The notes: a model not told the origin generated them from the sequence alone. Shown: positions 1-64,000, counted from the first letter of the stretch. The stretch: DNA of 64,000 bases from Acidobacteriota bacterium (GCA_040754075.1 JBFMDH010000016.1:1-64000), one strand, 5' to 3'. Translations and numbers: made by a program.

Positions 1-132
1 AGCGGCAGTAGCGGCAGTGGCAGTGGGTTAGTGAAATACGGAGTAGCGGCGAATCCGAACCGGGTAGCGAGGAGCGGGACGTTGACGATAGCGGGAAAGA
101 CCTTCACCATCAACCAAGCCGCTAAACCTTAG
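1..132 (+). CDS. C-terminal end of a BACON/IPT-like secreted beta-sandwich protein (partial)
   Basis: An open frame enters at base 1 and stops with TAG at 130-132, giving the last 43 residues. The segment is Ser/Gly-rich and ends with the pattern [20 protein letters not shown] followed by NQAA. This strand pattern (xRxGTxTIAGxxFTVxQ) is typical of the repeated BACON-like domains that end large secreted proteins in Acidobacteriota. Only the last domain is visible, so the rest of the architecture is unknown. The call rests on pattern recognition of one repeat. Confidence 0.6.
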
Positions 133-229
133 CGATTTGCCACCGATTTATTGGCGAATCCTGAAATTACGCAACAAAGCTGGCGTCTTCTAAAATGGTG
201 GTTGGCCACGAATGAGCTGGCGAAATCAA

Positions 230-290
230 GAGCCTGTCGGATTACTGATGCGACCATTCGCACAATATTCCGACAGGCTCCATCGTTTTT
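230..290. terminator. Bidirectional terminator-like inverted repeat
   Basis: GAGCCTGTCGGA (230-241) pairs exactly with TCCGACAGGCTC (269-280) across a 27-nt loop, followed on the plus strand by CATCGTTTTT. It lies between the converging BACON-like gene and the PD40 gene, where a shared terminator is expected. The long loop makes it less typical. Confidence 0.5.
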
Positions 291-299
291 ACCTGGCAA

Positions 300-1286
300 T
301 TATCGTTCAAGTTTCAATGCGCTTGTTTCAATGAAATAAATATCGCCGAGACCGTTTTGTGGGCTGTGCAAGCGTTTCAAAATTTCCGCGTAAGTCAATT
401 TTTTTGCCGAAGGTTTATCGATGACACTGCGCGCGCTTGACCAGAAAAAATATTTGCCGTCAGGCGAAAATTTCGGCGAGAATTCATCCGCCGAAGAATT
501 GAACGGCGCGCCGAGGTTTTGCGCCTTTGTCCATTTCCCTTCACGGTGGTAGCTGATATACAGGTCATAGCCGCCCATTGAATCGGGACGACCGCCCCCC
601 GCCATGAAAATCATATAACTTTCATCAGGAGCGATGTATGGCTCGAACTCATCAAATTCGGTATTAATCGCCTCTCCTAAATTTTCCGGGGTCTGGTATT
701 GACCGTTCACCATCGGCGCGCGATAAATATCGGTTCCGCCTTTGCCACCGGCGCGCCGCGAACCAAAGTAGAGCGTGCCGTTAGTTGCAACCGTAGGATA
801 ATATTCGCTCGTTTCGCTGTTGACCGTTCTGCCGATATTGACTGGCTTTCCCCAACTGCCATCACTTTGTTTATCCATCATCCAAATATCCAAATCGTGC
901 AATTTATCGTCAGCTTGCTCACCGGGTCGTGGACGCCTTGAAACAAAAAAGAAATGTTGAGCATCGGCGGTGATGAAAGGATCGCCGTCACAGTATTGAC
1001 CGGAGAAGGGCGCAACCTGCGGCTCGCGCCAACGTCCGCCGCTCAGTTGCGAAACCACAATAGTCCAGAAATTGAAATCGGGGGTAATCTTCAAAAAATA
1101 GAGCGTCTTGCCATCCGGGGTAAACGCCGGATGCGAATCATAATCTCCGGTTGAAATCACTTTGGGCGCGAACAGCTTCGCTTCAGGCGTTGCGGTTGAG
1201 GTTGTCTGTTGCGGTTGCGCCTGGGGGGCGCAAAGCGCCAATACAATAATGGCAATCGCGACCATTGCCCATCGTTTTTTTTTCAT
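300..1286 (-). CDS. Secreted PD40/TolB-like beta-propeller protein
   Basis: About 328 residues from the preferred ATG at 1286, which has a strong AGGAG just upstream; the frame stays open to 1340 but without a ribosome site there. The N-terminus (MKKKRW, hydrophobic stretch, then AQPQQ) is a signal peptide. The rest has several PD40/WD40-like blades with the signature xPxFTPDGKTLYF, near residues 50-65, 105-120, 165-180, 215-230 and 270-285. Such proteins are periplasmic or surface-exposed and probably bind a partner or glycan; no enzyme motif is visible. It may relate to TolB or to OmpA-linked PD40 proteins, but has no OmpA domain. Its own role is unknown. Confidence 0.75.
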   Translation of the reverse strand: MKKKRWAMVAIAIIVLALCAPQAQPQQTTSTATPEAKLFAPKVISTGDYDSHPAFTPDGKTLYFLKITPDFNFWTIVVSQLSGGRWREPQVAPFSGQYCDGDPFITADAQHFFFVSRRPRPGEQADDKLHDLDIWMMDKQSDGSWGKPVNIGRTVNSETSEYYPTVATNGTLYFGSRRAGGKGGTDIYRAPMVNGQYQTPENLGEAINTEFDEFEPYIAPDESYMIFMAGGGRPDSMGGYDLYISYHREGKWTKAQNLGAPFNSSADEFSPKFSPDGKYFFWSSARSVIDKPSAKKLTYAEILKRLHSPQNGLGDIYFIETSALKLER

Positions 1287-1429
1287 ATGTCTCCTCTCAA
1301 GATTTTCTATTAACTTATTCAAGCAAGTATCGTCGCGCACATTCAGACGGAAATCAGCAAGTTCTGATGAAAAAATAAACTATGCCATTTCGTGTCTGCT
1401 TCGAGGAACTCGTTCTTATGATAAACTCG

Positions 1430-1443
1430 GCAAATCGCTATAG
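1430..1443. repeat. Solo terminal repeat of the MITE-like family
   Basis: GCAAATCGCTATAG matches the 3' end of the palindromic elements at 17869-17950 and 42135-42232. No convincing partner repeat is seen within 100 bp upstream, so this may be a decayed copy or a chance match. Confidence 0.3.
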
Positions 1444-1574
1444 AGTTTGTAAGCGGCTTAGTGATGATTATGGCTCGGTTGGTTTTTGTGCCTGCCCTGC
1501 AAAACGTGTAGTAGATAAAAAGCCAGGCGTCCTGAAAATAAATGACTCAAGTTTTTGTAAGAGAAAATTGATTT

Positions 1575-2345
1575 ATGAAAACCGCTAAGTTCATTATCAG
1601 TTGGTTCACCATCTTTTTGTTGTTCATCGCCGGTTCGCCAGCGGCTCAAAAAGTCTCCGACAGTCAAGCGGACGAAGCCATCATTGAGCAGTTAAAACGC
1701 GCCACTCAGGAATTGCTCGACGCCGTTGCTTACGGAGATACCCGCGTTTGGCAGAAGTATCTTGCAACAGGATGTCTGTATACCGACGAAGAAGGCAATG
1801 TGAAAACCAAAGAAGAGTTGCTCAGGGAATTGCGACCGTTGCCGCCGGGTTATATTGGCTCGATTAAAATGGGCGAGCCGAAGGTTTTCCGACAGGGCAA
1901 CCTCATCGTGCTCACGCATCGCGACCGCGAATCACTCGAACTATATGGACAGAAATTGTTGACCTGGTTTCATTCGACAGATACCTGGGTGAAGCAAAGC
2001 GACGGAGAGTGGAAACTTGCTGCTGTGCAGGTGATGGCGATTCCGAACGAACGCAAGCCGCTGGCGGTTGACCCGAAAAAATTACCGGAAATTTTCGACG
2101 CTTATGTCGGGCAGTATCAAATCGCGCCTGACGTGACCTACATCATCACGCGCACCGGCAATCAACTATTTGGTCAACGAAGCGGACGTCCTAAAGAAGA
2201 GTTGCTGTTACTGGGGATGGATATGGTTTACCGCAAAGGCGTGTGGCGCGGCGAAAAAGTATTTGAACGAGATGTCACAGGCAAGGTGGTAAGAATGCTC
2301 GACCGCCGCGAAAACAACGACCTGATATGGCAGAAGGTTAAATAA
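1575..2345 (+). CDS. Secreted DUF4440/SnoaL-like (NTF2 fold) protein
   Basis: 256 residues. An N-terminal signal peptide (hydrophobic to about residue 23, then SPAAQK) is followed by an NTF2-like domain at about 30-155, with the usual DUF4440 pattern: a helix containing ELLDAVAYGDTRVWQKYLA, a YTDEEG turn, and a late WKLAAVQVM strand. The last 90 residues (DAYVGQYQIAPDVTYIITRTG) resemble the small beta domain often found after beta-lactamase-like or DUF4440 domains. These folds bind small molecules or have minor enzymatic roles; substrate unknown. The ribosome site is weak. A short hairpin with a T-run follows the stop (2465-2490). Confidence 0.7.
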   Translation: MKTAKFIISWFTIFLLFIAGSPAAQKVSDSQADEAIIEQLKRATQELLDAVAYGDTRVWQKYLATGCLYTDEEGNVKTKEELLRELRPLPPGYIGSIKMGEPKVFRQGNLIVLTHRDRESLELYGQKLLTWFHSTDTWVKQSDGEWKLAAVQVMAIPNERKPLAVDPKKLPEIFDAYVGQYQIAPDVTYIITRTGNQLFGQRSGRPKEELLLLGMDMVYRKGVWRGEKVFERDVTGKVVRMLDRRENNDLIWQKVK

Positions 2346-2458
2346 ACGGATTGAGGTGAGGCGTTCCTTCTTCAACGATGGAGTTTTGCGACAGCGTCCC
2401 CTGGTCAGGAATAATACCAAAATCAAATAAGTTGGTGGGTGATGAACAGCGAGTTTTA

Positions 2459-2571
2459 TGGAGTGCTGCGACTTGTCGCAGCTTTTATTTTGCAGGAACC
2501 CCCCTTAAATATTGGCAAGGATTTCAAAAGTTTTATGCAAATCAAAAGCGGTGACCAGTCACCGCACTCCA
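2459..2571. repeat. Pair of inverted REP-like palindromes
   Basis: Unit 1 (2459-2485) is TGGAGT, then the hairpin GCTGCGAC-TT-GTCGCAGC, then TTT. Unit 2 (2545-2571) is the same layout on the other strand: AAA, GCGGTGAC-CA-GTCACCGC, ACTCCA. With one unit reverse-complemented they agree at most of 27 positions, with compensating changes in the stems. This is the arrangement of bacterial REP pairs. Unit 1 is followed by TTTTATTTT and could also end transcription of the DUF4440 gene. I saw no third copy in the window. Confidence 0.65.
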
Positions 2572-2658
2572 AAGCTTTAGCTCACCTACCTTTGTGATTG
2601 CTGCATAATCCGGTGAAGAGTTGGCGCAGAGTTTGTCCCTCGCCTGATCGCTGCAAAT

Positions 2659-2697
2659 AAAAAAGGCTGGAAGAAATCCCAGCCTTTTTTATTTTTT
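2659..2697. terminator. Bidirectional rho-independent terminator
   Basis: AAAAAAGGCTGG (2659-2670) pairs perfectly with CCAGCCTTTTTT (2679-2690) across an 8-nt loop, with T-rich sequence after it on both strands. It sits 14 bp past the stop of the TonB receptor gene and serves that minus-strand transcript. Confidence 0.85.
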
Positions 2698-2710
2698 GCC
2701 TTATCGCTTT

Positions 2711-5700
2711 TTAGAAGGTATAGCGCAACCCGAATTGCATCACGCGCGGGGTGCCTTGAACGGTATCAAGGTTAGCCCAGGTCGGTGGTGGTGCAGTTAA
2801 ATCGGGGTCGATATCCAAACCGAAAGTTGTGCGGGAAAAGTTGACCACTGTCAGGCGTTGGGTGTTGGTGACATTGAACACTTCCCAACGGAACTGCAAT
2901 TTGTGGTTTTCCCAAGGCATGTTGAAGGATTTACCCAAGCCCATATCGAGTGCGATGTAGGCAGGGATTCTGAGTACATTGCGGTCTCCGGTCTCGCCCG
3001 GTCGGGCATTGCGGAATGCTTTATATGCCGCTTCCGGGTTAGCAAACAGTTTAGGTGCCAATTTTCCGCCACGAGTCGGGCTGGATTCGATTGGCACTAC
3101 GCGAACCCCGTTACTTTGCACGTTCCAGTTGGTTGCCCACTGTTGCGCGTCAAACGGGGTTTGCACCGGCAGTCCGCCATTCCAACGGAAGATTCCCGAA
3201 ACCTGCCAGCCACCTAAGAAGGCATCGACAACGCTGTTGGAACTGCCGAGGAATTTTCTGCCTTTTCCAAATGGCAATTGATACACGCCATTGGCATTGA
3301 TGATGTGGCGAATGTCGAAATCCGAAACTGCGCGGTTATCTTTCGGTCTCAGCGGATTGAGAATGAACGCCGAACCATAAGCGCCGCTGGTTTGCAGACC
3401 CGATACGTCATCGATTGACTTCGAGAAGGTGTAGTTGAAGTCAAAGGTCAAGGAATCTTTGTAACGTTCACGAACGGTCAGCGTGCCCGCGTGATAATCG
3501 GATGCCGCTACGGTTGAGAAGGTCGATAGCGCGGCATATTGCGGATGGAAGAACATATTGGGAGAGACTCCCAAATCGTCAATTAACAACTGAACGAAAG
3601 TCCAGTCCAGAACATTGAAGAAATCGAATCCGAAGAAATCTTCGCGCGCCACGATTCCATAAACCGCCTGCGTTGAACTGACCGTCGGGTCGCCCCAGAA
3701 ATTATCGCCAAGATTGGGGAAGAGGTTTTCAAAGTAAGCAATTTTCGGAACCTTGTTGAGCGGGGTATTTTGAGCGCGCAGGTCATGCAACATACCTGCT
3801 GCCGTATACCAATCCAAACCGGATTTCGGATCAACCAGATTGTTCAACGCCATAATGTCGCGGGTTGCCAGCAGGTTGCGAGCCGAGCGCCCGATGTAGG
3901 CGGCTTCGACGAACAATCCACCCGGCAGTTTGCGACCATAGGAGAAATTCCAACTGTAATTGACCGGCGTGATAATCGTGTCATCAAGTGAAGATTCGAT
4001 GCGTTGCGCTTCATCAGCAGGCGTTTGCAGCGGGAAGGTTAATTTTGCCGGCGTCGAGATTCCCGGCAGACTGCGCACATCCTGTCCGATGCCGGTAAAC
4101 AGCGGTGCCGGACGGGTCGTGACGTTATAAGTATTTGCGGAAATCACCTGCGACGATGAAAATCCGAGGGTGTTATTGAGGTCGAACTGCACGGCGAGTT
4201 GCTGTCCGAAATTATCGTGAGTGATGGCAAAGCCACCACGGAAAACCGAATCATCGTTACCGCCAAAGATTTTCTTCAGGAAACCACTATTGAAATTCGG
4301 TGACCAGGCAACGCTGACGCGCGGTTGGAAATTGTTTTTATCGAATTTGTAAAAGGGTTCGCCGCCGTTAGCGGGTCCTGCCAAATCGACTTCGATTAAA
4401 TCGTTGAACGGCACACCGTTTAAGGCGCTGGCTTTTCTCTGCTCGAAATAATCGCCAAGGCTGGTGGTCGGTTTAACCTGGAAACCGTTGGCTTCATAAA
4501 CCGGGCGGCTCAAGCCATAACGCAACCCGTAGGTGATGGTTAAATTCTGTTTGAGTTTCCACGAATCCTGCACATAGAGGTCGTACTCTTCTGTGGCAAA
4601 GGTTCGATCAACCGATTGACCGACGGGAAGAATACCGCCATCCCGGTCAAAGTTGAAGTTGGCATTGTATTGCGAGAATCGTCCGATGACCGAGGCGACT
4701 GCCGCCTGCACACCGGCGCGGAACCCCGACGCAATACCGGTAATCGGATTGGTCAACACGCCTCCCGATTGATCGTAGAACGAGGGGTTAATCGTCGCAA
4801 AATCGAAAGAGTTCGAGGTGCTGCCGCGAGTGTTACGGATGACGCGAATGTTGGTGCCAAATTGATAGGTGTGATTATCGCGAACATAGGAGGCGTCATC
4901 AATGAAATTGTGGACGGGTGTGGTGCGGCTGGTGGTTCGTGAGAATGCCAGCGGCGAAAATACAAAACGGAAAGTCGTCGCATTGCTTGAAGAATCGCCA
5001 AGCGAGGTGAACGCCAATCGCGTCAGCCCGTAACGGAAACTGTTGACCAGATTGTTGCCAATCGTCCAGGTATGACCTGCGGCGATGCCTGTCGGATGGC
5101 TCCACAGTTGCGGCGCTGGCGTATCGGGGAATTGCGGCGCAAAGCCGAATACGTCTTGCTGATAATTGGCTCTGACGAAAAATGAATGTGCAGAATTCAT
5201 ATTATAGTCAATCTTCAGCGTGTGCGCTTCGAGTTCAACCGGCGTCTTGGCATTGAAACGGAAGCCGCCAGTATTAAATCCATCGCCAGTCGTGTCATCA
5301 TTGGCGGGATATTTACTGGCTGCGTTTGCCAGTAAAGCAATCGCCGCGGAATTGGTGCCGACCGCCGGAAACAACTGGTTAAGGTTGGTTCTGGTCAAAG
5401 TGGTGACGCCGCCGCTGGTATTCGGGAAGCGCACTTCACCGCGTCCGAGGCTGGCAAGCGGTACGGTTCTTAAAGCCGTCTGTTCGCTGGAATCGCGACG
5501 TCCTTCAAAACTGTAAAAGAAAAACGCTTTATCTTTTTTAATCGGCCCCCCAAGGGTTGCGCCGAAAAGATTTCTCAACAGTTTCGGTGTCGGAATGCCG
5601 TTGCGGTTGTTGAAGAAGTCATTGGCGCTGGTCGCGGTGTTGCGGTGGAATTCATAGAACGAGCCATGAAATTCGTTGGTGCCGCTCTTGGTGACCAGTG

Positions 5701-6424
5701 CTACCTGTGCGCCCGATGAACGTCCCTGTGTGGCATTGGGGTTGGTGGTGGTGACGCGGAATTCTTCAACCGAGTCGGTTGACACGCGCAACACGCTTTC
5801 AAAAGCCGCCGCGCCCTGTTGTTCGTTGACGTCCACGCCATCAAGGGTCACGTTGCCCTGGTCGGCGCGTGAACCGGTTACCGAACCATCGGGCGCAACG
5901 CCGGGTTGCAGACTGAGCAACTGCACGATGTTGCGGGATTCGAGCGGCAGTTGAGTGATTTGCTGCGAGACGAAGTTGTTGCCGATGGTAGCGTCTTGTT
6001 TATTGAGGAAAATTTCAGCCGAACCGGCGGAAATGGTTACCGCTTCGGTGATGTTACCGATTTCAAGACCAATATCGACGTTTGTCGGTTTATCTACCAA
6101 CGCTTTGACGGCTTCGATGACCGATTTTTTGAAGCCCGCTGCTTCGGTTTCGATTCGATAAGTTCCCGGCGGAACCAGGTCGAATACATAGCCGCCATTT
6201 TCTTGAGAAGTGGTGGTACGGGTAAAATTGGTTTCCGCACTTCGTAGCGTCACGGTTGCTCCTGCTACTGCTTTGCCTTGCTGATCGAGCACCGAACCGC
6301 GCACCGATGAGGTGCCGGTCTGTGCGGGAATGGTTGCCGCCAACAGCAAAACCGTAAGCAAGAGGCATACAGGACGCTTGATGGTTAGGTCAAAAAGAGA
6401 TTTTCTTCTTGAACGCTTTTTCAT
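2711..6424 (-). CDS. TonB-dependent receptor with N-terminal carboxypeptidase-regulatory domain (Oar-like)
   Basis: 1237 residues. ATG at 6424 follows a near-perfect AGGAGG. A basic N-terminus and hydrophobic core ending in PAQT form the signal peptide. Residues about 38-120 are a CarboxypepD_reg-like beta-sandwich ([20 protein letters not shown], later PPGTYRIE), about 130-240 a plug domain ([15 protein letters not shown]), and the rest an outer-membrane barrel ending in the aromatic residue of QFGLRYTF. This Oar/SusC-like family is greatly expanded in Acidobacteriota and is thought to import large substrates using TonB energy. No SusD-like partner lies nearby, so the substrate is unknown. 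A promoter candidate lies about 270 bp upstream, implying a long structured leader. Confidence 0.9.
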
Positions 6425-6690
6425 GAGTAGCCTCCTTCAGATTGGTTGGCTAGAAAAGTTTGTAGCCAAAATAAAAACTCATCTCCGCTCCGATGGCTGA
6501 ATGAGCAGAAAATAAATTGAGGATTGAATCGTCTGTGTTTCATCGAATTGATGTGAATCGATTGACTGATTCAATCGCCTCATTAAACAACGATCTGGTT
6601 GATTTTCGCGACGAATCTTTTGTCCGTCTTCACTGCCTTAGAATCTTACCGAGATTTAATGCTGATTTCCCCCGGATCAAGGGTTGGCTT
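6425..6690 (-). other. Possible long structured 5' leader of the TonB receptor gene
   Basis: No convincing gene. If the promoter at 6691-6719 is used, the transcript has a leader of about 260 nt. It contains the inverted repeat GATTGAATC (6532-6540) / GATTCAATC (6568-6576) around a smaller CATCGAATTGATG palindrome. No known riboswitch was recognised. Confidence 0.3.
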
Positions 6691-6719
6691 ATGTTATGAC
6701 GCTCAAGGGGTTTAGTCAA
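6691..6719 (-). promoter_or_regulatory. Sigma70-like promoter candidate for the TonB receptor gene
   Basis: On the minus strand TTGACT (complement of 6714-6719) and TAACAT (complement of 6691-6696) are separated by exactly 17 bp. The -35 matches 5 of 6 and the -10 4 of 6 consensus positions. It lies between the cyanophycinase stop and the receptor start. Confidence 0.4.
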
Positions 6720-6755
6720 TAGTATGCGGGAATTGAATGACTTTCATTCATCAGC

Positions 6756-7757
6756 CTAATACACACGATTATCGGGTTGGGTAGTCATCAACACCCCGTT
6801 TTCGACCGATATGCGATAACTGGTGCCGCCCGTGCCCTGCCATTTTTTCAGATTGAAGGTGCCCTCCGGGTTCAGTCGATAGACGGAAATATTGCGATAG
6901 GTCAGTGGGTCGCCCGCTTTCATCCGTTCGGGTTTAGTCGAAACGTTGAGAAAATAGGCAGTATTTTTACCACCTAAAGTGGCTTGCCCCTGCGCGTCGA
7001 TCAACACCGCGGTTTCGCGGTCGATGGCAATTGCTCGCAGGGTTTTTGCCCACCCGTCACTTTTCATTCGCGCCAGAAACACAAGCAATCGTCCCATGCG
7101 GTCGCGTTCAACAAAATGCGAATCGGTGATGAGATTTCCAAGGTGCGGTAAGGCAAGAAAATTTTTATCTAAAATCACCCGTTCATGGAAGGGATTGGCG
7201 AGCGCGTCTTTTGAGGTGACAGTGTCTTTTAAAGCCGGGAAGAGAAATTCGCCAAGCACGGCAAGCCCGGCGCTGGTGCCGCCAATCGGCGCATGTTTTT
7301 CGACCAGAGATTGAATCGCCGTTTGCACCGGCGTGCCTTTCCAGAAGTTGATGTAGTTGCCCTGATCACCGCCCGCGATGAATAACGCCTCGGCATTGCG
7401 AATCTTTTCAATGACAAACGGGTCACTTGCCACTTCGCGGGATTTGATAATCAAAGTTTCAACCGAATCGACTTTGCCGAGTTTATTGATATAAGGGTTG
7501 TAAGCAGAAGTTCCCGAAGCGCGAAGCACCACGAAATCGCCGCCACCGGAACGTTCAATCATCCATTGAAAAGCCGCGTCAACATCCGTGCCGCCGCCCA
7601 GTAACGCAAGCCCACCTGTCGGTTTGGTTTTGACGTCAAGCGAACTCCCGATGACGTGATACTCGAAATCTTTTTGCGCCTGGGCGTGTGTGTCAGCTGA
7701 TAACAAAATGAAAAGCAGGACGAGCAGTGGAATTGCGAAAGGCGTGAATCGATTCAT
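6756..7757 (-). CDS. Secreted cyanophycinase-like serine peptidase (S51 family)
   Basis: 333 residues. A signal peptide (hydrophobic to about 20, then ADTHAQAQ) precedes a peptidase S51 domain. Visible motifs are GGLALLGGGTDVD (about 48-60), the AEALFIAGGDQGNY loop (about 122-134), and GGTSAGLAVLGE with the predicted nucleophile Ser162 in the nucleophile-elbow context. A later HFVERDRMGRLLVFLAR segment is also typical. Cyanophycinases cleave cyanophycin, a polymer of aspartate and arginine, to beta-Asp-Arg. The signal peptide points to export, as in extracellular cyanophycinases that use the polymer as food. No cyanophycin synthetase is nearby. No clear ribosome site precedes the ATG. Confidence 0.82.
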   Translation of the reverse strand: MNRFTPFAIPLLVLLFILLSADTHAQAQKDFEYHVIGSSLDVKTKPTGGLALLGGGTDVDAAFQWMIERSGGGDFVVLRASGTSAYNPYINKLGKVDSVETLIIKSREVASDPFVIEKIRNAEALFIAGGDQGNYINFWKGTPVQTAIQSLVEKHAPIGGTSAGLAVLGEFLFPALKDTVTSKDALANPFHERVILDKNFLALPHLGNLITDSHFVERDRMGRLLVFLARMKSDGWAKTLRAIAIDRETAVLIDAQGQATLGGKNTAYFLNVSTKPERMKAGDPLTYRNISVYRLNPEGTFNLKKWQGTGGTSYRISVENGVLMTTQPDNRVY

Positions 7758-7770
7758 AAGCGGTAAAGAA

Positions 7771-7844
7771 GTTTTCAGTTTTCAGATGGTCGAGGTTGAT
7801 TTGATAAACCATCAACTTCAGGCAAACAACTGAAAACTGAAAAC
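7771..7844. repeat. Inverted repeat of TTTTCAG heptamers
   Basis: GTTTTCAGTTTTCAG (7771-7785) is the exact reverse complement of CTGAAAACTGAAAAC (7830-7844). Each arm is two TTTTCAG heptamers. It fills the gap between ndk and the cyanophycinase gene, both on the minus strand, and may form a hairpin in a joint transcript or be a repeat insertion. No T-run follows. Confidence 0.6.
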
Positions 7845-7857
7845 GCGAAATGGCAAA

Positions 7858-8322
7858 CTATTTGATTTCGTCGGCGGAATAGATGGTCACTGTCGTTGCC
7901 GAATCATATTCAAATAACTCATCGGCTTTAAAAAATCGCGGCACTTCGTTGGCGGCGGTTTCCAGTGAATCGGAAGCATGAACCAGATTGGCTTGAATGC
8001 TCATCGCCCAGTCGCCGCGAATCGTGCCGGGGGCGGCGGCGCGGGCTTTGGTAATGCCGCACATATTGCGCACGGTTTCCACGGCGTCCAAGCCTTCCAG
8101 ACAAAGCGCGATGACCGGCGTCAGTTGCATGAAACTTTTGATGCCGCCGAAAAACGGTTTATCAACCAGATGGCTGTAATGTTCCTGAAGTAAACCGTCG
8201 CTTAAAGACATGAATTTAATCCCGGCGATTTTTAATCCTTTGGCTTCAAATCTCGATAAAATTTGTCCCGCAAGTCCGCGTTGAATGGCGTCGGGTTTAA
8301 TTAATACTAAAGTTCTTTCCAT
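7858..8322 (-). CDS. ndk: Nucleoside diphosphate kinase
   Basis: 154 residues, close to the usual 140-150. NDK transfers the gamma phosphate of ATP to nucleoside diphosphates through a phosphohistidine. The sequence starts MERTLVLIKPDAIQRG (conserved KPD at 9-11), has a Tyr/Phe-containing HYSHLVDKPFF segment (48-58) and the active-site His115 in NLVHASDS. The C-terminus (VTIYSADEIK) is a few residues longer than in E. coli. AGGAG lies just upstream of the ATG. Cytoplasmic housekeeping enzyme. Confidence 0.95.
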   Translation of the reverse strand: MERTLVLIKPDAIQRGLAGQILSRFEAKGLKIAGIKFMSLSDGLLQEHYSHLVDKPFFGGIKSFMQLTPVIALCLEGLDAVETVRNMCGITKARAAAPGTIRGDWAMSIQANLVHASDSLETAANEVPRFFKADELFEYDSATTVTIYSADEIK

Positions 8323-8422
8323 GTGATAGGTCTCCTAAAAAATGAAATTAAGAAACCGACATCTTACCGACTGGCGCTTTGTTTTGACAAGTAAGCGGTC
8401 TGGCTTTGCAAGGGGAATATAA

Positions 8423-8450
8423 AAAAGAGCCTGATTTTACAGGCTCTTTT
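8423..8450. terminator. Rho-independent terminator
   Basis: AAAAGAGCCTG (8423-8433) and CAGGCTCTTTT (8440-8450) form a perfect 11-bp stem with a 6-nt loop. Read on the minus strand it is followed by TTTATATT, so it ends the transcript of the secreted-protein gene at 8502-9380. Confidence 0.8.
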
Positions 8451-8501
8451 AAGAATGAAGGATAAAAAGTTGGCTTCAACCTAAGAGCAATCATGAGCGC
8501 A

Positions 8502-9380
8502 CTACTCATCACCCGGTCGGCGTTTGCCTCTTGGCGGGTTGCCCTCTTCGATATTGTAATCGGCAGGCACGCTGAATAACGATTTCGCCGGTTCTTCGAG
8601 TTTGATATTGGTCAAACGATAAGTCGTGGTGCCGAATCGCGGGTCGCTATATTTGGTCATCACCACGGTTTGTAAAGCCGATGAATACCAACGCTCGGAA
8701 ACTACTTCGAGCGGACGGTCATTGCCGATTTGTCCGACGGGAATCGTAGTTACCGAACGGGTGCCTTCGGCTTCGACGCCGTCAATGGTTTGGTTGCCGA
8801 GGGATTCAATTTTAGCTTCGGGTTTTACGGAATCCTGCGGTTCCATCGGTGGCGGTTGATTGGAAAACCGCATCTTTCGCGCCTGTTTATTTTCCGCATC
8901 GAGAGCATAATGCGAACCGCTAACCGGGTCGTTGATAAACACCATACGCGGAGCATTGTCAGGCGAACTGATGGGACCGAAAAAACCGACTTCCTGTTCT
9001 CGACGGGTGCGCCCTTCGCCATCACGATAGATGAAGCCGGTGGTTTTCTTGGTGAGTTTGGTGCCGTCGGCAAGGGTTTGCACACTTTCAACGACGACCT
9101 GCGCGGAAAACGGCGAACCTTTAACGGTCTTTTCACCAAAGCGCATCTCCGAAGAGAGGAAGTTGCTGCCCATGCCGTTTTGAAATGGCGGGCGTTCTCT
9201 GCGTCCGTCGCGCTCGCCGCGTCTGCCTTGCTCAAATGGCGGTCTGCCATCCGGGGGCGGTCCGCCCCCCGGCGGCGGTCCACCCGGATGCGGACGACCT
9301 TGCGCGAAAGCATTGATACCGCCAAGCAAAAACGTGAGCACGATGGTGAGTTTGATTATTTGGGTTATACAGGTTCTCAT
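8502..9380 (-). CDS. Secreted Pro/Gly-rich hypothetical protein
   Basis: 292 residues from the ATG at 9380, chosen because GAGGAA lies 7 nt upstream; an in-frame GTG at 9386 is too close to it. A signal peptide (ending about NAFAQG) is followed by a low-complexity segment rich in Pro, Gly, Arg and Asp (about 30-70), then a folded region of about 200 residues with short strands such as TTGFIYRDGEGRTRREQE and a C-terminal TNIKLEEPAKSLFSVPADY. The last motif, in which the protein is compared with a fitted outcome 'F.VPADY', is common in secreted Acidobacteriota proteins of unknown function. It lies downstream of the sigma/anti-sigma cluster and may be part of that stress regulon. Confidence 0.7.
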   Translation of the reverse strand: MRTCITQIIKLTIVLTFLLGGINAFAQGRPHPGGPPPGGGPPPDGRPPFEQGRRGERDGRRERPPFQNGMGSNFLSSEMRFGEKTVKGSPFSAQVVVESVQTLADGTKLTKKTTGFIYRDGEGRTRREQEVGFFGPISSPDNAPRMVFINDPVSGSHYALDAENKQARKMRFSNQPPPMEPQDSVKPEAKIESLGNQTIDGVEAEGTRSVTTIPVGQIGNDRPLEVVSERWYSSALQTVVMTKYSDPRFGTTTYRLTNIKLEEPAKSLFSVPADYNIEEGNPPRGKRRPGDE

Positions 9381-9419
9381 CTTCACTTCCTCATGGTTGA
9401 GTTTTCAATATTTTCTCAA

Positions 9420-10328
9420 CTAATCATCACTGTTTTGAGTTCTGGAATAGACAAAGCGAATGGCGCGCGCCAACCCGTCGTCGCCTACCACGACATCTGC
9501 TTTGACCATTTCACGGTCACGTTCGACATTCATCGGCAGCCCCATCGCAATCAAGGTCGAACGCGACACCATCATCCGCACCACATGACCGCTTTCCATC
9601 GCCGTGGCGTCCGAGACATAAGTCAACGGGATGTAATCGGTGGTCACTTCATTGCTACTCGGCGCTTTGACTGAACGTTTTGTTGTACCGGCAACCACTC
9701 TATCCCGACGCGGCGCAATTTTATTTTCAGGTTGAGGTGAATTGCTGCCACCAGCAATTTGATCTTGTTTCTGCGGTTGATTTTCGGGAGCCGGCGCAAT
9801 TGCTTTTTGCTCATTTTCTTTGGTTGGCTGTTCAACCGGATTTTGAACCGGTGCGCGTGCATCCTGTTTGGGTTCATTGCTCTGCAACGGTAACAGGCTC
9901 AATGCGCCTACGGTGAGCAAAACCACGATGGCAGCGGCGGCGGCGATCCAGAGCCAACGCGAAACGCCAGTCGGTTTAGGTTTTGCGCTCTGAAATTGCA
10001 AAACCTTATTCGGCTGGGCAGTAACCGGTGCAGAGGTACGATGCAAATTGAGGTCATCGCCAGTTGTGATAGGGCGCGGCGCGTGTGAAGACGGCGTATG
10101 TTCAGCGAAAGCTTTCAACAAGGCAGCTTTGGTGTGAGCGGAAGCTTGCCCGGTTTCAGCATTCGCCGTCACTTGCAACGCCTGTGTTAAGGCACGCTCG
10201 TTCACCAGACGCGCCGCGCAGGGGGCGCACGAATTTTTATGCGCCAAAGCGAGTTTGTATTGCGATGCTTCAATTACTTTTCCACCAGCCAGATCACTGG
10301 CAAGCGTTTGAAATTCTTTACAGTTCAT
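9420..10328 (-). CDS. Membrane anti-sigma factor with zinc-finger-like N-terminus
   Basis: 302 residues. The N-terminal 40 residues carry Cys3 and then HKNSCAPC (H30, C34, C37), a zinc-binding anti-sigma (ZAS/zf-HC2-like) arrangement. A single membrane segment lies at about 123-147 (WLWIAAAAAIVVLLTVGAL), then a Pro/Gln-rich periplasmic stalk and a C-terminal domain (about 225-300). Such proteins hold an ECF sigma factor at the membrane until a signal leads to release. Its ATG overlaps the stop of the sigma factor gene (ATGA, 10325-10328), which supports translational coupling and pairing with that sigma factor. Confidence 0.8.
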   Translation of the reverse strand: MNCKEFQTLASDLAGGKVIEASQYKLALAHKNSCAPCAARLVNERALTQALQVTANAETGQASAHTKAALLKAFAEHTPSSHAPRPITTGDDLNLHRTSAPVTAQPNKVLQFQSAKPKPTGVSRWLWIAAAAAIVVLLTVGALSLLPLQSNEPKQDARAPVQNPVEQPTKENEQKAIAPAPENQPQKQDQIAGGSNSPQPENKIAPRRDRVVAGTTKRSVKAPSSNEVTTDYIPLTYVSDATAMESGHVVRMMVSRSTLIAMGLPMNVERDREMVKADVVVGDDGLARAIRFVYSRTQNSDD

Positions 10329-10969
10329 AATACGTACCTCGCAGGAATGGAACTGCTGGTCGTGGTTTCAATGTCCGCAGTTGTCTGCAATTTTTTCATC
10401 AACAATTCGCGGGCGCGCGATAATCTGGAACGCACGGTTCCGACCGCACAGCCGATGATGCTGGCGGCTTCTTCATAATTCATCTCATGCAGATTGCACA
10501 AAATGATGACTTCGCGGTAATGCGTCGGCAGCGCGAGCACAGCTTGCCTCACCGCGTCAATCACCTGATTGCGGGTGAAATCGGCAAGCGGGTCTTGTCG
10601 GCAAATCATGCGTTCATCAATCGAACCACTGTCCGCTTCGTCATCATCGGGCATCGCGACAAAATTTTTATCCCGCTCCAATCGTTTCAACACGCGATTG
10701 CGGGTGATGCCATACAGATAGGTGGACAGCGAACCGCGCGTCGGGTCAAATTGATAAGCATCGCGCATCAGGGCAATAAAGACATCCTGCGTCACATCTT
10801 CGGCAAGCGTTTCGCTGCCGCTCATGCGCAGGGCAAAGCGGTAGACGCTCGGTTGCCGTCGTTCATAAATCATCTCGAAAGCCACCAGGTCGCCGGTCGC
10901 CATCAGCGGCAATAGCTCTTCGTCTGTGAAGTGTTCAAGCGTTCGGCTCATCTGTAATTGGCAACTCAC
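10325..10969 (-). CDS. ECF RNA polymerase sigma factor (coupled to the anti-sigma gene)
   Basis: 214 residues from GTG at 10969; an in-frame ATG at 10951 is an alternative but has no ribosome site. Region 2 is at about 20-90 (FALRMSGSETLAEDVTQDVF, then the helix around YLYGITRNRVLKRLER), region 4 at about 135-190 (LPTHYREVIILCNLHEMNYE, then the helix-turn-helix around VGTVRSRLSRARE). It binds core polymerase and directs it to target promoters. The stop overlaps the anti-sigma start. It starts 10 bp after another ECF sigma gene. Confidence 0.92.
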   Translation of the reverse strand: MSCQLQMSRTLEHFTDEELLPLMATGDLVAFEMIYERRQPSVYRFALRMSGSETLAEDVTQDVFIALMRDAYQFDPTRGSLSTYLYGITRNRVLKRLERDKNFVAMPDDDEADSGSIDERMICRQDPLADFTRNQVIDAVRQAVLALPTHYREVIILCNLHEMNYEEAASIIGCAVGTVRSRLSRARELLMKKLQTTADIETTTSSSIPARYVL

Positions 10970-10979
10970 TTGTTATCTC

Positions 10980-11756
10980 TCAGTGCTTAGTCGTTATTTG
11001 TTCTTCAATGGTTTCAAAATAATTTGCCGCTTGTCGTTTGCGAGCGTTTTCGGCGCTCAGCAACAGCCGCTTCATCAATGAACGCAAAACTCGCCGCGCT
11101 CTAAAGGCGCGGGTTTTGATTTTCGATTTGCCCCAACCCAAAATCTCCGATAGCTCTTGAATGGAATGCCCGTCTCTATCCAGGAGCATCAAAATCAGGC
11201 GATCTTCGGGTTCGAGTTTTGCAAGCAAGCGTTCGGCAATATCGATTGCTTCGCGTCGTCGTTCATCGCTTAAAAAAAGTGTGTGTGCCGCTTCAATCAT
11301 CTGCAATTCGTACCATTCGTTTTCGGTTTCGGCTGAGGGCATCACACGTTTTTCCTGATGGCGACGTTCAGAGCGAAAATGATTATAACAGGCGTTCACG
11401 GTGATTCTGGCAATCCAGGCGTCAAACGACCGTCCGCGGGTAAACGTACCGAGCGAAAAATAGACCCGCGTAAAAACCTCTTGCGCCACATCTTCGATCA
11501 CATCACGCCGACGAAAGAAACTGCCGATAATGTTGAAGACTCTCTGGCTGAAATGGCGCACCAGTAATGCAAAAGCCTCCGTATCCCCATCGACAGAACG
11601 CCTAACCCAATCATCAATGAGGAGGAATTGTTGAGCGGTGGGGTTTTCACCCGAAGTATTACCGTCAATTGTCAAAGAACCGGAATTTTCATCACCCGCG
11701 AATGCCGCATCTTCTACCGGTTGGTTGCGCTGGTTTGTGGTTTTTGATGCGACCAT
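10980..11756 (-). CDS. Second ECF sigma factor
   Basis: About 258 residues from the ATG at 11756; the frame also has a TTG at 11825. Region 2 (about 60-125) includes RRRDVIEDVAQEVFTRVYF and WIARITVNACYNHFRSERR; region 4 (about 175-235) includes LEPEDRLILMLLDRDGHSIQ and WGKSKIKTRAFRARRVLR. It differs clearly from the adjacent sigma factor and has a 50-residue acidic N-terminal extension. Two ECF genes in tandem with one anti-sigma gene suggests a cascade or shared control. This one has no dedicated anti-sigma gene visible, so its control is unclear. Confidence 0.9.
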   Translation of the reverse strand: MVASKTTNQRNQPVEDAAFAGDENSGSLTIDGNTSGENPTAQQFLLIDDWVRRSVDGDTEAFALLVRHFSQRVFNIIGSFFRRRDVIEDVAQEVFTRVYFSLGTFTRGRSFDAWIARITVNACYNHFRSERRHQEKRVMPSAETENEWYELQMIEAAHTLFLSDERRREAIDIAERLLAKLEPEDRLILMLLDRDGHSIQELSEILGWGKSKIKTRAFRARRVLRSLMKRLLLSAENARKRQAANYFETIEEQITTKH

Positions 11757-11898
11757 TAATGTCCCGATATTTTCAAAAAATAATCGGCAAGCGACAAATT
11801 GCTTGTGTGTCTCCCGATGCAACAAGCAAAGAGGCGCTCGCCAATTCCTTTAAATTGTGACTGTCGATTTCATCGCTCCGGTTTTCCTTAAAAATAGA

Positions 11899-11954
11899 CT
11901 TCTTGCAAAAGACCAGCCTTCGAGGGCACTTCGCAAACCTGCTTTTGCAAGAAG
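11899..11954. repeat. 13-bp perfect inverted repeat
   Basis: CTTCTTGCAAAAG (11899-11911) and CTTTTGCAAGAAG (11942-11954) are exact reverse complements around a 30-nt loop. It lies between the DUF5666 gene and the second sigma gene, both on the minus strand. There is no T-run, so it may be a weak terminator, an RNA processing site, or a small repeat insertion. Confidence 0.45.
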
Positions 11955-11993
11955 CCCGGATTCCCCTATGTGGAGAAGAGACAAGCAGGAAAA

Positions 11994-12635
11994 CTATTTG
12001 CCCGGCTTCTGGTCGCCGCCGAAAATGCGCGTGGCGACAAATTGACCGCTGTCGTTTTTCGCGCCTTCGGCTCGCGCATGGTCGCCGACTTTGAAATCGG
12101 CTAAAGTCGCGCTTTGACGATTGCGATTGAATGTCGTCTGGGCAGTGACCAGTATGGTCTGACTATCGCCTTGAAAATTTTTGACGGTGATGGTTCCGGT
12201 TGCCGCATCAATGGCGGTGACTTCGCCGCCAACACCATTGAACCGTCCGCCGCGACCGCCTGGAGGTCCCATCGGGGGACGGTCGCCACCCATTACTCTT
12301 TCAGCCACGAATTGTCCGTTGGCATCGCGCGCGCCGAGTGCCATTACGAAATCATCTGTTTTGAACGCGGAGAGCGTCGCCGCTTCACGATTGTATGCAT
12401 AAACCGTTTTGTCGGTGACGGTGAACGTCAGTTCTTCGTCTTCACGGTTTTTTACTTTAAATGTGTTGCCGCTGATTTCTACGACTTTACCGGCAAGCTG
12501 TTTTGCCGGGTCGAAATTGGGCGGGCTGCCGCGACGACCCTGAGGGGCTTGGGAAAAACTGTCAGGTTGAATTGCGACATTAAAAAGAACTGCCAGCGCG
12601 ATACTGAGCATGATTTTGAATAATTTGTCTACCAT
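11994..12635 (-). CDS. Secreted DUF5666 protein (two repeats)
   Basis: 213 residues; AGGAGAGGAA precedes the ATG. A signal peptide (to about DSFSQA) is followed by two similar beta-rich units, about 47-115 (AGKVVEISGNTFKVKNREDE ... ALGARDANGQFVAERVMGG) and about 135-207 (GEVTAIDAATGTITVKNFQG ... AEGAKNDSGQFVATRIFGG). This is the DUF5666 pattern, a small barrel-like fold of unknown function found in exported proteins. A Gly/Pro/Arg linker joins them. It may belong to the same regulon as the sigma genes downstream. Confidence 0.75.
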   Translation of the reverse strand: MVDKLFKIMLSIALAVLFNVAIQPDSFSQAPQGRRGSPPNFDPAKQLAGKVVEISGNTFKVKNREDEELTFTVTDKTVYAYNREAATLSAFKTDDFVMALGARDANGQFVAERVMGGDRPPMGPPGGRGGRFNGVGGEVTAIDAATGTITVKNFQGDSQTILVTAQTTFNRNRQSATLADFKVGDHARAEGAKNDSGQFVATRIFGGDQKPGK

Positions 12636-12865
12636 TTCCTCTCCTTTGTTTGAACCAGTCTGAGCTGGGACGCTTGTCAGGATTTAAATTCATTTATTTT
12701 ATTTCCACTGTATGGTGTCTTCGTGTACATCGGTGATGTCCTTGAGGCGGCTATATAGTTCCACAAATTTAAAAAAAATATTTTTGCGACAGGCTGACTT
12801 TATGAGCGGCGATGCTTTGCTAAAATGAAACGACGCAAATTCACTGATGGTCAGGAGAGTTGAAC

Positions 12866-14641
12866 ATGAGAAACCTGAAATTACGAATTTTATTCAACCG
12901 GACGTTTATCTTTTTTTTAGCCGTCTTCATTTTTTTACCGCTTTTCGATTCGCAAACCACGACTCAGGCAAATTCCGATGAAGCGAAATGGGTCGAGCGC
13001 ACTTTGAAATCGCTCTCCTTGCGCGAACGCATCGGACAGATGATTGTGGTCTCTGCGGTCAGTGAATTTGCCAACACCAGCGGCGAACGATTCCAGGAAA
13101 TTCAAAAACAGATTGTTGAAAATAAAGTTGGCGGCATCATCGTCAGTTGGGGCAGCGTCAACGAAATCGCTGCAATGACCAATGAATTTCAACGCCTGGC
13201 AAAAATTCCTCTGCTTATCTCTTCGGATATGGAACGAGGACTCAGAATGCGCAGTCGCAACGGCACGCCGTTTACAACCGCGATGGGCGTCGCCGCAACC
13301 GGCGACCCGAATGCCGCCTACACCCAGGGAAAAATCGTCGCCCAGGAGATGCGCGCCATCGGCGTGAATTGGCTTTACGCGCCGGTCGCCGACATCAATA
13401 ACAATGCCGATAATCCGGTCATCAACATTCGCAGTTTTGGCGAAGACCCGAAACGGGTTGCGGAATTCGTCGCCGCTTTCACGCGAGGCGCGCGCGATGG
13501 CGGCGCGCTTTCGACCGCCAAACATTTTCCAGGGCATGGCGATACGGCGACCGATTCGCATATCGGATTGCCGACCATCAACGCCGACCGCGCGCGGCTG
13601 GATTTGGTAGAACTTGCGCCTTTTCGTTCGGCAATCGCTGCCGGTGTCGATTCGATTATGGTCGCGCACATCGCTTTGCCGCGCGTTGCCGGTGACGAAA
13701 TGCCCGCGACCCTTTCGCCGAAACTTTCAAGCGAACTGCTGAGACGCGATTTGAATTTTCAAGGCATCATCGTCACTGATGCTTTGGGAATGGGCGCAAT
13801 CGTTAAAGGTTTTCCAAATGGCGCGGCAGCCGTGCAGGCAATCAAAGCGGGCGCAGATGTCGCGTTGATGCCGCCAGACCCGAAAGCCGCGATTGATGCC
13901 ATCGAAGCGGCGGTGAAAAACGGCGACATCACAGAAGCGCGCATCAATGAATCGGTGCGCCGGTTGCTCAAAGCGAAATATAAACTCGGACTTGCAAAAC
14001 AACGCTTCGTTGATTTAGCGGCGGTCAATCGTCTGGTTGAACGACCGGAAAATGTGCAGCAAGCCACCCGTATCACCGAAATGTCGATGACGGTGCTGAG
14101 AAATAAAAATCAGATGTTGCCGCTTGATATTGAAAGCGCCAATCGAACCCTTTTCGTTGTGCTTGCCGCAGACGATGATGTAGAAGAGGGTCGCGCCTTT
14201 ATCCCGCAAATTCAACAGCGCAGCAACCGCGCCAAAATCATTCGCCTCGACCCACGCGCAACCGCCGATGAATATCGCGTTGCAATCGACGAAGCGATGA
14301 AGGCTGAAAATGTCATCATTGCGCCTTTCGTTAAACGCGCGGCTTCCAAAGGTACGGTGGCGCTCCCGGAAACTCAGGCACATTTCGTGCGCCGCATGAT
14401 TGACCTCGCGAAACCGGTTGCGGTCATCGCCTTCGGCAGCCCTTATTTGATTCGCCAGTTTCCCAATGCGCCGGTCTATCTGGTGACCTATGCCATCGAA
14501 GAGAATGTGCAAATCGCCGCTGCCCGCGCATTGTTTGGTGAAACCGCGATCAAAGGACATTTGCCCGTAAGTATTCCCAATCTCTTTGAACACGGCGCAG
14601 GCTTAGAAGTTGGGGTTAAGAAATCCACCGCAGCGAATTAG
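12866..14641 (+). CDS. Secreted glycoside hydrolase family 3 (beta-N-acetylhexosaminidase-like)
   Basis: 591 residues; ATG at 12866 lies 6 nt after AGGAGAG. A signal-peptide-like N-terminus precedes a GH3 barrel at about 40-385. Motifs: KHFPGHGDT (about 219-227) with DSHIGLP just after, and IVTDALGMGAI with the predicted nucleophile Asp305. The KHFPGHG...SH signature is that of NagZ-type enzymes, which use a His/Asp dyad as acid/base and cleave N-acetylglucosaminides from peptidoglycan fragments. Unlike cytoplasmic NagZ (about 340 residues) it has a further C-terminal domain (about 400-590) and a signal peptide, so it acts outside the cytoplasm. Stand-alone gene. Confidence 0.88.
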   Translation: MRNLKLRILFNRTFIFFLAVFIFLPLFDSQTTTQANSDEAKWVERTLKSLSLRERIGQMIVVSAVSEFANTSGERFQEIQKQIVENKVGGIIVSWGSVNEIAAMTNEFQRLAKIPLLISSDMERGLRMRSRNGTPFTTAMGVAATGDPNAAYTQGKIVAQEMRAIGVNWLYAPVADINNNADNPVINIRSFGEDPKRVAEFVAAFTRGARDGGALSTAKHFPGHGDTATDSHIGLPTINADRARLDLVELAPFRSAIAAGVDSIMVAHIALPRVAGDEMPATLSPKLSSELLRRDLNFQGIIVTDALGMGAIVKGFPNGAAAVQAIKAGADVALMPPDPKAAIDAIEAAVKNGDITEARINESVRRLLKAKYKLGLAKQRFVDLAAVNRLVERPENVQQATRITEMSMTVLRNKNQMLPLDIESANRTLFVVLAADDDVEEGRAFIPQIQQRSNRAKIIRLDPRATADEYRVAIDEAMKAENVIIAPFVKRAASKGTVALPETQAHFVRRMIDLAKPVAVIAFGSPYLIRQFPNAPVYLVTYAIEENVQIAAARALFGETAIKGHLPVSIPNLFEHGAGLEVGVKKSTAAN

Positions 14642-14839
14642 CCGGGACTGTATTTAATAAAATTTTTTTGAGCCGGTTATTTTTTCTCGCAATCATTGCG
14701 ATGGAGTTAATACCGGTATTGTACGATTGCCATTTTCGCTGAGGCGATTGAGTGGTTGGTAAAAAATCTTTAATCTTGCCGGTTGAAAAATCATCCGAAT
14801 CCGCTAAGATAATCACACTGCCGGAAACAACTTTAATAA

Positions 14840-17722
14840 ATGCGCTTTTATATTTTGAAAGGAATTACCCAGCCGATGTGGAACTTCAGATTATCGCTCT
14901 GTCTTTTGTTTGTGCTCGCGGCATTTTGTCTGCCGCTTCATGCGCAACAACCCTGCAAACCGCCAACCTTACTGACCAATTCGCAACAAACCAACATCTT
15001 TTCCGAACCGCAGGAAGTTGATTTGGGCGATGCGATTGCCGAACACCTGCAACGCGATTTTCGCATCATTGATGATGATGAAGTGACTGGCACGCTCAAA
15101 CGCATTGGTGAACGCCTCGTCAAACACCTGCCGCCGAATAATCTGCGCTTTCAATTCTTTTTGGTTGAACTTCCCGAAGCCAATGCCTTCGTGCTGCCCG
15201 GCGGTCGCATCTATGTGTCGCGCAAGTTAATTGCCTTCGCGCAAAATGAAGATGAAGTGGCGGGGGTGCTCGCGCATGAAATCGGGCATCTGCTGGCGCG
15301 TCAACACGGCATCGATATGACGCGACTCTTTCGGGAAGTGCTGGGCGTCAGACAAGTCACCGACCGCAAAGATATTTTTGAGAAGTACAATCAACTGGTT
15401 GAAAATTACGGGCGCAAACCCGAAGTTTTCGGGCGCGGCGGCAAAGATGAAGAACAGATTGTTGCCGATCAAATCGGGCTTTTCGCATTAGCCAGCGCCG
15501 GTTATAACCCGCAAGCCTTTGCGACATTCTGGGATCGGTTTGCCGAAACCAAAGGCAAGACCGGCGGCTTTTTCTCGAACCTTTTTGGCACCACCAAACC
15601 CGAAGAAAAACGGCTGCGCGAAATTATGAAAGGTTTGGCGACGCTGCCTGCTTCGTGCATCGAAACGCGAAGCGCAGGAAAAGCCGACGAATTTCAAAAA
15701 TGGCAAACCGCAGTTATCAACTACACCGGCATCGGCAAAAAAGAAAATCTCCATGCGGTTCTGTCCAAAACCGTTTTGAATCCGCCGCTCAGAGGCGAAA
15801 CCAATCATCTGCGTTTCAGCCCGGATGGCAAATACATTCTGGCGCAGGATGATTCGGGCATCAATGTGTTGACCCGCGAACCGCTCACCGCATTATTTCG
15901 CATACGCGCGCCGGAAGCCGAACCGGCACAATTTACTCCCGATTCGCAACACATCGTTTTTCATAACACTGACCTGCGCGTTGAGCTGTGGAGTATTGCC
16001 GAACAGAAATTAAAAGAGGCGCATGAACTGTTCATTCGCAAAGGCGCATTGCAGAGTTTGCTGTCGCCCGATGGCAGGACGTTGGCATGTCTGGACGCCG
16101 AATTAACCTTGAGCCTTTACGATGTGGCGAGCGGCGCGCCGGTATTTCAGAAAAAATCTTTTTACACCCCAAGCATTTTTGACATGTTGATTTTGCGACT
16201 GATTGAAATTTTCAGCCGGGATGATAATGAAGTCAGTGATTTGGATTGGATCAACATGGGATTTTCTGCTGACGGGCATTACTTTGCCGCCGGGCAACGC
16301 AGCACCAATTTCAATGCCCTCGGCGGTTTGAGTACCGAAAATGCAGCGATGATTTTTGATTTACAAAACAAAACGGCGTTGTCATTGAAAGGCAATGTGA
16401 AAAAGATCATTGCCAACGGGTTTGCCTTCGTCGGCGTTGACCGGCTCATGGGGTACAACCGCGAAGAACCGAATAAATCGCCGTTGATGATGTTGCCATC
16501 TTGTGAAACGGTTGAGCAGATTCCGCTCGGTCAATTCCCGATGTTTAATTCAAAATTTGCGGTGGCAACCAAAGGCAATTATTTGATTGCCCGACCTGCG
16601 GCGCAATATGCCGTCGGGGTAATGAATCTGGCAACTAAAAAATTCTTTCTCGGCAGTAAAAGCGCGGCAATTGATATTTATGACGATGTCTTTTTGTCGG
16701 AACGGGTGAATGGCGAAGTCGGATTATACGGGGTTGATAAAAGCGATTTGCGCACCAAAGTCGTGTTGCCGCCCAATCAATTGGGCAGGTTGCGCGCCGA
16801 AGCCATTTCGCAGGATTTCAACTGGGTCGCGGTTTCCGAACGCGCGCGCGGAGCAATCTGGGATTTACAAAAAGGCGAACGGGTTTTTCATGTGCGCGGC
16901 TTTCGCGGCGGACATTTTGGCGAAGCCAACGATTTCTATGCGGATTTCCCCAAAAACGCCCAGGACCCGCGTCAAATCGGGCGTTTGAATTTGCTGTCGC
17001 GCAATGCCGACGTGGTTTCCAAGCTTGAAGAAGACCGCGTCCGGCAATACGGCAACTATCTGTTGGTTACAAAACCCGCGAAGAAAGATGGGGAATTCGG
17101 CAGAGATATAATTTTGGAGATGCACAATGCGAAAAATTATTCGCTGATGTGGTCGAAGCCATTTCCCAAAGAAGCGCCGACGGTCTGGGTGAATGGGCGT
17201 GAAGAGATGATGGTTTTATCCTGGGCAACCTCTACGAAGTTCGCTCAGGACGAAATTAAAAAGGATGCCGAATTGGAAAAGAAAGCCGACGCCATGAAAG
17301 AGAAAGAGGGCGATTACTTTCTGCAAATTCTGGATGCGAAAACCGGTGATGTGAAAGGGCGATTGTTGATTGAAACCGGCAAAGGTTCATTCCGCATCAC
17401 CAATGTTTTTGCGGCGCAGGATTGGGTGGTGATTTCCGATAGCCAGAATCGGGTTTTGGTCTATTCGCTTTCGGCAAACGAGCAGAAAGGCAAGGTGTTT
17501 GGCGGACGCGCGACATTGAGCAAAGCCGCAGGGCTGTTATGTGTGGAAAACCAAGAAGGGCAATTGTCGTTATATGATTTAGCGACGATGGAAAAACGCG
17601 ACCAGTTAAATTTTTCAAGTCCGCTGTCGCTCACCGCATTCAGCGCCGACGGGAAAAAATTATTTGTGCTTACCGGCAATCAAATCGCTTACGTTTTTGA
17701 TGTCACCGCTTTCGGGAAATAA
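14840..17722 (+). CDS. Secreted M48 metallopeptidase fused to a beta-propeller-like region
   Basis: 960 residues from 14840; an in-frame ATG at 14876 gives a more compact signal peptide (MWNFRLSLCLLFVLAAFC) and is a serious alternative. The peptidase domain (about 55-270) has the zinc motif HEIGH at 146-150 and a later EEQIVADQIGL segment where the third ligand is expected. Residues about 310-960 look like WD40/PD40-type repeats (RFSPDGKYILAQDDSG, LSPDGRTLACLDAELTLSLY, FSADGKKLFVLTGNQIAYVF). M48 proteins at the envelope often handle misfolded outer-membrane proteins (BepA-like), normally with TPR repeats; a propeller in their place is unusual. Stand-alone gene. Confidence 0.85.
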   Translation: MRFYILKGITQPMWNFRLSLCLLFVLAAFCLPLHAQQPCKPPTLLTNSQQTNIFSEPQEVDLGDAIAEHLQRDFRIIDDDEVTGTLKRIGERLVKHLPPNNLRFQFFLVELPEANAFVLPGGRIYVSRKLIAFAQNEDEVAGVLAHEIGHLLARQHGIDMTRLFREVLGVRQVTDRKDIFEKYNQLVENYGRKPEVFGRGGKDEEQIVADQIGLFALASAGYNPQAFATFWDRFAETKGKTGGFFSNLFGTTKPEEKRLREIMKGLATLPASCIETRSAGKADEFQKWQTAVINYTGIGKKENLHAVLSKTVLNPPLRGETNHLRFSPDGKYILAQDDSGINVLTREPLTALFRIRAPEAEPAQFTPDSQHIVFHNTDLRVELWSIAEQKLKEAHELFIRKGALQSLLSPDGRTLACLDAELTLSLYDVASGAPVFQKKSFYTPSIFDMLILRLIEIFSRDDNEVSDLDWINMGFSADGHYFAAGQRSTNFNALGGLSTENAAMIFDLQNKTALSLKGNVKKIIANGFAFVGVDRLMGYNREEPNKSPLMMLPSCETVEQIPLGQFPMFNSKFAVATKGNYLIARPAAQYAVGVMNLATKKFFLGSKSAAIDIYDDVFLSERVNGEVGLYGVDKSDLRTKVVLPPNQLGRLRAEAISQDFNWVAVSERARGAIWDLQKGERVFHVRGFRGGHFGEANDFYADFPKNAQDPRQIGRLNLLSRNADVVSKLEEDRVRQYGNYLLVTKPAKKDGEFGRDIILEMHNAKNYSLMWSKPFPKEAPTVWVNGREEMMVLSWATSTKFAQDEIKKDAELEKKADAMKEKEGDYFLQILDAKTGDVKGRLLIETGKGSFRITNVFAAQDWVVISDSQNRVLVYSLSANEQKGKVFGGRATLSKAAGLLCVENQEGQLSLYDLATMEKRDQLNFSSPLSLTAFSADGKKLFVLTGNQIAYVFDVTAFGK

Positions 17723-17764
17723 ATCTCATCAATAGACGCAATCTGATGCTTTTAAGGTGTTGAG

Positions 17765-17850
17765 ATAATAGATTGACTGCGGCGTAAAAGTGTTGAGCCA
17801 TTGGTCAATACCGCCGCGCAATGACAGATTATCAAACTGCTGGCGGCTAT
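17765..17850 (-). pseudogene. Remnant of a rhodanese-like domain C-terminus
   Basis: Read on the minus strand, this stretch encodes QFDNLSLRGGIDQWLNTFTP followed by QSIYY. It matches the end of rhodanese domains (GFxNVxNLxGGIDAWxxxVDPSVPxY). Just upstream, a different frame reads VGGIAASSL, which fits the RSAxAAxxL helix that precedes this in intact domains, so a frameshift separates them. The rest is missing where the element at 17869-17950 lies. A short match, so moderate confidence. Confidence 0.4.
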
Positions 17851-17868
17851 ACCGCCAACCGACGATTA

Positions 17869-17950
17869 CTATAGCGGTTTGCGAATGAAGGTAAGGAGTA
17901 ATGTAGGCAGGGCTTGTCCCTGCCCTTACAATTGATTGCAAATCGCTCTA
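17869..17950. repeat. MITE-like palindromic element, copy A
   Basis: Begins CTATAGCGGTTTGC and ends GCAAATCGCTCTA, so the ends are imperfect inverted repeats (consensus CTAKAGCGRTTTGC). Inside is a hairpin GGCAGGG (17906-17912) / CCCTGCC (17918-17924). The same end sequences flank the element at 42135-42232, which has a different interior hairpin. The right end overlaps and supplies the TAG stop of the pit gene (17948-17950). Confidence 0.6.
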
Positions 17951-18979
17951 ATGCAGGAAACCGGATACCAGCTTCACGACATAAAATGACAAGGCGGCAA
18001 TCAGCGCAGACATCGGGATCGTCAGCACCCACGCCCAGATGACCGACCGCGCTACGCCCCAGCGAACTGCCGATAGACGTTTGGAAGTGCCGACACCGGC
18101 AATCGCGCCGGTAATCGTATGCGTGGTACTTACGGGGATGCCGCCATAAGTCGATGCGGCAATCGCAATCGCGCCTGCGGTTTCGGCGGCAACGCCACCA
18201 ATCGGACGAAGCTTGGTAATGCGTGCTCCCATTGTATGAACGATGCGCCAACCACCTGACAATGTGCCAAGCCCGATGGCTGCATGGCAACTCAACACCA
18301 CCCAGATCGGCACTTCTTTCGTCGCGTTGGGATCAATATTGGCATAAACCAGAACTGCCGCAATGATGCCCATAGTTTTTTGCGCGTCATTGCCGCCGTG
18401 ACCGAGGCTGAATAAAGCAGCGGAGAGCAGTTGTAGTCTGCGGAATAATTTATCGACGCGCTCAGGGGCTTTGTTGCGGAAAATCCAAAGCAAGGCGACC
18501 ATTAATAAAAGTCCAAGCAGCATCCCGACCAGCGGCGAAATGACGATGAAGGAGAGAGTCTTAACCCACCCTTCCTTAACGAACAATCCATCGAAGCCAC
18601 CATGCGCCGCAACCGCAGAGCCTGCCAGCCCGCCAATCAAGGCGTGCGACGAACTCGAAGGCAACCCGTAATACCAGGTAATGAGATTCCAGATAACTGC
18701 GCCCAATACCCCGCAAAATATCGCCCATAAACGCCAGTTTTCGCCGATCAGTTGAATATTGAGCATGCCTTTGCCGATGGTTGAAGCGACTTTGGTTCCG
18801 AATATGGCAAAGGCGATGAAATTGAAAAATGCTGCCCAGATGACCGCCGCGCCCGGCGACAGCACGCGCGTCGAGACCACTGTGGCAATGGAATTCGCTG
18901 CATCATGAAATCCGTTGACGTAATCGAATATGAGAGCAACCAGTATGATAACAACAACAAAGACCATCAACGCCGACAT
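17948..18979 (-). CDS. pit: PiT-family inorganic phosphate transporter
   Basis: 343 residues, hydrophobic, about 10 membrane segments. The duplicated PiT signature is present: FDYVNGFHDAANSIATVVST near the N-terminus and LGHGGNDAQKTMGIIAAVL in the second half, together with GLPSSSSHALIGGLAG and IPVSTTHTITGAIAG. It moves phosphate as a metal-phosphate complex, with protons or sodium. AGGAGG lies upstream of the ATG. It follows the DUF47 gene on the same strand, a common pair in which DUF47 modulates Pit. The stop codon comes from the end of a MITE-like element. Confidence 0.93.
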   Translation of the reverse strand: MSALMVFVVVIILVALIFDYVNGFHDAANSIATVVSTRVLSPGAAVIWAAFFNFIAFAIFGTKVASTIGKGMLNIQLIGENWRLWAIFCGVLGAVIWNLITWYYGLPSSSSHALIGGLAGSAVAAHGGFDGLFVKEGWVKTLSFIVISPLVGMLLGLLLMVALLWIFRNKAPERVDKLFRRLQLLSAALFSLGHGGNDAQKTMGIIAAVLVYANIDPNATKEVPIWVVLSCHAAIGLGTLSGGWRIVHTMGARITKLRPIGGVAAETAGAIAIAASTYGGIPVSTTHTITGAIAGVGTSKRLSAVRWGVARSVIWAWVLTIPMSALIAALSFYVVKLVSGFLH

Positions 18980-18994
18980 AGGCGTGAACCTCCT

Positions 18995-19112
18995 CAGTCC
19001 GGTAGCCGGTAGTCAGTCAGCAGTAGCCGGTTTTGAATTTCTTGATTAGCTGACTTCACTTGCTGACTAATCAGCCTGGCTACCGGTTGCTGGCTACCGA
19101 CTGCCGACTATT
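18995..19112. repeat. Inverted array of GTAGCC/GTAGTCAG-type repeats
   Basis: On the left GGTAGCCGGTAGTCAGTCAG and a further AGTAGCCGG; on the right GGCTACCGGTTGCTGGCTAC and CGACTGCCGACTA, which are near reverse complements. The result is a large imperfect hairpin that fills the whole gap between the DUF47 gene and pit. It could affect read-through or message stability between the two. Confidence 0.55.
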
Positions 19113-19725
19113 TATTTTTAACCACAACGGCTTCGAGCGCTTCGGCTACATCTTTGCAACGGTCGAGCGAGTTTTCCAATTCTTCATAGATGGCTTTCCA
19201 CTTGATGATCGAAATCGGGTCTTTTTCTTCTCTGAAGAGAGCGCGAATGGAATCGTTGTAAAGTGAATCGCCCTGTTTTTCAAGGTCATAAATGGCTCGC
19301 AAATGCCTGGTCATCAATTCATGTTTTTCCAATTGCGCAAAAGCATGGGCAAGTTCTGTAGTGGCTTTTCCCAATAGTCCGGCAATTTCAGGGACATTGT
19401 TTTTCGGTTGGGGAATATCGTAAATATCGAGGTTTCTTGCCAGTTCGTTGATTAAATCAATGACATCATCCAACTCTTTAACCAGCAGGAAAATATCCTC
19501 GCGATCAAGCGGAGTGATGAAACTGGTGTTGAGTTTCTGGGTGATGGTGGCGGCGATTTCATCGCAGGCTACCTCTACACTTTTAATCTGTTCGGCATAT
19601 TTCACCCGATTGTCATAATCCTGGAATAGTTTTACAAAAAGGCTGGCACCATCGTTTACTTTTGAAGCCATTTCGTGCAGCCATAAAAAATATTTTTCTT
19701 CTCTTGGAATGAATCGAAATCCCAT
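19108..19725 (-). CDS. DUF47 family PhoU-like protein (Pit accessory)
   Basis: 205 residues, mostly helical. Starts MGFRFIPREEKYFLWLHEMA and carries the family's FITPLDREDIFLLVKELDDV segment (about 68-87) and EELENSLDRCKDVAEALE near the end. DUF47 (TIGR00153) proteins resemble PhoU and are usually encoded next to pit genes; they are thought to regulate transport. GAGGAA precedes the ATG. A well-formed promoter with Pho-box-like repeats lies upstream, so the pair is probably induced by phosphate limitation. Confidence 0.88.
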   Translation of the reverse strand: MGFRFIPREEKYFLWLHEMASKVNDGASLFVKLFQDYDNRVKYAEQIKSVEVACDEIAATITQKLNTSFITPLDREDIFLLVKELDDVIDLINELARNLDIYDIPQPKNNVPEIAGLLGKATTELAHAFAQLEKHELMTRHLRAIYDLEKQGDSLYNDSIRALFREEKDPISIIKWKAIYEELENSLDRCKDVAEALEAVVVKNK

Positions 19726-19768
19726 ATTTCCTCTTTTTAAATCAATTTAGATTTCGCAAAGACGCTTG

Positions 19769-19824
19769 ATTCTAGGGAGCATCTTGTAGAGCGTCAATTT
19801 AACATATGTTAAATAAATCTTAAA
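19769..19824 (-). promoter_or_regulatory. Promoter with Pho-box-like repeats for the DUF47-pit operon
   Basis: On the minus strand TTGACG (complement of 19792-19797) and TAGAAT (complement of 19769-19774) are 17 bp apart, both 5 of 6 to consensus. Directly upstream and overlapping the -35 are repeats spaced 11 bp: TTTAAGAT (19817-19824), TTTAACAT (19806-19813) and a weaker TTAAATTG (19795-19802). Tandem 8-mers of the form YTTAAYYW with an 11-bp period are the PhoB/PhoP binding pattern known from other phyla. The regulator itself is not in the window. Confidence 0.6.
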
Positions 19825-19880
19825 TCTCTATAAAAATTTAGCGTCGAATAGTTTTAATTTAAGGAAGATTTTCAAAGGGG

Positions 19881-19927
19881 AATCGCCCGGAGTTGCCCAA
19901 AGATTCTTTGAATAACTCCGGGCGATT
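19881..19927. terminator. Long perfect hairpin, terminator-like
   Basis: AATCGCCCGGAGTT (19881-19894) pairs exactly with AACTCCGGGCGATT (19914-19927), and the loop contains a second stem CAAAG/CTTTG. It lies after the sulfotransferase gene and before the DUF47 promoter, so it probably ends the former. The T-run is weak. Confidence 0.5.
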
Positions 19928-19988
19928 GGCATTTTGTGATGGCAAAGCCGCTTTTCGGATTAAAGCAGGTTGCCGCCTGATAAAATCT

Positions 19989-20567
19989 TTAGCGTCTTTG
20001 GCGGTGTAAAGCGTGGTCAACAACGGCAAGCATCGCCTGACTATTTAGTTGCCCATTGAAAAACTCATTTACCCGTTCGATGTTTGCCGCAGGGGTTTCG
20101 AGCGTGTCGTTGTAACTGATATAGAGGCAAGCCATATTTGGTTGACTCGCAATAAAGTTTTCGATGTCCTGCAAATGTTTGTTGAACATCGCCGCCATTT
20201 TATCATCGGCGATGGTATCGGTCGGTTGTCCGCGTCGTATGAGCATCTGTCGCTGCGATGCGAGTATCTCTTCCATCTTGCGGCGCATGAAAATAATTTT
20301 GTAATGGTAATCTTTCGGCAAAGGTTTCAAGAGCATGGAAATCACTTTGATGACCTTGCCCTGACATTCGCTGACCCAGGAATTGTCTTTGTCGAGTTGT
20401 TTAACCTTTTCGAGTTCGTAATAGCCTTTGGGATTGTCTTCATCGGCGGTTCTCAGATTATCGGTTACGGCTTCAAGACCGCCTTCTACGAGCATCTTCA
20501 TCATCATCGAAGTTCCCGAACGCGGAAGCCCGGAAACCACGATGATGGACTTTTGATTATCAAACAT
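19989..20567 (-). CDS. Sulfotransferase-like P-loop protein
   Basis: 192 residues. The N-terminal SIIVVSGLPRSGTSMMMKML is the PAPS-binding phosphosulfate loop of the sulfotransferase superfamily. A segment DYHYKIIFMRRKMEEILASQ (about 86-105) matches the region with the conserved basic residue that binds the 3' phosphate. Shorter than most sulfotransferases (250-300). Acceptor unknown; kinases with a similar loop are an alternative. It follows a small gene by 21 bp on the same strand and the two look co-transcribed. Confidence 0.75.
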   Translation of the reverse strand: MFDNQKSIIVVSGLPRSGTSMMMKMLVEGGLEAVTDNLRTADEDNPKGYYELEKVKQLDKDNSWVSECQGKVIKVISMLLKPLPKDYHYKIIFMRRKMEEILASQRQMLIRRGQPTDTIADDKMAAMFNKHLQDIENFIASQPNMACLYISYNDTLETPAANIERVNEFFNGQLNSQAMLAVVDHALHRQRR

Positions 20568-20588
20568 TTAATCGTCCTCTTAAAAATT

Positions 20589-20789
20589 TTATGAAATTAT
20601 TGCCTCGGTTTTTTTGCGAATTTCATAGCCGGTCACTACGCTTTGACCATTGGGATAGTGCGTCCAAAACCAGATGACCTCTTCATCCGCATTCAATTCA
20701 ACGCCGAAAACCGGCGAACCGTTTTCCGCCAGTTGCGTAACCGGCGGTTGCACGTAGCGTTGCGGATTATCAGCGGATGTTGCATTCAT
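20589..20789 (-). CDS. Small conserved-looking hypothetical protein
   Basis: 66 residues from ATG at 20789, which has GGAGGTC 5 nt upstream. The sequence is MNATSADNPQRYVQPPVTQL and then a compact core ending YEIRKKTEAIIS, with aromatic residues in EEVIWFWTHYPNG. It is upstream of the sulfotransferase gene, probably in one operon. I do not recognise the family. Confidence 0.6.
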   Translation of the reverse strand: MNATSADNPQRYVQPPVTQLAENGSPVFGVELNADEEVIWFWTHYPNGQSVVTGYEIRKKTEAIIS

Positions 20790-20903
20790 AATGACCTCCA
20801 AAGCTTGCATAATTTTCACTCACCGATTAAGCCTAACACAGCCATTCGACGGATTGCAGCACGCCTGATATTTGAAAATCGCTTGACAATTGAAAAGCCT
20901 AAA

Positions 20904-21497
20904 TCATTTTTGCGCGCAGCGATTTTCAAAGGCGAGAATTTTATCTTCCTGCTGCAACGTGAGTCCGATGTCATCCAAGCCCTTTAATAAACAGTCGCGG
21001 CGAAAGGCCTCAACTGCAAAGTGGCAATTCAACCCTTCGGTATCCGATACCGTCTGCTTTTCCAAATCCACCGTCAGTTGATAGCCAGCGATTCGATTGA
21101 TCCGTTGAAAAATCTGTTCAACTTCATCTTCCGTGAGGCGTACCGGCAGCAGTCCGTTTTGCAGACAGTTGTTGTAAAAAATATCCGCAAACGATGGCGC
21201 GATGATGACGCGAAAGCCGTAATCCTGCAAAGCCCACGGCGCATGTTCACGCGACGAACCGCACCCGAAATTGGTGCGCGCCACCAGAATGGTCGCGCCG
21301 TGAAAACGCGGTTGATTCAACTCGAAATCCTCTTTCGGCGAACCGTCTTCGTTGAAACGCCAATCGAAAAACAGAAACTCACCGAAGCCCGTCCGTTCGA
21401 TGCGTTTGAGAAATTGCTTGGGAATAATCTGGTCTGTGTCTACGTGTACGCGGTCAAGCGCCGCCACGATTCCCGTGTGTTTGGTAAATGGTTTCAT
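20904..21497 (-). CDS. leuD: 3-isopropylmalate dehydratase small subunit
   Basis: 197 residues. With LeuC it isomerises 2-isopropylmalate to 3-isopropylmalate in leucine synthesis. Visible family motifs are [20 protein letters not shown] (about 22-41), [18 protein letters not shown] (about 77-94) and the swivelling-domain end. The start is 1 bp after the stop of the adenine methylase gene, which separates it from leuC. Cytoplasmic. Confidence 0.95.
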
Positions 21498-21498
21498 A

Positions 21499-22626
21499 CT
21501 ATTTTTTCAATAAAAACAAATACTCGTAATTTTCTTTTTCGTCTTCGCGAATCCATTCATTTGTCCAACGCATCCGCGCCATCACATTGCGACGATAATC
21601 GACTTTAACGAATTCCAGTATCTTGCCTAGATAGGAAAGAATGTCATGCAAAGCTTCGGCAGTGGCTCTGCCCCCCGAACTGTACGACAAAATAATATGA
21701 CGCGCCTTGCACTGGCGAAGCATTCGCTCTATCGCTTCAACGACAATAAAATTTCCGTTCTCGCTTTTGCGAAAATCTTCAAAGACCGAACCGGCGATTA
21801 CATCGGATGAATCGCTGCGCCGTTTGACTTTGCCGAAAAGCTCCGGGCGGTCATTCAAGCAGATGGTCGTCCACAAGTGATAATAGGCTGCATAGCGAAT
21901 TCTTGACGGCGGCATCTTTTCATTATTCGAGCCATAAGGCGGATCGAAATAGGCTAAATCGGTTTCAACTTTTTCGAGCGCATCGAAAATATCGCCTTGA
22001 TACACCTGATGTTCAATGCTTGAGTGAATGAGTAGCGGAACCCGCAGTTTCAATGTGCCAAACGAACGCGGCGACCACGCATTCAAGTAAGAAGCGAAAT
22101 GTCCAAGGGTGCTATCGACTTCATCGAGCGCCAGCATCAAACTCGTGAGCAACACCGCAGTTTCGATTTCGTCTAATTTTAAATTATCAATCTCTTCGCG
22201 AATCGCATCGAGCTTTTGTGTGTTATGAATCTGAAAAGGTTTTTTCAAGCCATCGGCATTCGTCGAAGCCCCGCCATTCGATGACCCGCCATAATGCTGG
22301 GTAAACCAGCCGTCTCGCGGCGGCAGCGCATTCAAATGGTCAATCAGTTTTTGATAGTACGTCGCCGGTTTTTGATTTTTGAGATAACAAAAACCAAATA
22401 CTTTTGACCAGACTGCAATGTCATTCGCCGCGACCTGATAACCGAGTTTGGCAAACGCCTGCGATACGCGAGTGGTTCCCGCAAACCCATCAAAAACGCT
22501 GCGCGCTTTGACCGTTTCTGCCAGTTGCAAAATATAAGGCAATAGGCGCTTTTTTGACCCGGCGTATTTGATTCCCTCAGTGCCCGGTAATTTAAAAGCT
22601 GATTCAGGCATGGTTACGAGCGTCAT
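21499..22626 (-). CDS. D12-class N6-adenine DNA methyltransferase, embedded in the leu operon
   Basis: 375 residues; an in-frame ATG at 22611 is an alternative start and neither has a clear ribosome site. [15 protein letters not shown] (about 19-33) and [20 protein letters not shown] (about 43-62) form the SAM-binding motif, and [11 protein letters not shown] (about 225) is catalytic motif IV (DPPY). The domain matches MethyltransfD12/Dam-like enzymes that methylate adenine in DNA. No restriction enzyme gene is adjacent, so it is an orphan. It lies 31 bp after leuC and 1 bp before leuD, an unexpected place that suggests transcription with leucine synthesis. The target site cannot be read from the sequence. 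Confidence 0.88.
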
Positions 22627-22657
22627 AAATCATTAGCCGTTTTGCAAACCCCACTCA

Positions 22658-24064
22658 CTATTCCCAGTTTCTGACATCAACAAAGCGTCCGGCAACGGCT
22701 GCTGCCGCCGCCATCGCAGGGCTGACCAGGTGTGTGCGTCCGCCGCGCCCTTGTCGTCCTTCAAAATTGCGATTTGATGTTGAAGCGCAACGTTCGCCGG
22801 GATTCAAAATATCGGGGTTCATGCCAAGACACATGCTGCAACCCGATTCGCGCCAGTCGAATCCCGCATCTTTGAAAATTTTATCCAAACCTTCGCGTTC
22901 GGCTGCCGCTTTGATGCGTTGCGAACCCGGCACTACCATCGCCTGAACCTTGGAATGCACCCGTTTGCCTTTAATGGTTTGTGCTGCAACGCGCAAATCT
23001 TCAATACGCGAATTGGTGCAGGAACCGATAAATACGCGGTCGAGGTTAATCCAGGCGATGGGCATTCCGGCTTCAAGCCCCATGTATTCAAGCGCGCGCC
23101 GCGATGCCTTGCGCATATTCTCATCTTCAAATGATTCAGGGTCGGGAACCGCGCCGGTTACATCTGTCACCATTCCGGGACTGGTTCCCCAACTGACTTG
23201 CGGCGCAAGGTTGGTTACATCAAGCGTAAGTTCTTTATCAAAAACCGCGTCTTCATCGGTCGGTAACTTCCGCCATTCAGCAACCGCTTCGGAAAAATTT
23301 TTCGGCGCAAATTCGCGACCTTCGAGATAGGCGAAAGTCGTTTCGTCAGGCGCAATCATGCCGGCGCGCGCCCCCGCTTCGATGGACATATTGCAAACCG
23401 TCATGCGTTCTTCCATCGTGAGATTTTGAATGGTTTCACCGGCGTATTCGATAACGTGACCGGTTGCGCCATCCGTGCCGATGGTGCGAATGATGAATAA
23501 AATCAAGTCTTTTGCCGATACCCCGTCAGCGAGTTTGCCATTGACACTTATGCGAAAAGTTTTCGGTTTGGCTTGCGTCAGGCACTGGGTGGCGAGGACG
23601 TGTTCGACTTCACTGGTTCCAATGCCGAAAGCCAGCGCCCCGAATGCGCCGTGCGTCGCGGTGTGCGAATCGCCACACACAATCGTCATTCCCGGTTGGG
23701 TGATGCCCAGTTCAGGACCGATGACATGGACAATGCCCTGGTTGGGACTATCAAGTCCATAAAGCGGCACGCCGAATTCTTTGCAGTTCGCTTCGAGTGT
23801 GCTGATTTGTTGTTTGGCAATCGGGTCGAGAATCGGCAAAGCCCTGTCTGTGGTTGGGATGTTGTGGTCAACCGTCGCATAGGTTAAATCTGTGCGGCGA
23901 ACTTTGCGACCATTCAGGCGCAGCCCCTCGAAGGCTTGCGGCGAAGTGACTTCGTGAACCAGGTGACAATCAATGTAAAGCAGCGCGGGTTTGTCTGCTT
24001 CCTGTGCAACGATGTGAGCATTCCAGATTTTTTCAAATAGAGTTTGCGGCATAACGGTTTTCAA
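22658..24064 (-). CDS. leuC: 3-isopropylmalate dehydratase large subunit
   Basis: 468 residues, the normal size. It carries the [4Fe-4S] cluster of isopropylmalate isomerase: first Cys in [10 protein letters not shown], the other two in [12 protein letters not shown]. Also [20 protein letters not shown] near residue 130 and the [20 protein letters not shown] end. First gene of leuC / adenine methylase / leuD on the minus strand, 9 bp downstream of the VOC gene. No clear ribosome site before the ATG. Confidence 0.96.
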
Positions 24065-24073
24065 ATTGGATTT

Positions 24074-24493
24074 TTAATTTTCACTTTGCGGGTCGGGCGC
24101 GCCTTTGAATTCAATGGTGTTGCCTTCGGGGTCGCGGATGTAAAGCGATGGCCCGTAACCTTCCGCGCCGTAATTATGATAAAGCGCGCTTGCTTCGACA
24201 CGGTGTTTTTGCAAATGCGCGAGCAGCGATGCTAAATCGAAAGGCTCGATGCGCAAACAGAGATGGTCGAGGTTGTGCCCTTCATTTTCGGGCGCTTTGC
24301 CGCCCGCAAGTCCCAACTTGCCATCGACTGAAATAAGGTCAATCATCGACTTGCCGGCGCGCAGATGCGCCAATCCCAAATCCTCATTGCGTTTATCCAT
24401 AGAGCATCCGACGACTTCGCAATAGAACTGCACCATCGTTTCGAGATTGCGAACACGAATTACCAGATGATCAAGTTGTTGAATTTCAAACAT
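24074..24493 (-). CDS. VOC (glyoxalase/bleomycin-resistance fold) protein
   Basis: 139 residues with the paired beta-alpha-beta-beta-beta modules of the vicinal oxygen chelate fold. Probable metal ligands are His9 in QLDHLVIRVRN, His76 in NLDHLCLRI, and a Glu in DPEGNTIEFKG near 128. Members act as glyoxalases, dioxygenases or fosfomycin-resistance transferases; substrate unknown. It is 9 bp upstream of leuC and so may head that operon. Confidence 0.82.
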   Translation of the reverse strand: MFEIQQLDHLVIRVRNLETMVQFYCEVVGCSMDKRNEDLGLAHLRAGKSMIDLISVDGKLGLAGGKAPENEGHNLDHLCLRIEPFDLASLLAHLQKHRVEASALYHNYGAEGYGPSLYIRDPEGNTIEFKGAPDPQSEN

Positions 24494-24557
24494 GCTTGTT
24501 TTTCTCGAAGTAACTTATATTTTTGAAAAAAGAAAATAGACAAAATACGTTGCTCAG

Positions 24558-24593
24558 GTTGAGAACCTCGCGGTCAGCGACCACTTGCTCAAC
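24558..24593. repeat. REP-like palindrome, copy 1
   Basis: GTTGAG (24558-24563) pairs with CTCAAC (24588-24593), with an inner TCGC/GCGA stem. On the minus strand the core reads AAGTGGTCGCTGACCGC, matching cores at 42171-42188 and 59647-59664 (consensus AAGYRGTCNYTGACYGC preceded by GTTGAGN). It lies between the VOC and DHH genes. Confidence 0.5.
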
Positions 24594-24610
24594 GGGTTAT
24601 GGAATATTAT

Positions 24611-25564
24611 TTATGTCCGCAATTCTTCGGCAATCGATAGCGCGACTTCGCGCGCGCGGTCAATTTCATCCGTGCGATAGGAAATTGCGCCAACCACAGC
24701 GTGACCGCCGCCGTTATAGCGTTCACAAATCGAAGCCAGATTGTGGCGGCGCGGTGTGGGACTCCAGGGATTAAAACCTACAGACACTTTCGAGCGCGTC
24801 GGGGTTAAACTGAGTCCCACCGAATAAACGCATTCGGGAAATAAATGATAGGGAATGAATTTGCTGTAGCCCGTCGCATCGTGGGCGCTTAAATCAAAAT
24901 AGACCACCCCGCGTTCAACCTGCGCGGCTTCGCTGATTAAATCAATCATCTGTTGATGACGGGCAAACAACGGTTGAAACTCTTTTTGAAATTCTTCACC
25001 GGCAACGATGGCATCAAGCGACTGATGCTGCATTCCGTGAATGATTTTCTGCATCAAGGCTTTATTATTGCTCGATTCGACGACCATCATAATTTTGAGC
25101 GCCGGTTCTTTGAGTTCGACCGCGACCTTTGCGGTTTCGTATTGCGCGCCGTCGATGATGTCCGCCCATTTGATGAGTTCGGATAAATCGCTGGCATCGA
25201 AAGCGAATTTTTCGTGGAGCGTATCGGCAATAAATTTGGTGCAGGATTTGTAATCGGGATTATAGAATTTGGTTTCCCAGGTATGGTTGCGGTACTGGCT
25301 TTCGTCGGCGGTGGAAAGAAAGGCGCTTTGGTGGTGGTCAAACCACCAGGTCAATTTATCGGTCGGACTATATTTGAAATCGACGATGGCATTTTGGTCG
25401 CCATCGAAATTTTCTTCTTCGATAAATTTCTGATTCGGTTGATGCGATAATCCGCGAAAACCGATTTCCGCATCGGGCATCTTTTCTTTGATGAATCTGG
25501 CGAAAACCGCCGCCGACGCAAACCCGTCAAAGCAATGGTCGTGATGTAATACTCTAAATTTCAT
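24611..25564 (-). CDS. DHH-family phosphoesterase
   Basis: 317 residues. The N-terminus FRVLHHDHCFDGFASAAVFA holds the first metal motif (HxDxxDG-like), WWFDHHQSAF (about 73-82) the DHH motif, and YNGGGHAVVGAISYRTDE near 290-307 the GGGH of the DHHA1 substrate domain. Enzymes of this type include RecJ exonucleases, nanoRNases, c-di-AMP phosphodiesterases and pyrophosphatases. Size fits a nanoRNase-like or small phosphodiesterase rather than RecJ. The exact substrate cannot be chosen. No Shine-Dalgarno before the ATG. Confidence 0.82.
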   Translation of the reverse strand: MKFRVLHHDHCFDGFASAAVFARFIKEKMPDAEIGFRGLSHQPNQKFIEEENFDGDQNAIVDFKYSPTDKLTWWFDHHQSAFLSTADESQYRNHTWETKFYNPDYKSCTKFIADTLHEKFAFDASDLSELIKWADIIDGAQYETAKVAVELKEPALKIMMVVESSNNKALMQKIIHGMQHQSLDAIVAGEEFQKEFQPLFARHQQMIDLISEAAQVERGVVYFDLSAHDATGYSKFIPYHLFPECVYSVGLSLTPTRSKVSVGFNPWSPTPRRHNLASICERYNGGGHAVVGAISYRTDEIDRAREVALSIAEELRT

Positions 25565-25810
25565 TCGGTGTGTCTGTCTTTCTATCGGGACAAAAATTTA
25601 ACTCGACAATGTACCATTTTCAACGCTACATGGTGAAGGCGAATTCAAGTAGTTATAAACAACCTCGGTTAAAAATTGCCTTATTGATTCAGAACATTAT
25701 TAAACTAGCGCTCACGGCAAACGCCACTTGACCGATAAATAAAAGGGAAGAAATCGCGGGTTGACGACGTCCAAATCGGGTATTCAAAAATTGTTTGAAA
25801 GGCGAACGAA

Positions 25811-26212
25811 ATGAAAATTCAAAAACTGGCAATGGCGCTTACCATCATCAACCTGGTGATGTTGACCTACAACTTGATTCATCTACGCCCGGTTGCGGCA
25901 GATGACATCGCGCCTGTGCTGCGCGGTCGCAAACTCGAAATCGTTGATGAACGCGGGAAGATTCGCGCCCGCATTAACATTGAACCCGCTGTCAAAGCCG
26001 CCGACGGCAAAACCTATCCCGAATCGGCGGTCTTTCGCCTGACTGACCCGCAGGGGCGCATTCGCGTCAAACTCGGTGCTGACCAGGACGGTTCAGGTTT
26101 AATGCTTGCCGATGATGCGCAACAACCCGGCATTCATATGCTGGCAAAAGATACCGGGAGTTTTCTGAAAATCATCAACAAAAATGGGCGCGAACAGTTA
26201 ATCAAGCCTTGA
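25811..26212 (+). CDS. Small membrane-anchored or secreted hypothetical protein
   Basis: 133 residues; AAGGCGAAC precedes the ATG. A hydrophobic N-terminal segment (about 5-30, LAMALTIINLVMLTYNLIHL) could be a signal anchor. The rest is beta-rich with recurrent phrases: KLEIVDERGKIRARINI, VFRLTDPQGRIRVKLG, MLAKDTGSFLKIINKNGREQ. This looks like a small exported beta protein. Family unknown to me. Its 3' end overlaps the converging aminotransferase gene by 11 bp. Confidence 0.65.
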   Translation: MKIQKLAMALTIINLVMLTYNLIHLRPVAADDIAPVLRGRKLEIVDERGKIRARINIEPAVKAADGKTYPESAVFRLTDPQGRIRVKLGADQDGSGLMLADDAQQPGIHMLAKDTGSFLKIINKNGREQLIKP

Positions 26213-27374
26213 GCACTTCACAGAATTTTTCAATCTCGGTTTCGGTGTTGTAATAATGCACGGAAGCGCGAATGACGCTGGCAAGCTCACGTTGCTGCAT
26301 ATCAATCAAGGTATATTCGGCAGGCGATGACCAGACATTGATTTGATGTTCGGCTCGCAGTTGTTCGCGCAACTCTTTGGGGTCTTTGCCTTCAACGGTG
26401 AAGGTGACGATACCTGAACGCCTTTCGCCAAGGTCGGTCACCATAACGCCGGGTATGGCGCGCAAACCTTGGCGCAAAGTTTCGGCAAGCAGATTCACCC
26501 GCTTGGCAATCGCCGCGATGCCGAGTTCGCGGGCATAATCAATCGCTACGCCCAGACCGATTTTCCCCGCGAAATTGCATTCCCAGTTTTCAAATCGTCG
26601 GGCATCATCGCGGATTTTAAATTCATTCAATGATGTCCACTCGGCGGCATGTAAATCGAGAAGCGGCGGCTCCAGTTGTTCGATCAGTTGGCGGCGCACA
26701 TATAAAAACCCTGTGCCGCGTGGTCCGCGCAAATATTTTCTGCCGGTAGCCGAAAGCATATCGCAACCGATTTCCTCAACATTCAAATCCAGCTGTCCTG
26801 CCGATTGACAGGCATCCAGAAGATAATAAACCTTCGCTTCACGCGCCACTTTACCGATTTCCGCAGCCGGGTTGACGAGTCCGCCGTTGGTCGGAACGTG
26901 GGTGATGGAAATGAGTTTTACTTGCTCGTCCATCATCGCGCGCAAATCTTCAACCGAGGTTTGCCCGTAATCGTCATTGGGTATGACTTCAACCACGGCT
27001 CCGGTTTTGCGGGCGACCTGCAAATAGGCGATATAGTTGCTGGCGTATTCGGCAACCGATGTCAGGATGCGGTCACCGGCTTTAAAAGGAATCGCATAAA
27101 ACGCCATGTCCCAGGCGCGTGTGGCGTTTTCAATAATCGCCACCTCATCCGGGTGGCAATTGAGTAACGCGGCGACCGCATCATAAGTGTGTTCGATGGC
27201 GTCGAGTTGGTCTGTGTAAGCTTCGTAAGCGCCGATGCGCGTTTCGCGTTCGAGGTGTTCGATGACGGCTTGCACAACCGGTTGCGGCATCAAAGCGGCT
27301 CCGGCGTTATTGAAATGAATGATGGATTGGCAAGCCGGCGTATCGCGTCTGACTCGTGCAATATCAATGCTCAT
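26202..27374 (-). CDS. Class V aminotransferase (cysteine desulfurase / isopenicillin epimerase-like)
   Basis: 390 residues. PLP-binding features: HFNNAGAALMP near the N-terminus, DACQSAGQLDL with Asp188, and the Schiff-base lysine in SATGRKYLRGPRGTGFLYV (Lys213). It lacks the cysteine-bearing active loop of a clear IscS or SufS; the pattern fits the CsdA/isopenicillin N epimerase-like subgroup. Reaction uncertain. Single gene, converging with the small gene at 25811-26212. Confidence 0.85.
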   Translation of the reverse strand: MSIDIARVRRDTPACQSIIHFNNAGAALMPQPVVQAVIEHLERETRIGAYEAYTDQLDAIEHTYDAVAALLNCHPDEVAIIENATRAWDMAFYAIPFKAGDRILTSVAEYASNYIAYLQVARKTGAVVEVIPNDDYGQTSVEDLRAMMDEQVKLISITHVPTNGGLVNPAAEIGKVAREAKVYYLLDACQSAGQLDLNVEEIGCDMLSATGRKYLRGPRGTGFLYVRRQLIEQLEPPLLDLHAAEWTSLNEFKIRDDARRFENWECNFAGKIGLGVAIDYARELGIAAIAKRVNLLAETLRQGLRAIPGVMVTDLGERRSGIVTFTVEGKDPKELREQLRAEHQINVWSSPAEYTLIDMQQRELASVIRASVHYYNTETEIEKFCEVLKA

Positions 27375-27504
27375 AGGTTTTTAACTATGGAGAACAAGGT
27401 TCGCGTTGGCAAGGCGGCTGATTGTTCAACGAATTGAGAAGTGGATTGGCATGAGGGTCATTCGAGTATTCATCAAGAGAAAGTCGGTTTGCTGCAAGAA
27501 CAAG

Positions 27505-27543
27505 TTTTATCCTCGGATAAGGCGGATAAGGCGGATTGGGCGG
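27505..27543. repeat. Dispersed repeat, copy 1 (GGCGGATAAGGCGGATTGGG type)
   Basis: TTTTATCCTCGGATAAGGCG and the following GATAAGGCGGATTGGGCGG match the stretch at 62388-62426 at about 30 of 39 positions. It lies in the 300-bp spacer between the aminotransferase and the secreted-protein gene, which otherwise holds only the terminator at 27562-27629. Confidence 0.45.
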
Positions 27544-27561
27544 CTGGCGATTGCGCTTGCG

Positions 27562-27629
27562 AAAAAAAAGATGAGCCTTTTACCTTCGCGCCAACACACA
27601 GGATTGAGCGAAGGGGAGAAAGGCTCATC
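27562..27629 (-). terminator. Rho-independent terminator of the secreted-protein gene
   Basis: On the minus strand GATGAGCCTTT (complement of 27619-27629) and AAAGGCTCATC (complement of 27570-27580) form an 11-bp stem with an inner CCTTCGC/GCGAAGG stem, followed by eight T residues (complement of 27562-27569). It is about 50 bp after the stop of the gene at 27679-28323. Confidence 0.85.
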
Positions 27630-27678
27630 ATTAAAAAGTGTTTGGCACCAAGCCGAAACACATGAAGCAACTTGTGAG

Positions 27679-28323
27679 TTAGGGCGCGACGGCGCGTTGA
27701 CGAACGCCGCGAATCGTCACGTTATCGGAAAAGAGCACCTGCCCGGTGGTATCAATTACCTGAAAGGTGGCGCGACCGGTGAAACTCTCCAGACCGGCAT
27801 CCATAGTGATGGCTTGGCGGAAACCGATTTTGCCAAACGGCTGTTCAAAGGTCTCATTAACGGCAAAGCCAAAATAGGAAGCAATGAACTGTTGCCCGCC
27901 GACGTATTGCCAGGCACCTTGTTCGGGAGTTGTCGGGCTTGGCAGCAGCAGCGAGGCTTCGGCGGCGTGAATGATTGTTCCCTCACCTTCCGTGCGTCCG
28001 GGGAAAACGCTCAACGTGGATTTCACCTGCGAATTATCGCTGAAGGTCAAGGTCAAATCCCACGCGCCGATTAAGGCATTGCTTTTGGTCACCGTGGTCA
28101 CGCCGGTTTTGTTACTTGCATCAACCCGGGCAGTTTCATCAATGGTGGTGTCTTCATTGGCGGGTTGCGGGCGAACGCCACTCGCCACTCGCTCGAAGAT
28201 GCGTTTCTTCCATTCGCCGGAGCCGTTGTTTTGCGCTTGAGCCGCGCCGGTCGCCATTAACAAGATGGTTACGATAAACAGGGTTGAGATAAATCGGGTT
28301 GAAAAGATTCTTTGCAAGGTCAT
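27679..28323 (-). CDS. Secreted hypothetical protein
   Basis: 214 residues; GGAGAA lies upstream of the ATG. A signal peptide ends near AAQAQ (about residue 31). A linker to about residue 80 is followed by a beta-rich domain starting ALIGAWDLTLTFSDNSQVKS, with later GEGTIIHAAEASLLLPSPTT and ITMDAGLESFTGRATFQVID. The pattern 'GxWDLTLTF...TEGEGT' resembles lipocalin-like or DUF-type secreted proteins that start with a GxW motif. Function unknown. Confidence 0.65.
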   Translation of the reverse strand: MTLQRIFSTRFISTLFIVTILLMATGAAQAQNNGSGEWKKRIFERVASGVRPQPANEDTTIDETARVDASNKTGVTTVTKSNALIGAWDLTLTFSDNSQVKSTLSVFPGRTEGEGTIIHAAEASLLLPSPTTPEQGAWQYVGGQQFIASYFGFAVNETFEQPFGKIGFRQAITMDAGLESFTGRATFQVIDTTGQVLFSDNVTIRGVRQRAVAP

Positions 28324-28347
28324 TACTATTCTCCTGGTTTAATTGAT

Positions 28348-28391
28348 GCGTCTTGAGCCGCTTGATTCATCAGCCGAGTCGCTCAAGACGC
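28348..28391. repeat. 11-bp perfect inverted repeat in a divergent promoter region
   Basis: GCGTCTTGAGC (28348-28358) and GCTCAAGACGC (28381-28391) are exact reverse complements with 22 nt between them, and the loop holds a further CGGCT-like arm. It lies between the secreted-protein gene (minus) and the kinase fusion gene (plus), so it is either an operator or a leader hairpin. Confidence 0.4.
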
Positions 28392-28566
28392 GAAATTAAA
28401 TTCATATTGAGTGATTTGCCTCTTCGCGTTTAAAAAGCGATTGGTTAATTTTTCAATTTCGCTTTTTGCGCGGGCTTTGCTGTGCCCGACGTCTGTGAAT
28501 ATAATCAAACCCGTTTTTCAAGTAATGATGAAGCGATGATGGAATCATGATGATTTACTGTTTTAA

Positions 28567-31500
28567 TTGAACTTACCGCAACCGCGAGGTAATTTGCCGA
28601 CTCCCGAAGAAAAAAAATTGGTTTCCTACCGCTTTGATGATGTGCTGGTAGATGCTCTGACCTTTCGTCTTTTGAAAGGCGATGAGGTGCGCACCCTGGA
28701 ACCGCGAGCCTTCGACCTGTTGCTTTTTTTGTTGGAAAATCGCGGGCGAGTTTGCGATAAAGCGACGCTGTTTGAAAATGTCTGGAAAGATGCCTTCGTT
28801 ACCGATAACGCCCTTACACGCGCCATCAAAGAGATTCGCCGCGCCATTGGCGATGATGCCAGCACCCCGCTTTACATCGAAACTCTTCCGAAACGCGGCT
28901 ATCGGTTCATCGCAGAGGTTAAAGTCGAAACCAAACCGGAAACCGTCGCCATCGCCTCAGAGCCGACCCCTGAACGACAGACGCCACAGACCAGAGAAGC
29001 GGTGGCTCAGGCTTTCAATTACGAAATCATTCAAAAGCTCGGACAAGGCGGCGGCGGCGTGGTCTATCTCGCCGAAGACCTGCGACTCAAAAGGCGTGTG
29101 GTATTGAAATTTCTATCCGAAGAACTGGTGACGGACGACCGCGCTCGCCGTCGCTTTCTTCGCGAAGCGCGGCTTGCTTCGTCGCTTGACCATCCCAATG
29201 TTTGCGCCATTCATGAAATTAAGGAAACCGCCGAATTTATTTTTATCGTGATGCAATACGCCGAAGGCGAAACCCTGAAATCATTCATCAACAACAAACC
29301 GTTGGAATTGAAAGTTCTGCTTTCGATTGCCCTGCAAATCGGCGGCGCATTAAGGACGGCGCATGAACGCGGCATCATTCATCGGGACATCAAGCCGGGC
29401 AATGTCATGGTCAACGAACAGGGAATCGTTAAAGTGCTCGATTTCGGATTGGCAAAATCGGTGATTCGCGAACCGGGCAGCAACTCCGACGAACCGACGG
29501 ATATTACCAGACAAGGCGCGGTGCTTGGCACGCCTGCCTATATGTCTCCCGAACAGGCGCGTGGTGAATCTGCCGACCAACGCAGCGATATTTTTTCATT
29601 TGGCGTTGTGCTTTATGAAATGGCGACGGGACGCAAACCTTTCGATGGCAAATCGCAACCCGAAACCATGAATGCGATCATTAACACGCCGCATACACCT
29701 GTCAAATCGCTGCATCCCGAAGCCCCTGCGGAATTGGCGTCAATCATTGACCGCGCGTTGATTAAAGAGCGCGAGAAACGCTACGACGTCATCGCCGAAT
29801 TGTTGAATGATTTGCGCAGCCTGATTTCGCAAACCGACAGTTTGTATAACGCCATCACTTTGGCGGATGTGTCCGGTTCGTTTTATAGGCAACCACTGCA
29901 TAAACGACTCAAAAAATATTTTCTGGTGGCAACCGCTACGCCGCGCGGCAAATTGCAAGTCGGATTGATTGCGCTGATGATGATGAGTCTGTTGATTATT
30001 TCAGCGATGATTGTCCGCGCCAGAGTGAATGTGAGTTGGGCTAAAAATGCCATCCCGCAAATCGAGAAATTGGCGGGGGAGCGCAATTATTTTGCGGCTT
30101 ACCAGCTTGCCATTGAAGCGCAAAAATATCTGCCTGACGAGGCAACGCTGAAACGCCTGATGCCGGTCATCGCCGATTCGCTGACGGTGACCTCGGAACC
30201 TGCGGGGGCGCGCGTTTATCTCAAACGATTTGTCAAAAACGCGCCCGGTTATCAATCTGCGCCGCGTGAATTCATTGGCACAACGCCAATCAATGACCTG
30301 CAAATCGCGCGCGGCGAATATATTTTAGCTTTGGAAAAAGCGGGCTACGCCGCAGCCGAACGCAGCATCTCGAACCTGTTGACGCTGGCGGGCAATACCT
30401 GGGTTCCGCCGGATGCGCCCAGTAATTACCAGATTAAATTGATTGAAAGCGATAAAGTAAGCGACCGCATGGCATCGGTTCCGGGTGGGGCGTACAAACT
30501 GGTGAGCCGGACGCGACTGACCGAATCCTCAGTAAAGTTGAATGATTTTTTGATTGACCGATACGAAGTCACCAATCGTGAATATAAAGAATTCATCACC
30601 GCAGGCGGATATTTCAAACGCGAATACTGGCAAGCGCCGTTTGTCAAAGACGGAAAAACGATTAGTTGGGAAGAGGCAATGCAAGAATTGCGCGACCGCA
30701 CAGGGCTTCCGGGTCCGCGCAGTTGGACGGGACAAAATTTCCCCGAAGGCAAAGCCGAACATCCGGTCACCGATATTACCTGGTACGAAGCCGCAGCTTA
30801 TGCGGCATTTCGCGGCAAACAATTGCCCGATATATTTCAGTGGGAAAAAGCGGCGCGCAATGGTTTATTCACCTACTACGGCGGTTATGTGTTGCCCTGG
30901 GGAGAGGTGGCGTTTGGCGAAACCGTCGAAGGTCATGCAAATTTCAATAGCAACGGAACCGTTCCTGTTGATAGTTTTGAATTCAGTATGAGTCCGTTCG
31001 GTTGCTATCAAATGGCGGGCAATGTCAGCGAATGGTGTTTGACACAAACCCCGCAAGGATTTACTTACGCGGGCGGCTCCTGGCAGGATTTGTTATATCT
31101 GTTCACGGATATTGGCGTCTTTCCGGGTTTTCATACTTCAAACAAACTGGGATTTCGTTGTGTGCAAAATCTTGCGGGGGATGAGCCGAACCCGCTTACT
31201 CTGCGCATTGATACGGTGAATCAGATTCCCCAATACACGCCGAGCAGTGATGAATACTTTCAATCTTTATTGAGCCATTACCGCTACGACGCCGCGCCGC
31301 TCGACTCGCAAACCATCGACGTCACAGAGACCCCGGAATGGCGGCGCGAAAAGATAACCTTTCGAGGTGGCGGCGATGAACGGGCAATCGCCTATCTCTA
31401 TTTACCGAAAAGCGCCTCAAGCCCATTTCAAGCGATTCAATTTGTTCCGGCAGGTGATGTATACGGCGGTTATAATTCGTTGCCGCAATCGGTAGAGATG

Positions 31501-32061
31501 CAGGTCAGTTGGCTCATCAAATCGGGGCGCGCGGTTTGGGCAGTAGTGTTCAAAGGATTTATCGAGCGCGAACATCCGCCGGATTATGTTTCGCCGCGAT
31601 GGGCTTCAGTTAAACGCCGCGAAGAAGTGGTGCGCAATGCAACGGATTTGCGTCGCGGGTTGGATTATCTCGCCACCAGAAATGATATTGATATGAGCCG
31701 TCTGGCTTATTACGGCTATAGTCAGGGCAGCCAGGAAGGTTACATTTATACGGCAGTTGAAAATCGTTATCGCGTGGCAGTCTTTGTTGCTGGTGGGTTA
31801 TCACTCGGAAACCCGCTCTGGATTGCGGAAGCGCGTCCGGTTAATTTCGTATCGCACATTCGCATTCCCAAGCTTTTATTGAACGGGCGTTATGACGAGG
31901 TCAATCCATTGAAGTCAAACATCGAGCCGCTGTTTAAATTATTAGCCGAACCGAAAAAGCAATTTCTTTATGATGCAGGGCATTCGCCGCCATTGGAAAT
32001 CATCGTGCCGGTAGTCAATAGCTGGTTGGACGAAACCCTCGGCGAAATCCGCCGCCAGTGA
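28567..32061 (+). CDS. Winged helix - Ser/Thr kinase - TM - PEGA - FGE-like - alpha/beta hydrolase fusion
   Basis: 1164 residues from a TTG start (TTG at 28618 is an alternative; no ATG or clear ribosome site is near). Order: OmpR/CadC-type winged helix (about 20-118, ending TLPKRGYRFIAEV); protein kinase (about 152-420) with glycine loop GQGGGG, Lys181, HRDIKPGN (272-279), DFG (292-294) and TPAYMSPEQ; membrane segment (about 463-483); PEGA-like domain (about 538-600, VTSEPAGARVYLKR); formylglycine-generating-enzyme-like domain (about 633-875, FLIDRYEVTNREYKEF, MAGNVSEW, LGFRCV); alpha/beta hydrolase (about 900-1160) with GYSQGS and a final GHSPP histidine. The kinase is complete, so it should be active. 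The topology puts DNA binding and kinase inside, and the enzyme-like domains outside. Targets unknown. Confidence 0.88.
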   Translation: MNLPQPRGNLPTPEEKKLVSYRFDDVLVDALTFRLLKGDEVRTLEPRAFDLLLFLLENRGRVCDKATLFENVWKDAFVTDNALTRAIKEIRRAIGDDASTPLYIETLPKRGYRFIAEVKVETKPETVAIASEPTPERQTPQTREAVAQAFNYEIIQKLGQGGGGVVYLAEDLRLKRRVVLKFLSEELVTDDRARRRFLREARLASSLDHPNVCAIHEIKETAEFIFIVMQYAEGETLKSFINNKPLELKVLLSIALQIGGALRTAHERGIIHRDIKPGNVMVNEQGIVKVLDFGLAKSVIREPGSNSDEPTDITRQGAVLGTPAYMSPEQARGESADQRSDIFSFGVVLYEMATGRKPFDGKSQPETMNAIINTPHTPVKSLHPEAPAELASIIDRALIKEREKRYDVIAELLNDLRSLISQTDSLYNAITLADVSGSFYRQPLHKRLKKYFLVATATPRGKLQVGLIALMMMSLLIISAMIVRARVNVSWAKNAIPQIEKLAGERNYFAAYQLAIEAQKYLPDEATLKRLMPVIADSLTVTSEPAGARVYLKRFVKNAPGYQSAPREFIGTTPINDLQIARGEYILALEKAGYAAAERSISNLLTLAGNTWVPPDAPSNYQIKLIESDKVSDRMASVPGGAYKLVSRTRLTESSVKLNDFLIDRYEVTNREYKEFITAGGYFKREYWQAPFVKDGKTISWEEAMQELRDRTGLPGPRSWTGQNFPEGKAEHPVTDITWYEAAAYAAFRGKQLPDIFQWEKAARNGLFTYYGGYVLPWGEVAFGETVEGHANFNSNGTVPVDSFEFSMSPFGCYQMAGNVSEWCLTQTPQGFTYAGGSWQDLLYLFTDIGVFPGFHTSNKLGFRCVQNLAGDEPNPLTLRIDTVNQIPQYTPSSDEYFQSLLSHYRYDAAPLDSQTIDVTETPEWRREKITFRGGGDERAIAYLYLPKSASSPFQAIQFVPAGDVYGGYNSLPQSVEMQVSWLIKSGRAVWAVVFKGFIEREHPPDYVSPRWASVKRREEVVRNATDLRRGLDYLATRNDIDMSRLAYYGYSQGSQEGYIYTAVENRYRVAVFVAGGLSLGNPLWIAEARPVNFVSHIRIPKLLLNGRYDEVNPLKSNIEPLFKLLAEPKKQFLYDAGHSPPLEIIVPVVNSWLDETLGEIRRQ

Positions 32062-32303
32062 GGGATGGCGTCCTCAACCAAATCAGGCGTTTATATTGCT
32101 CTAGCTATTTCAAACAAAAATGTAGAGATTGGCAAATCGTTCTTAGTGGAATAGTGCTGTGGATGTAGCCTTGGATTGATTGCGCGAAGTCCCACTTTTA
32201 ATCGCACCCGAAATCGGTATCTTCACCTCTGTTTTTGCCATTCAGTTTTGTGATGTCGTGGATTATGCCTCTTCGTATAAAAACGAAATTGATCGTTGCC
32301 GAT

Positions 32304-35300
32304 TTAATCGCTGGCTGAAACCCAATCCTCTTCACGAGGATACTCTGCGGATTTTAAACGTGATTTGGCACGCCCGAATTTTAGATAAAGCGCCGGTATG
32401 ACAATCATATTGAGAAAGGTTGATGTCACAATGCCACCAAGAATGACGACCGCCATTGGCTGCTGAATCTCTTTGCCCGGTTGTCCCGTGCCAAGTGCAA
32501 GTGGAATCAGTCCGACGCCAGTGACCAAAGCCGTCATCAGAATCGGGCTTAATCGCTCCATCGAACCTTGCACAATCGCATCGCGGAAATTTACGCCTTC
32601 TTCTTCCATCAGATGTTTATAATGACTGATCAGCATGATGCCGTTGCGCGTGGCAATACCGAAGAGGGTGATAAACCCGACAAGCGATGCCACCGACAAG
32701 GTGCCGCCGGAAAGAAAAACCATCACCACTCCACCGATTAACGCCAGCGGCAGATTCGCCATCACCAATAACGCCGAGCGCATTGACTTCAAAGCAATGT
32801 AAAGCAATAGAAATATCCCGGCGATGGCAACCATAGAAAGCCAGGTGATCTGCCGCGAAGCTTTCTCCTGTGACTCGAACTGCCCGCCGTACTGCACAAA
32901 ATAACCTTGCGGCAATTGAACTTTCTCGTTGATTGACCCGCGCACGTCAGCAATCACGCTGCCTAAATCCCGGTCGGCGACGTTGGCTTGAATGATGATG
33001 CGGCGCTGCACATTCTCGCGGTTGATGGTATTAGGACCTTGGTCTGTCCTGACCTCTGCAACCTGTCCGATAGGCACTTTGGTTCCAGTTGGGGTATCAA
33101 TCAAGGTGCGGCTGATGGATTCCAAAGACCTGCGCGCCGAATCATTAAAGCGAACAATAACGTCATAGGTGCGCTGTTCCTCCAGGACTTGGGAAACCGC
33201 TTCGCCGTTGAACGCCACGTCAACAGATTCTGCTAAGTCTTCGGCGCGTAATCCAACCGCCGCCGCTGCCTGCCGGTTCATATTGATTTGCACTTGCGGC
33301 ACACCGACTTGCGGCTCTACTAACAAGTCAACAATGCCTTCCACGCCAGCCATCGCATCCCGCACCTCGTTGGCTTTGGTACGTAGCGTCGCGAGGTCTG
33401 AACCGAAAAGTTTGATGGCGATTTGCGCGCGCGTCCCTGAAAGCAGATGGTCGATGCGGTGGGAAATCGGCTGTCCTACTTCAGCCGTGATGCCGGGGAT
33501 TCGCGATAGTTTCTGTCTGACCTCTTCCATCATCTCGGCATGCGGGCGGTCGCCTTGTTTAGTAACCACCTCAATTTCGCTGCTGTTGACGCCCGCCGCA
33601 TGTTCATCAAGTTCGGCGCGACCCGTGCGGCGGGTTGTTGAAATAATTTCGGGAACTTCGTGGAGCGCCGTTTCAATGATATTTCCGATGCGGTTTGATT
33701 CCTGCAAAGAAGTGCCGGGAGGAAGGCTGGCGTTAATGTTTAAAGCGCCCTCGTTGAATGGCGGAAGAAATTCTCTGCCCATCAATGGAAAGAGGACGAC
33801 TGCAATAAGTAACATCACCGCTGATGCGCCGATGATTTTATATGGATGCCTGAGTGTCCAGTTCAACGTCCGCGCATAACGCGCCTTGAGCCAGGTGACC
33901 AGTCTGGAATCATTTTCATGTTTCAACACCGCAGCGCGACCGAGCATGAAGTAACAAAGCACCGGGGTGACCGTGAGCGCAACAATTAAGGAAGCGACAA
34001 TCGAAATGATGTAAGCAAAGGCGAGCGGCGCAAACATGCGTCCTTCAAAACCGCCCAGGCTGAAGAGCGGCAGAAAGACCAGCACAATAATGAGTGTGGC
34101 AAAGACAATCGAATTTCGGATTTCACTGGATGCTTTGAAGATGACACTAACCGTTGGTTCGGGCATTGGTGAATGGTTGTTCTGTTTAAGTCGGCGAAAA
34201 ACATTCTCGACATCGACAATCGCGTCATCAACCAACTCGCCGATGGCAATGGCTAAACCGCCAAGCGTCATGGTGTTGATGGTGATACCGAAATAACTCA
34301 TCGCCAGAACGGCAGTGAGCAGCGATAAGGGAATCGCTGTCAGGCTGATGAATGTGGTGCGGAAATTCCATAAAAACAGGAAGAGGATAACCGTGACCAT
34401 GATGCCGCCTTCGATGAGCGATTCCTGTACGTTACCAACCGCTCGTTTAATGAAGTCGGCTTGCTGAAAGGCTTTGGTGTCTATGGTGACATCGGGCGGC
34501 AGCGTGGTTTTCAGGGCAGCAAGTGACTGTTCGATCTTTTCGGTCAACTCAAGAGTATTGGCATTCGGCTGTTTCTGAATGGTCGCAACGACAGCGGATT
34601 GGGCGTTGAAACTGCCGTCGCCGCGTTTGAGCGCCGCGCCCAATTGCACCGTGGCAACCTGTTTGATCAAAATCGGCGCACCTTCACGCACTGTGATAAC
34701 CGAATTTTCAAGGTCTTCAACAGAATAAATGCGACCGCGACCGCGAATCAAAAACTCTTCATTGGGACGTTCAAGAAAGCCGCCCGATGCGTTGGCGTTC
34801 GAGGCTTCGACGGCTTTTGTTACCTCTTCGAGCGTCAGCTTATAGTCCGCGAGTTTCGCCGGATCGACCAGAACCTGAAACTGTTTGGTCTCTCCGCCAA
34901 TGATCATCACCTGCGATACGCCGGAGACGCCCAAGAGTCGCGGACGCACCACCCAATCGGCAAGCGAGCGCAATTCCATTGCCGAGGTTTGTTTGCTGGT
35001 CATTGAAATCAACATGATTTCGCCCATCGTCGAAGAGATGGGTCCCAATGTGGGTGGCAAAACTCCTGCCGGCATTCGCACCTGTTGAAGTTTTTCAGTG
35101 ACCAATTGGCGAGCGCGGTAGATGTCTGTGCCAAACTCAAATTCAACGAAGACGATGGAAATGCCAATGGCTGAGTTGGAACGCACGCGAAAGACGCCTG
35201 CTGTGCCGTTCATTGCCGATTCAATCGGTAAGGTAATTAACGATTCAACCTCTTCGGGCGCTAGTCCATGCGCTTCCGTCAGTACCGTTACCGTTGGCGC

Positions 35301-35429
35301 AGTCAAATCCGGGAAGACATCAACGTGAGCTTGAGAAGCGACAATCCCGCCATAAACCAACAACGCCACTGCGGCGACCAGCACCAGCAGGCGATTTTGC
35401 AGAGACCATTGAATAATTCTGTTCAGCAT
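32304..35429 (-). CDS. Heavy-metal RND efflux pump, CzcA/CusA family
   Basis: 1041 residues, the usual length. The N-terminus (NRIIQWSLQNRLLVLVAAVA) and the first periplasmic motif (DVFPDLTAPTVTVLTEAHGL) are those of HME-type RND pumps. TM4 carries GGLAIAIGELVDDAIVDVEN, where acidic residues serve proton coupling. FATRNGIMLISHY near the C-terminus is conserved. It exports metal cations from periplasm or cytoplasm through adaptor and TolC-type channel, both encoded upstream. The TM4 motif differs from the standard CusA and CzcA versions, so the metal is not assigned. Last gene of a seven-gene operon. Confidence 0.92.
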   Translation of the reverse strand: MLNRIIQWSLQNRLLVLVAAVALLVYGGIVASQAHVDVFPDLTAPTVTVLTEAHGLAPEEVESLITLPIESAMNGTAGVFRVRSNSAIGISIVFVEFEFGTDIYRARQLVTEKLQQVRMPAGVLPPTLGPISSTMGEIMLISMTSKQTSAMELRSLADWVVRPRLLGVSGVSQVMIIGGETKQFQVLVDPAKLADYKLTLEEVTKAVEASNANASGGFLERPNEEFLIRGRGRIYSVEDLENSVITVREGAPILIKQVATVQLGAALKRGDGSFNAQSAVVATIQKQPNANTLELTEKIEQSLAALKTTLPPDVTIDTKAFQQADFIKRAVGNVQESLIEGGIMVTVILFLFLWNFRTTFISLTAIPLSLLTAVLAMSYFGITINTMTLGGLAIAIGELVDDAIVDVENVFRRLKQNNHSPMPEPTVSVIFKASSEIRNSIVFATLIIVLVFLPLFSLGGFEGRMFAPLAFAYIISIVASLIVALTVTPVLCYFMLGRAAVLKHENDSRLVTWLKARYARTLNWTLRHPYKIIGASAVMLLIAVVLFPLMGREFLPPFNEGALNINASLPPGTSLQESNRIGNIIETALHEVPEIISTTRRTGRAELDEHAAGVNSSEIEVVTKQGDRPHAEMMEEVRQKLSRIPGITAEVGQPISHRIDHLLSGTRAQIAIKLFGSDLATLRTKANEVRDAMAGVEGIVDLLVEPQVGVPQVQINMNRQAAAAVGLRAEDLAESVDVAFNGEAVSQVLEEQRTYDVIVRFNDSARRSLESISRTLIDTPTGTKVPIGQVAEVRTDQGPNTINRENVQRRIIIQANVADRDLGSVIADVRGSINEKVQLPQGYFVQYGGQFESQEKASRQITWLSMVAIAGIFLLLYIALKSMRSALLVMANLPLALIGGVVMVFLSGGTLSVASLVGFITLFGIATRNGIMLISHYKHLMEEEGVNFRDAIVQGSMERLSPILMTALVTGVGLIPLALGTGQPGKEIQQPMAVVILGGIVTSTFLNMIVIPALYLKFGRAKSRLKSAEYPREEDWVSASD

Positions 35430-35445
35430 AATATGGGGTTGTTTA

Positions 35446-35880
35446 TCAATCTGATGACTGTCTCAAAAGAAAAAGACCGAGCAACGAAAGCGCAATGCCT
35501 AAAACCCGTTGCCAACTGAATGGCTCCTTAAAAAGCGCAAGTCCGATGATTGCCATCAACGCTGCTCCGATAGCTAAAACGGTCGGAACGATGGAAAGCG
35601 GCGCGCCCTTTTGAAACAGCAGAAAAAACGCAATGGTTCCTGCACCGACGCAAATTCCGGTAAGCATTGAATAGGCTATTCCAGAACCGGTGACGGTTTG
35701 TTTCCACTCGCCGAAAAACCACTGCCAGACTAAATAAAGGGCGATGGTCAACATTGCCACAGCCTCCACTACAAAACCGCCTACGCCGTCGCCAATGCGA
35801 GCTGAAGCAAGTTTGGTAAAAACTTGATGTAGTCCATAGAGCACGGCAGCGAGAACCGCATACCCGAACCATTTTTCCAT
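35446..35880 (-). CDS. Small EamA/DMT-type membrane transporter
   Basis: 144 residues with about five hydrophobic segments, corresponding to half of a typical 10-TM DMT protein. It matches the short EamA (COG2510-like) type: WFGYAVLAAVLYGLHQVFTK at the start, EPFSWQRVLGIALSLLGLFL at the end. Such proteins are thought to dimerise. Lies between the adaptor gene (12 bp) and the RND gene (16 bp) in the metal-efflux operon, so it may take part in metal export or in a linked solute export. Substrate unknown. Confidence 0.8.
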   Translation of the reverse strand: MEKWFGYAVLAAVLYGLHQVFTKLASARIGDGVGGFVVEAVAMLTIALYLVWQWFFGEWKQTVTGSGIAYSMLTGICVGAGTIAFFLLFQKGAPLSIVPTVLAIGAALMAIIGLALFKEPFSWQRVLGIALSLLGLFLLRQSSD

Positions 35881-35892
35881 ATATCACCTGAA

Positions 35893-37263
35893 TTAAGTTT
35901 CGTGGGTGTGTGCGCCCGCGTCTGCCGGTCTGAGTTCCTGCAATTTGAGTTGCAGCGCGCCTTGAGTGACGACCCGCTCATCGGCTTTCAATCCTGAAAG
36001 CACCGCAACACGGTCTCCGTATTCATCGCCGAGGGTCACTTCGCGGCGTTGAAATTCTTCGCCGGATAGCAGCACATAGACAATCTGTTTGCCCTCGTGT
36101 TCAAGCACGGCTTCCCTGGGAATCATCATCGCATCCACCGATTCACCGGCATCAAGGCGCACGTTTGCCTGCATCCCGATGCGTAAGGCACGACTGGCAT
36201 TCGGAACTTCAAAGATAACCGTTGCCGCGCGAGTCTGTTCATCAATCACCGCGCCAACGTCGAGCACCTTGCCGGTAAACTCCTGGTCGGGATAAGCGGC
36301 GGTTGTAAACGTAGCTGAGGCATAATTGCCCAGCCTTCTTAAATCAAGTTCAAAGATTGGCGCTTCAATCCACACTACATCGAGGTTACTGACCTCTATG
36401 ATAGCTTCACCGGTTGCGACCTGCTCGCCCATCGCTTTATTGACTTTGGTCACATAGCCGCTTAATGGCGCACGCACACTATAGCTTGAATTGGCGCTAC
36501 CGACGTTCACCTTTCCGGGCATCACTGGTTTAGCTGATGCGAGCGCATCGCGGCGTTTAATGGCAGCATTGTATGCCGCTTGCGCCACATCGCGTTCAGC
36601 TTCGGCGGTTTGTACCTGTCTTTGTGATGCTGCCTTATTTTCAAAAAGCCGATTGGCTCGCTCAGCTTCTTTCTGAGCCAGTTCCAGACGGACGCGAGCC
36701 GATTCGACTTCACCCTCGGCGGCGCGACGTTCTCCTTCGAGGCGGGCATTTTCGACAGCGACCTGGGCATTCTGCGCCTCGACCTGAGCGGCGCTGGCGC
36801 GCACCTGGGCTTGTTCGGCAGAGGTTGCGGTTTGCTGGATGACAGCGATGGTTTGACCTTGGGTGACCCGCTGCCCGACTCTTGGCAACTGTCCGCCCTT
36901 GATGATTCCGCTCACCGGTGGCGAGACGAGCGCCTGTCGATTCGCTGCCGGAATGACCCGACCGGTCGAAGTGATTTGACGTGCCACATTAACCTTCTCG
37001 ACCTTCGCCAGTTTCATACGAATCAGCCATTGCTGCTCCATCAAAAACTTCACCGTCCCGGTGGCGGTTGTTGCTGGCGGAGTTTCCGGCGCATCCGATT
37101 GATTTGACCGGTTGCGAAAAATGAAAAAGCTTAATAGAGCGATGGCAAGGATTCCAACAATGACAATTGGAATCCAACGTTTGATGCCGTAGGTTCTCGG
37201 CATCTTCACATTCTCTTCAGGACGCTCATCGGCGCGCGGCTCATCGCTAATTTTGGTGGTCAT
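35893..37263 (-). CDS. RND efflux periplasmic adaptor (membrane fusion protein)
   Basis: 456 residues. A single N-terminal membrane segment (about 30-50) is followed by a lipoyl-like half (VIPAANRQALVSPPVSGIIK), a long coiled-coil hairpin (about 150-240, rich in Ala, Glu, Arg), the second lipoyl half (SVRAPLSGYVTKVNKAMGEQ) and a beta-barrel. The C-terminus has a short His-containing AGAHTHET tail that might bind metal. It bridges the RND pump and the outer-membrane channel. Overlaps the TolC-type gene by 4 bp (ATGA), so translation is coupled. Confidence 0.9.
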   Translation of the reverse strand: MTTKISDEPRADERPEENVKMPRTYGIKRWIPIVIVGILAIALLSFFIFRNRSNQSDAPETPPATTATGTVKFLMEQQWLIRMKLAKVEKVNVARQITSTGRVIPAANRQALVSPPVSGIIKGGQLPRVGQRVTQGQTIAVIQQTATSAEQAQVRASAAQVEAQNAQVAVENARLEGERRAAEGEVESARVRLELAQKEAERANRLFENKAASQRQVQTAEAERDVAQAAYNAAIKRRDALASAKPVMPGKVNVGSANSSYSVRAPLSGYVTKVNKAMGEQVATGEAIIEVSNLDVVWIEAPIFELDLRRLGNYASATFTTAAYPDQEFTGKVLDVGAVIDEQTRAATVIFEVPNASRALRIGMQANVRLDAGESVDAMMIPREAVLEHEGKQIVYVLLSGEEFQRREVTLGDEYGDRVAVLSGLKADERVVTQGALQLKLQELRPADAGAHTHET

Positions 37264-38537
37264 TTGATGATCTCCATTCCTGTCGTGAATTCCAGTCGAA
37301 AGAGGCTGGCGTAGTAATCAAGCAAAGCTTTGTAGTAATTGGCGCGTACCTCTGCGCGTGTGCGTTGCGCATCAAGCAGAGTTATCAATTCCGTAGCGCC
37401 TTCACGATAAGCGTAAAGAGTTATATCGCGTGATTCGTCGGCTTGTTTCAAAATGCCGGACTCGTATGCGCGCACCTGGTCGCGGGCAGTTTCATAGGCG
37501 CGATAAGCGGATTCAACCTCTGCAAGGGTTCGGTTTCGCGTGAGCCTAAGATGGGCTTCGGCAACCTCCTTTTCCGCCGCAGCACGGGCGATGCCGCCTT
37601 GATTGCGATTGCCGAAAGGCAGCGGCACGGTGACGCCGCCGAGAAGCGTATTGTCAACGCCAACGCGCTTATAACCGATGTAAGGCGTGATTTCGCCTTT
37701 GCCACGAGAACGTTCCAAACTTAATGCAGATTCGGCGCGCGCAACTTCTGCTTCAAAGACCTTCACATCGGCGCGGTTGGTCAAGGCAACCTGGCGCAGT
37801 TGTGTGAGGTCAAGGCTGACCTCACGAAAAGTTAATGCTCCGCGCACTTCTGCATTCTCTGTGCGCACGAACTCACTCTCTCCTAATATCTCCAGCAGTC
37901 GAATCTTTGCCTGCCGCAGAGCAAGCGTTGCATTGGCAAGCGTTGAATCGAATTTGATACGCTCAAGCCTGACCTTTATAAGTTCGCTTTCCGAAACCTC
38001 GCCCTCTTGAAAGCGAGCCGTTGTCAAGCGCAGGAGTTCGGTGAAATTGTCACGATTCTCTTGTTCAAGGGTGAGCACAATTTGCGCCAGCACCGCTTCA
38101 TAAAAACTGCGCTTTAATTCAAAAAGGCGTTGGCTGAGCACGCTGGCAAGTTGCGCTTCGGCGACCGCGACCGTGCGCTCGGCGAGTTGCAAACGCAGGC
38201 GGCGTTGATTGCCGATTTCAAACGGTTGGGTAAAAGTTAGTCCGGTCTCCCGAAGTTGGTTGGCAGGAGTCGGCCCGGAGATTGGCAAATTCTCCGCGCT
38301 GACAGTCAAACCGGGGCGTGGGCGCAACCGCGCGGCTACTCTTTCTGCTTCGGCAATGCCGACTTCAAGGCGAGCCGCTTCAAGCGCAAGATTTCGTTTG
38401 AGGAATTGCTCGGTTGCGGTTTCAAGAGTAAGGATATTGAGCGGCGATGCGGTTGAGGATTGCGCCAAGGTAGTTATTGAAACACAACCGCAAAGTGCGA
38501 ATGCGATGAATGCTCGATAGATTTTTCTGACGGTCAT
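37260..38537 (-). CDS. TolC-family outer-membrane channel (CzcC/CusC-like)
   Basis: 425 residues with a signal peptide (to about SSTAS). Two OEP-type repeats with long helices (LNILTLETATEQFLKRNLAL, RFQEGEVSESELIKVRLERI, ESRDITLYAYREGATELITL). It forms the outer-membrane exit for the RND system. Ends by overlapping the adaptor start by 4 bp and begins 3 bp after the lipoprotein gene. Confidence 0.9.
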   Translation of the reverse strand: MTVRKIYRAFIAFALCGCVSITTLAQSSTASPLNILTLETATEQFLKRNLALEAARLEVGIAEAERVAARLRPRPGLTVSAENLPISGPTPANQLRETGLTFTQPFEIGNQRRLRLQLAERTVAVAEAQLASVLSQRLFELKRSFYEAVLAQIVLTLEQENRDNFTELLRLTTARFQEGEVSESELIKVRLERIKFDSTLANATLALRQAKIRLLEILGESEFVRTENAEVRGALTFREVSLDLTQLRQVALTNRADVKVFEAEVARAESALSLERSRGKGEITPYIGYKRVGVDNTLLGGVTVPLPFGNRNQGGIARAAAEKEVAEAHLRLTRNRTLAEVESAYRAYETARDQVRAYESGILKQADESRDITLYAYREGATELITLLDAQRTRAEVRANYYKALLDYYASLFRLEFTTGMEIIK

Positions 38538-38540
38538 TTT

Positions 38541-39008
38541 TCACTCCACCTGAAAATCTTTTAAAGGCAATCGCTCATCAAGTTTGTCATTTTTGATGTG
38601 AAACTCGATGTCGTAATCGCCCCGGCTGTTGACCGTCAGGTCGGCAACATAAATACCTGTGACTTTGCCGATACGGGCATTGGTCTGCCCGACCTCTGCG
38701 CCGCTTCGAGAGCGAACCGTCAGCGTCACATCTGCTTTTTCAACCGGCGAGCCGTCTGTCAAATCCGTCAGATGAATTAAAAACTGACTCGCTCTTCCAG
38801 CTTTGAGTGGTTCGTATTCAAAGTAATTTTCCAGACGTTCGGTAAACTCCGTTCGCGCAAACGCTTCTGCTTCAACTTCGGTTTTGGCTTTCTCTTTTGT
38901 GCCACAGGCAGTCAAAGCGAACGCAAGAAAAAACAGCATCAGTAGATGCTTGCAACGACAGGCTGTAGTTTTTGGGGATGAGGTGACAGAGAAGTAACTG
39001 ATTCTCAA
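38541..39008 (-). CDS. Probable lipoprotein with FixH/YtkA-like beta-sandwich
   Basis: 155 residues from a TTG at 39008, chosen because AAAGGA lies 8 nt upstream; the frame is open to 39185 without a ribosome site, and an ATG at 38939 would give a very short signal. The segment LMLFFLAFALTACGTKE is a lipoprotein signal with a lipobox Cys. The mature part (about 95 residues) has a beta-sandwich pattern: FEYEPLKAGRASQFLIHLTD, VEKADVTLTVRSRSG, GIYVADLTVNSRGDYDIEFH. Domains like this occur in FixH/YtkA-type proteins and at the N-terminus of some metal adaptors. It probably assists metal binding at the membrane; this is inference. Confidence 0.65.
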   Translation of the reverse strand: MRISYFSVTSSPKTTACRCKHLLMLFFLAFALTACGTKEKAKTEVEAEAFARTEFTERLENYFEYEPLKAGRASQFLIHLTDLTDGSPVEKADVTLTVRSRSGAEVGQTNARIGKVTGIYVADLTVNSRGDYDIEFHIKNDKLDERLPLKDFQVE

Positions 39009-39022
39009 TGAAAGCGTCCTTT

Positions 39023-40093
39023 CTATTCGATTAAATGAATGAGTGTTTCTGTGGCATGGTGAACCGCCAGCGGAGCAAACAGCGTAGCGATAATGAGGGT
39101 GATGATGAAAGAAGCGGCGACCAATACCACCAGTTTTTTCCGCACCCCGGACATCTGAGCTATCTGTTCGGGGTCTGGATGACAATCGGCAAGGTCAACC
39201 AAACGATGGACGCGATGCTCGAAATGTGACGACCCATCCGGCACAAAGGCAGAGCCGGAAACTTGAATCGGTAAGCGGTTATTCTTCGGCAAGGTGAGCC
39301 TTCTTAATTTGATTAACACCTCAGCGATTTCCAGGGGCGCGTCAGTTCGCGCCGCTGCCACTTCATCACATATCATCTCTACATTGATCGCTCGCCATTT
39401 TAAAATCAGGCGAGACAAGGGAAATGCCAATGAAGAGTAACAGCAAATGTTGAGCAGCAGTTTGGCAAAATTATCACGGCGCAGGTGATGTGTGGCTTCG
39501 TGTTCGATGACTCCCATCAGTTCTACAGGCGTCAACTTACAAAGTAATCCGGTTGAAAGAATAAGTTTCGAGCGTGTGAATCCCCAGACGAAAGAAAAGG
39601 GATAGTTGCTCATCACCAATCCAACCTCCATCCCATGTCGTGTTGCCGCTTCTTGAACCAGAGACAGTTGCTCGGTTGAAGGCTGCGACGCATTCACCTC
39701 CAGTCGTTTGACCATACCGTTAATGCGCCAGTAACCGCGCAGGGTTGAAATGACCGCAAAGGCGGTGGCGGCAATCAGGAATAGCAGCGTCAGGTAAGCA
39801 AGCGCCGGTTCGAGGCTGGCAGTAATCTCTCCGAGTAAATGCAGTTTGTGTAGCGGTGACGGATGTGCAACTTCAAAAGCTGACCTGCCCATTATCACTT
39901 CCGGCAGCAGCGAAGCTCCGACCAGCCAGGCGGAAAGCACTGGTGGGAATAAGAGCAGACCCGTGTAGGCTCGCGATAGCGCGTAAGGCTGCGCTTTGAC
40001 GGTGCCACGCGCTAATAGATAGGCAACAAGAAAAGCGCCGAGAGCAAATACGGTATTGAAAAGGATGAAATTTTCCAGGGTATGAATCAGCAC
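39023..40093 (-). CDS. M56 family (BlaR1-like) membrane metalloprotease
   Basis: 356 residues, four predicted membrane segments (three near the N-terminus, about 8-28, 45-63, 98-118, one near 310-330). The zinc motif HEATHH (198-203) lies in VIEHEATHHLRRDNF, with a later EMICDEVAAAR. Family members such as BlaR1 and MecR1 sense a signal and inactivate a BlaI-type repressor by proteolysis. It has no penicillin-binding sensor domain. It is directly after a BlaI gene (14 bp) and heads a metal-efflux operon, so the signal may be metal rather than a beta-lactam (inference). Confidence 0.87.
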   Translation of the reverse strand: MLIHTLENFILFNTVFALGAFLVAYLLARGTVKAQPYALSRAYTGLLLFPPVLSAWLVGASLLPEVIMGRSAFEVAHPSPLHKLHLLGEITASLEPALAYLTLLFLIAATAFAVISTLRGYWRINGMVKRLEVNASQPSTEQLSLVQEAATRHGMEVGLVMSNYPFSFVWGFTRSKLILSTGLLCKLTPVELMGVIEHEATHHLRRDNFAKLLLNICCYSSLAFPLSRLILKWRAINVEMICDEVAAARTDAPLEIAEVLIKLRRLTLPKNNRLPIQVSGSAFVPDGSSHFEHRVHRLVDLADCHPDPEQIAQMSGVRKKLVVLVAASFIITLIIATLFAPLAVHHATETLIHLIE

Positions 40094-40107
40094 GCACCGT
40101 CCTCTCT

Positions 40108-40554
40108 TTATTTGCTGGCTTTTTGATTTCGTTTGCGCCGTTTCTCTTTGATCATCGCTTCAAGCTGATCGAGCTTTTTTGAATCCTCACCGATAATATC
40201 TACAAATGCCGATAGTGCCGGTTCGGTAAATTGTCCAAGTAAGGAACCGAGAACCTCCTCGGCGACGTGCTGCTCAAATTCCTGGCGCGTATAGGTGGGT
40301 TCATAGACAAAAGCTTTTCCTTGCTTTTCACGTCTTAAATACCCCTTGCGATGCATGCGGTCGAGTGTCGTCAGTACAGTGGTGTGCGCAATCTCGCGTT
40401 TGTGTTGTAAATGGGCTTCAACTTCGTTCACTGTTAAACCCGGTTCCCGCCACAAAATTTCCATAACCGTAGTTTGTAATTCGCCGAGTACATGGGCTGC
40501 GCCGCGTGCGCCGGGCTTGAAACCTCTGATGGTTAATTTCGGATTGCTACGCAT
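40108..40554 (-). CDS. BlaI/MecI/CopY-family repressor
   Basis: About 148 residues from ATG at 40554, which has GGAG 7 nt upstream; the frame extends to 40617 but that codon is the -35 box. The winged-helix domain is at about 20-95: LGELQTTVMEILWREPGLTV, then EIAHTTVLTTLDRMHRKGYL as recognition helix and wing. The C-terminal helix (about 98-145) would give dimerisation. BlaI and MecI are cleaved between helices of this part. It is the first gene of the metal-efflux operon and probably represses it. No Cys-rich metal site of the CopY type is seen, so a direct copper sensor is less likely. Confidence 0.9.
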   Translation of the reverse strand: MRSNPKLTIRGFKPGARGAAHVLGELQTTVMEILWREPGLTVNEVEAHLQHKREIAHTTVLTTLDRMHRKGYLRREKQGKAFVYEPTYTRQEFEQHVAEEVLGSLLGQFTEPALSAFVDIIGEDSKKLDQLEAMIKEKRRKRNQKASK

Positions 40555-40588
40555 ACTTTCGCTCCGCGTTCGTTTTACGGCAGTGGAA

Positions 40589-40642
40589 AGTATAGAGAGA
40601 ACTTTCTGGGGGTGCAACTACAGTAGGTAGTCAAACTTGACT
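40589..40642 (-). promoter_or_regulatory. Promoter and operator candidates of the BlaI-RND operon
   Basis: On the minus strand TTGCAC (complement of 40612-40617) and TATACT (complement of 40589-40594) are exactly 17 bp apart, giving a transcript start near 40582, about 28 nt before the blaI-like ATG. Directly upstream lie CTACAGTAG (40618-40626) and AGTCAA-AC-TTGACT (40629-40642). BlaI/CopY operators are dyads with TACA/TGTA halves, so the first is a fair match; the second dyad is unassigned. Confidence 0.6.
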
Positions 40643-41063
40643 GAAGCAAGGTTGCGCCTCACCGTGGGGGAAATTAAACACCGGCAGTCAACACTCTGTT
40701 GCGGCGCGTCAGGTAGCAAGGGGATTTGCTATTCGGTTACGCTTCGGCGGCGGTTCTCTTCACCGATTGAGAAGGCATCACAGACGATTCAATTGATGAA
40801 TCCGCGCCCGACCCTTTCCCTTTTCTGAAAATGCTCTTGTTTGGCGGAAGGTCGCTCAGGGAAGGGGCTTTTATTCAGTGTCGAGGAAGCTATCTGAAAG
40901 CATTTTTAATTTGGACAGGTTTATTACTTGATAACGGATGATGATTGATAAGGTACAACAATATGAATACCCAATCACCTTACAACCGCTTCAATCGCTC
41001 AGTGGTAATTCGTCGGATGACCTGCGTATAATAAACGGCTCAAGAGAGAGGAATAATTTATTC
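40643..41063. other. Spacer between the BlaI-RND operon and the radical SAM gene
   Basis: No gene supported. An imperfect stem (CCCTTTCCCT near 40812-40821 and AGGGAAGGGG near 40858-40867, followed by CTTTTATT) is terminator-like on the plus strand. A frame joined to the radical SAM gene is open from 40938 but has no ribosome site. Confidence 0.4.
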
Positions 41064-42038
41064 ATGCAAAAATCTGATGTTTTTCATGCCTGGGGAAGAA
41101 TTCTGAACGGTCAATTTCCATCCTTATCCATCGAAATCACCCGTGAATGTCCGCTGCGTTGTCCGGGTTGCTATGCTTATGAACCGGAGCATCTTGGAGA
41201 GCTTGGCCCGCTTCGCGTACTCTCCGATTACAAAGGGCAAGAGCTGATTAATGGTGTATTAGAACTTGCCCGTAAGCATCGCCCTTTGCATATTTCAATT
41301 GTTGGTGGAGAGCCGCTTGTACGTTTCCGCGAACTTGACGTGTTGCTGCCTAAGCTGAGCGACATGGGCATCTCTGTGCAAGTCGTCACCAGCGCGGTGC
41401 GGGAAATCCCCGCGCACTGGAGCAAGATTAAAGACCTTTCGCTCGTGGTTTCCATTGACGGATTGCAACCTGAACACGACGAGCGGCGCAAACCTGCGAC
41501 CTACGAGCGAATTTTACAAACCATCCAGGGACACGCCATTACCATTCATTGCACCATCACCGGGCAGATGGTTGGACGTGAGGGCTATTTTGAAAAGTTC
41601 TTGTCCTTTTGGTGTGACAAACCGGAGATCAAAAGAGTCTATTTTAGCCTGTTCACGCCGCAAAAAGGCGCACAAGGGGAAGAGATTCTTACAAAGGACG
41701 GGCGCGATGCGGTGCTGAATGAATTGGTCGGCTTGCGTTCAAGTTTTCCGAAACTCTATTTTCCCGACACCGTGGTGAATGGCTATCGCCAGCCGCCACG
41801 AAATCCTGATGAGTGCATATTTTCACGCACGACATTGAACATCACCGCAGATTTGAAAGGCAGAATTAGCCCTTGTCAATTCGGCGGCGACCCGGATTGT
41901 TCGCAATGCGGTTGCCTGGCATCAGCGGCTTTGACTGCGGTTGGTGAATATCGCCTTTTCGGTTTTGTGCCGGTGAAATCGATTTTCTTTGCCTCAGATC
42001 GAATTGGTAAAAAAACGAAAAAGGTATTAAACCGATAA
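41064..42038 (+). CDS. Radical SAM protein
   Basis: 324 residues from the ATG at 41064, preceded by GAGAGGAA. The frame also has an ATG at 40938. The cluster motif CPLRCPGCYAY (CxxxCxxC) is in SIEITRECPLRCPGCYAY, after the usual beta1; the GGEP motif follows in ISIVGGEPL and LSLVVSIDGLQPEHDERRK is typical. Near the C-terminus CQFGGDPDCSQCGC gives four more cysteines, resembling a small SPASM-like auxiliary cluster. The family modifies peptides, sugars or RNA; substrate unknown. Divergent from the BlaI-RND operon. No peptide-precursor gene is visible next to it. Confidence 0.82.
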   Translation: MQKSDVFHAWGRILNGQFPSLSIEITRECPLRCPGCYAYEPEHLGELGPLRVLSDYKGQELINGVLELARKHRPLHISIVGGEPLVRFRELDVLLPKLSDMGISVQVVTSAVREIPAHWSKIKDLSLVVSIDGLQPEHDERRKPATYERILQTIQGHAITIHCTITGQMVGREGYFEKFLSFWCDKPEIKRVYFSLFTPQKGAQGEEILTKDGRDAVLNELVGLRSSFPKLYFPDTVVNGYRQPPRNPDECIFSRTTLNITADLKGRISPCQFGGDPDCSQCGCLASAALTAVGEYRLFGFVPVKSIFFASDRIGKKTKKVLNR

Positions 42039-42134
42039 CCCGCAAAATGAAAAAGCTGCCGGGAGGAGTCGGACTACTGAGGCTTCTTAATTTCCAAATA
42101 AAATTGGATAAACGTGCCCACGCTATTTTGAGAG

Positions 42135-42232
42135 CTATAGCAGTTTGCAAAACGATTTACTCAAGTTGAGGAAGCAGTCTTTGACCGCTTCCTCAACAGC
42201 GGCTGAGTAAACTCAATCGCAAGCCGCTCTAG
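42135..42232. repeat. MITE-like palindromic element, copy B, with REP-like core
   Basis: Ends are CTATAGCAGTTTGC and GCAAGCCGCTCTAG, inverted repeats with three mismatches, matching copy A (17869-17950). The centre is a hairpin GTTGAGGAAGC (42165-42175) / GCTTCCTCAAC (42187-42197), flanked by TTTACTCA/TGAGTAAA arms. Its core matches REP-like copies at 24558 and 59642. The element fills most of the 300-bp spacer between the radical SAM gene and the Lys-rich protein gene. Confidence 0.6.
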
Positions 42233-42342
42233 TCAATTTAAGCTCGTTACCCCCGGAAGGTTGGCGGGCAACCGTTGGATAGCCTGCGCCGGAAAGTCAT
42301 TGGCGCTTTTGTCGAAAAGCAAGTTGCACCGGTCAACCAGGC

Positions 42343-42846
42343 TCAAGCGCGCCGCGCCGCCTGAGCTTTTTGGATGTTGCTCTGCCGCGCCCTTTTTTGT
42401 GCAGGCGTAGGCTTGTCCTTCTCCGGCACATTGGGTCTGGGGGTGGCTTTGAAGCGGTCGCCGCGAATGTGGACTGGCTCCGACCCCAATACTTCCAAGA
42501 CTTGGCGCGCATCATCTGTATCGGGAATCAACTTGCCGTCTTCGAGGTGCGCGTGTTCCTTATTGATTAGCCATTTTTGTGTGTCCCAGGAACCGCTCTC
42601 ACCTTTCCCCGAAACGCGCTCAATGCCGCCTCTCTCTCCTACATCCTGGGTGCGGAAAGTGACGAATTCTCCCTTGGGTCTGACCTCAATGTGGAAATAG
42701 TCGCCCTCGCCGGTCGTCCCCGGTTTCTGCCTTTCGTGTCCTTCCGGTTGCGCCCTGGCGCGTTCCCTTGAAGACATCTCTTGCCAGGCTTTTTGTGCCT
42801 TCTTGACATTCTTCTTTGCCGCTTGTTTCTGTTTTGTAGTAGTCAT
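42343..42846 (-). CDS. Lys/Arg-rich conserved hypothetical protein
   Basis: 167 residues from ATG at 42846, which has GGGGAG upstream. Both ends carry a similar basic helix: KNVKKAQKAWQ near residue 14 and ARQSNIQKAQAARRA at the C-terminus. The middle is a globular region with IEVRPKGEFVTFRTQDVGER and WDTQKWLINKEHAHLEDGKL. I recall similar proteins in accessory regions near stress genes but can name no family. No transmembrane or signal segment. The frame continues upstream into the remnant at 42847-43108. Confidence 0.7.
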   Translation of the reverse strand: MTTTKQKQAAKKNVKKAQKAWQEMSSRERARAQPEGHERQKPGTTGEGDYFHIEVRPKGEFVTFRTQDVGERGGIERVSGKGESGSWDTQKWLINKEHAHLEDGKLIPDTDDARQVLEVLGSEPVHIRGDRFKATPRPNVPEKDKPTPAQKRARQSNIQKAQAARRA

Positions 42847-43108
42847 TTCAACTCCCCTTTGTTTGTAGATTTCTACGCCGTGCCGGTATGAGTAAGCGCC
42901 ACCTTGTTCTGCCGGTGGTGGTTTGGCTGCGTCATGCGCTGCGTGTCCGGTCTTCAGTAGCGTTTTTATCCGCAACAGGTCGGCGTCCATTTCGCGCTTC
43001 GGGTCGGCACCGAAGAATTTTGCTATGGTATGCCCCAGCGCGCCTGCCTGTCGTCCCGCAGCCTTCCCAGGTTCATCCAGTGATTTATCATTGATTATCC
43101 TCCCGGTT
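42847..43108 (-). pseudogene. Remnant resembling the C-terminus of an SRPBCC/cyclase-type protein
   Basis: In frame with the Lys-rich gene and without a start, the minus strand encodes NDKSLDEPGKAAGR, then HTIAKFFGADPKREMDADLL and RIKTLLKTG. SRPBCC proteins often end with FGxDPEQQxxEDLRRFKQLxETG after the main domain, and this reads like a diverged version. The N-terminal domain is missing, so a decayed gene end is most likely. It lies between two small genes of the accessory patch. Short match; uncertain. Confidence 0.4.
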
Positions 43109-43258
43109 TTATCTGTGCTTAAAATAGTGGATCGCGCGCTCGTGCTTTTCAGCCTCCAGGCGCGTGTCGAAAGTTCCCAGGTTGCGGCGCTTGCCGGTCT
43201 TCGGGTCTTTCTTCCGCGAATAGAGACGGTACTTGCCTGATTTCAATTTTCTGATCAT
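43109..43258 (-). CDS. Small basic hypothetical protein (49 residues)
   Basis: Start ATG at 43258 with GAAAGGTC upstream, stop TAA at 43109-43111. The protein starts MIRKLKSGKYRLYSRKKDPK, continues TGKRRNLGTFDTRLEAEKHE and ends RAIHYFKHR. The motif YRLYSRKKDPKTGKRRNLGTF resembles the arm-type DNA-binding N-terminus of phage-type integrases and related small conserved proteins. I believe such short proteins are widely conserved in bacteria. Function unknown. It sits just upstream of the remnant at 42847-43108. Confidence 0.6.
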   Translation of the reverse strand: MIRKLKSGKYRLYSRKKDPKTGKRRNLGTFDTRLEAEKHERAIHYFKHR

Positions 43259-43353
43259 GACCTTTCAACGTTTCCCGTGATAAGGCGTCGACGGTTAGAG
43301 ATGTCACTCACCATACCGGCAAACCGATGTTGCTGATTGCGCTCTTGCCAGCC

Positions 43354-43413
43354 CTACCGCGCTAAGTCGGACTGGCTGATAACCCCGATGACCTGCGCGT
43401 GGTCGTTTACAAT
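43354..43413 (-). pseudogene. Remnant of a CBS domain
   Basis: The minus strand reads IVNDHAQVIGVISQSDLAR followed by a stop at 43354-43356. This is the conserved end of a CBS unit (VVDDxGxVVGVISxSDLAR). A stop lies two codons before it as well, so only a fragment is left. The 300 bp between the 49-residue gene and the Hsp20 gene hold nothing else I can identify. Confidence 0.4.
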
Positions 43414-43560
43414 TGACCGTTACCGCACCTGCTGAAAATTTCGTTAAAGCGCGCGAAAAAATTACCTGCTAAGCTGACCGCCATTCGTATCGTTGGGAAT
43501 CCAGAGTTCCTTGAATTTTGTAGCAGGTCGTTGAGCAAGCCTTATCTGCGTTTGCAGAGT

Positions 43561-44139
43561 TTAACTGACCTCTATCTGACGGCGGCGCTGCTGCGGTTGT
43601 TGCGGCGCGGGCATCGAGATTTCGAGTACGCCGTCGCGGAAGCTAGCCTTCGCCTCATCGGCATTGATTCCCTCAGGCAGCGGGATGCTGCGGAAGAAAC
43701 TGCCATAGCCGCGCTCGCTGCGATACCAGCCTTCACCTTCCTCCTCATGCTCTTGTTTGCGCTCTCCCTGAATCGTTAGCGCGTCATCGGTGATATCCAC
43801 CTTCACATCGTCTTTTTTCAGTCCGGGCAGGTCGGCGCGCACAATGAACTGTCCCTCGCGCTCGAAGACCTCAATCTGCGGCGACCACCCCACCATTTGC
43901 GAAGATTCCAACTCGCCCCAACCGCGCCCGAAACGCATCGTCGGCAAGCTGCGCCCAATGCCGAAATCGTCAAACATACGCTCCATCTCCTCAGCGAAGC
44001 GATTCATCATCGCGAATGGGTTATTGCTCCATAGCGCCGGGTAATGGGGTTCACGGCGCGTCAAAACTTGCTGCCGCTGACCGCTTGGTTCATTTCTTTC
44101 ACTGCTTTTTGGATCGAGACTTTGTTTGGCTTTAGCCAT
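43561..44139 (-). CDS. Small heat shock protein, Hsp20 / alpha-crystallin family
   Basis: 192 residues; GGGAGGG precedes the ATG. The alpha-crystallin domain is at about 85-175: PQIEVFEREGQFIVRADLPG, VKVDITDDALTIQGERKQEH, and the final GVLEISMPAP (the conserved GVLxxxxP). The N-terminal arm holds MMNRFAEEMERMFDDFG. It binds unfolding proteins as an oligomer without ATP. The C-terminal tail is Gln/Arg-rich. It stands alone among decayed genes, as often seen for stress genes in accessory regions. Confidence 0.9.
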   Translation of the reverse strand: MAKAKQSLDPKSSERNEPSGQRQQVLTRREPHYPALWSNNPFAMMNRFAEEMERMFDDFGIGRSLPTMRFGRGWGELESSQMVGWSPQIEVFEREGQFIVRADLPGLKKDDVKVDITDDALTIQGERKQEHEEEGEGWYRSERGYGSFFRSIPLPEGINADEAKASFRDGVLEISMPAPQQPQQRRRQIEVS

Positions 44140-44363
44140 GATTATTTCCCTCCCTGGTCATATGAGATTTCAATTTCTTACAAGTTCGTGCAGACAACGG
44201 AAAGACGCTGAATGAGGCAATGACCGTGCCTTCCTCAACCACCATTGTCTACCGGTTCTTCACTTCCACAAATCGCCTCTCTGTACTGCCGTATTGGTCA
44301 GGATTTTCGCGCGCCCGTTCACCCCCAATGCTTTGAGGCTCGCCCCGCCCATCTTGACAAACA

Positions 44364-44505
44364 ACTAATCACCATCGGCTGGCGCGACTTTGCGCCAAAA
44401 ATGCACCAGAGAATCGCTTGTGTAGTAATAAATCAACGCAAACACCGCGCCAGCCAGCGCCATCAACCGCAACGATTTCGCGCTACGCTCAAGAGCTATC
44501 GCAGC
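44364..44505 (-). pseudogene. C-terminal membrane-segment fragment
   Basis: An open minus-strand frame ending at 44364-44366 reads IALERSAKSLRLMALAGAVF then ALIYYYTSDSLVHFWRKVAP and ADGD. It looks like the last membrane helix and short tail of a protein. An upstream stop cuts it off. Family not recognised. Confidence 0.3.
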
Positions 44506-44841
44506 AATTTCTTACCTGCAAAGGGAGGTGATTCCTGCGTCTTGACGAGACGTGTGCAATACCTTCCTATCTCCCCGAATCATTCAAAATACCAAACCGT
44601 GACTTGTTCCAGCCGAGGACGAACATGCCGGTTGCACCCGATTGCCAGGTTTATCATTTTTCAGAAATCATTGCGGCAAGTTTTTCGCCACGCATTGAGC
44701 AATGCTATTTGACATTACCTTGTCGCGAAAGCAGTAGAGAGAGAGAGAAAGTAATACAGCATATGTAGGAAAAAAAATCTTTTTGCATTTGTGTTATACA
44801 GCGGAATCGTCCTAAGAGACTACAGGAAGATGCAATCACCG

Positions 44842-45012
44842 CTATCGTGTAATCTCAACCTCGGATTGCGAAATCAAAACGCCGCCGGATTTGCGGGCTT
44901 GGTCAACAGTGAGAAGAGAATCGTGTAGCCACACATCGTCCAAGGCGATTATGTTTTTCGCGCCAAGCGACTGGAAGAAGGGGGCGACAAGACCGCAACC
45001 GAAAAGAGCCTT
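44842..45012 (-). pseudogene. Protein C-terminal fragment of unknown family
   Basis: Minus-strand frame of 56 codons ending at TAG (44842-44844): KALFGCGLVAPFFQSLGAKN, IIALDDVWLHDSLLTVDQAR, KSGGVLISQSEVEITR. The composition and hydrophobic pattern look like real protein, without a start. Upstream of it is the 3' end of the DoxX gene. Family not recognised. Confidence 0.35.
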
Positions 45013-45063
45013 TCACTGGTAAAGAGGTACGTTGCAGCCTTGCTTTGACTCCGCTCGCGGGCA

Positions 45064-45534
45064 TTAGACTTCGCGCAAAGTCTGCCTCTCGTGCCAGATT
45101 GCAGAGCCTCTGCCGAATAACCAGTAATCGAGCGAATAACGCCCTGGCCCGACGGCGAGCAGCAATCCCGCGAGTGCCAGGTAAACCAGTGCAGGCTCAA
45201 ACGAGGATTGCCCCGGAGCCGTTGCCACAAAGGAATCGCCCTTCGGCAGATGGACGAGTATAAGCGCCCCCAGCATTTGACAAACAATGCCAAGCGCCGC
45301 CAACGGTGTCAGTAAGCCCAATACCAAAGCCAGCCCTCCGCCGAATTCAATCACTGCTGCAAGTGCCTGAATGAATCCGGGCACATTGGATAATCCCATC
45401 GCATCCATCCAGTTCATCGGATTTTGTATCTTCGGCAAGCCGTGCAGGATGAAAGCCACACCCATTACCGCCCGCATAAACAGCAACGCCGTTGCGCGCC
45501 AACCTCCTAAAAATTCTGGAAAAAATCTACGCAT
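45064..45534 (-). CDS. DoxX-family membrane protein
   Basis: 156 residues with four membrane segments. MRAVMGVAFILHGLPKIQNP at about 20-39 and VIEFGGGLALVLGLLTPLAA at about 61-80 are the DoxX signature. AAGGAGGAT precedes the ATG. DoxX proteins have been linked to thiol or sulfur redox balance and oxidative stress; the role here is unknown. It sits next to the gene-poor stretch and the hairpin-rich spacer. Confidence 0.88.
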   Translation of the reverse strand: MRRFFPEFLGGWRATALLFMRAVMGVAFILHGLPKIQNPMNWMDAMGLSNVPGFIQALAAVIEFGGGLALVLGLLTPLAALGIVCQMLGALILVHLPKGDSFVATAPGQSSFEPALVYLALAGLLLAVGPGRYSLDYWLFGRGSAIWHERQTLREV

Positions 45535-45647
45535 TGTAACGATCCTCCTTCGCCTTGTAGTCGTGCTTTATTCAGTAATCCTTCTGACTGTATCTCGCAA
45601 GGAGAGTGCCACACTGAGCGTGCAGGCAGACACTCTGCATTTTTCAT

Positions 45648-45756
45648 ATGCACAAAAAATGTCCTGGCAGCCATTGGCGGCTATTTGCCAATACGCTTTC
45701 AATGTATGATAACTGACTCGGCTGCTACGTTTGGCTACGCCAGATATTTTGTGCAT
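45648..45756. repeat. Imperfect inverted repeat in the hairpin-rich spacer
   Basis: ATGCACAAAAAATGTCCTGG (45648-45667) pairs with GCCAGATATTTTGTGCAT (45739-45756), 18 bp with a 2-nt bulge. The 109-bp unit lies between the DoxX gene and the next inverted repeat. Confidence 0.45.
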
Positions 45757-45814
45757 CAGGCAAGCGGATTGTTAGTAATCTGGCCCGTCTTGTATGGAGA
45801 ATTATAAATACCTA

Positions 45815-45946
45815 ATGTGCGACTCTCTTTTGGTGCTTTGTTTTCAGTGGCTTCTGACCGTAAATCTTTCAGAATGCCTGAAACCCAAAAGTGTCGCCGT
45901 TGAAAACAAAGAACTTATGAAACTATGCCACAAAAGAGTCGCACAT
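45815..45946. repeat. Nested inverted repeat upstream of the defence-like island
   Basis: Outer arms ATGTGCGACTCTCTTTTG (45815-45832) and CAAAAGAGTCGCACAT (45931-45946) pair with a 2-nt bulge. Inner arms TTTGTTTTCA (45837-45846) and TGAAAACAAA (45901-45910) pair exactly. The 132-bp unit could be a non-autonomous mobile element or an RNA hairpin. No target duplication was seen. Confidence 0.5.
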
Positions 45947-46045
45947 GGGGTTTACACATCAACTATGACCATCAAAACCGGAGAATCAAAAAAAGTGGTT
46001 GGCTCGACGACAACAGGGGGTACTCAAAATTATACTAAAGGGTCT

Positions 46046-46215
46046 GGAGTGATGCGGTTAGGCTATATAGCTTTGATCCGACCTCCCTTTTTTAAGTGAC
46101 TGAGCCATCACTCCTGTGGTAATAATACTTTTCCCTTACCCGGTTGCTAAACCGGAAAGCATGACATTGGTACAAGCAATGTTGCGAAGTCCCGATAAAC
46201 AGGGCTTTTTTTCTA
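46046..46215 (+). ncRNA. Candidate structured RNA upstream of the GHKL kinase gene
   Basis: Four stems in a row: GGAGTGATG (46046-46054)/CATCACTCC (46106-46114); CCGGTT (46140-46145)/AACCGG (46150-46155); ACATTG (46164-46169)/CAATGT (46177-46182); and AAGTCCC (46187-46193)/GGGCTT (46202-46207) followed by a T-run (46206-46212), which is terminator-like. A fifth small stem ACCAAC/GTTGGT (46226-46246) follows. This could be an independent RNA or a leader with an attenuator. No retron, riboswitch, tRNA or 6S signature recognised. Confidence 0.4.
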
Positions 46216-46294
46216 TGTATGGTGTACCAACTCTCTGCGTGTTGGTTTAGCAGAATTATTCGATATTAAATCTATTCGACAAGTCCTCAAATTT

Positions 46295-48610
46295 ATGACT
46301 ACTGAAGCGATATATACACCGAAAGGCGAGCCAGTTAAATTCGCAGTCGCATCAGAATTGCTTCGAGAGCTAGGCGAGCGATTGGTGGGAAAGCCGCATA
46401 TCGCATTGGCTGAATTGATCAAAAACAGCTATGACGCGGATGCCAATGATGCAGTCATCCGCTTCACAGATGACTGCATCCAGATCATTGATAACGGACA
46501 TGGGATGGACGAAGGCGAATTTCGTAAATTCTGGATGCGGATCGGCTCGCCACATAAACACGATTTGCGTATCTCTCGTAACTTCGGACGCCCGTTGACC
46601 GGCTCAAAAGGGGTCGGCAGGCTAGCCGTTCAATTTCTCGCCAAATCCATTCAAATTCGTTCGGTTTCTGAACTCGATCTACAAACGGAAATCTCAGCTA
46701 ATGTGGATTGGGATGAAGCAATTGCTGCTGGCGATCTCACTGAGGCAACGGCATGGTTGCACAAAGGAACCCCGACAGGGCTTTTCCCTAACGACTCCAG
46801 AAAGGGGACAGAGATCAAATTACGCGGTCTGAATCAGCAGTGGAGTAGAGAAAACTTCCAAGATTTGGCGCTTGAAGTTTGGTCTTTGCAACCACCATTT
46901 CGCGCCAATTCAGTAACGGAAGCAAATCAGCATCAAGTTTTTTCAATTGAACTTGAAACGCCGGAAGCCGACTTTGCTAAAGCTTTCGAGCAGTTAATGG
47001 CTTCAGAAATGAGTCAATGGGAAGCTCGTATTATTGGCAGGCTGTACAAAGATGTAGCCGTATCAGGCAAGTCAAAGTCTCCTGTGTTAGAGGTGACAGT
47101 AGAATTTCCTGATCGCTCTATCCACAAAGAGATTTTTCAGGATGAAGACTTCCAAAATCATGCAGAGTCGATTGGATCCCTAGAATATGAAATTCGCGTT
47201 TTTCGGCTCAATAATAGATTGAAAAAGGGTATCAAAGTGGACGAAGCTCGAAAGTATTTTTCTAAATACGGAGGCGTTCATGTTTATGATGCAGGCTTTC
47301 ATTTGCCTTACTATGGACCTGATACAGATTGGCTTGGAATCGAACGAGATCATGCACGTAGACAGTCACAATCTGAACTTTTACCTAAAGATATGAAGGA
47401 ATCGGTATCACGCGGTTTAAACTTTCTCCCCACACAACGTCGTTTGTTCGGTGTGGTAAAGATAGATACTAACAGCGAGCGTCAGAGAGCCATACAGCAA
47501 GCAATAGACGCTGCCAAGAAGGAAAAGAAGAATACATTGACACAAGCGGAAGTCAGGGAATTAATCCGTGAGGTGGACAAGAAAACACCCTATTTGAAAT
47601 TGCAGGTAACGAGAGATCGATTGGTAAATAATGATGCTACAATCGCTCTCAGCCAATTAGTGCGTGCATCGCTGGATTACTACTCCATCATCGCACAAAA
47701 ACGAAATCAGGAGGAACGAGCAAAACGCAAGAAACTGCCTACCGCTGCCGAAGAAATTGAGCAACTCGGTGATGCAATTGCTTCTGTAAAAAGTGCGCTG
47801 CCAGCAACGGCTTATATGGAATTGCAGCGGCAGTTCGCTGCAGTCAAAAAAGCAACATCCCACGAAATCCGTAAAATTGATGAACGTTTCGGAATGCTGG
47901 GAGCGCTAGCAACAGCAGGGATTTCGGCATTGGCATACGATCATGAATTGAATCGGCAGATTAACCAACTCGACAACTTAGCTACCCAGCTTGATGGTAT
48001 CAAAATCGCTGAACACTCTGCTCGCCAGCAGGTTTTGAATGTCGCGCAAAGGTTGCATGAATGGGTGAAGCGGGCAAGAGAAACGCGGAAGCTCTATTCC
48101 CATTTAGTAACAGAAGAGAGCCGGGAATCCCGAGAACGGTTCAAGGCTAGTCCACTACTCCACGAAGTTGCGAATCAAATGCAGTTTTTTTTGCGTGGGA
48201 TTCCATTGCACTACTCAGGGTTTGATGATGGGCTCCGCTTACCAGAAGGAAGCTTTGCCGAGTGGAGTTCGCTTTTCCAAAACATCCTTACCAATGCTTT
48301 TAATGCGATGCTTGATGTTGAGCAACGTAAGATCGGTGTTTTCGCCAGGCGTAATGGTCAACGAGTGATGATTTGCATTGAAGATACAGGTTGTGGAGTA
48401 GATTTGGAGAAAGCCGAACAATTGTTCGAGCCATTCGAACGGCGACTCGAAATCTCGCCAGAGCGGCGCGGTTTGGGCTTGGGCGGAACAGGGCTTGGAT
48501 TGACGATTGTACGAATGCTTGCTGAGAAGTTACAGTGTCGCGTCCAATTCGTTAAACCGAGCCAAGGATTCAATACCGCCTTTGAGCTATCTTGGAGGGA
48601 GGGTAAATGA
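46295..48610 (+). CDS. Double-GHKL protein: MORC/Hsp90-like ATPase fused to a histidine-kinase core
   Basis: 771 residues. The N-terminal GHKL ATPase (about 15-160) has the N-box LAELIKNSYDADA (Glu40, Asn44), DNGHGM (66-71) and GSKGVGRLA (103-111). An S5-like region follows, with GVHVYDAGFHLPYYGPDTDW (about 327-346), a pattern of MORC-like proteins. A helical part (about 395-530) leads to a DHp-like helix with possible phospho-acceptor His550 in AGISALAYDHELNRQINQLD. The C-terminal HATPase_c has LFQNILTNAFNAM, IEDTGCG (695-701) and GGTGLGLTIV (730-739). It therefore looks like a cytosolic kinase whose sensor is itself an ATPase. First of three plus-strand genes; ATGA overlap with the next. 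Confidence 0.85.
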   Translation: MTTEAIYTPKGEPVKFAVASELLRELGERLVGKPHIALAELIKNSYDADANDAVIRFTDDCIQIIDNGHGMDEGEFRKFWMRIGSPHKHDLRISRNFGRPLTGSKGVGRLAVQFLAKSIQIRSVSELDLQTEISANVDWDEAIAAGDLTEATAWLHKGTPTGLFPNDSRKGTEIKLRGLNQQWSRENFQDLALEVWSLQPPFRANSVTEANQHQVFSIELETPEADFAKAFEQLMASEMSQWEARIIGRLYKDVAVSGKSKSPVLEVTVEFPDRSIHKEIFQDEDFQNHAESIGSLEYEIRVFRLNNRLKKGIKVDEARKYFSKYGGVHVYDAGFHLPYYGPDTDWLGIERDHARRQSQSELLPKDMKESVSRGLNFLPTQRRLFGVVKIDTNSERQRAIQQAIDAAKKEKKNTLTQAEVRELIREVDKKTPYLKLQVTRDRLVNNDATIALSQLVRASLDYYSIIAQKRNQEERAKRKKLPTAAEEIEQLGDAIASVKSALPATAYMELQRQFAAVKKATSHEIRKIDERFGMLGALATAGISALAYDHELNRQINQLDNLATQLDGIKIAEHSARQQVLNVAQRLHEWVKRARETRKLYSHLVTEESRESRERFKASPLLHEVANQMQFFLRGIPLHYSGFDDGLRLPEGSFAEWSSLFQNILTNAFNAMLDVEQRKIGVFARRNGQRVMICIEDTGCGVDLEKAEQLFEPFERRLEISPERRGLGLGGTGLGLTIVRMLAEKLQCRVQFVKPSQGFNTAFELSWREGK

Positions 48611-49857
48611 GTCAACGAAACCAACGACTAATTCACATCTTTGACGATGAGGACGGACAAGAAGGTTTGGCGCAGCAGATGCAAGCTTCTCTGAAAAAGG
48701 TCGCAGCAGGGTTTAAACCACATATCTTATCGGCTGAAGAGTTCGAGGGTGACCTTGAGGAACTGCGACAACGCCGACAAGCCGCGCGTGAAGGCAAAGA
48801 GAAGTATAAGGAGAAGAAAACCAACTTTGATAAGGCTGACATTTTTGTCGTTGATTATGATCTAGCCGCTTTCTCTAATGCTTTTGTTACAGGAGAAGAG
48901 GTCGCATATCTCGCTCGCTGTTACTCATCGTGCAGATTAATTATCGGCGTCAACCAGTTCGTAGCGCGTGGCGCGAATCATTTTGATCTGACACTGAAAG
49001 GTGCGCCACAATCCTTCGCTGATTTGAACCTCACATCTGAGCAACTGAAGAACCCCGGGTTGTGGCAGGAACAATGGGCGAAACCAATCTTTCGACCATG
49101 GTATTGGCCTTTGATTCCGCGTGCGTTGGTAGACTTCGAAAAGCGTTTGACTACGCTCAAGGAAAATGGCGCATTGGACAAATCCATCACAGATACTCTT
49201 GGATTTCCTGAAACAATTGCTGAAGGGTTGCCGCGCGTTTTCAAGGCTTTCCTAGGTAAACAAGAAGACGTGCGTGCAGTGACTTTTCGAGAATTCGTTG
49301 AGAAAAGCGGCAATGGGCTACGTGGCAAAGACCGTGCGAACGACGATGCACAAGTCGCACGAATCGCTGCGGCGCGTGTAGCGAAATGGTTAGAAGAGAT
49401 CGTTCTCCCTTCTCAACACATATTGGTAGATGCGCCGCATTTGGTGTCTCGATTTCCGAGCCTGCTGAAACGCACAAAAGGCGAACCCCCTTCGTTTGAC
49501 AAGACAGTCGTTTTCGGCGGTGATGCCGACGCAGGAGTGATCTCGACATCTACAAAAGAAGCACGCTGGCAGGTAAAACATTGGCTGTCACGCTCGGCTT
49601 GGTTTTGGGAATCGCTCGTAGGCAATGAAACCATTCTTGAAGTTGGGCGTCCGTGGGAAGCGGAGCCGACACCCGTCGTCTTTTGTGAAGATGTCTCACG
49701 GTTTCTACCTCGATCTGCTACGCGCGAGTTCATAGCCGACCTTCCTGGTCCGTTCGTCCGCCGTTTCGTCGTCGACCCGAACACGAAAGACGGACGAAAA
49801 TACGCTGGTACACTGGAAGCTGTAGAGTATGATCCTGCCCTACGGTTCTCGGTTTGA
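48607..49857 (+). CDS. Receiver-like partner protein with unknown C-terminal domain
   Basis: 416 residues. The start overlaps the kinase stop (ATGA), so they are translated together. The N-terminus RLIHIFDDEDGQEGLAQQMQ looks like the acidic pocket of a receiver domain (Asp13, Asp14), and DIFVVDYDLAAF (about 79-88) like the phospho-acceptor strand (Asp83 or Asp85), separated by an inserted basic helix (about 50-72). SCRLIIGVNQF fits the next strand. The C-terminal 250 residues (with FREFVEKSGNG, WLEEIVLPSQHILVDAPHLV, FVRRFVVDPNTKDGRKYAGT) match nothing I know. No DNA-binding motif is clear. Probably the output partner of the kinase. Confidence 0.7.
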   Translation: MSQRNQRLIHIFDDEDGQEGLAQQMQASLKKVAAGFKPHILSAEEFEGDLEELRQRRQAAREGKEKYKEKKTNFDKADIFVVDYDLAAFSNAFVTGEEVAYLARCYSSCRLIIGVNQFVARGANHFDLTLKGAPQSFADLNLTSEQLKNPGLWQEQWAKPIFRPWYWPLIPRALVDFEKRLTTLKENGALDKSITDTLGFPETIAEGLPRVFKAFLGKQEDVRAVTFREFVEKSGNGLRGKDRANDDAQVARIAAARVAKWLEEIVLPSQHILVDAPHLVSRFPSLLKRTKGEPPSFDKTVVFGGDADAGVISTSTKEARWQVKHWLSRSAWFWESLVGNETILEVGRPWEAEPTPVVFCEDVSRFLPRSATREFIADLPGPFVRRFVVDPNTKDGRKYAGTLEAVEYDPALRFSV

Positions 49858-49904
49858 AGTAACTCTTATTCGACCAAGAGAGTGCTGGACCAGAGGTTAG
49901 TAAG

Positions 49905-50711
49905 ATGGCAGATGTAGATAATCAAATCCGACTCTTCACGGAAATATTCAAGACATTGTGGGAGCATAAGGCGATTGACTGGCAATCCGCGAAGGTTGAT
50001 GGGCAGTTGATTGCGGCTTATACGCCTTTTAGTGATTTGGCAGAGATGGTCACTTTGCTACCGAGCGCGAATAGACCGAGAATCACAGGTGAGTTTGGTG
50101 CTAAGCATCTTTGGTTGCGAAGCGATTCCGGGGCGCAGCCCGTGGTACATCTGAAATTCGATTTTAGTCGTAATTTGCCAGACGTTAAAATTAGATTGGG
50201 GTTATTCAAAAAACAAGGAGATAAGAAAGGAAAGGCTTTTGGCTTTCGATACGAATCTCCTGAAGGGTCTAATAGTCAAGGAAGTGGAACTCATCATTAC
50301 TACCATGTGCAACTGATTCGAGGATTCAAGAGAGACAGCGATTTCGTCTATAAATGTCCAAAATGGTTGCCTCTTACAGATCCTGCATTACCTTTACCTG
50401 CAACCGACTCAGTCTCACTATTGCTTTGTTTCATTGCCAGTTTATACGGTATTGCGGAAGTACAGAGCTTATTTCGTCAAGTAGAAGGAGTGAAGGATTA
50501 TTTTGAAGCCCACCCTTTTCGCCCGTTTGATGCTTTATCTTGGTATCGCTTAATGACTTCAAGAAGAGATGGACAGAAACACCATTATGAGGTTGCTGAT
50601 CCAGATATTGCTGAACCGAAACTCAGACATTTACATCAGAACCATGACCTGACCGAGATCACGCACTCCGAATACTCTAGATTAACGAGAGCGAAGAAGC
50701 TGAAGCTATGA
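49905..50711 (+). CDS. Unknown third protein of the island operon
   Basis: 268 residues, 47 bp after the previous gene, with AGAGG ahead of the ATG. Starts MADVDNQIRLFTEIFKTLWE. An N-terminal domain has many strands (LMQW-like hydrophobics around FGAKHLWLRSDSGAQPVVHL). LPLPATDSVSLLLCFIASLY (about 165-184) is a hydrophobic helix, too short of flanking charge to be a sure membrane segment. A His-rich end (KHHYEVADPDIAEPKLRHLH). Not recognised. As the last gene of the operon it is a candidate effector or substrate binder; this is inference from position only. Confidence 0.6.
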   Translation: MADVDNQIRLFTEIFKTLWEHKAIDWQSAKVDGQLIAAYTPFSDLAEMVTLLPSANRPRITGEFGAKHLWLRSDSGAQPVVHLKFDFSRNLPDVKIRLGLFKKQGDKKGKAFGFRYESPEGSNSQGSGTHHYYHVQLIRGFKRDSDFVYKCPKWLPLTDPALPLPATDSVSLLLCFIASLYGIAEVQSLFRQVEGVKDYFEAHPFRPFDALSWYRLMTSRRDGQKHHYEVADPDIAEPKLRHLHQNHDLTEITHSEYSRLTRAKKLKL

Positions 50712-50730
50712 CTATGATATAAATACATTT

Positions 50731-51144
50731 TCAATAGAGGTGAGCGATTTTTTCGAGCTTCTTTTTAAGCTTTTCAGTATCTTTCGTTTCGCATTCCCAA
50801 ACTAAAATTACTCGCCAGTCGAGCTTTTTTAGTGCAGCAACCTTGCGGCGGTCCCGTCTTACGTTTTCCAGCAATTTTTGATCCCAATAATCATTATTGC
50901 TCGTCGGCTTGCGCGACTTGGAACAGCCTTTGTGCTGATGCCAAAAGCAGCCATGCACGAAGATGGCAGTGCGGTATTTCGGCAATACGATGTCAGGACT
51001 GCCCGGCAGATCACGACGCTGAACGCGAAACCGATAGCCGAGTTGATGTAAACGACTGCGGACGAGTAATTCTGGCTTTGTGTGCCGTTGCTTGACCGAA
51101 GCCATAATGCGGCTACGTACACTTGAACTGACAGTATCAGTCAT
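50731..51144 (-). CDS. vsr: Very short patch repair endonuclease (Vsr-like)
   Basis: 137 residues from ATG at 51144; a TTG at 51180 would overlap the methylase stop by 4 bp (TTGA) and is an alternative. The Vsr pattern is clear: SRIMASVKQRHTKPELLVRS, LPGSPDIVLPKYRTAIFVHG with the catalytic Asp, then CFWHQHKGCSKSRKP with the His/Cys zinc-site residues, and NVRRDRRKVAALKKLDWRVI. Vsr nicks the T of T:G mismatches left by deamination of 5-methylcytosine made by the adjacent methylase. It fits the pair vsr-dcm, and is also known as a nuclease in some restriction systems. Converges with the island operon; 19 bp separate the stops. Confidence 0.93.
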   Translation of the reverse strand: MTDTVSSSVRSRIMASVKQRHTKPELLVRSRLHQLGYRFRVQRRDLPGSPDIVLPKYRTAIFVHGCFWHQHKGCSKSRKPTSNNDYWDQKLLENVRRDRRKVAALKKLDWRVILVWECETKDTEKLKKKLEKIAHLY

Positions 51145-51176
51145 AGGAATAACCAGCGGGTCAGTTACGGAGCAAA

Positions 51177-52217
51177 TCAAAGTTTTGCTATATGTTGCAG
51201 GATACTACGAGCGACTACACGCCCAAGCATCACTGGTACAGCATTGCCGATCAATTTGCCTACAGTTTTCATATGAACTGTCTTATTAGGCGGAACGAAT
51301 GCGTAACCTTCTGGGAAAGTTTGCAGGAGAGCGGCTTCTCGCAGCGAAATGGCGCGATCTTGTTCAGGATGACCAAACCGCCCATTACCGAACCCGTAGC
51401 ACTGAGTCGTGATTGTTGGTGCAGGCTCATCCCAAGACATTCTGCCATAAACGCTCGGATAAGTTTTGCCGCTCTTTTTGATGTGACATTTTGTCCGAAG
51501 CTCTTCATCCCAATCTCTCCATGTCCCTCCAGGTTTAGAAGCTTTAATTCGTTGGAGGTTTTTCTCAGTTAACAGGCTGGCGCGATGAAGCAGATCGGTT
51601 TTTGACGCTTCTCCAGCAGCTATTCTTTCGAGATTTTCGATAGCCTGTCTGACTGTCATGAAATTTTCTTCGCTATGCGTTGGGCATTGAAGCTTTATCT
51701 CGCCATATTGCGAAGCAAACATCACAAGTCGTTTTCTGTTTTGCGGAATACCATAATAGCGACAGTCAACGATAGAATACGTAACGTGATAATCAAGCTT
51801 TCTCAGTGCATTTATAAAGTCAATAAAAACCTCGTGATTCTCTAGTTTAGGGACGTTTTCCATCGTGATCATCTCAGGGTGCAATTCCTCCGCCAATCGA
51901 GCGAACTGGTAAAGTAGCATCCATCTTCGATCTTCTTCATCTCTATGACCTTGCGAGTAAGTCGAGAACGGCTGACAGGGTGCACATCCAGCAAGCAGTT
52001 TCACCTCCCCGTCTAAAAAATACGATCTGAGATGTTCAGCAGTAACATTACTGATATCTTCTGATAAAAAAGTGCTGTCGTTATTATGCTCGAAGGGATA
52101 TTTGCAAGCTGGATCAATATCTATACCAGCACGAACTTTGATCCCTTCTAGGGTGAACCCATGTGTCAAGCCTCCTACGCCACAAAATAGATCAACTGCT
52201 GATACAGGTCTGCTCAT
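51177..52217 (-). CDS. dcm: C5-cytosine DNA methyltransferase
   Basis: 346 residues with the full motif set: I AVDLFCGVGGLTHGF, IV GCAPCQPFSTYSQG (catalytic Cys in PCQ), VI ITMENVPKL, VIII QNRKRLVMF, and X KLIGNAVPV. The variable target-recognition region lies at about 180-270 (between the QNRKR strand and EPAPTITTQCYGFG). It modifies a cytosine in a short site that I cannot read off. Together with vsr it forms a minus-strand pair converging on the GHKL operon. No type II endonuclease gene is adjacent. Confidence 0.95.
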   Translation of the reverse strand: MSRPVSAVDLFCGVGGLTHGFTLEGIKVRAGIDIDPACKYPFEHNNDSTFLSEDISNVTAEHLRSYFLDGEVKLLAGCAPCQPFSTYSQGHRDEEDRRWMLLYQFARLAEELHPEMITMENVPKLENHEVFIDFINALRKLDYHVTYSIVDCRYYGIPQNRKRLVMFASQYGEIKLQCPTHSEENFMTVRQAIENLERIAAGEASKTDLLHRASLLTEKNLQRIKASKPGGTWRDWDEELRTKCHIKKSGKTYPSVYGRMSWDEPAPTITTQCYGFGNGRFGHPEQDRAISLREAALLQTFPEGYAFVPPNKTVHMKTVGKLIGNAVPVMLGRVVARSILQHIAKL

Positions 52218-52298
52218 AGATTTACCATAGAATATTCCTCTTGAATTGAACTTCTGAGGCTAGTTAAGCTTAATGGAAAAAAGGTGTTTCGTCACGAC

Positions 52299-52514
52299 TC
52301 AATTTACGCCGCCACACACAGTATTATCCATCTTGTTTGGTAGGCGGTCGTGGTTGCGTCGCCTGATAATTCGAGTTTTGATCTCTATCATCCATTCAAT
52401 TATGGTCGTCATAAGTTGTTGTGATAACGCAACCTTCTTTCTGTAAATTTGCTCCTCACAAAGAACAGCCTCAGGTTTTTGGCAGATAGTATGGTGTGTT
52501 TTGCCAGTCTTCAT
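52299..52514 (-). CDS. Possible small protein, weakly supported
   Basis: 71 residues from ATG at 52514 with GGAG upstream. Basic, with MKTGKTHHTICQKPEAVLCE at the start and a helical stretch QQLMTTIIEWMIEIKTRIIR. No family recognised, and it lies in a spacer with a transposase remnant, so it may be a chance frame. The rest of the 730-bp spacer (52218-52951) has no other gene. Confidence 0.25.
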   Translation of the reverse strand: MKTGKTHHTICQKPEAVLCEEQIYRKKVALSQQLMTTIIEWMIEIKTRIIRRRNHDRLPNKMDNTVCGGVN

Positions 52515-52782
52515 CAATCTCCATCAACACTGCGGTCGTCAACCGCTACTTCAATACGTCAGATCATGACAATCCTATCGCTGGTCAGTCGGAAGATTTT
52601 TGAGTCATGGTTTTACTTTACATCATGAAATAAATTTAATCAGCGGTTCAGTACATAACGGAAGTGGCTAAAATTGCTTGCACGAAAAGACATTTTAAAA
52701 ACTCGTGATTGCGTTTTTCCGCCATTGATTCACGTTGTTTTATAGTAGAACCAATTTTCAATACAGAAAAATGGGGGCGTGC

Positions 52783-52908
52783 TCAGTGGGGTCTTTTCGT
52801 TTCGCTATCCTTAGTAGTCGAAGTGAACTTCAGCCGGGGATAGTTCAATACCTGATGTAGTCGCTGATGATTGTAGAACTCTAAGTATCGGTCTGATCCG
52901 TTTTGTGC
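52783..52908 (-). pseudogene. C-terminal remnant of an IS3-type transposase
   Basis: The minus strand encodes AQNGSDRYLEFYNHQRLHQV then LNYPRLKFTSTTKDSETKRP and H before a stop. YLEFYNHQRLHQVLNYP is the conserved end of DDE integrase-core transposases of the IS3 family (YxxFYNxxRxHxALxYxTP). The rest of the element is gone. It marks past insertion between the island and the peptidase gene. Confidence 0.7.
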
Positions 52909-52951
52909 CGCTTATATGAGCGGGCAGTGGCGTTGACCTATTGAATCCTGT

Positions 52952-54289
52952 TTAATAAAGCCGTTGAACAATTGATGCCATTTTATTATCTTCAAGCGCC
53001 GCCGCTTTTCGGGCAAGCGCATTTGCGCCGCCGAGTTCTTCAATAGTTTGTTCGAGAAAATTATCCTGCAAATGGCGATAGGCATGGATGCGCCCGTCGG
53101 AATTGAAAATTGCAAACAGCAATGCGCCGCGCGCTTTCGTATAGGCGATGCCGACAAGCGTGCTCACCCCTCTATCGTAAGTAAACAGGGTTCCGGTTTT
53201 GGCGAGGATTGCGCCGCGCCAATCATCATCTGCAAACCGCCCGCCAAGGGTTCCCTGATCAACGCCGGCGACCGGCAAAAGCTGTTCAGGTTTTAAGGAA
53301 TGATGATTTAACAACTCGACTAAAGCCCGTAAGATTTTCAACGACGCCCGCGGCGTCAGGCGATTGAATTCCAACCCTGAAGGTCGCCCGACATAAACTT
53401 CCGCCTCCTGCAATTGCAAATTCTCAATTAAATATTTCTGTATCGCTTCCGCGCCGCCTAACTGTTCACCGATGACTTCAGCAATCGCATTGCTGCTGTG
53501 GGCATTTTGATAAAGCAGGAGGTTGGTCAAAATGTCGGAATAATGCGCCAGCAACGGCGCGCCGGATTTTTCTCCGAAACTTGTACCGCCGTCGATTTTG
53601 AGTCCAGCGCGCCGAAAAGCTTCATACAACTTTATTTTTGAGGTTTCGCGTGAGAGGTTGGATTTATAACCGCGTGCAAAAAAGTAAAAAGTTCCGGCGA
53701 TTCTCAGCTTTCCAGTGACCTGTGAGATGCCGAGTTTGAAGAGTTCGGCGGCGACCTGCTCGGCATCAAAATGCGAAAACATGGGGTCTAAATTGCCTTC
53801 GACAACCAAATCGCCTGAGAGTTTATGCGCCGTTTTATCGATGTTGCCGTCGGCATAAAAATTGGTGCGAAAGCGATAGGACGGCGATAATTTTTCAAGG
53901 GCGACAAGCGACGTGGCAAGCTTCATCACCGATGCCGGGTTAAACGCATTGTCAGCATTCAGTTCGGCGAGCGTGTGTTTACCATCAAGGGTTTCAATCA
54001 GTACGCCCTGGTCTTCGAGTCTCTGCCAGCGCGACAGAATCGTCTTTTTATAATTATCAAGCGCCAGCAACGGCGGCATTTCATTTTTTACCGATTCAGG
54101 CGCAGGGGTTGCCGAAAGCAAAGTTGCCTTTTCAGGCGTGGGCGGCGGTTCGGTTGAAACTCCCTGTGAGCGCGCGGTGCAGGAAATCATCAGCAGACTT
54201 GCAATAAGAATCAACGCCAAACCGTTGAAGGTCGAATTTGTTTGAAAGGTGTGGAGAAAAAATTTTGGGAGATAACCAGAAAACTTCAT
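52952..54289 (-). CDS. D-Ala-D-Ala carboxypeptidase / endopeptidase (PBP4-like, S13)
   Basis: 445 residues with a signal or anchor segment (about 18-38). Active-site motifs in order: FNPASVMKLATSLVALEKL (SxxK), HSSNAIAEVIGEQLGG (SxN) and ILAKTGTLFTYDRGVSTLVG (KTG). The spacing fits the S13 family of low-mass penicillin-binding proteins, although the insertion domain between SxxK and SxN is shorter than in E. coli DacB. Acts on peptidoglycan cross-links in the periplasm. Stand-alone gene. Confidence 0.88.
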   Translation of the reverse strand: MKFSGYLPKFFLHTFQTNSTFNGLALILIASLLMISCTARSQGVSTEPPPTPEKATLLSATPAPESVKNEMPPLLALDNYKKTILSRWQRLEDQGVLIETLDGKHTLAELNADNAFNPASVMKLATSLVALEKLSPSYRFRTNFYADGNIDKTAHKLSGDLVVEGNLDPMFSHFDAEQVAAELFKLGISQVTGKLRIAGTFYFFARGYKSNLSRETSKIKLYEAFRRAGLKIDGGTSFGEKSGAPLLAHYSDILTNLLLYQNAHSSNAIAEVIGEQLGGAEAIQKYLIENLQLQEAEVYVGRPSGLEFNRLTPRASLKILRALVELLNHHSLKPEQLLPVAGVDQGTLGGRFADDDWRGAILAKTGTLFTYDRGVSTLVGIAYTKARGALLFAIFNSDGRIHAYRHLQDNFLEQTIEELGGANALARKAAALEDNKMASIVQRLY

Positions 54290-54430
54290 GGACTTTCTGC
54301 TGCTTTGTTGGGATGCGTGAGGAGCCTGACTTAATTTTATTAAAATAAAAGGCAGTAGCGCGAATCAATTTTATCTCAAATTTCGGACTATTGCCTTTTA
54401 TCTGAATCGGGCAAAACCGGTTGATCATCA

Positions 54431-54525
54431 ATATTCAAACCGCAGTTGAAGAGCGGGCTTTAATTGCGAAGCTCGCAAAATGGCAGCCTGTGACCCGCTC
54501 TCAACGCCAGCGAAATATTGAATAT
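54431..54525. repeat. Nested palindromic element near the end of the E1 gene
   Basis: Outer arms ATATTCAA (54431-54438) and TTGAATAT (54518-54525); middle arms GTTG-AGAGCGGG (54445-54457) and CCCGCTCTCAAC (54494-54505) with a 1-nt bulge; inner hairpin TTGCGA (54464-54469) / TCGCAA (54473-54478). It ends 7 bp before the E1 stop codon (TAG at 54533-54535, minus strand) and could act as a terminator for the E1 transcript. Confidence 0.5.
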
Positions 54526-54532
54526 GCGGCTG

Positions 54533-56602
54533 CTAATATCTAGCCAATTCCAAAGCTTTTTTATAAATGTCTTCGACTTCCGGCAATACTGCGCGTTCGA
54601 GAATCGGTGAAAAGGGAACCGGACAATCCTTTCCGGCTACGCGCATCACCGGCGCATCGAGACTATCGAAACACGCTTCAGCGATTTTTGCGGCAATCTC
54701 ACCGCCGAACCCGGCAAACAGTTGCGCTTCGTGAACCACCAAAGCTCTTGAGGTCTTGCGCACCGATTTGAAAATGGTTTCGGTATCGAGCGGCACAACG
54801 GTGCGGATGTCTATGACTTCGACGCTCAGACCTTCTTTCTCTTTCAATTGATCGGCAGCGCGAATGCTCCAATGCACAGGGGTTCCGTAAGCGATAATCG
54901 ACAGGTCTGTGCCCTCGCGATGAAGGCGCGCTTTGCCAAACGGGATTTCGTATTCATCGCCCGGATGCGGCGCTTTGGCGAACATCTGGTTGTACAAATA
55001 TTTCGGTTCGAGGAAAAACGTAAATCCACGACTGCGCATACAGTGGCGCAGGAGTCCCACCGCATCATCTGCAAACGATGGCGTGACCACGCGAATGCCC
55101 GGAAGCGCCGCGAAAAACGGTTCGAGATTCTGCGAATGATAAAGCCCGCCGTGAATGTAACCGCCTGATGAAAGTCGCGCCACAATGTTCGGCGTCCATT
55201 GTCCATTCGAGCGATAGTAATCGTGCGATGTGTCAACCACCTGTTCCATTGCGGGCCACAAATAATCGGCGAATTGCGCGGCTTCGATGACTACCCAAAT
55301 GTCTTCGCGGTAACGTGAAAAACCATTAGCTGTGCCGACGATATAATTTTCGGCAATCGGCGCATTGAAAACTCGCGAAGGTCCGAATTCCTGTTGCATC
55401 CCTTTGGTGACGTTGAACACCCCGCCTTTATCTTTCGAGGCAACATCCTGTCCCCACAAAAAAGTGTTGGGGTTGCGGCGAAATTCTGCTTTCAGAGTTT
55501 CATTGATGGCTTCGCGCAAGGTAATCATCGCGCCGCCTTCGTGTGGAACCGTCGCCGCCGGCGTGACTTTCGCTTCTTCAGGGAAGACATAAAGCGTCGC
55601 CGTTTTCGGGTCGGGGTCGGGCGCGGCTTCTCCGCGTTCCGAAGCGTCCTGCACAATGCGGCGATTTTCATCTTCGATGGCGTTGAGTTTATCAAGCGAT
55701 GCGCCTTCAAGATTGAGCAAATGCAAACGCAATCTCTCATAAGGGTCGTAGGTGCGACACTCGGTCAGTTCGGCTTCGCTGCGGTAGAGTTCGTGGCGGT
55801 CTGAATTGGAATGAGCGTGCAAACGTTCGCAGTAAGCATGCAACAAAACCGGCCCATTGCCTGCGTGAATCAGGTCGGTGGCGCGGCGCATGGCTTTGGT
55901 TGAATCAAACGGATTGGTGCCATCGCAATTGATAATCGTCAGTCCTTTAATGCCACGATAATTTTCCGACACTGTATGATTGGCGGATTGTTCGCTCACC
56001 GGAACCGAGATGCCGTAACCGTTATTTTGCACCACAAAGATGACCGGCAGATTTTCACGCGATGCGCCGTTGAGAGCTTCAAAGACATAACCCTCTGAGG
56101 TTGAGGATTCGCCCTGACTGCTGTAGACGATGGCGTCGGCGTCGTAATATTTCACGGCGCGACCAAGCCCTGCGGCGTGTTGTGCGTGATTGCCGGTAGC
56201 CGATGAAACGTTCCAGATGCCAATGGAAATTTTTGCAAAGTGATTGCTCATATGCCGCCCGCCCGAAGCGACATCACCGGCTTTCATGAGTCCGTTTAAA
56301 ATAATTTCATAAGGGGTGATGCCTGCGGCAAGGCAGGTCAACATATCTCTGTAATAGGGAAATAGAAAATCTTTATTGGGGCGAAAAGCTAAACCGAGCG
56401 CCAACTGAATGCCATCGTGTCCGGCGTGTGAAGCGTGATATGACCAGCCCTTTGCCTGTCTGAGATAGATGCGGGCTTTTTCATCCAACATTCTGCCAAG
56501 TGAGATGAGGCGAAACCATTCCAATTGTTCTTCGATATCGACGAGACCGGGCGTGTCAGCGAGGGGTTTATAGGGTATTTGCGCCATTACATTTGCTGTC
56601 AT
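54533..56602 (-). CDS. Fused E1 alpha-beta subunit of a 2-oxoacid dehydrogenase (branched-chain type)
   Basis: 689 residues; AGGAGAG precedes the ATG. Residues about 15-330 are an E1 alpha domain with the thiamine-diphosphate motif (YSSQGESSTSEGYVFEALNG...VVQNNGYGIS). Residues about 358-689 are an E1 beta (transketolase pyrimidine and C-terminal) domain, with FLWGQDVASKDKGGVFNVTK, YIHGGLYHSQNLEPFFAALP and VHEAQLFAGFGGEIAAKIAE. It decarboxylates 2-oxo acids and passes the acyl to E2. The fusion is known in Bacteroidota and related groups. No E2 or E3 gene is adjacent. Substrate probably branched-chain 2-oxo acids. Confidence 0.9.
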   Translation of the reverse strand: MTANVMAQIPYKPLADTPGLVDIEEQLEWFRLISLGRMLDEKARIYLRQAKGWSYHASHAGHDGIQLALGLAFRPNKDFLFPYYRDMLTCLAAGITPYEIILNGLMKAGDVASGGRHMSNHFAKISIGIWNVSSATGNHAQHAAGLGRAVKYYDADAIVYSSQGESSTSEGYVFEALNGASRENLPVIFVVQNNGYGISVPVSEQSANHTVSENYRGIKGLTIINCDGTNPFDSTKAMRRATDLIHAGNGPVLLHAYCERLHAHSNSDRHELYRSEAELTECRTYDPYERLRLHLLNLEGASLDKLNAIEDENRRIVQDASERGEAAPDPDPKTATLYVFPEEAKVTPAATVPHEGGAMITLREAINETLKAEFRRNPNTFLWGQDVASKDKGGVFNVTKGMQQEFGPSRVFNAPIAENYIVGTANGFSRYREDIWVVIEAAQFADYLWPAMEQVVDTSHDYYRSNGQWTPNIVARLSSGGYIHGGLYHSQNLEPFFAALPGIRVVTPSFADDAVGLLRHCMRSRGFTFFLEPKYLYNQMFAKAPHPGDEYEIPFGKARLHREGTDLSIIAYGTPVHWSIRAADQLKEKEGLSVEVIDIRTVVPLDTETIFKSVRKTSRALVVHEAQLFAGFGGEIAAKIAEACFDSLDAPVMRVAGKDCPVPFSPILERAVLPEVEDIYKKALELARY

Positions 56603-56976
56603 TATGACTACTCTCCTTTGTTCGATTCCTGGGCTTATGCCAAACCAAAATCATAACGCTCGTATACGAACAAAGCCAACGCTTACAGACTCAGTCTGAA
56701 ACACGAAAAGGGTTTGTGCGTATCGAGGCAGGGGCAATGCATAAGTTTGCGTTGTTTGGTTTTTGCAAGAAGTGACGTTTTTCTTTGTTTCCTTCCCGTA
56801 CAAAGGGAGAAGATAGCAGAAAAAGTTGATTTCAACAAACGCGATTAGCGAACTTGATGAACTCATTAGCCGACCTTATTTTCTTGTAAGGCGCGAGGCA
56901 TTTATACTGTTAATCAAGCGAAAATCAAGAGGGGAAAAAGACGTTATTTTAAAGACAATTTAAAGAGAGCATGATT

Positions 56977-57732
56977 ATGGCTGAAAACGATTGGAACCCT
57001 GCACTCTATCAACAAAAACATGCCTTCGTTTATGAATTCGGGCGCGAGGTGTTGAATTTATTGGATGCCCAAGCGAATGAACGCATACTCGATGTCGGTT
57101 GCGGCACAGGACAATTGACCAAAGCGATTGCCGAAACGGGCGCGACGGTGATTGGCATTGATAAATCCGCAGAGATGATTGTCACTGCGAAAAACAATTA
57201 TCCCGAAATCGAATTTCTGGTCGCCGATGCTACCGATTTTAGTTTCAATGAACCTTTCGATGCCATCTTTTCCAACGCCGCTTTGCACTGGGTGAAGCGC
57301 GCCGAAGACGCCGTCACCTGCATTGCCAGGGCACTGAAACCGAAAGGCAGACTGGTCGCGGAATTCGGCGGGCGCGGCAATGCCGCAAATGTCGCGGAGG
57401 CGATTCGCGACACGGTTAAAGAAATGGTGAACGTCGAAGTCAATCACGACTGGTATTTTCCTTCGATTGGCGAATACGCAATGCTTCTCGAAAATCATGA
57501 TTTCAATGTCACCTACGCTTTGTGGTTTGAACGCCAAACGCCGCTCGAAGGCGAAGACGGTTTGCGCAATTGGATTAACATGTTTTGCGGCAAGATGCTC
57601 GATGCCTTGCCGGAAAATCTCCTTGATGATGCCTTAGCCAAAATCGAAGCGCGTGTGAAACCGAAGAACTTCATTGACGGGGTGTGGTTTGTTGATTATC
57701 GTCGTTTGCGAATTGTCGCGTCCAAAAAATAG
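56977..57732 (+). CDS. Class I SAM-dependent methyltransferase
   Basis: 251 residues from ATG at 56977, with GAGAG 8 nt upstream; ATG at 56971 is 2 nt from it. SAM-binding motif I is ILDVGCGTGQLTKAI, then VIGIDKSAEMI as the acidic loop and SNAALHWVKRAEDAVTCIAR. This matches trans-aconitate 2-methyltransferase-like enzymes (NAALHWV). Substrate not certain. It is 6 bp before the carbonic anhydrase gene, one operon. Confidence 0.82.
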   Translation: MAENDWNPALYQQKHAFVYEFGREVLNLLDAQANERILDVGCGTGQLTKAIAETGATVIGIDKSAEMIVTAKNNYPEIEFLVADATDFSFNEPFDAIFSNAALHWVKRAEDAVTCIARALKPKGRLVAEFGGRGNAANVAEAIRDTVKEMVNVEVNHDWYFPSIGEYAMLLENHDFNVTYALWFERQTPLEGEDGLRNWINMFCGKMLDALPENLLDDALAKIEARVKPKNFIDGVWFVDYRRLRIVASKK

Positions 57733-57738
57733 GAGAGT

Positions 57739-58380
57739 ATGATAATTAAAGAATTGCTTGATAAGAACCTCACCTGGTCTGACCGCATCAGTGAACGTGA
57801 CCCGGATTTTTTTCAAGCGCTTTCCAAACAACAATCGCCGGATTATCTCTGGATAGGGTGTTCCGACAGCCGCGTTCCGGCTACGCAACTGGTCGGGTTA
57901 AATCCCGGCGAACTCTTTGTTCATCGTAACGTCGCCAACCTGGTGATTCATACAGACCTCAATTGTCTCTCGGTTTTGCAATACGCGGTTGACGTTCTGG
58001 AAGTTAAACATATCATCGTCGTCGGGCATTACGGTTGTGGGGGCGTGCAGGCGGCATTGCTCAATCAAAAGTTCGGCTTGATTGATAACTGGTTGCGCCA
58101 CGTTCACGACATTATAGAAAAGCATGAAGCGCTTTTGATGCGCCTGCCGGATGAAGAGGCGCGACTGGCAAAACTATGTGAATTGAATGTCATTGAACAG
58201 GCATTCAATGTATGTCAGACCACGGTTATACAATCGGCATGGGAACGCGGACAACGATTTGAAGTTCACGGATTGATTTACGGGTTACACGACGGATTGC
58301 TGCGCGATTTGAGCGTTCACATTGCCAGTCAAGAAGAGATGAGGCGGGTTTATCGTCTGGCAGTTGCCGCGCTTTCCTGA
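57739..58380 (+). CDS. can: Beta-class carbonic anhydrase
   Basis: 213 residues. AGGAG precedes the ATG. Zinc site: Cys42 and Asp44 in WIGCSDSRVPATQLVG, and His/Cys in VVGHYGCGGVQAAL (about 94-107). Interconverts carbon dioxide and bicarbonate in the cytoplasm. PGELFVHRNVANLV is typical. It is the second gene of an operon with the methyltransferase, with a 6-bp gap. Confidence 0.95.
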   Translation: MIIKELLDKNLTWSDRISERDPDFFQALSKQQSPDYLWIGCSDSRVPATQLVGLNPGELFVHRNVANLVIHTDLNCLSVLQYAVDVLEVKHIIVVGHYGCGGVQAALLNQKFGLIDNWLRHVHDIIEKHEALLMRLPDEEARLAKLCELNVIEQAFNVCQTTVIQSAWERGQRFEVHGLIYGLHDGLLRDLSVHIASQEEMRRVYRLAVAALS

Positions 58381-58452
58381 GCGTCGCTTTTTTGTAGTCA
58401 CTACCTGTTATCAAAAATTTTAAAATGGCAGCGTTGATGTAGACTTCCCTCT

Positions 58453-59607
58453 ATGCAATTTGTCCTTTTTTATCTGGCGTTGATAACCGCAATCCTTTGG
58501 TTGATTTTTTTGGTCGAACTGGCAATCGGCAATCGCTCAATCGTTTTCCTCAAAGATATAAACCCGCTTGCCGCGCCGACACCGCCGAAAGTTTCCGTCA
58601 TCATTCCCGCCTGCAACGAAGCGCGCAATATCCGCGAAGCCCTGCAATCGGTTTTGCATCAAGATTACCCGAACATCGAATTTATCGTTATCAATGACCG
58701 CTCGATTGACCACACAGGAGAAATTCTCAACGAAATGGCAAGAAGTGATTCGCGTCTCCACGTCGTTCATCTCAGAGAATTGCCGCGCGGGTGGCTGGGA
58801 AAAAATCACGCGCTTTATGCAGGCGCGCGGCAGGCGACCGGTGACATTCTGCTTTTCACCGACGCCGATATTGTCATGCAACCAACGACGGTCGCGCGCG
58901 CCGTGAGCTATTTGCAAGCGCAAAAACTCGACAATGTGACGGTGTTGATGGAAGTCCGAATGCAGGGCTTCTGGTTGAATATTTTCACCCTGGCATTCAG
59001 CGTTTTCTTTTCGGTTTATTCGAGATTCTGGCGGGCGAAAAATCCGCGCAGCGCGGCGCACATCGGCATCGGCGGATTCAACATGGTTTATGCCAGTGTC
59101 TATCGCAAAATCGGTGGACACCAACCGATTGCCATGCGACCCGATGACGATATGAAACTCGGCAAATTGATTAAACAATCGGGACACCGGCAGGAATTGC
59201 TTTTGGGTAAAGGGATGCTCAGCGTCGAATGGTATGCGTCAGTGAGAGAGTTGGTTCGCGGGTTGGAGAAGAATGCGTTTTCAGGGGTGAATTACAGTTT
59301 GTGGTTGCTGGGTTTTTCAACCCTTGCGGTTTTGTTGTTTAATGTCTTTCCTTTTGTCGCGGTCTTTTTAACCAGCGGCGCAACGCGAATTGTCAATCTG
59401 GCGGCGATGATTATGATTTTATCGGTGTGTCTGGCAAGCGCCGGTTTGCAAAATCGCCCGCGCTGGCAAGCCTTCTGTTTCCCGCTCGCAACTTTACTTT
59501 TTCTTTACATCATGTGGCGTTCGGCATTGTTGGCGGTGATGCGCGGCGGGGTTGATTGGCGCGGCACACACTATTCACTCGCGGAATTGAAAGCCAATAA
59601 AATTTAG
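58453..59607 (+). CDS. Membrane glycosyltransferase, family 2
   Basis: 384 residues. An N-terminal hydrophobic segment (about 1-30), then a GT-A domain: VSVIIPACNEARNIREALQS, IVINDRSIDHTGEIL, LLFTDADIVMQPTTVARAVS (DxD-like DAD), IGIGGFNMVYASVYRKIGGH and RPDDDMKLGKLIKQSG, followed by three or four C-terminal membrane segments (about 280-370). Resembles CrtQ-like and hopanoid-linked GT2 enzymes that act on lipid acceptors. Substrate unknown. No ribosome site is obvious. Confidence 0.85.
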   Translation: MQFVLFYLALITAILWLIFLVELAIGNRSIVFLKDINPLAAPTPPKVSVIIPACNEARNIREALQSVLHQDYPNIEFIVINDRSIDHTGEILNEMARSDSRLHVVHLRELPRGWLGKNHALYAGARQATGDILLFTDADIVMQPTTVARAVSYLQAQKLDNVTVLMEVRMQGFWLNIFTLAFSVFFSVYSRFWRAKNPRSAAHIGIGGFNMVYASVYRKIGGHQPIAMRPDDDMKLGKLIKQSGHRQELLLGKGMLSVEWYASVRELVRGLEKNAFSGVNYSLWLLGFSTLAVLLFNVFPFVAVFLTSGATRIVNLAAMIMILSVCLASAGLQNRPRWQAFCFPLATLLFLYIMWRSALLAVMRGGVDWRGTHYSLAELKANKI

Positions 59608-59641
59608 GCTAAGGTGGTCAACAAAGCCGAAAAGTAACCTT

Positions 59642-59670
59642 GTTGAGAAAGCGGTCTCTGACTGCGAAAC
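59642..59670. repeat. REP-like core, copy 3
   Basis: GTTGAGA followed by AAGCGGTCTCTGACTGC (59649-59665) matches the cores at 24558 and 42165 (reverse complemented for the former). Here the 3' arm is incomplete, so it is a partial copy. It fills part of the short spacer between the GT2 and CyaY genes. Confidence 0.45.
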
Positions 59671-59686
59671 GATTTGGAGCGATGTC

Positions 59687-60031
59687 ATGAATAAATTGAG
59701 CGATGCCGAGTTTCAGCAAAAATCGGAAGCGACGATTAGCCAACTGGAAAAAGTTTTCAGTAATTTAGCCGATACGCGCGACATCGATGTCGAAGTGACC
59801 GGAGGCGTCCTGTCCATCACTTTTGAAGAGGGCGAACCGGGAAAATTTATCATTAGCCCCAATTCGCCAGCCGGACAAATCTGGGTTTCGGCGCGGGTTT
59901 CAAGTTTTAAATTCAACTGGTCGGATGAACGAAATGATTTTGTGTTAAGCGATACCGGCGAAGCGATTCAAGCGGTGATGCAACGACTCACGAGAGAACA
60001 GTTGGGCGATGAGAGCGTTGAATTAAAATAG
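59687..60031 (+). CDS. cyaY: Frataxin-like iron donor protein
   Basis: 114 residues, the usual CyaY length. Starts MNKLSDAEFQQKSEATISQL (acidic first helix), continues with strands VEVTGGVLSITFEEG and IISPNSPAGQIWVSARVSSF, then KFNW. An acidic ridge on helix 1 is where iron is expected to bind. CyaY regulates and supplies iron in Fe-S cluster assembly. A 10-bp hairpin follows the stop. Confidence 0.85.
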   Translation: MNKLSDAEFQQKSEATISQLEKVFSNLADTRDIDVEVTGGVLSITFEEGEPGKFIISPNSPAGQIWVSARVSSFKFNWSDERNDFVLSDTGEAIQAVMQRLTREQLGDESVELK

Positions 60032-60039
60032 TTTTGCGA

Positions 60040-60069
60040 GACTGGCAAATCCGGCGAGGTTTGCCAGTC
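60040..60069. terminator. Perfect 10-bp hairpin after cyaY
   Basis: GACTGGCAAA (60040-60049) and TTTGCCAGTC (60060-60069) pair exactly around a 10-nt loop. No U-tract follows, so the terminator role is unproven; it lies 9 bp after the cyaY stop. Confidence 0.4.
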
Positions 60070-60132
60070 TGAAACATCCGCCTTGCCAATCAAAAAGGAT
60101 TGTCTTAAAGAATCATTGAATTGTTTTTGTTT

Positions 60133-60819
60133 ATGAAAAAAACTGAAAAGGCGCAGATCAACCGTCTGCTTAAATCCGTCGCCCAGGAAAGCGATTTAGC
60201 GGCTCGCATCGAAAAACTCTCCGCGTCATTTTTAGGACGACCTTATGTTGCGAATTCGCTCGTCGGAAGTTTTGAAAAACCCGAACAACTGGTGACGCGA
60301 CTCGATGGCTTTGATTGCGTGACGTTTATTGAAACGGTTCTGGCTTTGGCGCTTTCAACAAACGCTGATGAATTTCAAACCCATCTCATTGGCATCCGTT
60401 ATCAAAACGGCGAAGTGAGCTGGGCGAAGCGCAATCACTACATGGCAGACTGGTGGCGCATCAATGAACGCGCAGGCTTGGTTAAAAATCTGACCAAAGG
60501 CAAAGACACGGTTACAAAAACTCGTGAGTTGAATATTATTGCGGGCTTGCCAACAGCGCGCGCAAGTTTCCGGGTTTTCCCCAAACGTCATTTATCGCAT
60601 GTGAAAAACCTAATAAAGACAGGCGATTTTGTGGCTTTCGGTTCAGCGAAAAAAAATCTCGATGTTTTTCATACCGGCATTTTGATTGCTGAAGGCGAAA
60701 CTATTTTGCTGCGCCATGCCTCGCGCGCCGCAAAAAAAGTGATTGACCAGAACTTGAACGAATTCCTCAAACCAAACCGCATGTCGGGATTGATAATACT
60801 CAGACCGGTTATTAAATAA
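60133..60819 (+). CDS. DUF1460 (NlpC/P60-like amidase) protein
   Basis: 228 residues from ATG at 60133; a TTG at 60121 is in frame. The DUF1460 pattern is present: FLGRPYVANSLVGSFEKPEQ, the catalytic Cys in RLDGFDCVTFIETVLALALS, and the His in LDVFHTGILIAEGETILLRH. Members are cell-wall amidases or have related roles. No signal peptide is visible here, so its site of action is unclear. 11 bp before the next gene, probably one transcript. Confidence 0.8.
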   Translation: MKKTEKAQINRLLKSVAQESDLAARIEKLSASFLGRPYVANSLVGSFEKPEQLVTRLDGFDCVTFIETVLALALSTNADEFQTHLIGIRYQNGEVSWAKRNHYMADWWRINERAGLVKNLTKGKDTVTKTRELNIIAGLPTARASFRVFPKRHLSHVKNLIKTGDFVAFGSAKKNLDVFHTGILIAEGETILLRHASRAAKKVIDQNLNEFLKPNRMSGLIILRPVIK

Positions 60820-60830
60820 TCATCAAATTT

Positions 60831-62312
60831 ATGTCACAACTTACCATTGCACTCATCAATGAAGACAGTGAACAACAATCGGCATTGATTGATTCGTTCG
60901 CGGAAAACCCCGCGGTTGTTGAAACCTTGTTACTGCAAGGCAAAGAGCAAAGCTATTCAACCGCGAAACTCAAAACCCGCAAATTATCCGTCAACTCGCT
61001 ACTGAGTGGCGTTGGAATGACGCAGGTTTTACAGGAGACCAAAACCGAATACCTGTTGCTGGTGTTGCCGGGGCAAGCGGTCGAGATGGGCTTTCGCGCC
61101 ATCGAAAGATTTTTGCAAACCGCCGAAGACAGCAACGCCGCCTGGGTCTATTGCGATTTTCGCGACTTAAATGACGGACAGTTGAGCGACCATCCGCTCA
61201 TTGACTATCAACTCGGCAGCCTGCGCGATACTTTCGATTTCGGCTCGGTGGCGCTGATTTCCAAACGCGCTGCCGATGCCGCTTTGAAACGTTACGGCGC
61301 GCTTGATGAAAAATTGCAATGGGGTGGGTTGTATGACCTCAGATTAAAACTTTCGATTGACCATCAATTGTTGCGAATCCCCGAACCGCTTTACACGCGG
61401 GTGCCGACCGATAAACGATTGACGGGTGAAAAACAATTTGATTACGTTGACCCGCGACAACGCGATTATCAAATTGAAATGGAAGCGGTCGCCACCGCTC
61501 ACCTCAAACGCATCGGCGCTTATCTTGAGCCGCATTTTCAAACCGTGAAAAAGGGAGAATCCGAGTTTGCGGTTCGCGCCAGCGTCATTATCCCTGTGCG
61601 CAATCGTGAGCGCACGATAAAAGATGCAGTGGAAAGCGCCCTTTCGCAAGTTGGCGATTTCGCTTTCAATGTCATCGTTGTCGATAATCATTCGACCGAT
61701 AAAACCACGGAAATACTTGGTGAACTTGCAACCGAACATGCCAATCTGATTCACCTCAAACCTGAACGCCCAGATTTAGGTATCGGCGGTTGCTGGAATA
61801 CAGCCGTCTTTTCTGAACATTGCGGCGAAATAGCCGCCCAACTCGATTCCGACGATCTTTATGCCGATGAGCAGACGCTTGCGAAAATCGTCGCGAAATT
61901 CACGGAAGGCAACTATGCGATGGTCATCGGTTCATACACGATTGTGAATTTCGATTTGCAGGAGTTGCCGCCGGGACTCATTGACCACAAAGAATGGACG
62001 CGGGAAAACGGGCGCAACAATGCGCTTCGCATCAACGGACTCGGCGCGCCGCGCGCCTTTTGGACGCCGCTGCTGCGCCGGTTCGGATTGCCAAATACCA
62101 GTTATGGCGAAGACTATGCAACGGCATTGAGGATTTCCAGGCATTATGAAATCGGGCGCATCTACGAGTCGATTTATTATGCGCGACGTTGGGAAGGGAA
62201 TTCGGATGCCGCTTTGCCGCTTGCCACAGCGAATCGTTACGACGCTTATAAAGATTATTTGCGAACCATCGAAATACGGGCGCGCATGGAGATGAATCGT
62301 ACCAAAATCTGA
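60831..62312 (+). CDS. Two-domain glycosyltransferase-like protein
   Basis: 493 residues. The first 210 residues look like a GT-A-type domain lacking a clear DxD (AWVYCDFRDLNDGQLSDHPL, LINEDSEQQSALIDSFAENP). From about 245 a full family-2 domain follows: ASVIIPVRNRERTIKDAVES, VIVVDNHSTDKTTEILGELA, IAAQLDSDDLYADEQTLAKI (DSDD), and later RRFGLPNTSYGEDYATALRI. No membrane segments. It is probably a soluble glycosyltransferase; the sugar is unknown. The first domain may be a degenerate partner. Confidence 0.78.
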   Translation: MSQLTIALINEDSEQQSALIDSFAENPAVVETLLLQGKEQSYSTAKLKTRKLSVNSLLSGVGMTQVLQETKTEYLLLVLPGQAVEMGFRAIERFLQTAEDSNAAWVYCDFRDLNDGQLSDHPLIDYQLGSLRDTFDFGSVALISKRAADAALKRYGALDEKLQWGGLYDLRLKLSIDHQLLRIPEPLYTRVPTDKRLTGEKQFDYVDPRQRDYQIEMEAVATAHLKRIGAYLEPHFQTVKKGESEFAVRASVIIPVRNRERTIKDAVESALSQVGDFAFNVIVVDNHSTDKTTEILGELATEHANLIHLKPERPDLGIGGCWNTAVFSEHCGEIAAQLDSDDLYADEQTLAKIVAKFTEGNYAMVIGSYTIVNFDLQELPPGLIDHKEWTRENGRNNALRINGLGAPRAFWTPLLRRFGLPNTSYGEDYATALRISRHYEIGRIYESIYYARRWEGNSDAALPLATANRYDAYKDYLRTIEIRARMEMNRTKI

Positions 62313-62387
62313 TGGATTGCTGTTGAATGCGGTCGGGTCTTAACTTCTCGTCAGAACCTTATCAGCTTACCTTTGTGGAATGTGAGA

Positions 62388-62450
62388 GTTTATCTTAGGA
62401 TGAGGCGGAAGAAACAGATTGGGCGGATAAGCTAAATGAATCCGCCCAAT
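62388..62450. repeat. Dispersed repeat, copy 2, with hairpin
   Basis: 62388-62426 matches 27505-27543. Here it continues into ATTGGGCGGAT (62418-62428) / ATCCGCCCAAT (62440-62450), an 11-bp perfect stem. No U-tract. It lies in the 277-bp spacer between the glycosyltransferase and phosphoesterase genes. Confidence 0.5.
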
Positions 62451-62589
62451 TCGAGAAGCGCATTTTCACTTTTGAGAAAGGGAAATTGACTTCAAGGGTT
62501 ACTGCCTGAGTCCGTAAATTTCATTAAGGTCGCCTCCGCATTAAACAAAACCTGTCGCCAAATTTGTATAAACTTGAGAAACTCAATCT

Positions 62590-63810
62590 ATGCCGTGGGC
62601 ACTCAGAATGACATTGATGCTGACTCTCGTGGGGTCGGTTTTACATTTCTATGTTTGGCGTAAAATCGCCAATTCAACTGCTGAATTAAGCGGTTGGCAA
62701 AAAAAGCGTGTGGGGTGGATGGTGGCGCTCGTTGCCCTCTGGTGCATTGCCTATCCGGTGCTGGGGGCAATCGGTTATTCGTTCAAATTCACCAATCTTC
62801 TGGGATTGATTCAAAGACCGGGCGGCTGGACGAATATCCTGTTGATTTATCCTTTCTGGCTGGGATTGATTTTCGCTGCGCAACTGGCAATGGGATTTTT
62901 GCTTATTGATTTTGCCGACCTGTTCCTTTCGCGTATCGATTCCTACCGAAAGTCCTGGATGAAGTATCGTGTGTGGTTGGCGCTTGGACTAAGCTGTATA
63001 GTGATCGTTTATGTTGTCGTTCGAGTGTATCGCGATACCTGGACGGTTCGCACACGCGAGCGCATCGTCGAAATTGCCAATCTGCCTGCCGAGTTAGAAA
63101 ATTTCCGCATCATTCACATTGCCGATTTGCAAGCAGCCAATGAAACCAATGGCTCGAAATTACAAAACTATGTCGATGTGGTAAATCGCCTCAAAGGCGA
63201 TGTGATTTTCTTTAGCGGCGACGTGGTGACATCTGGAACCGAGTTTGTTGAAGCGGGGGCGCAGGCAATGGGAAAAATGACCGCAACGCATGGTATTTAT
63301 GCGGTCGTTGGCGATCATGATTTGTTTGGCGACAAAGCCCTCGTCAAAAGAAAATTGCAGGAAAACGGCATCAACGTTTTGGATAACCTCGCGGCAATTA
63401 TTCCGGTTCAGGCTTCGGCGCTTTCGATAACCGGCGTAACCAATGCCTATCGCGAGCGACCGTCGCAGGCGACGCTTGCGACCATCGAATCGCAACGGCT
63501 CAAAGGTGCAGTCAATATTTTTCTCATTCACCAACCGTCACCCGACCTGGTCGATTTCGCAAAGTCGAAAGGCTATGACCTGTTCCTTGCAGGACATACG
63601 CACGGCGGGCAAATTGTTTTTCCTCTGCCGGGTTTTTTGCTCACCGGCTCATCATTTGAAACGCCGTATGTGACGGGCTTTTACCAGGTCGATAAAATGC
63701 TGGTGAGCGTCAATAACGGATTGGGGCTGACGCTTGCGCCGATTCGCTATCACGCCCCTGCGGAAGTGACATTAATTCGACTCAAACGAGCGAACGATTC
63801 GCAAAATTAA
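62590..63810 (+). CDS. Membrane metallophosphoesterase
   Basis: 406 residues. Four N-terminal membrane segments (about 5-20, 42-62, 85-112, 125-152), then a calcineurin-like domain: FRIIHIADLQAANETNG (variant of DxH, with Gln in place of His), VIFFSGDVVTSGTEFV (GDxx), AVVGDHDLFG (GNHD variant with Asp), IFLIHQPSPDL and LFLAGHTHGGQIVFPLPGF (GHxH). Similar proteins include YkuE/LpxH-type membrane phosphodiesterases. Substrate unknown. The variant residues in the first and third motifs need caution about activity. Confidence 0.83.
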   Translation: MPWALRMTLMLTLVGSVLHFYVWRKIANSTAELSGWQKKRVGWMVALVALWCIAYPVLGAIGYSFKFTNLLGLIQRPGGWTNILLIYPFWLGLIFAAQLAMGFLLIDFADLFLSRIDSYRKSWMKYRVWLALGLSCIVIVYVVVRVYRDTWTVRTRERIVEIANLPAELENFRIIHIADLQAANETNGSKLQNYVDVVNRLKGDVIFFSGDVVTSGTEFVEAGAQAMGKMTATHGIYAVVGDHDLFGDKALVKRKLQENGINVLDNLAAIIPVQASALSITGVTNAYRERPSQATLATIESQRLKGAVNIFLIHQPSPDLVDFAKSKGYDLFLAGHTHGGQIVFPLPGFLLTGSSFETPYVTGFYQVDKMLVSVNNGLGLTLAPIRYHAPAEVTLIRLKRANDSQN

Positions 63811-63828
63811 TCGGAGGAGATTTTAGAG

Positions 63829-64000
63829 GTGAACTGGCATGCGCGGATGCTCAATGCGGATGAATTAAAACCCTATCAAAAAAGTCAAAGCGAATACGGT
63901 TTTCGTGACGATGTGGTGGCATTGATTGAACACCAGAAAGAAAACTGGTCGGCGCTCGGCGAAGGGTACGCGGCGCTTTCGCAAATTGAAACCCGCCGTA
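63829..64000 (+). CDS. 5' end of a gene for a DUF4922-like protein (partial)
   Basis: Start GTG at 63829 after GGAGGAG; the frame runs off the end at base 64000. The 57 residues are VNWHARMLNADELKPYQKSQ (Met at the start), SEYGFRDDVVALIEHQKENW and SALGEGYAALSQIETRR. The pattern LxxHQxxxWxxLxxGYxxLxxxxTR is that of DUF4922 (ATP adenylyltransferase/GalT-like) proteins. It is 18 bp after the metallophosphoesterase gene, so possibly co-transcribed. Product too incomplete to confirm. Confidence 0.45.
   Translation, partial: MNWHARMLNADELKPYQKSQSEYGFRDDVVALIEHQKENWSALGEGYAALSQIETRR

Follow-up and report, generated by a model that had tools for sequence, protein, structure and literature searches.

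The seven-gene operon described here, from a soil bacterium of the Acidobacteriota, carries an RND metal-efflux pump behind a BlaI-family repressor and an M56 membrane protease, and we consider the balance of probability to lean slightly toward the pair forming a one-step, protease-based metal switch. In the absence of metal, a BlaI dimer would occupy an operator (O1) over the -35 box and keep the whole operon, including blaI itself, silent. The M56 protein would act as a BlaR1-type membrane protease with a cytoplasmic active site and no beta-lactam-binding domain. A cation accumulating in the periplasm, more likely divalent Zn, Co, Ni or Cd than Cu or Ag, would bind H77, H82 and H85 of its short periplasmic loop EL1, probably joined by two residues of the C-terminal helix, H345 and E349. 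Binding would free the autoinhibited protease to cut BlaI at A116/F117, the operon would be derepressed, and the lipoprotein, outer-membrane, adaptor and RND components would expel the metal. Falling metal would then reset the system, because blaI and the protease gene share the operon of the pump. This model, in which we infer metal binding, cleavage and the identity of the metal, builds on a gene order, an operator, an intact catalytic site, a missing sensor domain and a histidine triad that can be read from the sequence.

The operon occupies positions 32304 to 40642 on the minus strand of the stretch of DNA that was analyzed, 64,000 nucleotides in all (the window). Its genes are co-directional and encode, in order, BlaI, the M56 protease, a YtkA-like lipoprotein, an outer-membrane efflux protein (OEP), an RND adaptor (MFP), an EamA transporter and a heavy-metal-efflux (HME)-type RND permease (Table 1). 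A single promoter heads all seven, and the intergenic gaps are 14, 14, 3, -4, 12 and 16 bp. The preliminary description of seven genes in one direction, spaced -4 to 16 bp apart, was borne out by the coordinates, and the families by Pfam and NCBIfam. Two starts were corrected: blaI begins at ATG 40554 and not at TTG 40617, since the latter codon sits within the promoter, and the lipoprotein begins at TTG 39008. A PADLOC scan gave nothing notable.

Table 1. Features of the operon, with positions counted from the first nucleotide of the window
Feature	Position	Strand	Remarks
Promoter	40589..40617	minus	-35 TTGCAC, 17-bp spacer, -10 TATACT, from the sequence; same layout, TTGCAA-17-TATATT, in L019
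O1, candidate operator	40616..40632	minus	GACTAC-CTACT-GTAGTT (RACTAY-N5-RTAGTY dyad); overlaps -35 box
O2, candidate second operator	38955..38969	minus	ACTAC-AGCCT-GTCGT; 1 mismatch; 56 nt past M56 stop, in lipoprotein 5' coding part
blaI repressor gene, BlaI/MecI/CopY family	40108..40554	minus	148 aa, no Cys; PF03965, 4.8e-26
M56 membrane metalloprotease	39023..40093	minus	356 aa, without C-terminal sensor domain (Pfam, AlphaFold)
YtkA-like lipoprotein	38541..39008	minus	YtkA PF13115; TTG start; 56-68% identity in 11 loci
OEP, TolC-like	37260..38537	minus	PF02321, 3.9e-44
RND adaptor (MFP, HlyD family, CzcB/CusB-type)	35893..37263	minus	TIGR01730; ZneB is the closest solved structure
EamA half-size transporter	35446..35880	minus	144 aa; slot of variable content, filled by CDF or DUF4198 in relatives
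HME-type RND permease	32304..35429	minus	TIGR00914, 898 bits; ZneA 580, CusA 541 bits; CusA Met triad replaced by N/S/H
BlaI residues 115-118, SAFV	40201..40212	minus	Aligns with S. aureus BlaI N101/F102 cleavage site
M56 residues 281-284, SAFV	39242..39253	minus	Loop matching BlaR1 autocleavage loop; S-[AGS]-F in 12/13 of clade
M56 residues 198-203, catalytic HEATHH	39485..39502	minus	H203 clade-specific
M56 residues 69-96, EL1 loop with H77, H82, H85	39806..39889	minus	Periplasmic TM2-TM3 loop; proposed metal-sensing

The 17-bp-spaced promoter that had been placed in front of the operon was found there, as TTGCAC-17-TATACT. Since a generic consensus promoter scan did not report this element, the case for it rests on conservation. 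The RACTAY-N5-RTAGTY dyad was present at the blaI promoter in all 13 loci examined, with A2, C3, T4 and A5 and T13, A14, G15 and T16 invariant among them. In 11 of the 13 promoters the center of the dyad is TTGAC, i.e., the -35 box itself, and in the window and L019 the -35 box (TTGCAC and TTGCAA, respectively) is overlapped by the downstream edge of the dyad. The sequence ACTAY-N5-RTAGT occurred at 23 sites in 265 kb of homologous loci and at none in 20 Markov-shuffled sets, and the enrichment of the dyad in these loci is far beyond chance. Furthermore, the full motif has two sites in the whole 7.58-Mb genome, one of which is O1. The other perfect dyad (C26:83751) lies about 105 bp ahead of a Rieske-type gene and is probably a chance occurrence rather than a member of the regulon. 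In L026 and L030, an extra copy is found on a TATACT-type promoter preceding a HupE/UreJ gene. The dyad had been described beforehand as TACA/TGTA-like, which proved wrong, and the published CopY/BlaI operator TACANNTGTA (PMC7253601) was rejected, as nothing near the promoter matched it even when one mismatch was allowed. Judged by its placement and conservation, O1 is very probably the site through which BlaI represses the operon.

An O2-like site with at most one mismatch was found 47-65 nt past the M56 stop codon in 14 of 14 loci, and at the equivalent place in two sister-clade loci as well. In L020, L033 and L069 it is preceded by what appears by eye to be an intrinsic terminator. O2 is a conserved element that may serve as a roadblock or a pump operator, or may partly reflect coding constraint in a KTTAC stretch; several roles are possible because it lies within the 5' coding sequence of the lipoprotein in some lineages.

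A scan with one genome per species returned 11 loci, each of them in an Acidobacteriota MAG, of which one is titled Actinomycetota yet named WN_Acidobacteria. In a class-wide search, 13 of 162 Blastocatellia genomes were found to carry the M56 clade, at 14 loci scoring 397-549 bits. Scores then fell clearly, to about 115-205 bits, for a sister clade, in which L025 scores higher since it was included in the query alignment. Plasmid relatives of the M56 protein amounted to two distant matches. The genes run in the order blaI-M56-lipoprotein-OEP-MFP-[variable]-RND. Identity across loci is about 78-84% for RND and only about 39-53% for M56, and some loci lack the OEP gene at its usual place. The slot between MFP and RND holds EamA in the window, CDF in L028, CDF and DUF4198 in L033, and DUF4198 in L069. 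Of the 13 genomes with the clade, at least 12 have blaI-M56 linked to an RND gene that directly follows; in the remaining one, G057, the contig stops within the MFP gene. In one genome, G001, blaI-M56 precedes a non-orthologous OEP-MFP-RND set without the lipoprotein (RND 36% identical, with the CzcA/ZneA-type TM4 motif DFGLIVDGAVVMVEN) together with a CDF exporter; the pair thus travels with metal export and not with one pump. This gene order and the conserved operator over the promoter lend strong support to the preliminary proposal that an RND operon for metal efflux is controlled by BlaI and M56.

The permease scored 898.6 bits against TIGR00914 (CusA/CzcA; cut-off 701.45), which identifies it as an HME-RND protein, and fell below all multidrug models of NCBIfam. 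The solved structures nearest to the permease and the adaptor are ZneA and ZneB, respectively. The three-methionine cluster of CusA is absent from the aligned positions, at which relatives were also examined, and a CusA-type Cu/Ag pump is not favored. Metal is likely the signal for the switch. That this metal is divalent (Zn, Co, Ni or Cd) rather than Cu or Ag seems reasonably probable, given that ZneA and ZneB are nearest, the CusA methionines are gone, and CDF, HupE/UreJ and CzcA/ZneA-class partners occur in relatives. As the RND and EamA families count drug exporters among their members, the operon might instead export organic compounds or antibiotics under a drug-sensing switch; however, with the HME score, the failed multidrug models, an adaptor nearest to ZneB and an M56 protein that lacks a penicillin-binding domain, we regard this as very improbable.

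The repressor matched the Penicillinase_R winged-helix domain at 91.8 bits (gathering score 22.6), which places it in the BlaI/MecI/CopY family, and its closest solved structures are 2g9w and S. aureus BlaI. Its best NCBIfam match, CopY_TcrY, reached 57 bits, below the cut-off of 122. This match could be taken to mean that BlaI itself senses the metal in the manner of CopY, with M56 as a turnover factor. However, CopY proteins use CXC motifs (PMC7253601), while BlaI of the window has no cysteine and the C-terminal CxC pair is absent from the clade; a direct cysteine-based sensor was thus rejected, and the BlaI-sensor explanation as a whole is very improbable.

S. aureus BlaR1 cleaves BlaI at N101/F102 and itself at S283/F284 (PMC9834060). 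At the putative cleavage position, BlaI reads S-[AT]-F-V in 12 of 12 members of the clade, so that the P1' Phe of the BlaR1 site is kept in the alignment throughout, and A/V-C-I-[VI] in the sister clade. The SAFV tetrapeptide is common to BlaI and the M56 loop of the window pair, a pattern to be expected if the protease carried a mimic of its substrate in its own loop. By these alignments, it is quite likely that the M56 protease cleaves BlaI.

The M56 protein was modeled by AlphaFold with 13 sequences (pLDDT 78, pTM 0.76; a single-sequence run gave a pLDDT of only 46). Its Pfam match (6.8e-7, 29.2 bits) falls narrowly short of the cut-off of 31, and its HEXXH...E signature is intact. In the model, TM helices span residues 2-29, 36-68, 97-129 and 319-339, a soluble domain bears HEATHH, and a C-terminal helix occupies 341-355. 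This layout of four TM helices and a gluzincin domain (HEXXH...E) in the cytoplasm is the hallmark of BlaR1-type M56 proteins, and the best PDB fold matches were S. aureus BlaR1 8exs/8exq (probability 1.00, E about 0.008). H198, E199, H202 and E239 are invariant in 28 of 28 sequences. The absence of a penicillin-binding domain, already noted, holds in both Pfam and the model, in which the chain ends 17 residues past TM4; the protein is thus no BlaR1/MecR1 receptor.

In BlaR1, the helix 2-3 loop (EL1, residues 56-96) is the extracellular signaling loop (PMC9834060), and M56 residues 69-96 occupy its position, in a region (around residues 70-100) where the model is of low confidence. The RND-linked and sister M56 clades were separated with 100/100 tree support. 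H77, H82 and H85 are invariant in all 13 members of the RND-linked clade, and the triad occurs in none of the 15 sister sequences, in which position 77 is always Glu and positions 82 and 85 are never His. The sister proteins are equally short and neighbor TonB receptors, MFS, ABC or ferric-reductase-like genes. H345 and E349 are invariant in both clades. The association of the triad with the clade stems from one monophyletic group, and the triad may therefore have a single origin. On this pattern of conservation, the chance that the EL1 histidines are the sensor appears to be about even.

The sensor site could be cytoplasmic, because H203 and C242, which lie beside the catalytic zinc, are equally clade-specific (13 of 13 in the clade, none in the sister clade), with E197 in 12 of 13. 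In such a circuit, metal would be sensed at or beside the zinc site of the protease, which would work as a metal-activated enzyme, and the EL1 histidines would serve assembly or contact with the pump. However, the conserved columns of EL1 are few and three of them are His, in a loop equivalent to that by which BlaR1 signals. A periplasmic signal is also favored by the fact that RND pumps act chiefly on the periplasm. A copper-dependent protease activity has been proposed for the cyanobacterial protease PetP (PMC7896320) and would speak for the cytoplasmic site, which we nevertheless consider rather unlikely.

The preliminary description had left the signal as metal or envelope stress. Metal is supported, if indirectly, by the histidine triad, the CDF and HupE/UreJ genes and the second pump, and envelope stress is unsupported. 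M56 proteins are relatives, in sequence and fold, of the M48 quality-control proteases HtpX and BepA, and the protease might sense envelope damage or a mislocalized part of the pump or lipoprotein, with metal acting indirectly. However, the triad is confined to the RND-linked clade, the module is also paired with a different pump that lacks the lipoprotein, and CDF and HupE are metal genes, and we hold envelope sensing to be improbable. Returning to EL1, it is a tentative proposal, rated a little below even, that these proteins form a BlaR1-like class in which EL1 itself has turned into a metal sensor of three histidines, exposed to the periplasm, that stands in for the whole penicillin-binding domain. 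Sensor and protease would be combined in about 355 residues that destroy the repressor of an HME-RND operon, with a small regulon (pump, CDF, HupE/UreJ) defined by a distinct operator.

The operon can be compared with several known systems. First, staphylococcal BlaR1/BlaI and MecR1/MecI have the same repressor family and a gluzincin protease with four TM helices and an autocleavage-type loop, as well as the P1' Phe at the cleavage position; the present pair differs in having no penicillin-binding sensor, a histidine-bearing EL1, another operator and other target genes. Second, CopY/CopR belong to the same repressor superfamily and also repress metal export genes, whereas neither CxC motifs nor their operator is found here. 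Third, HME-RND operons are controlled by the two-component systems CzcRS and CusRS, in which a membrane sensor of periplasmic metal acts by phosphorylation; here, proteolysis of a repressor is proposed instead. Fourth, the zinc HME-RND system ZneCAB supplies the nearest solved permease and adaptor, at distant sequence similarity, but has another regulator, and the TM4 motif AIGELVDDAIVDVEN is unlike that of the DFGxxxDGA class.

It had been assumed beforehand that BlaR1-type proteolysis is known just for beta-lactam sensing. This does not hold: the Synechocystis BlaR1-type protease PetP is reported to degrade the BlaI-family protein PetR when copper is present (PMC7896320, PMC12292863, PMC13421787). 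PetR/PetP likewise pairs a BlaI protein with a membrane M56-type protease without beta-lactam output, and degradation of the repressor by a metal-activated protease would, by analogy, be the mechanism here. However, PetR/PetP controls plastocyanin and cytochrome c6 in response to copper, and PetR also activates, whereas the present pair precedes an efflux operon. A literature search on BlaI/M56 with metal efflux found no direct description in the collection of papers covered. Relative to PetR/PetP, the new element is an efflux-linked version in Acidobacteriota with a distinct operator and EL1 histidines; the principle itself is known.

M56/BlaI pairs are widespread, and the signal for most of them is obscure. 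The contrast with the sister clade singles out three residues as a candidate sensor, an operator that would define the regulon and a likely scissile bond, so that what sensor-less BlaR1 proteins detect becomes directly testable. If the proposed switch is correct, repressor proteolysis would join the known modes of HME-RND pump control, and the PetRP principle would extend from cyanobacterial copper homeostasis to metal efflux in Acidobacteriota.

The regulon appears to be wider than the pump operon, since two homologous loci in relatives (L026 and L030) carry a perfect operator with a promoter ahead of a HupE/UreJ_2 gene. In the source genome (G000), the only perfect dyad besides the operon copy lies near a Rieske-type oxygenase gene and is perhaps a chance occurrence. 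This genome also contains two further blaI-M56 pairs, L007 (contig C10) and L008 (C8), which encode long M56 proteins of about 680-790 aa, and one of these pairs sits amid MacB/FtsX-like ABC permease genes. The fusion protein encoded beside the operon combines winged-helix (Trans_reg_C), Ser/Thr kinase, PEGA, and FGE-sulfatase domains with a C-terminal region of hydrolase-like appearance, and the radical-SAM protein encoded on the other flank has no clear equivalog in NCBIfam.

Operator-like sites and genes in the window, in relatives and elsewhere in the genome
Feature	Location	Strand	Setting
Large fusion protein gene	window 28567-32061	+	convergent with operon
Radical-SAM protein gene	window 40938-42038	+	divergent from blaI
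Lipoprotein gene	window 38541-39008		counterpart of apparent L019 remnant
O2-like site, small hairpin, T-run	window 38935-38969		inside lipoprotein 5' coding region
Perfect operator, promoter	L026:1730-1746		ahead of HupE/UreJ_2 gene and small companion gene
Perfect operator, promoter	L030:7281-7297		ahead of HupE/UreJ_2 gene and small companion gene
Perfect dyad	G000:C26:83751-83767		~105 bp upstream of Rieske-type oxygenase gene

Between the regulator and pump genes, the O2-like site (the candidate second operator) is directly followed by a hairpin and T-run (AGCATC-TACT-GATGCT GTTTTTT), and in L020, L033, and L069 a terminator-like stem immediately precedes O2; from these elements, attenuation at this position is possible. 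The related locus L019 is without the lipoprotein gene, and an apparent remnant of its N-terminus (EKTTPCR) downstream of M56, after 9320, suggests that the pump was exchanged behind a kept regulator.

BlaI-M56 pairs without a sensor domain also form a sister clade (L025, L053-L068), common across Blastocatellia, in which a Glu is conserved in EL1, the periplasmic TM2-TM3 loop. Their neighbours include TonB receptors, MFS, a ferric-reductase-like gene, and FGE-sulfatase, and these pairs probably sense a different signal. Because the early-branching loci L059 and L062 carry the same operator ahead of blaI and again after M56, the operator probably predates the link to RND pumps.
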